IMG/VR virus record: IMGVR_UViG_3300036830_000193
Coordinates: 1 to 35,849 of that record
Source: a virus
Strand: one strand, 5' to 3'
Length of the DNA stretch: 35,849 nucleotides
In this document: positions 1 to 35,849 of the stretch, one piece after another
How positions within the stretch are numbered: the first letter of the stretch is position 1
Layout: the number at the start of each line of letters is the position of its first letter
Position numbers and translations under genes: made by a program
The notes under the pieces: generated by a model
Seen by the model: the letters and a program-made list of their open reading frames with translations, nothing else
The model's database searches: none
What the model was told of the DNA's origin: nothing

Positions 1-38
1 TCCGCCAGAAACTTGATGGTCAGACTGGAATCGGCCAC
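1..38 (-). CDS. Tape measure protein, N-terminal fragment (runs off left edge)
   Basis: A GTG at 38-36 opens a frame that continues past the left edge. Only the first 12 residues are visible (MADSSLTIKFLA). A short MA-x-x-SLTI-x-x-LA opening is common in tape measure proteins of actinophages, and the gene directly follows the tail assembly chaperone pair, which is where the tape measure gene lies in lambda- and HK97-like tails. It starts 3 bases after the TGA of the chaperone extension, which suggests coupled translation. The assignment rests on position plus a very short sequence. Confidence 0.55.
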   Translation of the reverse strand, partial: MADSSLTIKFLA

Positions 39-41
39 CGC

Positions 42-440
42 TCACACCCCCTCGAGGTCTTCGTCGTATTCGGATTCGATCAGTTCGAGCAACTCGGCCA
101 GGTCGTCGTCGCCCTCGGCGTCGGGATTGGCGGCCCGCAGCTCAGCACGGAACCGCAACTTTTCGAGCACCACCTTCGACAGTCGCCGCTTGCCGTGCGG
201 GGGCATGAAGTCGCTGACAATCAGCGGGCCCTTGCTCTTGTCCGCGTACTGATTGGCGATGATCAACGCCAGGTAGGCGAACGACAGGTCGTGGCGACCG
301 GGGCCGAGCTCGCCGTGGATGCGCTCGTAGAGCTCCCACTCGGTCAGCTCGTGGGCCGGGCAGTCCAGCACCTCGTGGATGTGCTTGCCGAGATGTCCCG
401 CTAGTCGGAGAACGAACTGTCTCCAGGGGGACCTTCGGAG
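42..440 (-). CDS. Tail assembly chaperone, C-terminal (T-like) extension made by -1 frameshift
   Basis: This frame encodes the second half of a lambda G/GT-type chaperone fusion. It has no good start of its own: the first possible start is a GTG at 371, yet coding-like sequence extends upstream (RLAGHLGKHIHEVLD, then the ELTEWELYERI block typical of phage T proteins). It is open from the slippery heptamer at 440-446 to the TGA at 42-44 and lies in the -1 frame relative to the upstream G gene. The frameshift product would be about 263 residues: 131 from G and 132 from this frame. Such fusions bind the tape measure protein and recruit tail tube subunits. The C-terminal 30 residues are very acidic. 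Confidence 0.8.
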   Translation of the reverse strand, partial: LRRSPWRQFVLRLAGHLGKHIHEVLDCPAHELTEWELYERIHGELGPGRHDLSFAYLALIIANQYADKSKGPLIVSDFMPPHGKRRLSKVVLEKLRFRAELRAANPDAEGDDDLAELLELIESEYDEDLEGV

Positions 441-832
441 TTTCCCTCTTCGGCGTCCTTCTCGTCGTCGTCCTGCCCGTTCAGGGTGTTGATCACCCTG
501 ACGAGGCGCTCGGAGACGCCGGCACCCATCTCGCCGAGCACGCCGACACCCTCATCGACGGTGCGGAAGATGTTGTTGCCGTGCTCGTCGATCACCGCCA
601 TGGCGGCGAGCCGCAGGTTGGTGTTCTCCAAGGTGATCTGCAGGCTGGAGCCCTTCTTCTTGAAGTTGCCCCGCTTGTGCAAATCCAGCTCGAAGCCAGT
701 CAGCTCGCGGACCGTAATGGTCAACTCCAGCCGGTCGATCTCGACGTCGGCGGTCTCCAGCTTGTGGTTCTGCGCCGCCGCCGCCAGCTGGCCGGCGCTG
801 CTGAGCTTGGGATAGTTCTTTTTCGCTGCCAC
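401..832 (-). CDS. Tail assembly chaperone (G-like)
   Basis: A 143-residue protein in the position of the lambda gpG/HK97 gp13-type chaperone, between the tail tube gene and the tape measure gene. The body is a small mixed alpha/beta domain. The tail is acidic (DDDEKDAEEGN) and holds the slippery site in its codons. The start is GTG at 832, with GGAG 11 bases upstream. Translation normally stops at 401; a fraction of ribosomes should shift into the downstream frame. Identification is by position and frameshift arrangement rather than strong sequence similarity. Confidence 0.8.
   Translation of the reverse strand: MAAKKNYPKLSSAGQLAAAAQNHKLETADVEIDRLELTITVRELTGFELDLHKRGNFKKKGSSLQITLENTNLRLAAMAVIDEHGNNIFRTVDEGVGVLGEMGAGVSERLVRVINTLNGQDDDEKDAEEGNSEGPPGDSSFSD
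440..446 (-). promoter_or_regulatory. Programmed -1 ribosomal frameshift site (GGGAAAC)
   Basis: On the minus strand the G gene reads GAG GGA AAC, giving the heptamer G GGA AAC of the canonical X-XXY-YYZ form. Slipping back one base pairs the tRNAs with GGG AAA. It differs in one base from the lambda G/GT site GGGAAAG. The 0 frame stops 37 bases later (TAG at 403-401), while the -1 frame stays open to 42. Confidence 0.8.
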
Positions 833-867
833 TACTGTTCATCTCCTTGGTAGGCCAGCCCGGGGAG

Positions 868-1344
868 CTAGCCTTCGATCTTCTTGTCGAGTTCCTGTTT
901 GACGGCCGCGACCGCGCCGTCCTTGCCCTCCGCGAACGCGCGCGCCATGTACTTCTGGGGCGGAATCGTCACCGACGCTTTGCGATGCCAGGCCTCGTCG
1001 TAGCCGAGGAAGGTCATGAAATCTTTCTTGGCGTTGATCGTCATGCCGTCTTCCTGGACTTTCGCGTAGCGCATGACGTCGGTGCCGCGCTCGTTCTCGG
1101 TGCCGGCCTGAGGGCCGGTCTCCCAGCCGGCACCGTCGCCCTCGGCCTCGACCTTGCCGATCGAGCTGCGGAGCGCTCCGGACCGCGTGGGGGCGGTCTG
1201 CTTGGCGGCGGAGACGAACACGTCAGCGCCCTGGCCCATGGTCTCCGTGAGTCCGGGGGGCTGGAGAGCGGACTCGATCTTTTGGATCTTGTCCTTGACG
1301 CTCTCCAGCCCGTCCCACTCCCACGTGATCCGGACACCGGCCAC
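868..1344 (-). CDS. HK97 gp10-like tail completion/minor tail protein
   Basis: A 158-residue protein with the HK97 gp10 family pattern: an N-terminal helix, then residues around 45-60 reading AAKQTAPTRSGALRSSI, which matches the conserved APxxTGxLRxSI block, and a C-terminal block IPPQKYMARAFAEGKD resembling the conserved P-x-x-Ahxxa segment. This family acts at the head-tail junction or tail end. The start is a GTG at 1344 with a poor ribosome site 13 bases after the tail tube stop, so coupled translation is likely. Its place after the tail tube gene is slightly unusual; it more often precedes it. Confidence 0.75.
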   Translation of the reverse strand: MAGVRITWEWDGLESVKDKIQKIESALQPPGLTETMGQGADVFVSAAKQTAPTRSGALRSSIGKVEAEGDGAGWETGPQAGTENERGTDVMRYAKVQEDGMTINAKKDFMTFLGYDEAWHRKASVTIPPQKYMARAFAEGKDGAVAAVKQELDKKIEG

Positions 1345-1357
1345 GTCGACTCAGCTC

Positions 1358-2173
1358 TTAGCTGTAGACGACGTTCCGGGAGCCGAACACGCCGATCTGG
1401 AAAATCGACCCGGAGCCGGTGACGGTGATCTTCGAGCGCAGCTGCTGGTCCAGGTTGTTGCCCTTGGGCAGCACCCAGCGACCCTTGCCGACCGCCGTGA
1501 ACGCCGGCACGCCGCTCGAATAGCTGGTGCCGGTGGACAGGTTGGTCAGCACCACATCGGTCCAGGTGCTGCCGTCCGGGCTGGACTGCCACTCCACCAG
1601 GGCGGACGGGGCGCTACCGGTCACCGACACCGCATGCACTTGAAGCGCCGCGCCGGCCGCCGTCGCGCCGGTGGTGAGCGTGTCGTTGAGGATCGGGCTG
1701 GTGTAGACACCGCCCGAGCCGCCGGTCGTGGTGAGCAACTGCAATGGGTGGAAGAACTGGTAGCCGTTGTCGACCGCGCCACGGGCCATCGCGGTCACGT
1801 CGGTGTCGACCGCGCCCTTCAGCTTGACGTCCAGGTCGTACTTGGTGAGCACGCTGGGCTGGATGATCACATCGAGCATGGAGCCCCAGCCTTGCGGCGC
1901 GACCGCCAGAAGCACATCGGAGTCCTGGCCGAACTTGCGGTTCAGGGCCTGGTGATAGCCGAGCTGGCCCGGCCCGTAGAAGCCCTTGTATTCGATCGAG
2001 GCCTTCTGGATGCCGGCCAGGTCGTAGGAGAACCGGTCGCCGAAGACGGTCACGTCGATGGCGGCGGCGTCCCGCTTGGCCTTCCACTCGTTGTTCTGGC
2101 CGGTGACGTCGTACTCGTCGATCATGATCGACGCGTTCCGACCGACAAGCGGCGCAGCGGATAGGAATGGCAT
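1358..2173 (-). CDS. Major tail tube protein
   Basis: A 271-residue protein that should form the inner tail tube. The N-terminal part (MPFLSAAPLVGRNASIMIDE, then a segment on whether material is tested as VFGDRFSYDLAG) resembles actinophage tube proteins that begin with a named sub-beta domain. Residues about 165-225 hold a SPDGSTWT segment of the sort found in virion surface beta-domains, and a similar segment occurs in the 115-aa protein at 3612-3959. The start ATG overlaps the upstream stop by one base (TAATG). It is followed by gp10-like and chaperone genes, which supports the tube assignment. Confidence 0.75.
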   Translation of the reverse strand: MPFLSAAPLVGRNASIMIDEYDVTGQNNEWKAKRDAAAIDVTVFGDRFSYDLAGIQKASIEYKGFYGPGQLGYHQALNRKFGQDSDVLLAVAPQGWGSMLDVIIQPSVLTKYDLDVKLKGAVDTDVTAMARGAVDNGYQFFHPLQLLTTTGGSGGVYTSPILNDTLTTGATAAGAALQVHAVSVTGSAPSALVEWQSSPDGSTWTDVVLTNLSTGTSYSSGVPAFTAVGKGRWVLPKGNNLDQQLRSKITVTGSGSIFQIGVFGSRNVVYS

Positions 2174-2463
2174 TACGCCGTCCCTCCTTCTTCTTCTTGA
2201 TCTTCGTCGCCAGGTTGGCTAGACCCGGCGACGTATTCGGAAGCCGGGACGACCAGAGGCCCACTGGGCCAATTGCGGTACTTCTCGGTGTCGGGGTCGG
2301 AGGAATCCCATTCCGACCCGGCCTCGAAGATTTGGTCCTTCACGCCACGGCGCTTACTGGACCGCTCGAACTTGATCGCCACCACCAACGGCTCCGAAAC
2401 CGTTTCGTCGGTTTTCTCGGCCGCTAGTGGGTCCGCTTGGGGGGCCGACTTGGACGCGGCCAT
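2173..2463 (-). CDS. Small acidic structural-region protein, unknown function
   Basis: A 96-residue protein between the tail terminator candidate and the tail tube. It has an Ala-rich N-terminus, a central basic patch (FERSSKRRGVKDQ) and a very acidic C-terminus (PGDEDQEEEGG). I do not recognise the family. The start ATG at 2463 lies after a GGAG; the same frame is open further upstream, but that stretch overlaps the previous gene. Its stop overlaps the tube gene start (TAATG), so the two are probably made together. Confidence 0.65.
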   Translation of the reverse strand: MAASKSAPQADPLAAEKTDETVSEPLVVAIKFERSSKRRGVKDQIFEAGSEWDSSDPDTEKYRNWPSGPLVVPASEYVAGSSQPGDEDQEEEGGTA

Positions 2464-2468
2464 AGAAA

Positions 2469-2906
2469 TCACTCCAACCTGAGGGTTATGTCGGCATGGA
2501 CCGTGATCCCGAAATAGGAAGTGCCGCCGACCACGTGCATTCCGTACTCGTCGGCGACGTCCAGCTCGATGTAGGCGACGAGCTGCGACATGTCGTCTTC
2601 GATGTCCTTGGCCAGCAGGTTCTGCAGGAACTGGCCGTCGCCGTCCAGGAGGTCGTCGATCTGGTCTTGGGCCGAGTCCTCGTCCTGGCGATTGGTCACG
2701 AAAGTGAAATCCAGCCTCATGCCAGAAATGCCGACCTTGCCGAACGCCATGGTCTGGAATTGGAGGAATCGGCTGTTGGACGGCTTGATGTAAATGCACG
2801 GAACTGACGGGTTGTCGACCGCGACCGAATAGACCTCGACATCCGGATAAGGCCCGATCCGGTCTTTCAGGGCGCGACGTACCAGCTTGATCTTCTGGTT
2901 GGACAT
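2469..2906 (-). CDS. Putative tail terminator protein
   Basis: A 145-residue protein, size and place typical of the tail terminator that caps the tail tube at the head end. It starts with ATG at 2906 with GAGG 5 bases upstream. The sequence shows an N-terminal helix (IKLVRRALKDRIG), then beta-strands and a final strand pair (YFGITVHADITLRLE), consistent with the alpha/beta fold of lambda gpU-like proteins. No diagnostic motif was recognised; the call rests on gene order (connector, this gene, tube). Confidence 0.55.
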   Translation of the reverse strand: MSNQKIKLVRRALKDRIGPYPDVEVYSVAVDNPSVPCIYIKPSNSRFLQFQTMAFGKVGISGMRLDFTFVTNRQDEDSAQDQIDDLLDGDGQFLQNLLAKDIEDDMSQLVAYIELDVADEYGMHVVGGTSYFGITVHADITLRLE

Positions 2907-2915
2907 GGAACCTCG

Positions 2916-3608
2916 TCAGGCCAGAATCGGATCCCGCAAATGACACAGCAGTTTCAGTGCCAGCGGGTTGAATGGCGGCTGAACCAACATGTTCTTGCCG
3001 CCGCTGTAGCCGGAGATGCCGGCGGACCCGTTGGTCAGATCCTTGGACTTGTAGTGGTCGCTGGCCAGAATCTGACAGGCCTGCGCCACCTCCAACGGAA
3101 CCGCCGACCATCCCCACTTGGCCGTGATCCGCACCCGGGCCCGGCGGGTCGCCCCCCAGAACGGGTCCCGGATCTCCGGCGGCCGGTCGATGCCCCAGTC
3201 GTAGGCCGAGAGCCGCTGGTTGTGCCGGATCGGCGCCGGGAACCACAACTGGCCGACCGAGATGATCCGGTCGTGGGGGTAGCCGAACATCGGCACCGTC
3301 GGCTCGGCCTGCCAATCCCCGTCGGCCCAGGCCACCTCGAAGGTGCCGTCGCCGTCCATGTCGGTCTCCACCACCAGGCCCTCGGTGGTCCAGAAGACGC
3401 CGGGCCGCACATCGATGTAGGTGTCGGGCCGCAGCACGCGCTGCTCAAGGACGTCGGAGGTCCAGAACTGGTCGCCATACCAGTTGTCGATCTGCCGCGA
3501 GCTGGAGCTGACGGCCAGCTGCAGGAGGTCGTCAAACGTGTCTTTGCTGATGTTGAGCGCGAGCTTGAGCTGATCGACCGTGATGTAGTCGGAGCTCGTG
3601 GCGGCCAC
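2916..3608 (-). CDS. Head-tail connector (HK97 gp6-like adaptor)
   Basis: A 230-residue protein. The N-terminus reads YITVDQLKLALN, then DDLLQLAVSSSSRQIDNWYG, which fits the helical opening of HK97 gp6-type adaptors (x-T-x-x-E-x-K-x-x-L, then a helix ending in a WxG segment). The middle is a larger beta-rich insertion than in gp6 itself, as in many actinophage adaptors. It should bind the portal ring and form the first layer of the neck. The start is GTG at 3608, just after the upstream TAA at 3614-3612, with little ribosome-binding sequence. Confidence 0.75.
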   Translation of the reverse strand: MAATSSDYITVDQLKLALNISKDTFDDLLQLAVSSSSRQIDNWYGDQFWTSDVLEQRVLRPDTYIDVRPGVFWTTEGLVVETDMDGDGTFEVAWADGDWQAEPTVPMFGYPHDRIISVGQLWFPAPIRHNQRLSAYDWGIDRPPEIRDPFWGATRRARVRITAKWGWSAVPLEVAQACQILASDHYKSKDLTNGSAGISGYSGGKNMLVQPPFNPLALKLLCHLRDPILA

Positions 3609-3611
3609 GGT

Positions 3612-3959
3612 TTAGGCCAGGTCGCCGGCGGCGACGAGGGTGACGGTGCCGCTGGCGTTCGCCCACGACAGCCGCAGCCAACGGTCCAGCGGCGACCACG
3701 ACTTGACGGCCGTCCCGTTAGCGGTGATCGCGGTGTAGGCGCCCAAGGTGGTCCAGGTGCTGTTGTCGGGGCCGGTCTGCACCGACACCACCAGCGACGC
3801 CCCACCGGACAGGGCACTGGCGGTCAACAGCAGGCTGCGCAGCACCACCGCTTCACCCACATCCACGCCGGCGCTGACGCCGTTGGCGGTGATGACGGTG
3901 GAGGGCAGCGCGAACTTCTCGGTGTGGACGTACAGGCCATCCGCACGCTGATAGGACAT
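3612..3959 (-). CDS. Putative capsid decoration or neck-associated protein
   Basis: A 115-residue protein starting at ATG 3959, preceded by AGGAG 6-7 bases upstream; longer readings start inside the upstream gene. It is beta-strand rich with no Cys. The segment VQTGPDNSTWTTLG is like the SPDGSTWT segment of the tail tube protein, and both are followed by RW-x-R/V residues, suggesting a shared beta-sandwich module used on the virion surface. Position after the capsid gene fits a decoration protein, but function is inferred. Confidence 0.6.
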   Translation of the reverse strand: MSYQRADGLYVHTEKFALPSTVITANGVSAGVDVGEAVVLRSLLLTASALSGGASLVVSVQTGPDNSTWTTLGAYTAITANGTAVKSWSPLDRWLRLSWANASGTVTLVAAGDLA

Positions 3960-3967
3960 GGGGGCTC

Positions 3968-4180
3968 CTAGGTGGTTTCTTTGCGGGGACGGCCGACGCG
4001 CCGGCGCACCTCGGAGGTCATGGATCGCTCCGGGGTGAGGGCACGGTCCTCGGTGACGAGCACCGCGACGCCACCGGCGACCCACGCGGAGGCGGTCTCG
4101 CCGGCAACATCCAGCTCCTCCCCGTCGGCGACGGAGAAGTTGCGGTTGGCGATCGCGGTGAGCATCCGGACGCGGGGCAT
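3968..4180 (-). CDS. Small protein of the post-capsid cluster
   Basis: A 70-residue protein with the pattern V-R-M-L...F-S...G-E-E-L-D...A-x-x-W-V-A-G-G-V-A, which recurs in small proteins encoded just after the major capsid gene in many phages of Gram-positive hosts. Role unknown; a neck or capsid accessory role is possible. The C-terminus is basic (RRRVGRPRK). Its ATG overlaps the upstream TGA by one base (TGATG). Confidence 0.65.
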   Translation of the reverse strand: MPRVRMLTAIANRNFSVADGEELDVAGETASAWVAGGVAVLVTEDRALTPERSMTSEVRRRVGRPRKETT

Positions 4181-4425
4181 CAGACCTGCGGCCTCGGCAC
4201 GTAGTGGATGCGGTCCTCCGGCGGCAGCTCACCGTCCGGGTGGTTCCAGGCGGCGCGTTTGTCGTCGTCGCTGGCCCCCTCGACGGCCAGCAACTTCCAG
4301 GGCTCGACCTCGTTGGGGCTGCCGTCGAGCTTGCGGCCGACGCCGGCCACGTAGGCGACCGCGCGCTCCGGGGCGTCGGCCTCGGCAGCGTTCTCGGGGT
4401 CGGCCTTCTTGCGGCTCACAGCCAT
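4180..4425 (-). CDS. Small hypothetical protein after the capsid gene
   Basis: An 81-residue protein starting with MAVSRKKADPENAAEAD at ATG 4425, the first gene after the capsid terminator. The body holds EPWKLLAVEGASDDDKRAAWNHPDGELP. I do not recognise the family. It is read with the next gene through a TGATG overlap. Confidence 0.6.
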   Translation of the reverse strand: MAVSRKKADPENAAEADAPERAVAYVAGVGRKLDGSPNEVEPWKLLAVEGASDDDKRAAWNHPDGELPPEDRIHYVPRPQV

Positions 4426-4447
4426 GTCGGTGTTCCTTCCGTGGACA

Positions 4448-4486
4448 GCAGAAAGGCCCCGTTCTCGGGGAGCGGGGCCTTTCTGC
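4448..4486 (-). terminator. Intrinsic terminator-like hairpin after the capsid gene
   Basis: Arms of 14 bp (GCAGAAAGGCCCCG and its exact complement, 4448-4461 and 4473-4486) enclose an 11-base loop, 15 bases after the capsid stop codon. There is no long U tract, but CCUUUCUG lies in the 3-prime arm. Such a hairpin would let capsid protein be made in excess over downstream genes. Confidence 0.75.
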
Positions 4487-4500
4487 CTTCGGGGAGCGGG

Positions 4501-5757
4501 TTACGCGTGGTGCTGGAACGCCGCGACGGCGTTCGTGTCCTGCAAGGTGGCGTCCAGGCGGGTGAAGGCCATGAACCCGATCTCCAACTGGTCCATGAAC
4601 CGCTCGTCGAACCGGACCATCTGCATGTCCCGGACCTGGCGGACCACGTACGCCCGGCGGAAGTCGCCGAACAGGATCGACTTGTTGCTGGCGCCCGGAA
4701 CCGCCATGCCCTGGTCGATGAAGTAGGGCTGGCCGTTGATCGTCGGAGCCATGCCCGGGACGGGCACCGGCACCCAGAGCGGGTGCCCCTGGGAGTCCTT
4801 GATCTTCCGGATCACCGCGAGGCTCGCATCGGCCATCATGAACCGGCAGTTCTGCCGGTAGGCCGGGTCGAGCGAGTGCTCGAGGTCGATCAGGTTGTCG
4901 TAGGTGATCGACGTGGTGTCCGCGCCGGTCACCGAGACGGTGGCGTTGGTGGCGACACCCAGCGGCTCGTTGGTGCCGGACGCCTTGACCAGGTCGGGGG
5001 CGACCTTGCGGGCGATCCGGGTGCCCAGGTGATCGGGCAGCCAGGAGTCCAGCGGGAACACCGAGTCCTGCAGCAGCTGCACCGACACCTTGGCGATACC
5101 GGAGGCGTACAGGTACGCGTTCAGGTCGTTGGTGCCGAACACGACGTCAGTCATCGTCGGGCCGGAGCCCTCGGAGACGATGGCGCCCAGGTTGGCCGTG
5201 TCGTCCACGGTCGGCCACTGCAGGTTGTTGCCGGTCGCGGTCTCGATGACCTCCGCGTAGGCCAGCAGCCCACCGAAGGCCTTCATCCGCTCGATGATGA
5301 TCACCCGGTATCCCGGCGGGATCAGGTAACCACCGGAGGTGCCGGGGCTGGTGAACTGCGCCCGGTCCTCCTGCGAGAACTTCCGCATGCCGCGCTGCAG
5401 GATCTGGCGCTCCTCGCGCTCCAAGTCCTGGCGGCCGGCGCGGACGTACTTCGAGAACGCCCGGATGTACTCCTTCTCGGCCGCCTGATCGCGCTGCTCC
5501 GAGCCCTCCTCGTCGCGCTCGTCGTCCCGGCCGGCGCCGGCGTCGATGATGTCGTTGAGGCTCGGGGTGTCGCAGTGGGCCAGCGCCTTCGACCGCTGGT
5601 GACGGGCGGCCAACGAGTTCAGGTCGGCGTTGGCCGCCTGCCAGTTGGTCTCCTCGTCGGCGGTGAGGTCGCGGTCTTCCGCCTCGGCGGTGTCCACGAT
5701 CTCTTTCATGCGGTGCCAGATCGTGTTCTGGCGTTCCATGTATTCGCGGTCGTCCAC
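4501..5757 (-). CDS. Major capsid protein (HK97 fold)
   Basis: A 418-residue HK97 gp5-family capsid protein. Residues 1-120 are charged and helical (a scaffold-like delta domain, ending near RQILQRGMRKF). The mature domain begins around residues 130-150 with TSPGTSGGYLIPPGY, the usual strand after the cleavage point. Later blocks LGVATNATVS, FMMADASLAVIRKIKD, GHPLWVP, ING-PYFIDQGMA and ILFGDFRRAYVVRQ match the A- and P-domain pattern of the family. The adjacent prohead protease probably removes the N-terminal domain. The start is ATG at 5757, and a strong hairpin follows the stop. Confidence 0.95.
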   Translation of the reverse strand: MDDREYMERQNTIWHRMKEIVDTAEAEDRDLTADEETNWQAANADLNSLAARHQRSKALAHCDTPSLNDIIDAGAGRDDERDEEGSEQRDQAAEKEYIRAFSKYVRAGRQDLEREERQILQRGMRKFSQEDRAQFTSPGTSGGYLIPPGYRVIIIERMKAFGGLLAYAEVIETATGNNLQWPTVDDTANLGAIVSEGSGPTMTDVVFGTNDLNAYLYASGIAKVSVQLLQDSVFPLDSWLPDHLGTRIARKVAPDLVKASGTNEPLGVATNATVSVTGADTTSITYDNLIDLEHSLDPAYRQNCRFMMADASLAVIRKIKDSQGHPLWVPVPVPGMAPTINGQPYFIDQGMAVPGASNKSILFGDFRRAYVVRQVRDMQMVRFDERFMDQLEIGFMAFTRLDATLQDTNAVAAFQHHA

Positions 5758-5786
5758 TTCGCGTCCCTTCAGGGCATGCCAAACGG

Positions 5787-5812
5787 CCCCGTGCGCTGCG
5801 CGCGGGGGCTGT
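5787..5812 (-). other. GC-rich hairpin between protease and capsid genes
   Basis: GGCCCCGTGCGC pairs imperfectly with GCGCGGGGGCT across a tiny loop in the 69-base gap before the capsid start. It has no U tract. It may stabilise the capsid mRNA 5-prime end or mark a processing point. Confidence 0.4.
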
Positions 5813-5826
5813 GGCGGGATGAGTGA

Positions 5827-6942
5827 CTAGGCGGCGGGCTGTTTGGCTTCGGTCATGAGCCGGTAGAGCTCACGACGTTTGCCATTCCGAGTGGACGCGG
5901 CCGGCTCGGTTTCGCCGTCTTCCTTACCTGCATCGGGCTGTTGAGTGGTCCCACCCGGCTCACCGCCCGACTTCGACTCGTCATCGTCGTCGTCGATCTC
6001 GATGTCGAACTTCTTCGCCGCCGCCTTGATCTTCGCCTTGATCGAGGCGAGCTGTTCGGCGGTGTACTTGTCCGCGTTGGATTTGACGTTGATATAGCTC
6101 CACGCGGCCTTGACGTGCTCTTTCGTGTCCAAGGGATAGCGGTGGACCCCGTCGGACTGATAGCCCGGGTCCGCGTAGTCGACGTCGCCGTAGGGCTTCT
6201 TCGGGTCATCGGCACGCACGCCGGCGCCCTGATGCGGCGCACCCAGGTCAATCACCGTTCGCGCCAGGTCCTCGTCGTAGCCCAGCGCACCGGCCAGGTC
6301 GGGGCGGTGCCGGGCGGCCCGCGCGATCGCCTCCCGGTCGCCACGGCGCAGCAGCGCCGGCACCAGCGAGTGCCGCAGCCCGGCGGTGGTTTCCTCGTAG
6401 GCCGGGAAGGTGACCGCCGAGACTTCGACCAGCTTGACCTCGCGGATGGTGCGCAGCTCGACGGTGACGCTGTGGCCGTCGGAGGTGGAGACCTGCTCCT
6501 CCGCCCAGTCGTCCTTGATGACGTGGAAGCCGAACGACATCCCGGTGATGTTCCGGTTGGCGACGTTGGCCCGGAGCGCCTCGACGTAGTACAGCCCCGA
6601 GTCCAGCGCAGAATCGGTCAGCAGGCCGCGCGCGTCCTGGCTCAGCTGCAGCGTGCCGGCGCTGACCCGGGACACGACGTAGTAACTGTCGTGGTCGATC
6701 AGCATCCGGGCGTCGCCCTCGCTGAGGGTCTTGCTGAACGTCCCGTCGACCACCTGCTCATAGAAACCCCAGGTCAGCGGGTTTCCGATGGCGGTGCGGA
6801 CGTTGAACACCGAGGCATAGCCGGTGAAGCGCTGTCCGGCCTGGCCGAAGTCTCGAATCTCGACGCCGGCGTCCGCGAAAGCCAGACCCCGGCGCTCCTC
6901 ACCACTCGGCTGGCTACGCAGCATGCCGGTTCCCTTCATCAT
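5827..6942 (-). CDS. Prohead maturation protease with C-terminal DUF6582-like domain
   Basis: A 371-residue protein. Residues 20-190 are an HK97 gp4-type (S78) protease: His84 in LIDHDSYYVVSR, Ser136 in ITGMSFGFHV, and the block LVEVSAVTFPAYEET at 171-185. Residues about 245-320 (KPYGDVDYADPG, then VKAAWSYIN and the LASIKAKIKAAAKKFDI helix) match the DUF6582-type tail found fused to phage proteases or materials-linked proteins. A poly-Asp run and a low-complexity linker follow. It should cut the capsid delta domain inside the prohead. Its ATG overlaps the portal stop (ATGA). Confidence 0.9.
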   Translation of the reverse strand: MMKGTGMLRSQPSGEERRGLAFADAGVEIRDFGQAGQRFTGYASVFNVRTAIGNPLTWGFYEQVVDGTFSKTLSEGDARMLIDHDSYYVVSRVSAGTLQLSQDARGLLTDSALDSGLYYVEALRANVANRNITGMSFGFHVIKDDWAEEQVSTSDGHSVTVELRTIREVKLVEVSAVTFPAYEETTAGLRHSLVPALLRRGDREAIARAARHRPDLAGALGYDEDLARTVIDLGAPHQGAGVRADDPKKPYGDVDYADPGYQSDGVHRYPLDTKEHVKAAWSYINVKSNADKYTAEQLASIKAKIKAAAKKFDIEIDDDDDESKSGGEPGGTTQQPDAGKEDGETEPAASTRNGKRRELYRLMTEAKQPAA

Positions 6943-8189
6943 TCTTTCGGCTGGAGCTTGTAGCCGCCGAGGATCTTGTCCGATCCCAGCGGCTGGCCGG
7001 AGTCGATTAGGGCGGGCTGTATGTAGCTGTCGCCGCCCTGGCCGTCGGGCACCGGCGGCATGTCTTCGAGGTATCTGATGTCGTTGGCGTTCAAGACGCC
7101 GGCCTCGCGCAGCACCGCGTAGTAATTGGCCCGGGCCATCGAGTCACCGCGCAGCAGCAGATTCTGGTCGTAGCGCGCCTCCTGGCCCCGGGCCAGCAGC
7201 TCCTTGGTGATCCGCTGCTCGGTCGGCGCCAACCACATCGGCCACAAGTCGAACTGGGTGAAACCCCTGGCCTGCTGCTCAAGACCGCTACCCCACGAAG
7301 TTGTCTTGTCGGTCTGCATCATCAGATACGGCGGCACCCCGAAATACCGGCCGATCTCGGAGACCTGAAAATCCCGGCTCTCCAGCAGTTGCGCCTCGTT
7401 GGAGGGCATCGTGAGGCTCTGGAACTTCGCGCCGGCGTCGATGATGGCGATCTTGTGGGCGCCGTCGTTGCCGGAGAACCGCTCGGTCCAGCGCGCCTGC
7501 AGCCGCTCGGCCTGGCCTTGGTTGAGCTTGTGGTCGGTCTGCAGCAGCCCGGAAAGCAGGTTGCCGCGCCCGAACAGGCTGGCCGAATATTTCTCCGCGC
7601 CCATCGACAGCCCGATCGCCTGGGCGGCGCACATCACCGGGGAGAGCCCGATACGGCCGTCCAGCGACAGGTGCGGCAGGTGGAAAATCTCGTTCGGGCC
7701 CATCAACGGCAACTGGTGGCCGTGATCGTCGATGATGTCGAAAACCTTGCCGGTCGGGTTGTCGTCGACCGGTTTGATGTGTTTGACCGTGACACTGCTG
7801 GCGTGGATCGGGTTGAGCCACTTGACCCGCTTGGAGTCCTGGCCGCGCACCTTCTGGGCGAAAAAGTTGCCCCACAGGCAGCGCTGCACGTAGGTGAGCC
7901 GCCAGAATTCGAGGTCGGTCATCTCCGGGTGGATGGTGCCGATGAGCGCGCTCTTGACCACCTGCTTGGTGCCGACCTTCAAAGTCTTGATCGGCAGCGC
8001 ACCGCCGAGCCCCGAAATCAGCGAGGTGGCCCGGTAGACACCGGCCATCTTCATCGAAGTCTTCTGGTTGACCACGACGCCGGCGTCGTTGGCCATCGTG
8101 GCGTACATCGCCAGAATGGTGGCCTCGTTGATCGGGACGGCCGGATCTTCGAGGTTGGCGCGCCGCTCGCGGAGCCGGAACAGGCTCAC
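6939..8189 (-). CDS. Portal protein (HK97 gp3 family)
   Basis: A 416-residue portal protein, which forms the ring through which DNA enters the head. Family blocks visible: VYRATSLISGLGGALPIKTL near residue 50, LTYVQRCLWGNFFAQKVR near 100, IFHLPHLSLDGRIGLSPV near 170, then a glycine-rich FGRGNLLSGLLQ segment and RDFQVSEIGRYFGVPPYLM near 280, the last being highly typical. The C-terminus (AGVLNANDIRYLEDMPPV) is the usual portal ending. Start is GTG at 8189, overlapping the small membrane gene stop (GTGA). Confidence 0.95.
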   Translation of the reverse strand: MSLFRLRERRANLEDPAVPINEATILAMYATMANDAGVVVNQKTSMKMAGVYRATSLISGLGGALPIKTLKVGTKQVVKSALIGTIHPEMTDLEFWRLTYVQRCLWGNFFAQKVRGQDSKRVKWLNPIHASSVTVKHIKPVDDNPTGKVFDIIDDHGHQLPLMGPNEIFHLPHLSLDGRIGLSPVMCAAQAIGLSMGAEKYSASLFGRGNLLSGLLQTDHKLNQGQAERLQARWTERFSGNDGAHKIAIIDAGAKFQSLTMPSNEAQLLESRDFQVSEIGRYFGVPPYLMMQTDKTTSWGSGLEQQARGFTQFDLWPMWLAPTEQRITKELLARGQEARYDQNLLLRGDSMARANYYAVLREAGVLNANDIRYLEDMPPVPDGQGGDSYIQPALIDSGQPLGSDKILGGYKLQPKE

Positions 8190-8344
8190 GACTTGAACAG
8201 CTTCCGCACGCCGGGCGACTCACCCAACAGCAACACCAGTAGGCCGCCGACAATCCAGGCCGCCGGGATGTAGACCAGCGCGATACCGGTCACCACGGCG
8301 GCCACGCCGGCCAGCTGCAGTGCGATCAGGAGCCACGGTGGCAT
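8186..8344 (-). CDS. Small two-helix membrane protein between terminase and portal
   Basis: A 52-residue protein starting at ATG 8344 with AGGAG 7 bases upstream. Two hydrophobic stretches, residues 4-22 and 24-42, are joined by a short turn (LVYIPAAWIVGG), and the C-terminus is basic (VRKLFKS). Similar mini-membrane proteins occur at this place in other actinophages; their function is not known to me. A holin role is conceivable from the topology, but the late head-gene position gives no support. Confidence 0.75.
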   Translation of the reverse strand: MPPWLLIALQLAGVAAVVTGIALVYIPAAWIVGGLLVLLLGESPGVRKLFKS

Positions 8345-8376
8345 CCAGGGCTCCTTTCGGGAAATGGTCGGGCCGA

Positions 8377-9999
8377 TCACCAGATCGACGGGCCGTCGTC
8401 GTCGTCGGCGTTGTGTCCGTGCTCGATGGCCCAGCCCCGGGCCTCCAGCGCCAGCAGCGCCGCCCAGTACGCCGAGATGGACTGCGCCCAAGACTTCTTG
8501 ACCACCCGCTGGTAGTTGTCCGACTGGCCGGCCTCGCGCTCCTCGCCAGCCGGGCGGCGCTTGCCGTTGGCCAGCGCGGCACCCAGGGCGTGTCGGGTCA
8601 GCGTCGGGTTGCCGTCGTGGCTGAACTCGCCGCCCCGGTGGGCCACCAGGAAGCGCTCGATCAGCTGGTCGACCCGCTGCTCGGAGTTGAGCCAGATTTC
8701 CAGGACCTTGCTGGTGTCCTCGTACTTGTCACCATGGTTCATGTACTGGCCCGCCCACTCGTCGACCTCGTCCTGCCAGGCGTGCGGGAAACACATCATC
8801 GACACCACGTCGAACGCCTCAAATGCGTCCGAAACGGCCTCTTTTACCTCGGATCGCGGGATTTTCCAGCCATCGGGCGCGTTTTCCGGTTTATCCCAGG
8901 TCCGCAGGTGATAGACCCGCCCATCGGCCAGCCGGCAGGCGCACAGCGAGGTGGCGTCGCGGTTCTGGGTGCCGAAAAAGCCCAAGGTGATCCGGTCGCC
9001 CTGCTCGAGCGGCTCGTCGGTCTTCTTCTGGACTTCCCACTTCAAGGCGTCGACCGCATCCCGCGAGCCGACCACGATCTCGTTGAGGTAGAAGCGCCGT
9101 GCCTCGCCGTCGCCGGTGGCCGGGTTGCGAATCTCCTCCATGATCCGTTCGATCCGGACCCAGCCGCCGTTCTCGATGGCCGAGTCGCCGTAGAGGTGCA
9201 CCAGCTCGGCGTAGAGCGCCTGGTCGTCGTCGGTGTCGATGTGGGCCCGGGGCGGCCGGTAGTTCACGTAGACGCCCGGAGCGGCGGCCTCGTGGGTGCG
9301 CTGGGCCACCGACCGCTCCGACGGATCCCAGGCGTTGGTGATCTCGGTCCAGCGGCCGTCCATGCCGGCCAGACCACGCTTCATGGTCCGCGCCATCGCC
9401 ACGCCACCGGACGTCTCGGTGTACAGGCCCGACTCGGTGAAGGTAGCGTAGGTGATCCGCTGGCCCAGCCGGGAGCGGGCCGCCGCCGTGACCGGCTCGA
9501 TCTTTCCACCGCCGGGCAAGTTGACCCGGGTCAGGCCGACGTCCAGGCCCGGGATGTTCACCGCCGGGCCCTCGGTCAGCATCGTGTAGATCAGGTCGTA
9601 GGTGTTGGCGACCTGGTCCTCCGAGTTGGCCGCGCACTGCACATGCGGGGTCGGCATCGGGGCGCCCACCGGCTCGCCGTTGGCGTCCCAGCCGGCGAAA
9701 CGCACATCGGCCAGGGCCTGCGCACAGGCATCGGCCGCCGCCAGCGGGTCCTTGCCCCACTTCTGCGGCCGCACCAACATCGAGCCGTAGTACTCGAACG
9801 CCTGCGAGCCCATGGGCGCCGTGGCATGCGGTTTGAGCCGGTAGGTGTTCAAGAAATGCCGGTACTGCTCATCGGTGAGGGTGAGCCGCTCACCCCGGCG
9901 CTCGCGGTCCGGGACGATCAGCCAGTTCTCGATCCACTCGGCCACGATGTGGCCGAGGGTCGGGAACTCTCCGGGGACCTCGGCGCCGCGCCAGGGCAT
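8377..9999 (-). CDS. terL: Terminase large subunit
   Basis: A 540-residue packaging motor. The order of blocks fits actinophage large terminases: the ATPase adenine/Walker A region MLVRPQKWGKDPLAAA (74-89), the coupling segment SEDQVANTYDLI, GLDVGLTRVNLPGGG, a Walker B-like YATFTESGLYT (184-194), the TNAWDPSERSVAQ segment, then a nuclease domain starting LGFFGTQNRDAT (339-350) and ending SHDGNPTLTRHALGAAL. Some expected acidic residues are replaced (Asp before Glu in Walker B is Thr188; the first nuclease Asp is Phe342; a later CDP-type Asp is Phe404). Start ATG overlaps the preceding zinc-finger gene (TAATG). Confidence 0.92.
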   Translation of the reverse strand: MPWRGAEVPGEFPTLGHIVAEWIENWLIVPDRERRGERLTLTDEQYRHFLNTYRLKPHATAPMGSQAFEYYGSMLVRPQKWGKDPLAAADACAQALADVRFAGWDANGEPVGAPMPTPHVQCAANSEDQVANTYDLIYTMLTEGPAVNIPGLDVGLTRVNLPGGGKIEPVTAAARSRLGQRITYATFTESGLYTETSGGVAMARTMKRGLAGMDGRWTEITNAWDPSERSVAQRTHEAAAPGVYVNYRPPRAHIDTDDDQALYAELVHLYGDSAIENGGWVRIERIMEEIRNPATGDGEARRFYLNEIVVGSRDAVDALKWEVQKKTDEPLEQGDRITLGFFGTQNRDATSLCACRLADGRVYHLRTWDKPENAPDGWKIPRSEVKEAVSDAFEAFDVVSMMCFPHAWQDEVDEWAGQYMNHGDKYEDTSKVLEIWLNSEQRVDQLIERFLVAHRGGEFSHDGNPTLTRHALGAALANGKRRPAGEEREAGQSDNYQRVVKKSWAQSISAYWAALLALEARGWAIEHGHNADDDDGPSIW

Positions 10000-10100
10000 T
10001 ACCTGGCCGCTCCTTCACCATGGAGCTCGATCAAGTGGGCAACCAGGTAGCGCGCGTGCACGAACGACTTGGAGCAGCGATAGCACCGCCACGCACGCAT
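9999..10100 (-). CDS. 33-residue C2H2 zinc-finger protein
   Basis: ATG at 10100 begins a 33-codon gene ending in TAA that overlaps the terminase ATG by one base (TAATG). The protein has one complete classical zinc finger: Cys6-x2-Cys9-x3-Phe13-x5-Leu19-x2-His22-x4-His27, with basic residues between. Both neighbours are tightly packed and the spacing leaves no other gene. A single finger next to the packaging motor could bind DNA near the packaging site or a terminase subunit; that is inference. The exact finger spacing makes chance unlikely. Confidence 0.8.
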   Translation of the reverse strand: MRAWRCYRCSKSFVHARYLVAHLIELHGEGAAR

Positions 10101-10103
10101 GGG

Positions 10104-10388
10104 CTAGGCGAACGTCGGCTGTAGCCACGCGACCTTGGCGGTGCCGGTCGCGGTGATCACGTACAGGTCGTGCTGGATGCCGCCCACGGAGGGCACTGTG
10201 ACCGAGCCGTTCGCGGCCACCTGGAGGCCGCCGGTCGCGGCCTGATCGGCGGTGACGGACGGACCGCCCACATAGACGATGCCCGCGCCCTGGTTCTGAA
10301 TCAGGATGCCGTCGTTCTCGGCCTGCACCGTGACCAGTTTGGACGCGGTCGTGGTCGCGGTGCCTACACCATTGTCGTAGCTGGCCAT
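10104..10388 (-). CDS. Putative head fibre/decoration-type small protein
   Basis: A 94-residue protein starting at ATG 10388 after AAGGA with a 5-base gap (a GTG at 10391 is the alternative). It is rich in Gly, Ala, Thr and Val: GVGTATTTASKLVTVQ, ILIQNQGAGIVYVGGP, GSVTVPSVGG. Phage virion beta-domains often carry an NxGxxxVYVGGxxVT pattern like this one. A surface or fibre domain role is inferred. It sits between the terminase subunits. Confidence 0.6.
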   Translation of the reverse strand: MASYDNGVGTATTTASKLVTVQAENDGILIQNQGAGIVYVGGPSVTADQAATGGLQVAANGSVTVPSVGGIQHDLYVITATGTAKVAWLQPTFA

Positions 10389-10400
10389 CACATTCCTTCC

Positions 10401-10721
10401 CTACGGGACCGGGAACGGGGCCGGCGGCGCGAACAGCTGCCGGGTGCGTTCCTCGGTCCAGGACTCGTGGACCTCGAACGGACCCGGGCGCGTACCGTCC
10501 GGCTTCCGCCTGGTCTGCGGGTTGCCGTCGTCGTCCAGGACCAGCGCGAGGTAGCGGACGTAGCAGTGCGGCACGTTGCGCTCGATCCAGCCGTCCATCG
10601 AGACGTGCCCCGGCTCGATGTCGTGCGCCCGGAACCAGTCACACCAGGCGTCCATGTCCCGCTTGCCGCCGATCGACGCACGCCCGCTGAACTCGCGGTA
10701 GGTCTCGCGATTGCGCTCCAT
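10401..10721 (-). CDS. Hypothetical protein between terminase subunits
   Basis: A 106-residue soluble protein starting at ATG 10721, which overlaps the terminase small subunit stop (TGATG). It is rich in Trp, Arg and Asp (MDAWCDWFRAHDIEPGHV, MDGWIERNVPHCYVRYLALVLDDDG). The visible pattern suggests a small alpha/beta protein. I do not recognise a family. Genes between the terminase subunits often help packaging, but no motif shows this here. Confidence 0.65.
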   Translation of the reverse strand: MERNRETYREFSGRASIGGKRDMDAWCDWFRAHDIEPGHVSMDGWIERNVPHCYVRYLALVLDDDGNPQTRRKPDGTRPGPFEVHESWTEERTRQLFAPPAPFPVP

Positions 10722-11170
10722 CAGGCACCCGCCTCGTCGACCGCGCGCAGCCGCCGCCGGTCCCGGTTGATCGGGGTGACCTCGCTGCCCTCCGGCGCCG
10801 GCTCGACCTCCCAGTCCAGCGATTTCATCGCCCGGGGGTTGCGGCCGAGACGGTCCTCCAGCTGGCGCAGCTCGCCGTACATCTGGGCGGTCGCCATGCT
10901 GACCTTGCCGTTCTTGCCGTCCACGCTGCGGTGCAGCTCGATCGCCACCTGCACGTAGCGCGCGACCACGTCCTCGATGCCCATGGGTGCCCAGACGGCG
11001 GCCTGCGGGGTCCGCCACAGCCTGTTCCACAGTTCCAGCTCGGAATCCCACGGCGTACTCAATGGCCATTTCGGAATTGGGCCCGAATAACCGTCGAATG
11101 GTAATTGAACTTTAGCCGCGGACAAATTGCGCCGTACGCGCTGGCCCTCCGGCTTCCTAGGTGCTGGCAT
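10721..11170 (-). CDS. terS: Terminase small subunit
   Basis: A 149-residue protein and the first gene of the late operon. The block WDSELELWNRLWRTPQAAVWAPMGIEDVVARYVQVAIEL is typical of small terminase proteins of actinophages, as is the following helix ending MYGELRQLEDRLGRNPRAMKSLDW. It should recognise phage DNA and start packaging with the large subunit. The start at 11170 is chosen because GGAG lies 7 bases upstream; an in-frame ATG at 11182 would add MEMT. Confidence 0.8.
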   Translation of the reverse strand: MPAPRKPEGQRVRRNLSAAKVQLPFDGYSGPIPKWPLSTPWDSELELWNRLWRTPQAAVWAPMGIEDVVARYVQVAIELHRSVDGKNGKVSMATAQMYGELRQLEDRLGRNPRAMKSLDWEVEPAPEGSEVTPINRDRRRLRAVDEAGA

Positions 11171-11227
11171 GGTCATCTCCATATAACGTGCGTATCACGG
11201 GTAATTGCCAGAATCGTACGCAATGCG

Positions 11228-11252
11228 AAAAACCCCGGGGCTCGTCCCGGGG
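11228..11252 (-). terminator. Intrinsic terminator in the late-operon leader
   Basis: On the minus strand CCCCGGG and CCCGGGG (11252-11246 and 11239-11233) form a 7-bp GC stem with a 6-base loop, followed at once by five U residues. It lies about 60 bases upstream of the terminase small subunit start. It could stop transcription entering from upstream or act as an attenuator that late-gene control must overcome. Confidence 0.8.
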
Positions 11253-11261
11253 GCCTCCGAC

Positions 11262-11292
11262 CTTATACTTTTGCGATACCGAGACGGTATCG
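11262..11292 (-). promoter_or_regulatory. Possible minus-strand promoter with dyad operator
   Basis: A perfect 7-bp inverted repeat, CGATACC-n5-GGTATCG (11274-11292), stands just upstream of TATAAG on the minus strand (11267-11262). No good -35 box is seen; the dyad would cover that position, as expected for a site bound by an activator or repressor. The terminator at 11228-11252 would begin almost at the start of this transcript. The promoter is tentative. Confidence 0.4.
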
Positions 11293-11297
11293 TCGCT

Positions 11298-11346
11298 GGT
11301 CAGCGAGCCGAGCCGAGCCCGCCGAGCGAGCCGAGCCCGCGAGCCG
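11298..11346. repeat. GAGCC/CGAGC short-repeat tract
   Basis: The 49-base stretch carries repeated GAGCC units (CGAGCCGAGCCGAGCC, then GAGCGAGCCGAGCC and GCGAGCC) in the divergent region beside the small terminase gene. Repeats in this place can be terminase-binding sites near cos or pac. The low complexity could also be chance in GC-rich DNA. Confidence 0.45.
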
Positions 11347-11419
11347 AATGGTGGCCGCTCGATTCCCGACGCCGACGCCGGCGCCGAGCTCGCGCGAGAC
11401 AGACTCCCGCGCGAGGCCA

Positions 11420-11456
11420 TTGCGCATTGGGCCCGCAGTGTCTACCGTAGTAGGCA
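11420..11456 (+). promoter_or_regulatory. Leaderless promoter with dyad operator, copy 1
   Basis: TTGCGC (11420-11425), a 17-base spacer, and TACCGT (11443-11448) fit an actinobacterial sigma-70 promoter (TTGnnn-17-TAnnnT). Seven bases after the -10 box comes the ATG at 11456, so the mRNA should start at the start codon. The -10 region lies in the dyad TGTCTAC-CGTA-GTAGGCA (11439-11456). The same layout recurs at 13906-13942. Confidence 0.75.
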
Positions 11457-11647
11457 TGGCCTCATCGCTCACCACCGCTTCGGACACCCAGCTGCGCGCC
11501 TGGCGTCTCGACATCCTTGCCGCCGCCTACCGGTCTCAGCGGCCGGCCGTCACGCGGCAGTGCGCCCAGCAGGTTGAGGCCCTGAACGCCGAAATCAGGC
11601 GCAGGAGCGCGGGTCACTTCGCGCGCCCTCGTGTGCGTGGCATCTGA
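11456..11647 (+). CDS. 63-residue leaderless-start protein, unknown function
   Basis: First gene of the plus-strand cassette. No ribosome site precedes the ATG at 11456; instead a promoter is placed so that transcription begins at the A of ATG. The protein is helical and basic: SDTQLRAWRLDILAAAYRSQRPAVTRQCAQQVEALNAEIRRRS, with an Arg-rich end. No family recognised. It may be a small DNA- or RNA-binding protein, or mainly serve to start translation into the operon. Confidence 0.65.
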   Translation: MASSLTTASDTQLRAWRLDILAAAYRSQRPAVTRQCAQQVEALNAEIRRRSAGHFARPRVRGI

Positions 11648-11670
11648 CCATCCCTGACCATCCCTGACCA
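11644..11670 (+). repeat. Tandem 10-bp repeat CTGACCATCC
   Basis: Two full copies of CTGACCATCC and a partial third (CTGACCA) run from the stop codon of the 63-aa gene to the ribosome site of the transporter gene. Purpose not apparent; possibly replication slippage. Confidence 0.7.
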
Positions 11671-11687
11671 ACTGAGAGGTAATGATC

Positions 11688-12347
11688 ATGAGTGAGAACA
11701 CTGACACGCTGCGCACTGTGCTCTATGCACTGCTAGTCAATGTGGTGGTGGCTGTAGTCAAGCTGACTGCTGGTCTGCTGTCTGGCAGTGCCGCGATGCT
11801 CGCCGAGGCTGCCCATAGTGGAGTGGACTGCACCACACAGCTGCTACTGGCAGCGGGTGAGCGCCATGCCCTGCGCAGGGCGGGTGTGCAGTACCGCTAC
11901 GCCCTAGTGGCCGCTCTAGTCATGCTGCTGTCTGGCGGTCTGTACGGGCTGTATGGGGGTGTCCGGGCGCTGCTGGGGCATGCCTCGCACGAGGGTGCCG
12001 CCGTGCTGGCCCTGATCGTGCTGGCCCTGGCGAGCTCGCTCGAGGCGACCTCCTGCTGTCGGGCCGTTCGCCAGCTGGCCGCCACTCGCAACGGTCGCGG
12101 CTGGTTTGCCCACCTACGCACCACCGAAGACACCGCCAGCAAAACGATCGTTATCGAGGATGGCGCTGACATCGCGGGCAACATGATCGCTGCCATCGGG
12201 ATCGCGCTGAGCGCGCTGACAGGTGCCAGCTGGCTTGATGCGGCTGCCTCAATCCTGGTCGGTCTGCTGCTGGTCGCACTCAGCGCCGAGCTCGGATCGC
12301 ACAACGTGCGCCTGATTCGCGCTGCCCACCCCACCACCGAGCTGTGA
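11688..12347 (+). CDS. CDF-family cation transporter, membrane domain only
   Basis: A 219-residue membrane protein (start ATG 11688, AGAGG 8 bases upstream; an ATG at 11682 is the alternative). Residues 10-55 match the first two helices of cation diffusion facilitators, LVNVVVAVVKLTAGLLSGS and then AEAAHSGVDCTTQLLL, with a His43-x3-Asp47 metal site. Further helices lie near 72-95, 102-120, 160-178 and 183-200. Glu157-x3-Asp161 (EDGADIAGNMIA) takes the place of the second metal pair. CDF proteins usually have about 300 residues with a cytoplasmic C-terminal domain; this one ends right after the last helix. It should export or move divalent metal ions across the host membrane. Rare in phages. 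Confidence 0.8.
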   Translation: MSENTDTLRTVLYALLVNVVVAVVKLTAGLLSGSAAMLAEAAHSGVDCTTQLLLAAGERHALRRAGVQYRYALVAALVMLLSGGLYGLYGGVRALLGHASHEGAAVLALIVLALASSLEATSCCRAVRQLAATRNGRGWFAHLRTTEDTASKTIVIEDGADIAGNMIAAIGIALSALTGASWLDAAASILVGLLLVALSAELGSHNVRLIRAAHPTTEL

Positions 12348-12361
12348 AGGGACTGACCATC

Positions 12362-12604
12362 ATGACGCTGCCCTATAGCCCCACCGCGCAGTGGCAGGCA
12401 GAGGACATGGTCACCGTTGCTATCGATCAGCTGGCAACCGAGCTGGCCGCGCTGCGGGCGCTGAGCGCTCGCCAGACCGCCGCGCCGCTCGACAGTGACG
12501 ATGTGGCCCTGCTGGTCGACGTGCACGCCGCCACGGTGCGCGTGCTCGCGGCGGCCGAGGTGACGGTTCGACGCCAGGCGCTGCTGCGCAAGCGCGCGGC
12601 CTAG
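12362..12604 (+). CDS. 80-residue helical protein, unknown function
   Basis: Starts at ATG 12362 with GAAGGGA upstream; a GTG at 12344 overlapping the transporter stop would add six residues. Residues 15-75 form long Ala/Leu-rich helices (MVTVAIDQLATELAALRALSARQ, LLVDVHAATVRVLAAAEVTVRRQALL) with a basic end. No family recognised. It lies in the same operon as the transporter and RuvB. Confidence 0.65.
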   Translation: MTLPYSPTAQWQAEDMVTVAIDQLATELAALRALSARQTAAPLDSDDVALLVDVHAATVRVLAAAEVTVRRQALLRKRAA

Positions 12605-12606
12605 CA

Positions 12607-13875
12607 ATGGTCGCCCAGCCCCACCGGATCGCCGATGCCACCCAGCAGTGGGTGTGCATCGGCGGTTCCGCGTACCTGCGCCTGCCGCTCGGCTCGTATC
12701 GGGTCGAGCAGCAGGGACGCGGCGTGACCGTGCTGCCACAAGACCAACGATCGCTCGATGCGATCAGGAGGGAACCACCCATGACAACCGAGCTCGCCGA
12801 GATCGCCGCCCACCTGGGCATGCGGGTCAGCGCGGCACCCAAGCCAGTACCCGAGTCGACACCGCAGCCGACAGTCAGAAGCAAGGCGATCCGCCCGGTC
12901 GACATCACCGAGATGATCGGCCAGGACCGGGTGCGGGTGCAGATGATGCTGGCCGCTCAGGCCGCGATGGCTGAACGGGAGGCGGGCAACCTGGACGCGA
13001 TGCCCCCGCACATGTTGCTGTCGGGTCCGAGCGGCACCGGTAAGACGACGCTGGCCAAAATATTGGCCTCCACGATCGGTGGCCAGCTGGTGGAGACCAT
13101 CGCCAGCGCGGTGGACGACGTCAAGACGCTAGCCAGGGAGCTGGCCAAGCTGCAGGACAACGACGTGTTTTTCATCGACGAAATACATGGCCTGCACCGA
13201 CCGCCGCAGGAGCTGCTGTACACCGCGATGGAGGACGGTGCGATCAGCATGCGCACCGGGCAGGGTGTCGACGTCAAAACAACTCGCGTGCAGCTCAACA
13301 AATTTGTGCTGGTTGGTGCCACCACGGTGCAAGGCAAGTTGGAGGCACCAATGATCGCCCGCTTCGGGCTGGTCGGGAAACTCGTCTACTACCGCGATGA
13401 TGAGCTCGCCCAGATCATCCTGAATCGGGCTGAGAAGCTCTCCACCAAAATTGACGAGGATGCCGCCATCCTGCTGGCGACCAGGTCTAAAGGGACCGCC
13501 AGGATCGCCACCAGGCTGCTGGATCAGTGCCGTGGCTATGTGGTCGGCATGCAGCGCAGCACCGAGGCGGTCATCACTGTTGAGGCGGCCGAGAAGACTT
13601 TGAGCCTGCACGACATCGATGCGCTGGGCCTGGAGATGGACGAACGCGACGTGTTGGCCGCGCTGTGCAATCCCGAACACAACGGGCGACCGATCGGCAT
13701 CGAACCGCTCGCCCAGCTGTGCGGCATGGAGGAGATCACGGTCAAAGAGCTGGAGCCGCTGCTGCTGCGTCTCAAACTCATGATGCGCACCAGCCGAGGC
13801 AGAAAACCGACCAAGCTGGCCTATGAGCACTTGGGCATCGATCCGCCGGCGGATGCTGGTTTCGACATCGCCTAG
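12607..13875 (+). CDS. ruvB: RuvB-like Holliday junction branch-migration ATPase
   Basis: From the internal ATG at 12781 (AGGAGGG 8 bases upstream) this is a 364-residue RuvB; from 12607 it is 422 residues with an extra N-terminal beta-rich segment whose third-codon GC is also coding-like. Motifs, numbered from 12781: Walker A GPSGTGKTT (82-90), Walker B FIDEIH (131-136), the RuvA-contact hairpin segment around 150-175, sensor 1 GATT (179-182), arginine finger region MIARFG, sensor 2 RIATRLLDQ, then the winged-helix domain (IGIEPLAQLCG, RTSRGRKPTKLA). It should pump DNA through four-way junctions. No RuvA or RuvC is seen nearby. Both starts may be used. Confidence 0.9.
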   Translation: MVAQPHRIADATQQWVCIGGSAYLRLPLGSYRVEQQGRGVTVLPQDQRSLDAIRREPPMTTELAEIAAHLGMRVSAAPKPVPESTPQPTVRSKAIRPVDITEMIGQDRVRVQMMLAAQAAMAEREAGNLDAMPPHMLLSGPSGTGKTTLAKILASTIGGQLVETIASAVDDVKTLARELAKLQDNDVFFIDEIHGLHRPPQELLYTAMEDGAISMRTGQGVDVKTTRVQLNKFVLVGATTVQGKLEAPMIARFGLVGKLVYYRDDELAQIILNRAEKLSTKIDEDAAILLATRSKGTARIATRLLDQCRGYVVGMQRSTEAVITVEAAEKTLSLHDIDALGLEMDERDVLAALCNPEHNGRPIGIEPLAQLCGMEEITVKELEPLLLRLKLMMRTSRGRKPTKLAYEHLGIDPPADAGFDIA

Positions 13876-13881
13876 CTCTAC

Positions 13882-13918
13882 CTGATCGGCGTAGTCCCTC
13901 GGGGGTTGCGCCGATCAG
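13882..13918 (+). terminator. Hairpin after ruvB overlapping the next promoter
   Basis: CTGATCGGCG and CGCCGATCAG (13882-13891, 13909-13918) are a perfect 10-bp inverted repeat seven bases after the ruvB stop. No U tract follows. The 3-prime arm contains most of the TTGCGC -35 box of the next promoter, so it may both end the first transcript and affect the second promoter. Confidence 0.6.
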
Positions 13919-13942
13919 CTCCACTGTCTACTGTAGTAGACA
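13906..13942 (+). promoter_or_regulatory. Leaderless promoter with dyad operator, copy 2
   Basis: TTGCGC (13906-13911), 17 bases, TACTGT (13929-13934), 7 bases, then ATG at 13942. The dyad is perfect here: TGTCTAC-TGTA-GTAGACA (13925-13942), and its last base is the A of the start codon. A protein bound to it would block both RNA polymerase and the mRNA 5-prime end. Confidence 0.8.
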
Positions 13943-14040
13943 TGTTCAGTTTCCGTATTGGCCGCCGCGTCACCCGCGCGTGCATCCGTCGCACCCGCCG
14001 ATCCGTCCGCCGCACCCGCCGCAACCTTCGCAACTGGTAA
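13942..14040 (+). CDS. 32-residue arginine-rich leaderless peptide
   Basis: ATG at 13942 opens a 32-codon gene with 13 Arg and no acidic residue. The middle repeats RRTRR-SV-RRTRR. There is no ribosome site; the promoter places the mRNA start at the ATG. Arginine-rich peptides of this size bind RNA or DNA (for example the N-terminal arginine-rich motif of lambdoid antitermination protein N); whether this one does is inference. It may alternatively be a translated leader for the clamp gene. A truncated second copy without a start lies at 14280-14348. Confidence 0.6.
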   Translation: MFSFRIGRRVTRACIRRTRRSVRRTRRNLRNW

Positions 14041-14095
14041 AGGAAAAACGTCATGACTGTCACGATCAGCACCGTTAACACCGAAAACGCGTCCG
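13972..14095 (+). repeat. 124-bp direct repeat, copy A
   Basis: Identical to 14280-14403 except one base (G at 14050, A at 14358). It holds the last 22 codons of the Arg-rich peptide, the ribosome site and the first 14 codons of the sliding clamp reading frame. In this copy the frame continues into a different, zinc-binding sequence. Confidence 0.95.
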
Positions 14096-14205
14096 TCCTG
14101 TGGCCATGCCATGGATGTAGCGACAGGCTCCCGCTAGACCAACTATTCGGCGCCGATACGTGGACACCGCTGTGCTCCGCATGTGTCGCCGAGATGGAAG
14201 ACTGA
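14053..14205 (+). CDS. 50-residue chimeric zinc-binding protein
   Basis: ATG at 14053 (AAAGGA upstream) encodes 50 residues. Residues 1-14 are identical to the N-terminus of the sliding clamp, because this stretch lies in the 124-bp repeat. Residues 18-50 carry two Cys pairs, PCHGC and LCSAC, separated by about 22 residues, a small zinc-ribbon pattern, ending in acidic EMED. It seems to be a small gene inserted at the clamp start, gaining its start signals from the duplication. Function unknown; a terminator-like hairpin follows. Confidence 0.65.
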   Translation: MTVTISTVNTENASVLWPCHGCSDRLPLDQLFGADTWTPLCSACVAEMED

Positions 14206-14211
14206 GCCGAA

Positions 14212-14229
14212 ACACCCCTTTCGGGGTGT
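14212..14229 (+). terminator. Hairpin after the chimeric zinc gene
   Basis: ACACCCC-TTTC-GGGGTGT, a 7-bp perfect stem with a 4-base loop, starts six bases after the stop codon. No U tract follows, so it may only partly stop transcription into the clamp gene. Confidence 0.6.
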
Positions 14230-14279
14230 CTGTCAGGTAGCCCCCTGGCACCGATGAGGCAGGCATATCCACTTATCCG

Positions 14280-14403
14280 ACCCGCGCGTGCATCCGTCGC
14301 ACCCGCCGATCCGTCCGCCGCACCCGCCGCAACCTTCGCAACTGGTAAAGGAAAAACATCATGACTGTCACGATCAGCACCGTTAACACCGAAAACGCGT
14401 CCG
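14280..14403 (+). repeat. 124-bp direct repeat, copy B
   Basis: Second copy, 308 bp from copy A with one mismatch. Here the Arg-rich frame lacks a start codon and is a relic, while the clamp frame continues normally from 14361. The boundaries are sharp (13972/14280 and 14095/14403). Confidence 0.95.
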
Positions 14404-15524
14404 CGACTGTCGCGCTCGACACCCGCGACCTGTACACCGCACTCGTCGGAATCGACCGGTTGCTCGTTCGGCGGCCGTTCAACCCTGTCAACCCGGTGAT
14501 TGGCGGCATGCTCATCGAATCAACCGGCGAACAGGTGGTGCTGTCCACATTCGACTACAGCACCCACGTGCGGTACGTCGCGCCGGTCGCCGGTGACGCG
14601 TTCCGGGTGCTGGTCGACGCCCGGTCGCTGCTCAAAGTGATCCGCACCCACGGGCGCAAGCTCACCGATCGCACCGTGCTGGAGACCAGCGACGGCAGCA
14701 CGCTCACCGTACGGCAGGGTGCCTCATCGGCAACGCTGACGCTGCTGCCCATCGAGGACATGCCCGCGCGGCCGCCCATCACCTCGGCGTACCGGACGGT
14801 CGAGGGGCCCGCGTTCAGCGCTGCCGTTGCCCGCGTCGTCACGGCAGCCGGGCGTGATGACACGCTGCCCGCGCTCACCGGCGTGCTCGCCCACCACCCG
14901 GCGGGTCGCCTCGAGCTGGCCGCCACCGACCGTTTCAAGCTGGCGGTCGACCAGGTCGCCACCGAGGGCAGCGACACCACGATCCCCGACGTGCTGTGGC
15001 CTGCGGCAACGCTGGTGAAGACCCTGAAGGCGTTCGGGGCGAAGCATGGCACCGTTGGCCTGCACGCCGACCTGGGCGGCTACACCGCGCGGATCGGCTG
15101 GTCGTGCGGTCGCTGGGCCGTGTTGACGCGTGCCATCGATGCGGAGTTCCCGCGCTACAGGAAGTTGATTCCGACCGAGGCCACCCACGTGCTGCGTTTC
15201 GACCGCGACGCTCTGCTGGCCGTCGCGGTGGGTGCCGGTAAAGCACACGACATCACGTTCACTGTCGACGGCTCAACCGCAGTTGTGGAGTACGCGAGCG
15301 GCTACGACGCGACCTCGACCACCAGCATCACGGTGGAACGGCTCGAGGGCATGGGCGCGTTTCGCTGGGCGTTCACGCCGAGCTACCTGGTGGACGTTCT
15401 CAAGCTGCTCGCCAGCGGCCCGGTCACTGTATCCGCCACCACGCCCACCAGGCCGTTCGTGTTCCGCGTAGACGACCAGCCCGATTTCCTGGCGCTGGTC
15501 ATGCCGGTGCGACTGGCCAGCTAG
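14361..15524 (+). CDS. dnaN: DNA polymerase III beta subunit (sliding clamp)
   Basis: A 387-residue clamp, close to the bacterial length of about 370-400. The three-domain pattern is visible: the first domain with VLSTFDYSTHVRYV and VLVDARSLLKVIRTHG; the second with FSAAVARVVTAAGRDDTLPALTGVLAHH and LELAATDRFKLAVDQV (the ATDRYRLA motif); the third with FPRYRKLIPTE and TPSYLVDVLKLLASGPVTV, ending LVMPVRL as in bacterial clamps. It should ring DNA and tether a polymerase. No phage polymerase was found in this window, so it may recruit a host enzyme. The ribosome site AAAGGA is shared with the duplicated copy upstream. Confidence 0.93.
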   Translation: MTVTISTVNTENASATVALDTRDLYTALVGIDRLLVRRPFNPVNPVIGGMLIESTGEQVVLSTFDYSTHVRYVAPVAGDAFRVLVDARSLLKVIRTHGRKLTDRTVLETSDGSTLTVRQGASSATLTLLPIEDMPARPPITSAYRTVEGPAFSAAVARVVTAAGRDDTLPALTGVLAHHPAGRLELAATDRFKLAVDQVATEGSDTTIPDVLWPAATLVKTLKAFGAKHGTVGLHADLGGYTARIGWSCGRWAVLTRAIDAEFPRYRKLIPTEATHVLRFDRDALLAVAVGAGKAHDITFTVDGSTAVVEYASGYDATSTTSITVERLEGMGAFRWAFTPSYLVDVLKLLASGPVTVSATTPTRPFVFRVDDQPDFLALVMPVRLAS

Positions 15525-15533
15525 CCAGCTCGC

Positions 15534-15563
15534 AACGCGCCCGGTCAAACGGCCGGGCGCGTT
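15534..15563. terminator. Bidirectional terminator between clamp and HNH genes
   Basis: AACGCGCCCGG and CCGGGCGCGTT (15534-15544, 15553-15563) form an 11-bp stem with an 8-base loop, followed on the plus strand by CCTTTGT. It lies between two converging genes and overlaps the last codons of the HNH gene. Confidence 0.75.
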
Positions 15564-15880
15564 CCTTTGTGCCGGTTGCATCTCGCACAAAGAACCGCCA
15601 GGTTGCTCGGCTCATAGGCGAGCTCGGGGTGGTGGGCGCGCGGCTTGATGTGGTCGGCGGTGAGCTGGCCGGGCGTTACCGGGTGCGGGTCACGCTGCCA
15701 GCCCGGACATGTCCAGCCGTTGGCCGCCACCCACTCGTCGATGAGACTCGAACGCGCCTGCTCATAGCGCCAACCCAGCCCGCGCCGGTGCCTGTTCTGT
15801 TGCGGACCTTTCGCCGGATGGGCCGGGCATCGGGAGTTGGGCGACGGCCGGCCGCAGACCAGGCACGGTTTATTGGCCAT
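15545..15880 (-). CDS. HNH endonuclease
   Basis: A 111-residue HNH nuclease. Zinc pairs are Cys6-x2-Cys9 (CLVC) and a later CARC, and the catalytic block is LTADHIKPRAHHPELAYEPSNLAVLCARCNRHKG, matching the DHI...NL..LC..CN.xKG pattern. Start ATG at 15880 (a TTG at 15889 is the alternative), with GAGAGG upstream. HNH proteins of this type in cos phages work with the terminase to cut genome ends, or act as homing nucleases. Here it stands against its neighbours' direction in the plus-strand cassette and about 4.7 kb from the terminase genes. Confidence 0.88.
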   Translation of the reverse strand: MANKPCLVCGRPSPNSRCPAHPAKGPQQNRHRRGLGWRYEQARSSLIDEWVAANGWTCPGWQRDPHPVTPGQLTADHIKPRAHHPELAYEPSNLAVLCARCNRHKGTRPAV

Positions 15881-16094
15881 TGCGATCAAGGCCTCTCGTG
15901 ATGTCTACTGTAGTAGTCCGAGAACGTAGCCTCTGAAAGGATCTTCGAACTAGGACGGCCGGCTCCGCCTCTGCCATCATCGCGTCGAAAGTAGCCTCAT
16001 CCGTCTCAAACTCATCATCAGTCTCGATCACCGACGAGATGATGCCAGCCTTGGCCGCCCACCCGGACGGCCGGGTGGAGCCGGATACGTTCAC
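15870..16094 (-). CDS. Doubtful acidic 74-residue reading frame upstream of HNH
   Basis: A GTG at 16094 opens a frame with an acidic centre (ETDDEFETDEATFDAMMAEAEP) and acceptable codon use for its first two thirds. The last part runs through the dyad at 15902-15919 and overlaps the HNH start, with poor codon use. No good ribosome site. It fills most of the 339-base gap between the HNH and Ku genes, which otherwise holds only the dyad and a CCACCCGG/CCGGGTGG hairpin at 16059-16078. Confidence 0.25.
   Translation of the reverse strand: MNVSGSTRPSGWAAKAGIISSVIETDDEFETDEATFDAMMAEAEPAVLVRRSFQRLRSRTTTVDITRGLDRNGQ
15902..15919. promoter_or_regulatory. Dyad operator, copy 3
   Basis: TGTCTAC-TGTA-GTAGTCC keeps the full left arm and core of the perfect dyad and differs at two bases on the right. 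It lies 22 bases upstream of the HNH start and about 300 bases upstream of Ku. A TACTGT -10-like box is present on the plus strand, but the nearest TTGCGA is 20 bases away and no start codon follows, so its main use may be control of the HNH gene. Confidence 0.65.
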
Positions 16095-16219
16095 CGTAAT
16101 GACCTGGACGATTGGTGTTCGTGGTCCAATCCGAACCCCCGCTGCCTGACCCCCGTGCCGTTTGCGTCGGCCCTGAATGCGACAGGGCTAGGCGCTGGCC
16201 ACACGGAAGGGCATTTCTC

Positions 16220-17038
16220 ATGATTCGCGCCATTTGGACCGGCACCATCAGCTACGGGCTGTTCAGCGTCCGGGTCAAGCTGCACCCCGCCACCCAGGAT
16301 CACGGAACCGAGCTGCACCGCACCCATGAGGGCTGTCTGCTGGGCAGCTACAGCGACGCCGGCCACCGGCTGAGCCAAGTCATGGTCTGTAAAGACTGCG
16401 GCGAGCCGGTGCCGTACGCGGAGCAGGGCAACGTGTTCGTCGACGCCGACGGCACCACGCACCCGTTGAGCCGCGACGACATGGCCAGTCTGCCGGCCGA
16501 CAAGTCGCGGTCGCTGGATCTGGTTGAGTTCGTAGACGCCAGCGAGATTGACCCGCTGCGCCTGGCCGCCACGTATTTCATTCGGCCCGACTACCAGAAC
16601 ACGGGCCGCAAAAACCCGAAACCCAACGAGGGCTATCCGGTGCTGGTGGCGGCGCTCGAAAAGTCGGGCCGGGCGGCCATCGGGCGGATGGTGATGCGCT
16701 CGCGTGAACACCTGGTCGCGGTACTACCGCACGACGGTGGCCTGATCGCTCGCGTGGTTCTGTGGGCCGACCAGTTGCGCGCACCGGCGTTCGACGAGCC
16801 GGTCAACCCGCCGGTGGTGGAGCTCTCCACCGAGCACGTTGACCAGGCTGTCGCGCTGATCGATGCACTCAGCGTGCCGTTCGACGCGGGCCGCCATGAG
16901 GATCGGCGCGAAGCCGCGCTAACCGCCCTCATCGCGTCCAAGCGACCCCAACCGGTCCCGGTCGAGGTTGCGGGTGCGACCGCGCAGATTCTGGACCTCA
17001 CAGCCAAGCTGAACGTGCGTGCGGCCGTGGCCGGATAG
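16220..17038 (+). CDS. ku: Ku protein (non-homologous end joining)
   Basis: A 272-residue bacterial-type Ku. The N-terminus IRAIWTGTISYGLFSVRVKLH and the blocks ELHRTHEGCLLGSY, SRSLDLVEFVDASEIDPL, TYFIRPDY, YPVLVAALEKSGRAAIGRMVMRSREHLVAVLP and LIARVVLWADQLR follow the Ku core fold. Start ATG 16220 with GGAAGGG upstream fits the family N-terminus; an upstream extension to 16112 does not. Ku dimers ring DNA ends and recruit ligase D. A small insert with Cys-x2-Cys (CKDCGEPVP) is present near residue 57. Mycobacteriophages Omega and Corndog are known to carry Ku, thought to help close genome ends with a host ligase. Confidence 0.92.
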   Translation: MIRAIWTGTISYGLFSVRVKLHPATQDHGTELHRTHEGCLLGSYSDAGHRLSQVMVCKDCGEPVPYAEQGNVFVDADGTTHPLSRDDMASLPADKSRSLDLVEFVDASEIDPLRLAATYFIRPDYQNTGRKNPKPNEGYPVLVAALEKSGRAAIGRMVMRSREHLVAVLPHDGGLIARVVLWADQLRAPAFDEPVNPPVVELSTEHVDQAVALIDALSVPFDAGRHEDRREAALTALIASKRPQPVPVEVAGATAQILDLTAKLNVRAAVAG

Positions 17039-17054
17039 GGGAGCCCACCCACCG

Positions 17055-17081
17055 CCGCGCCGGAGCAACACTCCGGCGCGG
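17055..17081 (+). terminator. Hairpin after ku
   Basis: CCGCGCCGGAG and CTCCGGCGCGG form a perfect 11-bp stem with a CAACA loop, 16 bases after the ku stop. No U tract. It separates ku from the HTH gene. Confidence 0.65.
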
Positions 17082-17108
17082 TGTCACGCTAGGAGGAGAA
17101 CCGGCGCC

Positions 17109-17402
17109 ATGTGTACCGTCATAGACATGCCTGACCGAGCGGCACAGTCCGCGCTGTTGACCGAGCTGCGGGCCATCAAAGCCGAACTGGACCGGTATGC
17201 GCCGATCGTCGAACAGCTGACCGAACGCAAGATTGAGATTGTGCAACGCCTGTTCGATCCGGCGATCTCCGGCACCCACGCGCCGACCGCCGAGATGGCC
17301 GAGATTCTGGGCGTCATCCGCCAGCGCATCTATGCGATCCGCGACGGCCGCAAAGTGCAGCGGCGGTTGATGGCCGAGTACCGGGCTAAAACCGGCGCCT
17401 AG
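17109..17402 (+). CDS. Helix-turn-helix protein, candidate regulator of the cassette
   Basis: A 97-residue protein from ATG 17109 (AGGAGG about 12 bases upstream) or 91 residues from ATG 17127. The first half is a helical hairpin (LLTELRAIKAELDRYAPIVEQLTERKIEIVQRL). The second half, TAEMAEILGVIRQRIYAIRDGRKVQRRL, fits a helix-turn-helix with recognition helix RQRIYAIRDG. A degenerate copy of the dyad (17110-17127) overlaps the start region, and TACCGT stands exactly 7 bases before ATG 17127, as at the leaderless promoters. This makes it a candidate autoregulated repressor of the dyad sites; inference only. Confidence 0.7.
   Translation: MCTVIDMPDRAAQSALLTELRAIKAELDRYAPIVEQLTERKIEIVQRLFDPAISGTHAPTAEMAEILGVIRQRIYAIRDGRKVQRRLMAEYRAKTGA
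17110..17127 (+). promoter_or_regulatory. Degenerate dyad operator, copy 4
   Basis: TGTGTACCGTCATAGACA matches the perfect dyad at 14 of 18 positions and keeps the -10-like TACCGT with a 7-base gap to an ATG. No TTGnnn is found at the right distance; an AGGAGG lies there instead. Confidence 0.4.
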
Positions 17403-17526
17403 CCCACCAGGTGCGGGCGTTGTGCCACCAGGACTGCTCCCGGCGCAACCGGGCCAGCACTTCGGCCCGCAGCAGGCAGTGAGCGCACTGGCATCCCCGC
17501 CAGTGCGCTCTACCGCGTCTGGGCAT
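17386..17526 (-). CDS. 46-residue Cys/Trp/Arg-rich protein downstream of the protease
   Basis: ATG at 17526, four bases after the sedolisin stop, opens 46 codons with good third-position GC. It contains CQCAHC near residue 12 and a basic aromatic tail (SWWHNARTWWARRRF). The gene overlaps the end of the converging HTH gene by 17 bases and contains a perfect hairpin. It may be a small metal-binding or membrane-active peptide; no family recognised. Confidence 0.45.
   Translation of the reverse strand: MPRRGRAHWRGCQCAHCLLRAEVLARLRREQSWWHNARTWWARRRF
17481..17510. terminator. Bidirectional hairpin between converging genes
   Basis: GAGCGCACTGGC and GCCAGTGCGCTC are a perfect 12-bp inverted repeat with a 6-base loop, between the HTH gene and the sedolisin gene. 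No U tract on either strand. It would lie within the 46-residue gene if that gene is real. Confidence 0.65.
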
Positions 17527-17529
17527 CGA

Positions 17530-18666
17530 TCAGTTGAACCCGTGCTCGGTCAGCCACGCGGCGCTGACCGTGGCCAGCTGCTTGAGCAGGGCCGCCAGCG
17601 CGACGTCAGCCGGGTCGGTGTCGACGCCCCCGGCCGGTGGGGTGGTGACCGGCGGCGGGGACGCCACGGTGCCGCTCAGCACGGCGTACAGCTTGCCGAA
17701 GTCGACCACGCCCCACCCGGACACGTCATCCTTGCCGGGGCCGGCCTTGTAGCCCCCGTTGTTGCCGACCGTCACGTCGAAGCAGATGCTCGGATTCGCC
17801 GCGATCGTGGCCAGCAGGTCGAACGGCCGGCCCAACAACTGGATCAGCACGGCGCACATGCCGGCGTACAGCGGGGCGACCGCGCTGGTCCCGCCGATCA
17901 CCCCAGACTGCCCGTCCACCACCACTTTGTACCCGGTAACCGGGTCGGCGTTGCCGGCTACGTCCGGCACGGTGCGGCCCGGGAAGAAGCCGGACACACC
18001 GCCACCGGTGGCGTCGTTGGTCGGATTGTCATTCCACACCACCTCGGACGCGCGGCTCCCGGACGCGTCGAGCACCAGTCGGGTACCCCCACAACCCACA
18101 ACGCTCGGGTCCGACGCCGGGTAGTCGGCCACGTTCTGACGGGTGCCGTCACGCGATCCGGCGTCACCGGAGGCGGCGAACACGGTGACACCCTTGGCCT
18201 TGGCGGCGGCGAACGCGGCGGCGAACGCCTTGACGGTCGACGGCGACCAGGACGACTCGGGGCCGCCCCAGCTGATGGTAATGACCTGGCAGCCGTCGCC
18301 GACCGCCTGGTTGATCGCCGCCAAGAACCCGGCATCGGTGTTGGGGCTGAAATACACCCGCTGTTTGGCGCCCGGCGCCACCAGGCCGATCACCTCGACG
18401 TCCAGGGCGACCTCGCCGTCGGCGCCGTCCGGGCCGTCCGACTGCGGCGAGCCCCCGGCCACGCCGACGACGGTGACCGTGGTCGGGTCGAGCCCCATCG
18501 CGGTCAGGTCGGCCGCATTGAGGCCACCGCCCAGCTCGATCACCCCGACGGTCACACCGGCGCCGGTGGCCGAGTCGACCGGGCAGCCGTAGGCCCGGGC
18601 CACGTCGCGGGCCGAGTAGCCCGACGCGGCGGCGTGCGGCCGTCGCAGGTAGGTGTTCCGGCTCAT
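17530..18666 (-). CDS. Sedolisin (S53) serine-carboxyl protease, catalytic domain only
   Basis: A 378-residue protein, start ATG 18666 with AGGAG five bases upstream. It carries the whole sedolisin/kumamolisin set: Glu85-x3-Asp89 (GEVALDVEV), the SWGGPE strand (132-137), oxyanion Asp168 (AASGDAGS), catalytic Ser261 (GGTSAVAP), and a calcium-site ending (FDVTVGNNGGYKAGPG, then DVSGWGVVDF). Sedolisins normally have a large N-terminal propeptide and a signal peptide; neither is present. A Pro-rich linker (335-350) leads to a helical tail. It should cut proteins, best at acid pH. It has its own transcription unit behind two terminators. Target unknown: host wall proteins, virion processing or lysis are options. 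Confidence 0.9.
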   Translation of the reverse strand: MSRNTYLRRPHAAASGYSARDVARAYGCPVDSATGAGVTVGVIELGGGLNAADLTAMGLDPTTVTVVGVAGGSPQSDGPDGADGEVALDVEVIGLVAPGAKQRVYFSPNTDAGFLAAINQAVGDGCQVITISWGGPESSWSPSTVKAFAAAFAAAKAKGVTVFAASGDAGSRDGTRQNVADYPASDPSVVGCGGTRLVLDASGSRASEVVWNDNPTNDATGGGVSGFFPGRTVPDVAGNADPVTGYKVVVDGQSGVIGGTSAVAPLYAGMCAVLIQLLGRPFDLLATIAANPSICFDVTVGNNGGYKAGPGKDDVSGWGVVDFGKLYAVLSGTVASPPPVTTPPAGGVDTDPADVALAALLKQLATVSAAWLTEHGFN

Positions 18667-18687
18667 GTCATCTCCTGGGGAAGCGGG

Positions 18688-18741
18688 CCCCGGCGACAGG
18701 CGGCATTGAGTCGAGGTCACGCCACGCAGCTGTCGCCGGGG
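18688..18741 (-). other. Long inverted repeat in the protease leader
   Basis: CCCCGGCGACAG and CTGTCGCCGGGG are a perfect 12-bp inverted repeat with a 30-base loop, ending 22 bases before the protease start. In RNA it would form a stable hairpin just upstream of the ribosome site and could regulate expression. No clear promoter was seen between it and the terminators. Confidence 0.6.
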
Positions 18742-18754
18742 GTCACGGGGCATG

Positions 18755-18786
18755 AAAAAACCCCGGACGACTCGACTCGCCCGGGG
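18755..18786 (-). terminator. Intrinsic terminator, second of a tandem pair
   Basis: On the minus strand CCCCGG pairs with CCGGGG across a 14-base loop, followed at once by six U residues (18760-18755). Confidence 0.85.
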
Positions 18787-18827
18787 CAAAAAGAAACGCC
18801 CGAACCGGGGGATAACAGGTTCGGGCG
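18787..18827 (-). terminator. Intrinsic terminator, first of a tandem pair
   Basis: CGCCCGAACC and GGTTCGGGCG (10-bp perfect stem, 11-base loop) are followed on the minus strand by UUUCUUUUUG. Together with the next hairpin it closes the early operon and isolates the protease gene. Confidence 0.9.
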
Positions 18828-18875
18828 ATACGACTAGACGATGGCAATGTAGAGCGTTCGCCTGGGGATATGCAA

Positions 18876-19067
18876 CTAACCGGCGTCGTGAATGATGCGC
18901 ACCTCGCCGTGCTCGCGGATCAGGTCCTCCCAGGGCAGCCCCGGGAACGGGTCACCGATCAGCCGCCAGAGATGACCTTGGCGCTGCCAGACATCCCCGT
19001 CGGAGTCCAGCAACGCCGACCCGTCGGCCGGCTGGCGCGGCACCCAATGGAAGCCCTCCACGCTCAC
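18876..19067 (-). CDS. 63-residue hypothetical protein, last gene of the early operon
   Basis: Starts with GTG at 19067 overlapping the upstream stop (GTGA). The sequence is rich in Trp and Asp: EGFHWVPRQPADGSALLDSDGDVWQRQGHLWRLIGD, then EDLIREHGEVRIIHDAG. It looks like a small beta-domain protein. No family recognised. Two terminators follow about 50 bases downstream. Confidence 0.7.
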   Translation of the reverse strand: MSVEGFHWVPRQPADGSALLDSDGDVWQRQGHLWRLIGDPFPGLPWEDLIREHGEVRIIHDAG

Positions 19068-19840
19068 GGCGTGACCACCTCGCTGATTAGATTGAGCACA
19101 TCCCCCACCCGGTAGAGCGGCTCACGGGGCCGGTCCGGGTGTGGCGGGTGCGGGGTCAGTTTCCCCCGGTGCGCCAACCCTCGGATCATCGAGGCGGTCA
19201 GCTCTGTCTTCAACAGGCCCGGCAGCGCCCGCGACATCTCGGCGGCCGTCAACAGCTGGTCTTCGGCGGCCTCCAGGAGCCAACGCCTGCGGACCTCCAC
19301 CTCGTAAACGGCCGCGCACTGCCGGCACGACACGTCGCTGGCCTTCGGGTGCGCGTACAGGTCGGCGGTGCACTCGTCGCACGGGCCGGCGTAAACCAGT
19401 TGCAGCGGCTTGTCCACCGCCCGCTGACCCTGGATCACGCAGTAGCCGACCTCATCGGCTAGGTCCCCGGCGTACCCGGCGACCTGGATCTGGTCCAGGT
19501 AGGCGAGCAGGCATTGCGCCGCCGCCAGCGCACGAACCGGGGCCGGCCCGGCAAACAGGCCGGTCGCGCCCACCAGCCGGTGCGCCCAGTGGGCCAGCGT
19601 GTCGGCCAGCTTGTCCCGGGCCCGCATGGGGCCCAGCCGCAGCGGCAGCGGCCGCTCGGTGGACCGTCCGTCCGAATCCCCGATGTGGTCGAGCCGCATG
19701 ATCGTGACATCCAAGTCGTCGAGCAGTGCCCGGACCGCCCACAGGTCGCGCCGCAGCAGCCGCAGGCAGGTGGCGCAGAGGAAGCCGGCGCGTGTCGGGC
19801 GATCACAGGCCGGCGCCAGGCAGATCGAGGTGTTGCTGAT
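19064..19840 (-). CDS. Zinc-ribbon and winged-helix DNA-binding protein, apparent ATC start
   Basis: The reading frame has a 5-prime zinc motif (CLAPAC, then FLCATC) with no ATG, GTG or TTG before it after the in-frame TAA at 19864-19862. GGAGG stands five bases before an ATC at 19840, the likely start, giving 258 residues. The first conventional start, TTG at 19714, would remove the zinc motif. A second zinc ribbon lies in the middle (CDECTADLY...CRQC), and the C-terminal part (LLTAAEMSRALP, ASMIRGLAHRGKLTPH, LYRVGDVLNLI) fits a winged helix-turn-helix. It resembles actinophage zinc/HTH proteins of the early region and may regulate transcription or bind replication DNA. Confidence 0.75.
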   Translation of the reverse strand: MSNTSICLAPACDRPTRAGFLCATCLRLLRRDLWAVRALLDDLDVTIMRLDHIGDSDGRSTERPLPLRLGPMRARDKLADTLAHWAHRLVGATGLFAGPAPVRALAAAQCLLAYLDQIQVAGYAGDLADEVGYCVIQGQRAVDKPLQLVYAGPCDECTADLYAHPKASDVSCRQCAAVYEVEVRRRWLLEAAEDQLLTAAEMSRALPGLLKTELTASMIRGLAHRGKLTPHPPHPDRPREPLYRVGDVLNLISEVVTP

Positions 19841-19880
19841 CGTGACCTCCGGGGGAGCGGGTTACGCTGATCGCGTCCAC

Positions 19881-19966
19881 CCACCCGGGTGGTCTCGAAG
19901 TGCTGAAGGTCGGTTGGGTCACCCCGTCCCGCGCTCCCTGCGACGGCTACGGGCGGGGTGTCACCC
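19881..19966 (-). other. Structured intergenic region upstream of the zinc/wHTH gene
   Basis: The 145-base gap between two genes holds a perfect 12-bp palindrome CCACCCGGGTGG (19881-19892) and an imperfect hairpin whose arms are GGGTCACCCCGTCCCG (19916-19931) and the complement of 19950-19966 with small bulges. It could be a terminator/attenuator or an operator for the following regulator. No gene fits here. Confidence 0.5.
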
Positions 19967-19985
19967 AGCTGGGGAGCGGGCTAGG

Positions 19986-20171
19986 TCAAGACGCCACCTG
20001 ATCGGGCCGGCCGGGGTTCGAGGTCAGGTGGTGCGCCTGGCATTCGAAGCACCAATATGATCTACATTCCCGGCGCCTGGTGTGGCCGTTGAACTTCCAC
20101 TGTTTGATCTTGGCCTCGATGAGCGCCATTTGGGCTTCGTCCCAGGTAAAGAACTTTTTCTTGATGCACAT
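19986..20171 (-). CDS. 61-residue zinc-finger-like protein
   Basis: Starts at ATG 20171 with GGGGAGG five bases upstream, overlapping the upstream stop (TGATG). After a basic helix (MCIKKKFFTWDEAQMALIEAKIKQW) comes RRRECRSYWCFECQAHHLTS. The C-x4-C-x2-C...HHLTS pattern recurs in small actinophage proteins, where the usual form is YxCPxCGxxHLTS. A zinc-binding nucleic-acid role is likely but unproven. Confidence 0.75.
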   Translation of the reverse strand: MCIKKKFFTWDEAQMALIEAKIKQWKFNGHTRRRECRSYWCFECQAHHLTSNPGRPDQVAS

Positions 20172-20500
20172 CAGTGCCTCCCCCCCTCGTGCGGGCGCGC
20201 ACGCGACGCGAGGACAGACGGTCGGGGTTGTCGCATCTCCAGCTGGACCACCCGCCGGCGCAGCGCCCGCAGGTCCTCGGCCAGCAGGTCGGTCTGCTCC
20301 TCCTGCACGGTGAGCTGGCGGTGCAACTCGGCGCAGGCCAGCACCACCCCGAACAGCACAACCTTCAAAGCCAGCACGCGCGGGCCCAGCGCCGGGCTGA
20401 AATCGGCCCGGATCGCCAACCCCAGCCCCACGAGGGCCAGCAGGCAGGCGCTGAGCAGCCGCCACGGCCGCTCGCGCACCCAGTCGGCCATGTCGCTCAC
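20171..20500 (-). CDS. Two-helix membrane protein with coiled coil
   Basis: A 109-residue protein, start GTG 20500 (GTGA overlap). Two hydrophobic helices at about 14-32 and 42-58 are followed by a helical, heptad-like segment (LTVQEEQTDLLAEDLRALRRRVVQLEM) and a basic tail. It should sit in the host membrane with the coiled coil in the cytoplasm. Function unknown; early-operon membrane proteins sometimes block superinfection. Confidence 0.7.
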   Translation of the reverse strand: MSDMADWVRERPWRLLSACLLALVGLGLAIRADFSPALGPRVLALKVVLFGVVLACAELHRQLTVQEEQTDLLAEDLRALRRRVVQLEMRQPRPSVLASRARPHEGGRH

Positions 20501-20739
20501 CGGGGCACCCCCGGGCAGTCGTGGGCCTGGTGATAGGCCAGCGCGGGGTAGCGCATCGAAGGGTGCCCGTACAGGCACCAGCAGCGACACTGCCCGCAGC
20601 GAACCCGCAGGCCACCAGCGACGCTGGTCCGCCCACGGTTCTCGCGCACCCAGCAGGCCCAGAGAATGGCCATCGCGACGATCGGCGCGATGAGCCAGGC
20701 CCCAACTCGACCCGAGACCATGACGAGCACGGCGGCCAT
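20497..20739 (-). CDS. Membrane protein with Cys-rich C-terminal domain
   Basis: 80 residues from ATG 20739 (TGATG overlap with the upstream gene). One strong transmembrane segment (residues 1-30, MVSGRVGAWLIAPIVAMAILWACW) leads to CGQCRCWC and a His/Cys tail (HPSMRYPALAYHQAHDCPG). The C-terminal part looks zinc-binding. No family recognised. Confidence 0.65.
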   Translation of the reverse strand: MAAVLVMVSGRVGAWLIAPIVAMAILWACWVRENRGRTSVAGGLRVRCGQCRCWCLYGHPSMRYPALAYHQAHDCPGVPR

Positions 20740-21197
20740 CACGGTCCCCAGCCCTCGGCGAGCAGGTACGTCCCGCACTTCCAGTCGGCCCCGTAGCTCT
20801 CGCCGTCGTAGTTGCCCTCAGGGCAACCGGCGCAGTAGATGCCGTACGGACCGAAACACGGCCTGTGTCGCTCCAGGAGCGCCCGGCGCAGGCCGCTAGC
20901 CCTGGACACCAGGGCGTCGTGTTCAGTCCGGCAGCGTTCGAATGAGGCCGCGTTCTGGGCCCTCTCAGCCTCGCTGCGGTGGTGGTGCTCCTCGGCCCGC
21001 AGCCACTGGACGACCGCGCGCTGCCAGCACTGCTCGGCCCATAGCCAGAGAATGATCTTCTTCTCGTCCTCGGTGGCGCGGTACAGGCCGGGGGCGTACT
21101 GGACGTCCACAGTCGGATCCGCGAGCTCACCGGGGCCGGTGCCGGGGGACCAGCCCTCGAGCTCGAACGTTGCCGGCTTCCAGTCTGGCGCGCTCAC
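20739..21197 (-). CDS. 152-residue hypothetical protein with Cys-rich end
   Basis: Start GTG 21197 (GTGA overlap). A Trp-rich helical middle (KKIILWLWAEQCWQRAVVQWLRAEEHHHRSEAERAQ) is followed by RHRPCFGPYGIYCAGCPEGNYDGE and WKCGTYLLAEGW. The last part, with paired Cys and a W-x-C-x-T end, resembles a zinc domain common in small actinophage proteins. Function unknown. Confidence 0.7.
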   Translation of the reverse strand: MSAPDWKPATFELEGWSPGTGPGELADPTVDVQYAPGLYRATEDEKKIILWLWAEQCWQRAVVQWLRAEEHHHRSEAERAQNAASFERCRTEHDALVSRASGLRRALLERHRPCFGPYGIYCAGCPEGNYDGESYGADWKCGTYLLAEGWGP

Positions 21198-21439
21198 TCG
21201 GCCACCCCAGTCCCGGCCTCGGCGAGGCGGTGCACCGCCAGCGCGAGCAGCATCGCGCAGCCCTCAGGGGTGAACTCGCGGAACAGCGCCTCGGCGGCGC
21301 CCACCCATAGCCCGAGCGGTTCACAGCATCCACGGTCCAGGTGCTCGCGCAGGTTCTTGATCAACACCGTGAGGTGTTCCTGGACATGTGCCTGCCGTTG
21401 GTCGAGCTGAGCCCGGACGGCGGTCTCGGTGTGGTTCAC
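21194..21439 (-). CDS. 81-residue helical protein downstream of the iteron array
   Basis: Start GTG 21439 with AAGGAG five bases upstream; the longer reading through the repeat array is not supported. Predominantly helical (RAQLDQRQAHVQEHLTVLIKNLREHLD) with CCEPLGLWVGAAEALFREFTPEGCAMLLALAVHRLAE. No family recognised. It is the first gene after the repeat-rich gap. Confidence 0.65.
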   Translation of the reverse strand: MNHTETAVRAQLDQRQAHVQEHLTVLIKNLREHLDRGCCEPLGLWVGAAEALFREFTPEGCAMLLALAVHRLAEAGTGVAE

Positions 21440-21520
21440 GACATCTCCTTGACTGATTGGCTTTGAATGCGGTATTCGCACGCACGCTTGCGCGCATTGG
21501 GGGAAAGGCACTCCTCGACT

Positions 21521-21652
21521 AACCGGTTCCCACCGGTTCCCACCGGTTCCCGGAACTGGTGGGGAACCGGTTCCCCGGTTCCCGCTCTTAAAGGGAACCG
21601 GAACCGGGAACCGGTTCCCGATCTTCGTCTTAAATTGATCATGGGAACCGGT
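21521..21652. repeat. Iteron-like array of GGGAACCGGT; candidate replication origin
   Basis: ACCGGTTCCC occurs as three perfect abutting copies (21522-21551). The same unit, mostly inverted, recurs around 21552-21560, in the 16-bp palindrome GGGGAACCGGTTCCCC (21561-21576), at 21575-21583 and 21593-21601, in the 14-bp palindrome at 21606-21619, and at 21643-21652. An A/T-rich stretch (CTTAAATTGATCATG) follows at 21629-21643. It lies directly after the primase-helicase gene, a usual place for an iteron origin. Operator or recombination use is possible. Confidence 0.75.
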
Positions 21653-23679
21653 CACCTCTTCTCGGTCGGCTCGGCGGGTAGGTCGTAGCGCGCCGCCTGC
21701 CCGTAGGAGGTGTTCACGATCCGCTCGGCGGCGACCAACCGGTGGAGGGAGTCGAGGACGGCCTTCTTCTGGCGTGAGGTGTTCGCGGCCACCATTGACG
21801 AGCTCACGTCGAGGCCCTTGCGGATGAGCTCGGCCGCCACCTCGAACACCTCGTTATCAAGATCGCGCTGCTTCTTGTCCTGACGCATCTGCTCGAACTC
21901 CGGATCGGGTCCGTCGTCGGCGCTGGGCGCATGCAGCACGAAGCTCCACTGCTCGCCGGTGTCGTCGATGACCATCTCGGCCACGTGGTATTTCCGAGCC
22001 ACGAGCGTGGGCTTGCCGGCTTTACGCAACTGCCCGGGCCGGTCCTTGACGACATAGATGCCGGAGTTGCCTTTCATCCCCTCCCCGAACGCCTCCCGGT
22101 TCTCCACCAGGAACCCGGCGCCGGACAGGCCGTTGAGCTTGTGGACCGAGCCCAGGGCATAGCCGTTGCCGTTGGCGTTCGGGTCTTTGACCACGTGATC
22201 CGCCGAGGCCACCGCCGCACCCCGGCGCGTCCAGGGCTTGACCAGCTTGCGTCGGAAGTCAGCCGCCCCGTCCGGGTCGTTGATCTTCTGGCCGTGCAGG
22301 GCCATCGCCTCGTTCTGCCCGTCGAGCACGACCAGGGCCGGCACGCGCTCCGCGCACAGATCAGCGATCCGGCCTTCAGGCACCGGATGCTCGGGTCCGA
22401 AGAACAGGAAATCCTCCAGGATGCGTCCGCGCGGCACCCTGAACTGCCGAACCAACCGGCTTACCGTCGGACCCGGGTCGTTCTCCTCGAAATGGATGTA
22501 CACCACCCGGTTCCCGGCGACGAGCTCCTCGGCGGCCGAGGCGAGCAGGAACCAGGTCTTGCCGCCCTCCGTCTCGCCGATGACCGCATGCTCCAAGCCT
22601 GGGTAGAAGAACCGCAGCCCGTCCCGCCGTCGTGCCCCCAGCGCCGTCTCAGGCCGCGAAACGGTGCCGTCCACGTAGGGGGTCAAGTCAACGGGGGTCC
22701 AGGAGGCGAGTTGATCTGTGCTGGAATCAGGGCTCGCGTCAGCGCCCGTCACATCCTCACGGGAGTTTTCGGGCGCGGGGGTGAAAGGGGAGTTGGTGAT
22801 CGGGTAGGGCTCGGACATGCCCTTTCGTAGTCCGGACCGGATGGTGGGACCGATCTCGCGGGCGTCCAGCCCGACCGCCTCGGCCTCGGTCACCAGGCCG
22901 GCGGCCACCGACTCCTCGTCCCAGAGGGTCGGCACGAAGTGGCCGACCGCGCAGGCGGCCGAGTTGAGCGCGTCGTTGCGCCCGCCCACCCCGATGGTGC
23001 GCAGTTTCTCAAGCGGCCCCTTCACGTAGGCCCGGGCCTGAGCCTCAGTGAAGGGGGTGCGGTCCCGGGCGGGCTCAGCGGCCGGGGCGGGGCTGCCAGC
23101 GATCTCCGGCTCGCCCTGCGCCAGCAATAGGGCGAGCAGCCATTCGGGCAGCTCCGCGACCTCGGTGTCTGGGTTTTCGGCGATGTAGACCGCACCGGAC
23201 TCATGCATCGAGCCGGCGCCGACCACGTAGCCGCCGTCACCCTGACCGTCGGCGCCCGCGCCGCCCCGGACGTCGAAGCCGAAGTCGGCCAGGTAACCGG
23301 GCTTGTTGCTGATCGGCGCGTCGGGGGGCGCCTCGAAATACCAGTGCCAGCCCTTGGACGTGCGCACCCGGTAGGTGGACGGCTCCGGTCGACCGTAGGC
23401 GTCACACAGCCGCCGCATGCCGTCCGCGCTGTCCTGGTCCAGGATCACCAGGTTGCTGCCTTTGGCCGCGATGCCGATGTTGACCGGGTCGCGGCCGAAC
23501 CACAGCCGCAGCGTGGCGTCGGTCGGCATGGTGGCCGTCGCGGTACCCCACTTCACGCCGACCGCCGGCCGCTTGCCGCCGTACTCGACGGGAAAAGGCC
23601 GCCAGCCGCGCGCTGCATACTGCCGCGCCAGATCCAGGATCGTGGGCGCGTCTTCGTCTGAGCTCATGGCCACGCTCAT
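21652..23679 (-). CDS. Primase-polymerase/helicase replication protein
   Basis: A 675-residue fusion. Residues 14-180 are a prim-pol domain: LARQYAARGWRPFPV, the catalytic LDQD (Asp81, Asp83), YRVRTSKGWHWYFEAP with His112, and FDVRG (Asp137) before GYVVGAGSMH. Residues about 355-560 are a RecA-like ATPase of the RepA/archaeal-plasmid type: Walker A GETEGGKT (368-375), RVVYIHFEEND, then Walker B VPALVVLDGQNEAM and an SADHVVKD segment. A winged-helix-like end follows (KKAVLDSLHRLVAAERIV). It should prime and unwind phage DNA. Start ATG 23679 follows AGGA; an ATG at 23667 is possible. The iteron array begins at its stop codon. Confidence 0.88.
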   Translation of the reverse strand: MSVAMSSDEDAPTILDLARQYAARGWRPFPVEYGGKRPAVGVKWGTATATMPTDATLRLWFGRDPVNIGIAAKGSNLVILDQDSADGMRRLCDAYGRPEPSTYRVRTSKGWHWYFEAPPDAPISNKPGYLADFGFDVRGGAGADGQGDGGYVVGAGSMHESGAVYIAENPDTEVAELPEWLLALLLAQGEPEIAGSPAPAAEPARDRTPFTEAQARAYVKGPLEKLRTIGVGGRNDALNSAACAVGHFVPTLWDEESVAAGLVTEAEAVGLDAREIGPTIRSGLRKGMSEPYPITNSPFTPAPENSREDVTGADASPDSSTDQLASWTPVDLTPYVDGTVSRPETALGARRRDGLRFFYPGLEHAVIGETEGGKTWFLLASAAEELVAGNRVVYIHFEENDPGPTVSRLVRQFRVPRGRILEDFLFFGPEHPVPEGRIADLCAERVPALVVLDGQNEAMALHGQKINDPDGAADFRRKLVKPWTRRGAAVASADHVVKDPNANGNGYALGSVHKLNGLSGAGFLVENREAFGEGMKGNSGIYVVKDRPGQLRKAGKPTLVARKYHVAEMVIDDTGEQWSFVLHAPSADDGPDPEFEQMRQDKKQRDLDNEVFEVAAELIRKGLDVSSSMVAANTSRQKKAVLDSLHRLVAAERIVNTSYGQAARYDLPAEPTEKR

Positions 23680-23683
23680 CGGT

Positions 23684-23992
23684 TCAGTCCTCGGGGGGAG
23701 CGGTTCGGCGCGCGAACACCCGCGCGCCCAGTTGGTCGCGGGTGAGCAGCACGGCATCCCGCTCGGGGGTGGGGATGAGCACGTGGATCACGTCGTCGGG
23801 GTCGACGTGGGTTTCGTAGCTTTGAAGGCCGCAATGGGCGGCGACGTACAGCCCGGAGCCCCGGACCCGGGGCCCCAGGGCGCCGACGCTCCACAGCCGC
23901 CCGTCTTTGGCCACGAACACATCACCGGCCGCCACCAGTCGCCAGCGCATCGGCACCGGGACGAAGCAGTCGGCCAGCTCGGGGACGGTCAC
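23684..23992 (-). CDS. 102-residue hypothetical protein
   Basis: Start GTG 23992 (GTGA overlap). The sequence looks like an all-beta domain: VPVPMRWRLVAAGDVFVAKDGRLWSVGALG, VRGSGLYVAAHC, DPDDVIHVLIPTPERDAVLLTRDQLGARV. The AGDVFVAxDGxxW pattern occurs in small actinophage proteins near replication genes. Function unknown. Confidence 0.65.
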   Translation of the reverse strand: MTVPELADCFVPVPMRWRLVAAGDVFVAKDGRLWSVGALGPRVRGSGLYVAAHCGLQSYETHVDPDDVIHVLIPTPERDAVLLTRDQLGARVFARRTAPPED

Positions 23993-24183
23993 CGCGCAAC
24001 CCGGCCCAACCACGCGTTCTCCCACTTGCGTAGCGCGGTGGCCCACTCTTCGCGCTGCTCACCCGGCTCGGGCTCGACGTTGCACATGATCGTTATCGCC
24101 CAACCGCACAGGTCCTCAGCGGTCGGGTCGATCAGTCGGGCGAGCCGTCGCCGGGTGCGACGCATCGAAGGGGTGCGCTTCAT
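23989..24183 (-). CDS. 64-residue basic protein
   Basis: Start ATG 24183 (ATGA overlap). A strongly basic N-terminus (MKRTPSMRRTRRRLARLI) precedes an acidic helical end (DLCGWAITIMCNVEPEPGEQREEWATALRKWEN). No family recognised. The short length and codon use fit an early-operon small gene. Confidence 0.6.
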   Translation of the reverse strand: MKRTPSMRRTRRRLARLIDPTAEDLCGWAITIMCNVEPEPGEQREEWATALRKWENAWLGRVAR

Positions 24184-24698
24184 GTCGCACGCTCCCGACG
24201 GGCGATCTCGCGGTCCAGATATACCCGGGCTTTGCGCAGATCCTCGATCGCGTCGCCCTTCAGATCTGCCCGCCAGACGTACTTGATCACATTTCCTAGG
24301 CAGAACCCGAAGTGCTCCACCACGTCCAGGCATTCGATCCCGCTGGGGTGCGACGTGTAGTGGGAGGGGGCGTTTACCGGGTCGTGGCCAGTCGGCGGCC
24401 ATGGCGGCCGCTCAGGGCGCCACAGGTCCGAGGGGAGCTGGATTTTCTCCTCGACAACCTGGATCATCGGACCGTTATCGTTGATAACAGAGTCTTGGAC
24501 TTGGGCCGGTTTTTTCGCCTGGGCCTGGGCGGTCGGATCTTCACCGCAGCCAGGCTTGTCCGGCCCGTAGCTGATCAGGTGGTAGCTGGGCGCACACCCG
24601 GCCCAGCCGGCGTGGTCCGTGATCCAGAGAACCGCCGCCGTGCGGCTGCCGGGCGGGCTCATCGCCCCGCAGACATTGCACGCCGCGCACGTACTCAT
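24180..24698 (-). CDS. DUF3310 protein with N-terminal zinc motif
   Basis: 172 residues. The C-terminal 65 residues, DPVNAPSHYTSHPSGIECLDVVEHFGFCLGNVIKYVWRA-DLKG-IEDLRKARVYLDREI in outline, are a typical DUF3310 domain; phage T7 gp1.7, a nucleotide kinase, belongs to this family. The N-terminus has CAAC and CGAM segments with further Cys (a small zinc motif like those of DNA-metabolism accessory proteins). Substrate unknown here; a role in nucleotide supply or base modification is possible. Start overlaps the upstream stop (ATGA). Confidence 0.85.
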   Translation of the reverse strand: MSTCAACNVCGAMSPPGSRTAAVLWITDHAGWAGCAPSYHLISYGPDKPGCGEDPTAQAQAKKPAQVQDSVINDNGPMIQVVEEKIQLPSDLWRPERPPWPPTGHDPVNAPSHYTSHPSGIECLDVVEHFGFCLGNVIKYVWRADLKGDAIEDLRKARVYLDREIARRERAT

Positions 24699-25174
24699 GC
24701 CGCACTCCTCAACTCTTGTGTCCGCGCCGGCTCAGTCACGTACGCCTTGAGCGCGGTGGCCGTGATCCGCTGGGGCGCCAGTTCGCCGGGATGCCGGCCG
24801 CGCCACGCCAGATCAAACTTCCAGCCGGCACCCGGCCGCCGTATCCACATCGCCACCACCGCCTGGATGCCGGCGGGGGTGACGCGCATGGCCCGCACCA
24901 GCACCGAATCGACCACCTCGGTGACGCTCACCCGGTGCCGCTTGCCGTTGCCGTCGGTGTCCGAGGACAGGCCGCCGAACTCGAGCGGGCCGGACGAGTG
25001 GCTGGTGCACACCGACCAGCCGTCCAGCTGGGCGAGCAGGCTCTTGGTCGCGCGCGGCAGGTCGGTGCTAGCCATGGGCTTGGGTGGTGTCGGGGATGGT
25101 GGGTTCGCCGTCCACGCCCGGACAGGCGCGTCGTGCGGGGCGTGGCTCGGTGACTTCGGCTGTAGGCGCGTCAC
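24695..25174 (-). CDS. 159-residue hypothetical protein downstream of the methyltransferase
   Basis: Start GTG 25174 overlaps the methyltransferase stop (GTGA); an internal ATG at 25073 (MASTDLPRATKSLLAQLDGW) is an alternative. The middle holds a strand-rich stretch with CTSHSSGPLEFGGLSSDTDG and AVVAMWIRRPGAGWKFDLAWRGRHPGE. No family recognised. The Pro-rich first 35 residues may be a spurious extension. Confidence 0.6.
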   Translation of the reverse strand: MTRLQPKSPSHAPHDAPVRAWTANPPSPTPPKPMASTDLPRATKSLLAQLDGWSVCTSHSSGPLEFGGLSSDTDGNGKRHRVSVTEVVDSVLVRAMRVTPAGIQAVVAMWIRRPGAGWKFDLAWRGRHPGELAPQRITATALKAYVTEPARTQELRSAA

Positions 25175-26310
25175 GCCGCCACCTCCGACGACAACCGCCG
25201 TTCCAGATGGGAGAACAGGAACCGGAACGCGAACGCACCCTGAGCAGGTACCACACCGTCACCGAGCAGCGACAGCATGGCGTTGCGTACCGACTTGCGG
25301 GGGCTGTCGACCAGGCCGGGAACGTCGGTCACCCAACCCTCTGGCAGCATTTGCATCCACTCGACGAAACGGGCGCTGAGCTGCGGATTTCCGTTCTTCA
25401 GTGACAGCTGCGTCGGCGTCGGCGCGGGCCTACCGAAGACCCTCTCGTGCCGAGCGATCGCCTCGGCATAGATTCCCCACCGTTCAGCATGTGCAATGTC
25501 GGAGAGCGTCCAGCCAGAATGGTGATGATCCATCCCCGGCGAGCGGTTAGCTGTAGCGTTCCGGCCACCACGTGAGTCGTTGACGGTCGGAGTAGGCAGC
25601 AACTGCATCACGGCCGAGGGCAACATCAGGTCGCCGGACGATCCGCGCATCCCCGGACCGCCCTTGGTGCCGTCAGACTCCCGGGGAGTCGGGAGGAGTG
25701 TCAATCCAGCGCCATGATCGCGTCGTCCAGGTTCCGCCGACCCGATGCCAGTCGAGCCCGCGCCGTCTCCCTGCTCGGCGTGCCCCGTGAACCTCCCAGC
25801 TTCTCCGAGGGCGTCGGCAGCAACTGCAACGACGAAGCACCGGTCGCGCCGGTGGCAGGCTCCGACGTCGGAAGCGCGGACACACCGCCAGGCCCCCACG
25901 TACCCGATGTAGGTAAGCGATCGGATAACTCGTCTAAGTTCACCGTTGCTGGTGACTCGGGCAACGTTCTCCCCAAAGAAGACCGAGGGGCGCGTCGCTT
26001 CAATGGCTCGGACGACGCAGGGCCAGAGGGCACGGGGATCCTTCTCTCCTAGCCGCTTACCGGCAGCCGAGTGGGGCTGGCACGGCCACGACGCGGCCAG
26101 TACGTCGATGGGCGGGGCGGCGCTGTAGTCGATGTCGAGCAGGTCTCCGAGGTTCGGCACATCGGGATAGCGGTGCTTGAGCAGCGCGACCGGGGCCGGC
26201 TTGATGTCGGAGTGCCACACGGCCCGGCCGCCGCCGAGAGCCGCGCGCACAGCCATGTCCAGGCCGCCGTAACCGCTGAACAGCGAGCCGATTCGTGGTT
26301 CGCTGTTCAC
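25171..26310 (-). CDS. DNA cytosine-5 methyltransferase
   Basis: A 379-residue enzyme that methylates C5 of cytosine using SAM. Motif I IGSLFSGYGGLDMAV (7-21), motif IV SWPCQPHS with catalytic Cys77, motif VI GENVARV (113-119), motif VIII RRDRCFVVAV (154-163), a variable target domain (about 170-340), and motif IX/X LLGDGVVPAQGAFAFR. Start GTG 26310 (GAGGGG five bases before) puts motif I at the usual distance; the ATG at 26397 would add a tail that overlaps the preceding gene. It probably protects phage DNA from host restriction. Target sequence not readable. Confidence 0.9.
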   Translation of the reverse strand: MNSEPRIGSLFSGYGGLDMAVRAALGGGRAVWHSDIKPAPVALLKHRYPDVPNLGDLLDIDYSAAPPIDVLAASWPCQPHSAAGKRLGEKDPRALWPCVVRAIEATRPSVFFGENVARVTSNGELRRVIRSLTYIGYVGAWRCVRASDVGACHRRDRCFVVAVAADALGEAGRFTGHAEQGDGAGSTGIGSAEPGRRDHGAGLTLLPTPRESDGTKGGPGMRGSSGDLMLPSAVMQLLPTPTVNDSRGGRNATANRSPGMDHHHSGWTLSDIAHAERWGIYAEAIARHERVFGRPAPTPTQLSLKNGNPQLSARFVEWMQMLPEGWVTDVPGLVDSPRKSVRNAMLSLLGDGVVPAQGAFAFRFLFSHLERRLSSEVAA

Positions 26311-26359
26311 CACGGCCCCTCGCCGTTGGGCAGCGGCGTGCAGGTACAGACCGTGTCGC

Positions 26360-27022
26360 TCAAGGTGTCTCCCCCGTCGCTCGGACAGGCGCGTCATCCG
26401 GGTGCACCGGGCCGATCACCTGCGCCCAGGACTCAGTCAGCAGGTCGTAGGCGGCCTGATCCCATCCGGGGGCACCGATGAGGTCACGCACCACAAGAGC
26501 CACGGCGGCGTACCCGGCGGCGTACCGGGCGGCGGACCAGGACTCGGCGGCGGACCAGGCGGCGGACTCGGCGGCGTACCGGGCGGCGGACCCGGCAGCG
26601 CACCCGGCGGCGCACCGGGCGGCGTACCAGGCGGCGTACCAGGCGGCGCCCAGATTCCGTGCCTCCGCTTCCGTGAGCGTCTTCGCGCGGGCGATCAGCG
26701 CGGCGACGTGCACACCCATCGGGCCGAGCGCCAGATGCGCCGGCACCTCCTCCACCACCCGCACCGCCAGCACGCACCGCTTGTGCTCATACTCGTCCGA
26801 GGTGATCACGTCGCCGACCGGTTCGACCCGGAACAGCCGGCACGGCCAGGACCCGCCGATCAGCGTCTCGCCCGGCTGGGCCGACAGCGACAGATAGGTG
26901 CTCGCGTCGTCCCGCACCATCACGGTCGATGTCGGGTGCGCGGTCACCTCCCCGACCGTCCACCGCGCACCACCCCGGGTCGTGCCATCCGGGCGGGTCG
27001 CTTTCCACAGCAGGTCGCTCAC
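26360..27022 (-). CDS. Protein with Ala/aromatic pentapeptide-like repeats
   Basis: A 220-residue protein, start GTG 27022 (GTGA overlap). The N-terminal half is a conserved-looking domain (GGARWTVGEVTAHP, YLSLSAQPGETLIGGSWPCRLFRVEPVG, YEHKRCVLAVRVVEEVPAHLALG). Residues about 125-175 are a run of units of the form AAxYAAxYAA (AAWYAAWYAARCAAGCAAGSAARY and so on), encoded by 12- to 15-base DNA repeats. The start agrees with other early-operon genes. Such repeats probably form a long helix or array; role unknown. Confidence 0.75.
   Translation of the reverse strand: MSDLLWKATRPDGTTRGGARWTVGEVTAHPTSTVMVRDDASTYLSLSAQPGETLIGGSWPCRLFRVEPVGDVITSDEYEHKRCVLAVRVVEEVPAHLALGPMGVHVAALIARAKTLTEAEARNLGAAWYAAWYAARCAAGCAAGSAARYAAESAAWSAAESWSAARYAAGYAAVALVVRDLIGAPGWDQAAYDLLTESWAQVIGPVHPDDAPVRATGETP
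26504..26650 (-). repeat. Tandem coding repeat, GGCGGCGTACCN-type units
   Basis: About a dozen near-copies of a 12- or 15-base unit (GGCGGCGTACCG, GGCGGCGGACCA and variants on the plus strand) encode the Ala/aromatic run of the 220-residue protein. In-frame repeat length changes can occur by slippage. Confidence 0.9.
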
Positions 27023-27444
27023 GGCCGGCCCCCGTTGCGCTGACCCAGCGCGGCGGCACGCTGGGCGGCCAGGCCGCCGGTCAACGGGTTGGCGCCGGCG
27101 CTCTGCTGACGGGCCTGGGCCAGCATCTGGCTCTGCCCCTGCCGCAGCGCTTCGAGGGCTTGGCGCACGGCCGCCGAGATGGCGACCTCGTTGACGTCGT
27201 CGGGGGCGACCATCAGGGTGGTGCTGATGTTCTGGCCCAGCACCGGCGCCGGCACCTGCAGGAAGATCGCCAGCAGCGACTGGATACCGCCCTGGTTGTT
27301 GGGCATCACCTGCATGCTGATGTCCCACACCACCTTCTCGTCCGGGGCCAGCGCGGCCAGCGCGGTCTGCACGTGCAGCGCGGCGTTCTCGCTGGCCCGG
27401 ACGTGCACACTCAGCGACAGGGCGGGGAGCTTCTTGTTGGTCAC
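27019..27444 (-). CDS. 141-residue hypothetical protein
   Basis: Start GTG 27444 (GTGA overlap). The N-terminal half looks like a beta-sheet domain (ALSLSVHVRASENAALHVQTALAALAPDEKVVWDISMQV, then SLLAIFLQVPAPVLGQNISTTLMVAPDDVNEV). The C-terminal half is Gln/Ala-rich helix. No family recognised. Neighbours are nuclease and repeat-protein genes. Confidence 0.65.
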   Translation of the reverse strand: MTNKKLPALSLSVHVRASENAALHVQTALAALAPDEKVVWDISMQVMPNNQGGIQSLLAIFLQVPAPVLGQNISTTLMVAPDDVNEVAISAAVRQALEALRQGQSQMLAQARQQSAGANPLTGGLAAQRAAALGQRNGGRP

Positions 27445-27902
27445 GCGGACTCCTTGAGTGGTCGGGCCGCACACACCCGGGCGGCCGGGGGGTTGTCCAG
27501 ATAGGCCACCGCGCGGCGCAAGACCTCGCCGCCGTGGCTGAGCACGGTCTTGTTGCACGGCGAACACAGCAAGCCGCGCACCTCGCCGGTGTCGTGGTCG
27601 TGGTCGACGGCCAGCCGACGGGCCTTCCCGGTGGCGCGTTGGCAGATCGCGCACCGGCCGTCTTGGGCGGCCAGGAGCGCGGCGTACTCGCCCGGGGACA
27701 GGCCGTAGGTCTTGACCACGTACGTCTCGTGGGCCCGGGCACTCGCTTGCCGACAACGGTCGCGCCAGTGGGTGGCGCACCGCCGCGAGCGCGGGCCGCC
27801 GTAGGGCGCGGGCCGGGGCGTGTTGGGTGGCAGTTCGAGGCCGCCGTGGTTGAGGGGTCGCTCGGCGAGTGCACGGCAGTCGATGCACACGTGCTCTTTC
27901 AC
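27441..27902 (-). CDS. Recombination endonuclease VII family
   Basis: A 153-residue nuclease. The core block GLSPGEYAALLAAQDGRCAICQ, then LAVDHDHDTGEVRGLLCSPCNKTV, is the endonuclease VII signature: zinc pairs Cys84/Cys87 and Cys113/Cys116, catalytic DHDHDTG at 100-106. An extra N-terminal CIDC pair suggests another zinc site. T4 endonuclease VII resolves Holliday junctions and clears branched DNA before packaging. Start GTG 27902 (GTGA overlap). With the phage RuvB this could make a branch-migration and cutting pair. Confidence 0.9.
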   Translation of the reverse strand: MKEHVCIDCRALAERPLNHGGLELPPNTPRPAPYGGPRSRRCATHWRDRCRQASARAHETYVVKTYGLSPGEYAALLAAQDGRCAICQRATGKARRLAVDHDHDTGEVRGLLCSPCNKTVLSHGGEVLRRAVAYLDNPPAARVCAARPLKESA

Positions 27903-28177
27903 TGGAAAACCACCGCCGGAAACGCACCTCGGCCGCGTGCACCCTCGTGGTACTGGATGCGCCAGCTCTGGGCCGCGCCGAAACTGTTCGGTAGGCAATA
28001 GGTGATGCGCATCCAGACCTGACGCGGCTCGCCCAGTTCTCCGTCGTAGCGGCCGCCCAGGTCGGCGCTGATCTTGGCGTGCATCAGCTTCTTCGCCAGC
28101 GCGACGTCGTGGGTGTGCCGCACCACGCGGTAGTTCTCGTGGCCGATCTCGGCCACCGGTTCACGTTTGCGACTCAC
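27899..28177 (-). CDS. 92-residue hypothetical protein between WhiB and endonuclease VII
   Basis: Start GTG 28177 (GTGA overlap). N-terminus KREPVAEIGHENYRVVRHTHDVALAKKLMHAKIS, then LGGRYDGELGEPRQVWMRITYCLP and SWRIQYHEGARG. Looks like a mixed alpha/beta protein. No family recognised. Tight coupling on both sides supports it as a real gene. Confidence 0.65.
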   Translation of the reverse strand: MSRKREPVAEIGHENYRVVRHTHDVALAKKLMHAKISADLGGRYDGELGEPRQVWMRITYCLPNSFGAAQSWRIQYHEGARGRGAFPAVVFQ

Positions 28178-28584
28178 GACGCCCTCCTCGCGCGCGGCGG
28201 GCGCAGCCCCATGTCCCGGCGGCGTGCCTCCCAGGCCCGCAGGTAGGCGTTGTGGGCTTCCCGGCACGGGTCGCACGGCTGCTCGCCGCGCTTCCGGTGC
28301 GCCACATAGCCGCCCCGGTTGCCGCAGGTGGCTTTGCGCCGGTGGGCGCGGCGCCGCAGTTTCAGGCGCTCGTCAGCGGTTTTGCCGCCGCGCACCCCGT
28401 GCATGTCCGCGTTGGCCAGGGCGTCGGCCAGGCACAGTTCACGCACCGGGCAGCCCGCGCAGACCCGTTTCGCCTCGGCCGCCCGGTCCGGGTGGCCGCT
28501 GGGCGCGGGAAAAAACTGTTCCGGATCGAGCCCGAAGCAGGCTGCCCACTCGCGCCAGTTCTGATCGGTGATCTGTGTGTTCAC
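28174..28584 (-). CDS. WhiB-family regulator fused to a second Cys domain
   Basis: 136 residues, start GTG 28584. Residues 10-75 are a WhiB fold: Cys16 (WAACF), Cys42 and Cys45 (VCAGC), Cys51 (CLADAL), for a 4Fe-4S cluster, then GVRGG (63-67) and basic residues. WhiB proteins bind the sigma factor of RNA polymerase and are limited to actinobacteria and their phages (for example in phage TM4). Residues 85-125 add TCGNRGGYVAHRKRGE-PCDPCREAHNAYLR, another zinc-like domain common in actinophages. Probable control of host or phage transcription, perhaps repressing host genes. Confidence 0.92.
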   Translation of the reverse strand: MNTQITDQNWREWAACFGLDPEQFFPAPSGHPDRAAEAKRVCAGCPVRELCLADALANADMHGVRGGKTADERLKLRRRAHRRKATCGNRGGYVAHRKRGEQPCDPCREAHNAYLRAWEARRRDMGLRPPRARRAS

Positions 28585-30233
28585 AGTGTGTCCAAAACGT
28601 GGGAAGCGATTGCGATACTGATCTCGTCGGACAGGCGGGCCTTATTCATCAGCTCGGGACTGGGGATGCCGAGCCCCCGAGCCCAATTGATCTGCTTCTC
28701 CGATGCTGGCGAGCCGCGTCGCCAGGGCGAGCCCCGGCTGGCCAGCGACGCGTCCAAGTGCAGGGCCACCCGCTCGGCGCGCTGGCGGGCCTGGTCGAGC
28801 GGAAACGCGCCGCCCGGGTCCGGTATCCAGCCCGCGCCCACGTACCGGCCGGCCTCGTAGCCTTTGGTGGTGCGCGACGCGGCGTGATACAGGTCGTCGC
28901 CGTCCGGTGCCGGCCACAGCACGACCAGACGTTCACCGGCCGGCAGGAACCTGGTGCCGGCGTGGGTGAACAGCCAGTTGAGCTGGGATTCCTGGAAAAA
29001 GTCCAGGTCCTGATACTCGACCGGCCCGATGAGTCGGGGTCGGCCCTCCCGCTCGATGGCGCCCTCGAGCGGCGGGCATGCGCACGGCGCCTCACCGCAT
29101 TCTTTGCACGGCAGCAGGTCCAGGTCACTGGTGTCGTATTCGGCGGTCTCGTGCAGGTCGATCAACGTGACCAGCCGTTGGTGCCGGCTGGCCCCCACCA
29201 CGTCCAGGACCAGGCACGAATCTTTGGCCGGGTAGGGACGTAGTCCGCGGCCCACGGCCTGTACGTAGACAGCCGGCAACCGGGTCGGGCGCGCCATGAG
29301 GATGCAGCTCACCGGCGGACAGTCCCAGCCCTCGACTAGCACGAACACGTTGACCAGCACGCGGGTTCTACCGGCCGTGAGTCGTGCGTACATCGCCTCG
29401 CGTTCGCGGGTCGGGGTCGACCCGGTGACGGCCTCGGCCGCGACGCCTTGCGCCAGGAACGCGTCTCTTAACTCGTGGGCTGAGTCCACAGTGGGGACGA
29501 ACGCGACGGTGATGCGCTCCTCGGCGTGCTTACGCCAGGCGTTGGCGATCTCCTCGGTCGACTGGCTGACCATGTCACCAAGGTCTGCGTCGATGTAATC
29601 TCCACGGCTGACCTTGGCGTTCTCCAGGTCCATGTGCTCGGTGACCACCACGCGACCGCGGGGCTTGACCAACAATCCCTCGTCGATCCCGAACTTGATG
29701 TCACGAGACAACGCGACCGACTGCCAGCAGTCCCCGAGCCCCTTCCCGTCACCTCGGACCATCGTGGCCGTCGTGCCGAGCGTGCGGGTGCCATCGAACG
29801 AACCAGCCCAGGCGAGCACTTTCAGGTGGCCCGGGGCTAACACTCGGTGGCACTCATCGACTACCACCAGCGTGGGACGAATCATCCGCGATTGGCGGGT
29901 CTCGTTACGCACCGTCGCTACCGATGCCACGGTGATCGGCCGGCGCGCCTGGTGCTGCGCAGCCTGCACACGCCCGACCGGAACCGTTGGGTCGAACGCG
30001 TGGCAGGCCGTGGTGAGCTGGGTAAGCAGCTCTTCACGGTGGGCCAGCAGTAGCACCCGTCCACCAGCCCGAGCTTCGTCGACCGCGAGCTTGCCGATCA
30101 CCGAACTCTTGCCCAGTCCGGTGGCTGCCACCACGGCAGTCCGATTGATGCCAGCGTCCCATTCCGCGCGCACGGCGTCGACAGCTTCGCGCTGCCACAA
30201 GCGCAACTGGCGGGTCACGAGACGTGCCGCCAT
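28581..30233 (-). CDS. SF2 DNA/RNA helicase (DECH box)
   Basis: A 550-residue helicase, start ATG 30233. Q-motif-like LRLWQREAVDAV, Walker A ATGLGKS (37-43), LLLAHREELLTQL (motif Ia), VVVDECHRV (motif II), TLGTTATMV (motif III) and, in the second domain, VNVFVLVEGWDCPPVSCILMARPTR and QAVGRGLRPYP (motifs V and VI). The C-terminal part has a Cys cluster (PCKECGEAPCACP) and an SEKQINWARGLGIPS helix. Such type III restriction/UvrB-like helicases unwind or remodel DNA in phage replication or repair. No Shine-Dalgarno precedes the ATG; a 16-codon frame upstream may couple it. Confidence 0.9.
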   Translation of the reverse strand: MAARLVTRQLRLWQREAVDAVRAEWDAGINRTAVVAATGLGKSSVIGKLAVDEARAGGRVLLLAHREELLTQLTTACHAFDPTVPVGRVQAAQHQARRPITVASVATVRNETRQSRMIRPTLVVVDECHRVLAPGHLKVLAWAGSFDGTRTLGTTATMVRGDGKGLGDCWQSVALSRDIKFGIDEGLLVKPRGRVVVTEHMDLENAKVSRGDYIDADLGDMVSQSTEEIANAWRKHAEERITVAFVPTVDSAHELRDAFLAQGVAAEAVTGSTPTREREAMYARLTAGRTRVLVNVFVLVEGWDCPPVSCILMARPTRLPAVYVQAVGRGLRPYPAKDSCLVLDVVGASRHQRLVTLIDLHETAEYDTSDLDLLPCKECGEAPCACPPLEGAIEREGRPRLIGPVEYQDLDFFQESQLNWLFTHAGTRFLPAGERLVVLWPAPDGDDLYHAASRTTKGYEAGRYVGAGWIPDPGGAFPLDQARQRAERVALHLDASLASRGSPWRRGSPASEKQINWARGLGIPSPELMNKARLSDEISIAIASHVLDTL

Positions 30234-30265
30234 GTCACATGCCGGACGATGTAGCGCACGTTCAT
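30215..30265 (-). CDS. 16-residue coupled leader frame before the helicase
   Basis: ATG 30265 overlaps the nuclease gene stop (ATGA) and ends with TGA inside the helicase gene, 16 codons later. The helicase ATG at 30233 lies within it. Ribosomes finishing the nuclease could continue here and restart at the helicase. It may be only a coupling device. Confidence 0.4.
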   Translation of the reverse strand: MNVRYIVRHVTWRHVS

Positions 30266-31524
30266 CCCGCCGCCTCCAGCTCGCCGATGCGGGCGGTGGC
30301 CATCCGCGAGCACGCCTCGTCCCACTGCTCTTTGTGGTCCTGGTAGAGCGCCAGCAGGGCCTCGCGGGTGGGCGCCTTGCGCAGCTGCGCCACCAGGTCG
30401 AGCTTGACCACCTGGGCCGGCTTGGCCGCGAGCTCCTCGATCCGAGCCTTCCCGGCCGCTGTGTGCTCGTCGGTCCAGATGTCCCCGTTGGATTCCCACA
30501 GCTGTTCGAGCATGTCCTCGTTGGAGGCCTGAGCGATCTGGACAAGCAGCTCGCCGACACCCTCGTCATCCGGCGGATCGCTGATCTCGATGCGTCCCTC
30601 CACCGGGTAGCACTCGGACATTAGCCGCTTGTCTTTGCGAGCCGCCCGAATCTCCAGGCACAGGTCGGCCATCGCCGCGCCGGCCTCCAGGTCCACGATG
30701 ATCAGGCCGGCGTCCTGGGGCGAGTCGGACGGCACGTGCAGCAGGAGCGCCCACTCGGTGCTGGGCCGGTTGCCTTCGCCGAGCAGCTGCTCCCAGGTGC
30801 GCCGCCCGGTGCCGGGCAGGTACGGATCACCGCAGGCGTACACGGTCTGCTGCACGCCGTATCCGGGCCCCCAATACTTGGCCGATTCGGCCTTTCCGCT
30901 TTTGAGATCGATGATCAGGATCGTGCCGGCCGGGATCACGACGCGGCCTTTGACGGCGTGGTGAAACTCCAGCGGCACCAGCAGCTCGGCGGCCCGGTCG
31001 AATGAGCCGGCGGTCTGCAGCGGATCGCACACCACGAACGTTTCCGAGGCCAGCACCTTGAAAAGCTTCATCAGCTCGGAGTACGCGGCGAGCGCGTCGA
31101 ACAGGATGGCCGGCAGATAGGACAGGTCTTCGCCGGCGTCGCGGCGCTCGGACAGTTTATGCAGCGCCGTGCCGACGTTCGCGCCCTTATCCCCCTTAGC
31201 CGCCTCGTGCGCCTTCTCGCACAGTTGGTCCAGCGGTTCGCGGTCGTCGCCTTCGTTGGTTTTGACCGAGGCGACCAGCGCGATCAGGTCGGGGCGGCGG
31301 GACAGTCCGAACGCGACCGAGCGCTGCAACCATTTGGACAGGTAATAGGTGTCTTCGATCGCCTTGCCCAGCGTGCTGGCCCGGGTGTAGGCGATCGCCT
31401 TGCCGCCGCCGGCCGGCACGATCAGCGGGCGTTCCCACCGGTCGCGCGGGATGGCGTCCGGCACCTCGGGAGTTTCTTCGAAGTCGTCGACCGGCTTGTG
31501 GACGCCGGCCTTCTTGATTGCCAT
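30262..31524 (-). CDS. Cas4/RecB-type PD-(D/E)XK nuclease
   Basis: A 420-residue protein. A basic helical opening with YTRASTLGKAIEDTYYLSKWLQR precedes nuclease motifs: NVGTALHKLSERRDAGED (His motif), GSFDRAAELLVP (first Asp), ILIIDLKSGKAES (the DxK core) and GYGVQQTVYACG (QxxxY motif). It fits RecB-like nucleases seen beside single-strand annealing or ssDNA-binding proteins in phages. The C-terminal 100 residues (LAQLRKAPTREALLALYQDHKEQWDEAC) are extra helix. It should trim double-stranded ends for recombination or replication. Confidence 0.85.
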   Translation of the reverse strand: MAIKKAGVHKPVDDFEETPEVPDAIPRDRWERPLIVPAGGGKAIAYTRASTLGKAIEDTYYLSKWLQRSVAFGLSRRPDLIALVASVKTNEGDDREPLDQLCEKAHEAAKGDKGANVGTALHKLSERRDAGEDLSYLPAILFDALAAYSELMKLFKVLASETFVVCDPLQTAGSFDRAAELLVPLEFHHAVKGRVVIPAGTILIIDLKSGKAESAKYWGPGYGVQQTVYACGDPYLPGTGRRTWEQLLGEGNRPSTEWALLLHVPSDSPQDAGLIIVDLEAGAAMADLCLEIRAARKDKRLMSECYPVEGRIEISDPPDDEGVGELLVQIAQASNEDMLEQLWESNGDIWTDEHTAAGKARIEELAAKPAQVVKLDLVAQLRKAPTREALLALYQDHKEQWDEACSRMATARIGELEAAG

Positions 31525-31564
31525 GAGTAAGCCTTCCAGGCTGGGACGGGTGAACGAGGGGGAT

Positions 31565-31600
31565 GGAGCGGCCGGGCTCAGGGGTGGACCCGGCCGCTCC
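31565..31600 (-). terminator. Hairpin between the ssDNA-binding candidate and nuclease genes
   Basis: GGAGCGGCCGGG and CCCGGCCGCTCC are a perfect 12-bp inverted repeat with a 12-base loop, 15 bases after a stop codon. No U tract. It may lower transcription into the nuclease gene. Confidence 0.65.
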
Positions 31601-31614
31601 GCTGGAATCGGGGC

Positions 31615-32133
31615 TCAGCCCCAGGGCAGGCCCCTCTTGCCGCCGGCACTGACGCCGGCTTCCTCGCGCTGGGCCTGGACGTCGGTCTCCTTCGGCACCC
31701 AGGCGTTCTCGTCGCCCAGGGAGGCGTAGAAGGCCTCGGCGGCCTCCCCGTCAGCGTCGGAGGGCACGTTGCCGACGGCGGCGGCGTTGTTCTGCCCCTT
31801 GTTCATCACGTCCACCCGGGCCAAAATCAGGTCGCCGACCTCGTTCACCGGCTCCTGCGGGGTCTCGCCCTTGTGCTTGCGAGCGTTCTGCACGCCACGC
31901 AAAGTGCTGGTGATCGCGCCGATGAACCGCTCCTCGAGGTGCACCTCACCTTTGCGCGGGCCGTCGCAGACCAGCGCGTCGGCCATCACCGGGAAGTTCC
32001 AGCCCTCAAAGCCGGTGGCCTTCTCGACCGGGTGGAATTCTTTGACCCGGAACAGCACCAGGGTCGGCTTGTCGGCCGCCAACTCTTTGAGGTCGAAGAA
32101 CCCGCCACCGAACCGTTGTGCCTTCTTGAACAC
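31615..32133 (-). CDS. Putative ssDNA-binding (OB-fold) protein
   Basis: A 172-residue protein, start GTG 32133 with AGAGG upstream. Alternating strand-like segments (PTLVLFRVKEFHPVEKATGFEGWNFPVMADALVC, GEVHLEERFIGAITSTLRGV, GDLILARVDVMNKG) fit an OB fold, followed by a low-complexity tail. Its place directly before the Cas4-like nuclease gene is common for phage SSB or annealing proteins. No diagnostic motif was recognised, so the call is an inference from context and predicted strands. Confidence 0.5.
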   Translation of the reverse strand: MFKKAQRFGGGFFDLKELAADKPTLVLFRVKEFHPVEKATGFEGWNFPVMADALVCDGPRKGEVHLEERFIGAITSTLRGVQNARKHKGETPQEPVNEVGDLILARVDVMNKGQNNAAAVGNVPSDADGEAAEAFYASLGDENAWVPKETDVQAQREEAGVSAGGKRGLPWG

Positions 32134-32139
32134 CTTGAT

Positions 32140-32271
32140 CTACCTCTTCTCTTCGGACTGGGTCTTTGACCCGCTTGAGACACGCACCGTCCGGCGCGTG
32201 GGCTTGGTTGGCCGCTCCAGCGGCACGTAGGAGGCGTGGACCTCCGCGTAGGTGCGCACCGGGGGTGTCAT
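32140..32271 (-). CDS. 43-residue basic protein
   Basis: ATG 32271 overlaps the upstream stop (ATGA) and the frame ends in TAG at 32140, seven bases before the next start. Sequence is basic and Ser/Thr/Pro-rich (PVRTYAEVHASYVPLERP, KPTRRTVRVSSGSKTQ). No family recognised. The perfect start/stop overlap is the main support. Confidence 0.65.
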   Translation of the reverse strand: MTPPVRTYAEVHASYVPLERPTKPTRRTVRVSSGSKTQSEEKR

Positions 32272-32690
32272 GACTTGCGTGGCGCGAGCTCGTTGAACCG
32301 GCGGGCCACGCGACGGGCCTCGGCGATGTTCGGATAGAAGGCCACGATGTGGGTCCGGGGGGCGCTCGTATCGACCAGGCTCCAGCTACCGTCCTGGTGG
32401 ACGGCCTGGAACCGTAGCCCGCCGGGGGTCGGCGGCTTGAGCTCCTCGGCCGGCGCCGACTCGGTCACCACTGGCTCGACGTGGTCGGCCGGCGCCTGCT
32501 CGACATAATCAGCCGGGTGCTCGTTCCAGCGGTAACCGCAGGTGCATTTGCGGACCATGCGCTCCGGGTTGAGCCCGCCGCCGGCGACGTAGTGGCCGCC
32601 GGCGACGTAGTGGCCGCCGTGGACGGACGCCAGGCACTTCGGGCACCTGGTCGGCTGGCCGGAGTACGCGGGCAGCTCAGTGATGGCCAT
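32268..32690 (-). CDS. 140-residue protein with zinc motifs and repeat
   Basis: Start ATG 32690 with GGAGG eight bases upstream. RCPKCLASVHGG and KCTCGYRW are paired Cys segments; between them HYVAGG occurs twice in tandem (GHYVAGGHYVAGGG). The C-terminal half (FQAVHQDGSWSLVDTSAPRTHIVAFYPNIAEARRVARRFNEL) looks like a small alpha/beta domain. It overlaps the His-rich gene by 14 bases. Function unknown. Confidence 0.7.
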   Translation of the reverse strand: MAITELPAYSGQPTRCPKCLASVHGGHYVAGGHYVAGGGLNPERMVRKCTCGYRWNEHPADYVEQAPADHVEPVVTESAPAEELKPPTPGGLRFQAVHQDGSWSLVDTSAPRTHIVAFYPNIAEARRVARRFNELAPRKS

Positions 32691-33231
32691 GGCCGTGACC
32701 TCCATGGCCATGTCCACCGCCGTGACCCTCGTGGTGGCCACCGCTGTGGCCGCCGTGGTGCGAGCCGCCATGGCGCTCGTGCCCGTGCCCGCCGTGCTCG
32801 TGGCCCTCGTGCCGGTCGGCGCGGTGCCTGCCCTCCGGCCGGCCGTGCCCGTGCCGGCGGTCCAGCCAGGCCCGCACCCACTGGTGCTCGGCGCCGTGAT
32901 GCTCGTTGAGGTGGTGGCGGCCGTGTTCGCGGATCCGGTCCAGCACTTTCGGGGTGAGACCGGGCACCGGGGTGGTCTCGGCCACCTGGTGGTCCACCAA
33001 CGGCAGCTGGTGGTGGGTGACCAGAAGCGCGGGCGCCGGCTTGGCCAGCACCGGCGCCGCCCGGACGAGCGCGGGCGGGGTTGCGGTCAGCACCACGTCC
33101 TTGACCACGGTGCCGAAGATCAGCATCCCGCTGAAGATGCCGACCGTCACACCGAGTGCCCGGATCGCCCCCCAGGTGATGCCACGGTTGGCGTCCTTGA
33201 ACGGATTGGGGCTGGGGCTGTGTGCGCCCAT
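32677..33231 (-). CDS. Histidine-rich membrane protein
   Basis: A 184-residue protein, start ATG 33231 with AGAGGAG seven bases upstream. One membrane helix lies at about residues 22-42. After a Pro/Ala stretch, the last 80 or so residues hold 27 His in Gly/His-rich sequence (HGHGGHGHGHH-type end). Such tails bind nickel, zinc, cobalt or copper in metallochaperones and transporters. In this genome it might act with the CDF-type transporter or store metal at the membrane. Low-complexity DNA can also produce such tails; no catalytic motif is seen. Confidence 0.75.
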   Translation of the reverse strand: MGAHSPSPNPFKDANRGITWGAIRALGVTVGIFSGMLIFGTVVKDVVLTATPPALVRAAPVLAKPAPALLVTHHQLPLVDHQVAETTPVPGLTPKVLDRIREHGRHHLNEHHGAEHQWVRAWLDRRHGHGRPEGRHRADRHEGHEHGGHGHERHGGSHHGGHSGGHHEGHGGGHGHGGHGHGHH

Positions 33232-33243
33232 AATGGTTCTCCT

Positions 33244-33534
33244 CTAGTTGTCTTGACCGACCGCGAGCTGGGCCGGCACCCAGGTGGCGCCGAGCGCCTC
33301 CCGCGCGGCGGTCCGGGCATCGGGGCAGCGGCCCTCGGCGATGGCCCGCAGGGCGTACCGCTGGCGGCGTGACCGCAGCCGGTTGTGGTCGGCGGTGGCC
33401 TGCAGCTTGCTGATCGTCTTGACCGCCGCGCCCATGTCACGGCGCAGAAACTTGATCTCCAGCGCCAGCCGGGCGATGACCTCCTGGCTGGTGTCGCCGG
33501 CGTTGACCCGGCGGGTCGCGTCCTCGATCCTCAT
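33244..33534 (-). CDS. 96-residue coiled-coil protein
   Basis: Start ATG 33534 (ATGA overlap). Mostly helical: SQEVIARLALEIKFLRRDMGAAVKTISKLQATADHNRLRSRRQRYALRAIAEG, then DARTAAREALG. A leucine-heptad pattern runs through residues 17-50. No family recognised. Its partner may be the upstream coiled-coil protein. Confidence 0.65.
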   Translation of the reverse strand: MRIEDATRRVNAGDTSQEVIARLALEIKFLRRDMGAAVKTISKLQATADHNRLRSRRQRYALRAIAEGRCPDARTAAREALGATWVPAQLAVGQDN

Positions 33535-33854
33535 CGGGTGTGGCCGCATTCGAGGCACACGGCCGGGCCGTTTTCCAGCTCGTCCACCCGGGCGAGGGCC
33601 TGTTGGAGCGCGTCGTTGGCGGTCTTGAGTGCGGCCGTGACGTCGGCGAGCAGGGCATTGGACTGGTCGCGCTCGGCACGGGTGCGCGGCAGCTCCTGGA
33701 GCTCCGAGTGCAGGTCGTCGGCCAGCTTGAGCGCCCTGTCCCGCATATACCACGCCTGGTCGCGCTGGGCAGCGGCCTTGATGTGCGCCTTCACCTCGGC
33801 GGTGTAGGCGTTTTTGAGTCGTTGGACGCGTCGGTCCCCACTGAACAGCTTCAC
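33531..33854 (-). CDS. 107-residue coiled-coil protein with C-terminal zinc pair
   Basis: Start GTG 33854 (GTGA overlap with the small membrane gene). Almost all helix (RRVQRLKNAYTAEVKAHIKAAAQRDQAWYMRDRALKLADDLHSELQEL, then KTANDALQQALARVDELE) and a C-terminal CLECGHTR. Small coiled-coil proteins with a terminal CxxCG are frequent in actinophage early regions. Role unknown. Confidence 0.65.
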   Translation of the reverse strand: MKLFSGDRRVQRLKNAYTAEVKAHIKAAAQRDQAWYMRDRALKLADDLHSELQELPRTRAERDQSNALLADVTAALKTANDALQQALARVDELENGPAVCLECGHTR

Positions 33855-33973
33855 CACGCACCGCCGATCGCGTACCCGGCACCGACCCAGGCCGCCCGGG
33901 CTACGATCACCGCGCCCAACAGCCAGCCGGCGGCCAACAGCTGGGCCTGCTGGTAGAGCGACATCTTGATCAT
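33851..33973 (-). CDS. 40-residue membrane peptide
   Basis: ATG 33973 overlaps the upstream TGA (ATGA) and its own TGA overlaps the next GTG. Residues 9-37 are one hydrophobic segment (LLAAGWLLGAVIVARAAWVGAGYAIGG in outline) interrupted by a single Arg. It is a single-pass or surface membrane peptide of unknown role. Confidence 0.65.
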   Translation of the reverse strand: MIKMSLYQQAQLLAAGWLLGAVIVARAAWVGAGYAIGGAW

Positions 33974-34107
33974 CGTGCACACTCCGTGTTCCGGAATTCG
34001 ATCACCTTGGTGATCAGGGTGAAGGCCGCGCCGGCGCCGGCCAGGAAGAGAACGGCGACACCCAGCCCGGTGAGAACCGCGACCGCGTGCCAGCCGTGCC
34101 TAGCCAT
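33970..34107 (-). CDS. 45-residue membrane peptide
   Basis: ATG 34107 follows the upstream gene; its TGA overlaps the next ATG. Residues 7-28 form a hydrophobic helix rich in Val, Leu, Gly and Ala, followed by LITKVIEFRNTECAR. Like its neighbour it is a single-pass membrane peptide; the two may work as a pair. Confidence 0.65.
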   Translation of the reverse strand: MARHGWHAVAVLTGLGVAVLFLAGAGAAFTLITKVIEFRNTECAR

Positions 34108-34321
34108 GACGGGTCCGGGCCCACTCGCACAGCGGGCAGGCCGCCCGGGCGGCCGGGTTCCAGACGCCGAGACCGGCCTCGTGACACATCCGCACCCGGT
34201 GCGGTTCGCACCAGGTGAGCAGGTGCACGATGCCGCCGGTGTTGGCCACCCGCTCGAAGCGCTCCACCATGTGGCCCTCGGAGGTCAGGTAGATGACCGT
34301 GGGCTTGACCGGCGCGCTCAC
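34100..34321 (-). CDS. 73-residue Cys-rich protein, paralog of the next upstream gene
   Basis: Start GTG 34321 (GTGA overlap). VIYLTSEGHMVERFERVANTGGIVHLLTWCEPHRVRMCHEAG leads to the end block ACPLCEWARTRHG. The W-C, H and CPLCEW elements line up with the 77-residue protein encoded just upstream, so the two seem to come from a tandem duplication. Zinc binding is likely; function unknown. Confidence 0.7.
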   Translation of the reverse strand: MSAPVKPTVIYLTSEGHMVERFERVANTGGIVHLLTWCEPHRVRMCHEAGLGVWNPAARAACPLCEWARTRHG

Positions 34322-34551
34322 GACGGCTCGCCTTGGAGGTGTTCGACGCTCCACTCGCACAACGGGCAGGCCTGATACGAGCCGTCCCACGAGTCGAGGG
34401 CGTTGATGTGCGCGAACGCTGGCCGGTCCGGGGAATGGCACCACAGCCAGAGATGGAGGAAGCGGCTGCCGCGCACCGCCGCTTCGGTGCGCTGCACGAT
34501 GTGTCCGCGCCAGGTGGACGGCTGGAAAGGGTTGCTGATCCTGGTGTTCAC
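34318..34551 (-). CDS. 77-residue Cys-rich protein, paralog of the next gene
   Basis: Start GTG 34551 (GTGA overlap). GHIVQRTEAAVRGSRFLHLWLWCHSPD and the end block ACPLCEWSVEHLQGEPS match the order of elements in the next gene. It has fewer Cys than its paralog. Function unknown. Confidence 0.7.
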   Translation of the reverse strand: MNTRISNPFQPSTWRGHIVQRTEAAVRGSRFLHLWLWCHSPDRPAFAHINALDSWDGSYQACPLCEWSVEHLQGEPS

Positions 34552-34754
34552 GACGGCTCACCGGCCTCGAAGGCCTTGGTCTCGCGCCACTCATCGGCCA
34601 GCTCGGCGCCCAGTGGGGTGCCGTCGTGGGTGGGCCACGGGCCGTCCCACGGGGTGACCCACGGCTCGATCGAGCTGAGCTCGCGGACACCGAGCAGCCG
34701 CTCGTCTTGCGTCTTGGAGCTGATGGCGCCCGTGGTGCGCTGGGTGGGGATCAT
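34548..34754 (-). CDS. 68-residue hypothetical protein
   Basis: Start ATG 34754 (ATGA overlap). After MIPTQRTTGAISSKTQDERLLG comes a Trp/Pro-rich part (SSIEPWVTPWDGPWPTHDGTPLGAELADEWRETKAFEAG). No family recognised. Longer starts lie inside the upstream gene and are not favoured. Confidence 0.6.
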   Translation of the reverse strand: MIPTQRTTGAISSKTQDERLLGVRELSSIEPWVTPWDGPWPTHDGTPLGAELADEWRETKAFEAGEPS

Positions 34755-34972
34755 GCGACGACCTCCAGTTCGAGGCGCGCCAACAGATCCCACGAACCGA
34801 CGGTGCTACCCGAGACAGGCCGGTGCTTGCCTCGTGTCGGGTGAATGCGCCGGGGCAGCGCCGCACACAGCTGTGGGCCGGTGTGAAGCGTTCCTCGGCG
34901 CCCAGCGGGGGAGCGGTGCGCCACGTCGTTGGTGCTTTCGGGGTCGGGAGATGTAGGGTTCGGGGTGATCAC
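34751..34972 (-). CDS. 73-residue hypothetical protein
   Basis: Start GTG 34972 with a strong AAGGAGG six bases upstream, the first gene after a hairpin. The sequence is Pro/Arg/His-rich (SPDPESTNDVAHRSPAGRRGTLHTGPQLCAALPRRIHPTRGKHRP), ending LLARLELEVVA. No family recognised; low complexity reduces certainty, but the ribosome site is good. Confidence 0.6.
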   Translation of the reverse strand: MITPNPTSPDPESTNDVAHRSPAGRRGTLHTGPQLCAALPRRIHPTRGKHRPVSGSTVGSWDLLARLELEVVA

Positions 34973-35008
34973 GTTTCCTCCTTGCGGATGACTCGTTGGT
35001 CGGGGAGA

Positions 35009-35051
35009 AAGCGCCCTGGTCCGGCTGTGGCGGCTGGTGACCGGGGCGCTT
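35009..35051 (-). terminator. Terminator-like hairpin after the RAMP-like gene
   Basis: AAGCGCCCTGGTC and GACCGGGGCGCTT pair over 13 bp with one G-U, loop 17 bases, followed on the minus strand by CUUUCUCC. It begins 15 bases after the stop of the RAMP-like gene. Confidence 0.7.
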
Positions 35052-35065
35052 CCCTATGTGGGCGG

Positions 35066-35755
35066 TCAGCCCTTGGGCGCGCGGGTGTTCTCCCACTTGG
35101 TGACGACGTACTCGCCGTAGCCTTGGGAGCGGGTGGCGCCAATGCCCTGCTTCTCGCCGGTCAGCCAGATCGTTGCCCACTCTTCTTGGCTGAAATCCCA
35201 ATCGGTGGCGATCGTGAAATCAAGTGACACGTTCTCGCAGTACTCCGCGAGGTGGATGCCGGCGCCGCGCCAGGTCTGTACGAAGCGCTGGTCAACGCCA
35301 GTAGGTTTCATCACCCCGAGATGAAGTCGTTTCTCTACGACGCAAATGTGTTCGGCGACGAAACCGATCAGGCTTTTATTAGTCTTGCCCCATTTGTGCT
35401 GCCGAATCTTCCCCGCCGCCACCGCGCAGCTCACCGCTTCCTTGATCGCGGCCTTGAGCTGGTAGCCCATGATGTAGAGGCCGAGCTCATCGTCCCTGCG
35501 GAACGCGGTCAGGTGCCGCCGCGTGGCGGCCTCTTTCGCGGCGACGTCCTTGGACACGCCGAGATCGGTCATGATCTCGGCGACCATTTTTTGCAGCAGG
35601 GCCTCGGTCTGCGCGCCGAGATTCTTCTGAATCCAGGCCTCAGCGATTTTGGGATCAGCCGGCGTGCCGCCGGCGATTCGGTCAATCTCCAACGTGCCCC
35701 GATATTCGAAAGGCCATGCTTTAGGCGTGTACTGGGCGAACACTGACTCGGTCAT
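35066..35755 (-). CDS. RAMP-like (Cas7/Cas5-type) protein
   Basis: A 229-residue protein, start ATG 35755 after AAGGAG. Residues 204-214, GIGATRSQGYG, exactly fit the glycine-rich loop of RAMP proteins (GhG-x5-GhG). Residues 92-107, LYIMGYQLKAAIKEAV, resemble the PGSSLKGALR segment of Cas7/Csm3-type proteins, and the first strand reads FEYRGTLEIDRIAGGTPADP. No HD, Cas1 or repeat array accompanies it here. RAMP proteins usually bind or cut RNA. A phage stand-alone RAMP-like protein could bind RNA or oppose host CRISPR, but that is inference. Confidence 0.7.
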   Translation of the reverse strand: MTESVFAQYTPKAWPFEYRGTLEIDRIAGGTPADPKIAEAWIQKNLGAQTEALLQKMVAEIMTDLGVSKDVAAKEAATRRHLTAFRRDDELGLYIMGYQLKAAIKEAVSCAVAAGKIRQHKWGKTNKSLIGFVAEHICVVEKRLHLGVMKPTGVDQRFVQTWRGAGIHLAEYCENVSLDFTIATDWDFSQEEWATIWLTGEKQGIGATRSQGYGEYVVTKWENTRAPKG

Positions 35756-35849
35756 GTGCATCTCCTTGCGGTGGGAAGTCGGATGGGATCGGGGTGGACC
35801 GGGTTGGGCGGTCGGAAGGGGGCGGGCAGGGCGGGCTCGGGTCGGGTGG
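35756..35849 (-). other. Right-edge leader; G-rich tract, no gene seen
   Basis: The 94 bases upstream of the RAMP-like gene contain a plus-strand G-run tract (from about 35786 to the edge, with many GGG runs). The minus-strand RNA is correspondingly C-rich. No promoter boxes were recognised, and no gene start is visible. Confidence 0.5.

Follow-up and report, generated by a model that had tools for sequence, protein, structure and literature searches.

A predicted kumamolisin-type sedolisin without a prodomain in a tailed phage, and its propeptide-less relatives in uncultivated viruses

The large prodomain of sedolisins, which subtilisins also have, is thought to be needed for both folding and restraint. 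How is a phage gene to be read that encodes a sedolisin active site and nothing resembling this prodomain, and what might its product do? The gene in question (17530..18666, minus strand; 378 amino acids, by homology, structural model and gene call) lies in a 35,849-base IMG/VR virus record, which was analysed over its whole length and is referred to here as the window. A sequence-only reading had taken it for a sedolisin carried by a phage, complete in its active site but without a propeptide, and alignments and profile searches support that description. Beyond it, the missing propeptide is common to nearly all of the phage sedolisins that we found, and in the nearest relatives the gene occupies a position in the lysis region.

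Among solved structures, kumamolisin 1gt9 matches the window sedolisin at 3e-74 (phmmer), mature residue 1 of 1gt9 pairing with query residue 12, and the mature kumamolisin domain is 53% identical to it; the general S8 model of Pfam also matches. The catalytic domain spans residues 17–331 (17674..18618, minus strand, like all features of this gene), as judged by the kumamolisin match, alignment and structure comparison. By alignment, the predicted S53 triad consists of Glu85 (18412..18414), which is invariant in all phage members, Asp89 (18400..18402) and the nucleophile Ser261 (17884..17886; GGTSAVAP), in DGEVxLDxEV and GGTSAxxP contexts. The oxyanion residue would be Asp168 (18163..18165), equivalent to kumamolisin D164, and a C-terminal segment (17728..17778) places D297, V298, G309, G311 and D313 of the predicted calcium site in register with kumamolisin. 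The triad, oxyanion Asp and calcium-site residues are thus intact, as had been proposed. The AlphaFold2 model (mean pLDDT 90, pTM 0.85) has a subtilisin-like fold (TM 0.81/0.85 and rmsd 1.8 Å against 1gt9), with residues 1–10 at low confidence (pLDDT 56). The window, L002–L005, L033 and L113 all lack about 20 residues before GR-VPD. The catalytic domain is followed by a Pro-rich linker (residues 332–350) and a C-terminal helix (352–374; together 17545..17673, alignment and model), and the computed pI is 4.45. These comparisons show a genuine phage gene for what is predicted to be a kumamolisin-type S53 endopeptidase, in which the catalytic and calcium-site residues are complete and a prodomain is lacking. 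The PF09286 prodomain is usual in the S53 family, though it is no catalytic criterion; because it is lacking here, we regard the protein as a variant and not as a standard sedolisin.

The window carries a tailed-phage head module on its minus strand, including TerL (8377-9999), portal (6939-8189), a dedicated head maturation protease (5827..6942, from the head-module annotation) and major capsid (4501-5757), together with major tail proteins. Relatives of its TerL are mostly from phages of Actinomycetota, with identity below 60% throughout. A second IMG/VR contig of 68,738 bp (G033, locus L113) has a 127-bp direct terminal repeat, which marks it as an apparently complete genome. Its synteny with the window takes in TerL (68%), capsid (63%) and portal (58%), and Ku, the clamp loader, phrog_908 and tail proteins are also common to both. 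Judged against G033, the window covers roughly half of a genome; it stops in the tail genes and lacks the lysis region. Two of the shared genes anchor the sedolisin to phage DNA: that for the phrog_908 protein (19064..19699, minus strand; 49.5% to the G033 homologue, by homology) and a Ku homologue (16220..17038, plus strand; 43% to G033, by Pfam-type match and synteny). In the interval between them, where the window has its sedolisin, G033 has unrelated small ORFs. A type II hammerhead ribozyme (14205-14268, plus strand; Rfam, 43.8 bits) lies elsewhere in the window, between clamp-loader and sliding-clamp-like genes.

The sequence-only reading had itself raised the prospect of bacterial DNA joined by misassembly, whereby a truncated host sedolisin was captured or joined in error, and the identity of roughly 50–60% between the window sedolisin and bacterial enzymes would be in keeping with this. 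We find it scarcely credible. The genes on both sides are syntenic with a complete phage; the gene has its own ribosome-binding site, a Shine-Dalgarno AGGAG (18672..18676, minus strand, from the sequence) 5 nt before the ATG; its GC3 of 0.92 matches the phage; and no sizeable repeats were found at its boundaries in the window. Independent phage contigs carry a sedolisin at 69%, among them G033, whose single copy (45,377-46,516) is 69–70% identical, and the window sedolisin is not nested among bacterial genes. Misassembly is an unlikely source of the gene. A further relative, L033, from a MAG binned as 'Nocardioides', has about 80–91% DNA identity to L113 in matching stretches, and dN/dS between their sedolisins is 0.13, indicating purifying selection.

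The position of the mature N-terminus is preceded by only 11 residues. The PF09286 propeptide profile has no match anywhere in the window, and a custom HMM of 77 bacterial proregions has none in its six frames, that is, on both strands. The custom HMM recovered its positive controls, L034 and L079 from within the training set and L036 from outside it, at 1e-30 to 1e-38. A PF09286 search of the sister genome G033, complete at 68.7 kb, was negative too. The reported lack of a propeptide is therefore upheld, and a propeptide encoded elsewhere, which the earlier reading had allowed for, was found neither in the contig by either profile nor in G033 by PF09286. A longer N-terminus from an alternative start was considered and rejected: the upstream start codons that could serve fall within the terminator region or close to it, a reading frame extended to them would meet or cross a terminator, and it is the ATG that has a Shine-Dalgarno sequence. 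The N-terminus shows no hydrophobic signal sequence, which agrees with the earlier claim; its absence is not diagnostic, however, since Frankia homologues with full prodomains show none by eye either.

Upstream of the gene there are tandem minus-strand hairpins with a U-run after each (fold z -4.0). T2 (18797..18827, by folding) is followed by UUUCUUUUU; T1 (18760..18787, by folding and scan) is an intrinsic terminator with stem and U-run that would be expected to stop transcription of the upstream minus-strand genes. The terminator scan picked up one of the two hairpins, its count being not above shuffle expectation, and a sigma-70 promoter scan found none. Because the two hairpins divide the sedolisin from the upstream gene, it looks like its own unit, in line with the sequence-only reading. 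Just past the stop, between convergent genes, the sequence contains a strong GC-rich inverted repeat, GAGCGCACTGGC..GCCAGTGCGCTC (17483-17512).

Sedolisins had been said to be uncommon in phages, and an S53 search of phage sequences had been proposed. Alignment-based scans of IMG/VR yielded, besides the window, 58 distinct contigs with an S53 gene, and the prodomain is missing in 56 of them: only L007 passed PF09286, and the custom HMM matched L006 and L007 only. By tblastn, three phage sedolisins found no match among 50,697 isolate phage records, whereas a TerL control gave 1986. The S53-like matches among viral predicted structures in BFVD come from giant viruses, with no clear tailed-phage S53 there, and no phage S53 study was found in the open-access literature; a Cedratvirus 'sedolisin' reported in the literature is a protein of the amoeba host and was set aside as not relevant. 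Rarity thus holds for isolates, with none in 50,697 records, but not for uncultivated viruses, 58 contigs of which carry such a gene. Absence from the isolate records is why the class escaped notice.

Bacterial homologues on genome contigs have 150–200 or more in-frame upstream residues in nearly all cases, and the short form was represented among 396 Actinomycetota genomes by the phage-like L033 only. Supply of the propeptide in trans was also considered and rejected: PF09286 over whole records and the custom HMM over the loci were negative, except for the in-frame domains of L006 and L007, and no conserved small gene recurs widely beside phage sedolisins. Every aligned phage sedolisin keeps the E, D, D and S residues, and all but one keep W133; the calcium site is lost in a minority. 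Altered calcium-site residues with intact catalytic residues are seen in L023, L032, L126, L129, L135, L143 and L145. Across the broad set of phage sedolisins found, these profile searches show apparent prodomain loss to be the rule and not an oddity.

In the tree (FastTree supports), a split with support 0.98 keeps the propeptide-less phage sedolisins apart from bacterial kumamolisin-type genes, among which none of them nests; a distant bacterial outgroup falls on the phage side of this split, so rooting is uncertain and the phage forms are not established as a single clade. The propeptide-bearing L006 and L007 group with Frankia (support 0.99 and 0.56 respectively). One or a few ancient prodomain losses would fit these relationships best, the root being unsure. 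L006 (5677-7347) has a reduced, divergent prodomain of about 108 amino acids (custom HMM 3e-13, PF09286 negative), and could possibly represent an intermediate of prodomain loss. Other members depart from the common form in different ways. The L030 sedolisin (4399-6816) is split inside ISWG|SPEDQW by an apparent intein of about 375 amino acids (Cys start, GN|S end) with a weak PDB match to the NrdHF intein (E 0.0037). L026 (5986-7779) and L027 (5977-7668) have C-terminal extensions of 220–260 amino acids and stand next to a holin-like gene, and propeptide-less sedolisins also occur on two very large contigs classed as viral, L011 (447,763-bp) and L014 (391,957-bp), which may be jumbo phages or misclassified.

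In place of a propeptide of about 150–200 amino acids, the window sedolisin has, by alignment, a short N-terminal extension only, residues 1–16, MSRNTYLRRPHAAASG (18619..18666, minus strand). Within it a motif scan places YLRRP (residues 6–10; 18637..18651, minus strand) in a conserved phage N-terminal motif. Most phage sedolisins have an N-terminus of about 15–30 residues bearing this motif instead of a propeptide, with the pattern M-few-[RHS]-[PSAT]-[YFH]-[ILFY]-[KR]-..., as in RPYFKHARF, HPYIKKPR and TYLRRPHAA. Of 51 phage sequences 42 carry it, where shuffles gave a mean of 13.4 and a maximum of 23; the contrast is somewhat optimistic because the motif was refined on the same 51 sequences. 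Bacterial prodomains, and likewise the pro-kumamolisin chain 1t1e, end in ...GLDNRPQARPHFR-linker-YTP, and the phage motif resembles the RPHFR linker that closes them. The first cut in pro-kumamolisin falls within RPHF. On the simplest reading, the phage forms would have lost the globular prodomain and retained the activation linker. A precedent is offered by intracellular subtilisins, whose prodomain is replaced by a 16–20-residue extension that blocks the active site (PMC6220982), and some subtilases fold without a propeptide upon calcium binding (PMC10580911).

Gene neighbourhoods were called with a simple codon-usage script, and annotation of the neighbours is partial. In L003 minor tail genes are followed by the sedolisin, LysA (phrog_700, with stop/start overlap) and a LysB-like phrog_102 gene; in L002 the order is tail, sedolisin, a 114-aa protein and endolysin; in L033 a protein with a C-terminal holin (phrog_443) begins 3 nt downstream; and in L005 the endolysin is upstream. 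The G033 sedolisin is preceded by tail genes and by a set of membrane and envelope-type proteins, and is directly followed by a 369-aa protein that is amidase-endolysin-like by sequence and then by a 42-aa membrane protein, so that its position in the lysis region differs from the phrog_908/Ku interval occupied in the window. Endolysin or holin genes are likewise among the neighbours in the more distant relatives L119, L133 and L026. Placement in a lysis cluster is thus seen in L002, L003, L033, L113, L005, L119, L133 and L026; it is absent in the window contig, which ends before the lysis region. Pfam families among the neighbours of phage sedolisins include holins, Amidase_2, M15, M23, CHAP, GH19, GH25 and GH108, and small membrane proteins make up 27% within four genes of the sedolisin versus 14% further away (Fisher p 5e-5). 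Many other phage members, in groups B and C, adjoin genes without lysis annotation. Two Pfam Sortase matches occur among upstream neighbours, and from sequence we assign them to probable sortase-domain proteins just upstream of the sedolisin in L033 (4715-5323) and L113 (5027-5500).

Because the nearest relatives have the sedolisin between tail genes and endolysin or holin, we favour, tentatively and at a little less than an even chance, a late protease of the lysis module. It would be made directly in the cytoplasm late in infection, fold without a prodomain, as some calcium-driven subtilases do, and stay quiet at neutral cytoplasmic pH, since Glu/Asp acid chemistry needs low pH. The short linker remnant (YLRRP, RPYFK or HPYIK) may lie across the active cleft, by analogy with the extension of intracellular subtilisins. 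Once the holin opened the membrane, sedolisin and endolysin would gain access to surroundings of lower pH, the cell envelope or the medium outside, where the sedolisin would cleave envelope-anchored or debris protein and aid escape of the progeny. The window phage would have the same gene elsewhere than in the lysis region, transcribed as a separate unit. We count for this account the invariant catalytic residues, the dN/dS of 0.13, the prodomain loss, the lysis neighbours, the presence of a separate head protease and the precedents of intracellular subtilisins and of calcium-induced folding; against it we count the position of the window gene between phrog_908 and Ku, not in a lysis cassette, the many group B and C members without lysis-annotated neighbours and, for the proposed docking of the motif, the low model confidence of residues 1–10. 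A bolder version, possible though doubtful, would recognize in phages a class of 'intracellular sedolisin' in which the prodomain was lost anciently and an RPHFR-like linker serves as a minimal self-inhibitor; peptide and neutral pH would together hold the enzyme off, and holin-triggered access to an acidic envelope would switch it on, making it a pH-gated lysis protease.

The main rival, which we rate as rather unlikely, is a virion-associated protease that is borne on the tail and digests cell-surface proteins at adsorption or penetration, the C-terminal linker and helix serving for attachment to the virion. Gene order points both ways: the sedolisin follows tail genes in L002, L003, L113 and L033, and a tail-sheath-like gene is among the neighbours of L032 and L131, but the L003 sedolisin overlaps LysA and not a tail gene, and that of the window is far from tail genes. 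Pro-rich linkers and variable C-terminal tails do occur in many members, but no tail is common to the groups, and many group C members have almost none. An acid optimum, by analogy, would fit an extracellular site. It counts, conversely, against a regulatory or host-takeover protease that degrades host or phage proteins in the cytoplasm in the manner of intracellular subtilisins, since Glu-Asp-Ser chemistry is characteristically acid-active. Such a role seems improbable to us, given also the tail and lysis regions in which relatives have the gene and the existence of a dedicated head protease, although the lack of export signal and prodomain, the N-terminal extension, short like that of intracellular subtilisins (PMC6220982), and the location of the window gene as its own unit on the DNA-metabolism side would all suit it.

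A prohead-protease role was rejected, as the head module has its own maturation protease and the sedolisin is not needed for this purpose. We also think it quite improbable that the gene is a dispensable accessory, a moron or auxiliary metabolic gene whose product, freed at lysis, would act outside the cell as a protease on proteins of the environment or toxins of competitors. Its own terminators, its different position in the window and G033 and its scatter over unrelated phages and contexts would agree with this, but selection is strongly purifying, and the propeptide-free forms make up phage branches apart from bacterial genes.

The lysis and entry enzymes known from phages mostly attack sugars, peptidoglycan and lipids, and a phage sedolisin would add a true protease to them under either reading. 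The purpose of the prodomain can also be probed through a natural experiment, since a widespread set of phage enzymes does without it. Acid proteases that lack a prodomain might find practical use as well; kumamolisin serves as a scaffold for enzymes that degrade gluten.

Of the known systems, kumamolisin and kumamolisin-As (MEROPS S53; 1gt9, 1t1e, 1sio) are like the window sedolisin in triad, oxyanion Asp and calcium site; the window sedolisin differs in the lack of a prodomain, the loss, with its group, of the loop of about 20 residues before GR-VPD, and the extra Pro-linker and C-terminal helix. The Frankia sedolisins L034 and L079, on genome contigs, are about 55% identical to it and share the absence of an obvious signal peptide and a similar Pro-rich linker and C-terminal tail, but they have a complete prodomain (HMM about 1e-37) and bacterial context, and do not belong to the phage groups that lack the propeptide. 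Giant-virus sedolisins (Homavirus, Barrevirus, Terrestrivirus and Sylvanvirus) are the best S53-like matches in BFVD; they belong to viruses of eukaryotes and, at 521–972 amino acids, are not of the short phage form. Phage subtilases (phrog_3677 and others, S8) belong to the same fold clan, but show weak similarity only and have another catalytic triad. Intracellular subtilisins (ISP, S8; PMC6220982) resemble the phage forms in having an extension of 16–20 residues (16 in the window) for a prodomain, a short conserved motif and no export signal; they differ in being alkaline enzymes of the His/Asp/Ser family with an unrelated motif, and inhibition by the extension, shown in ISP, is only proposed for the phage sedolisins.
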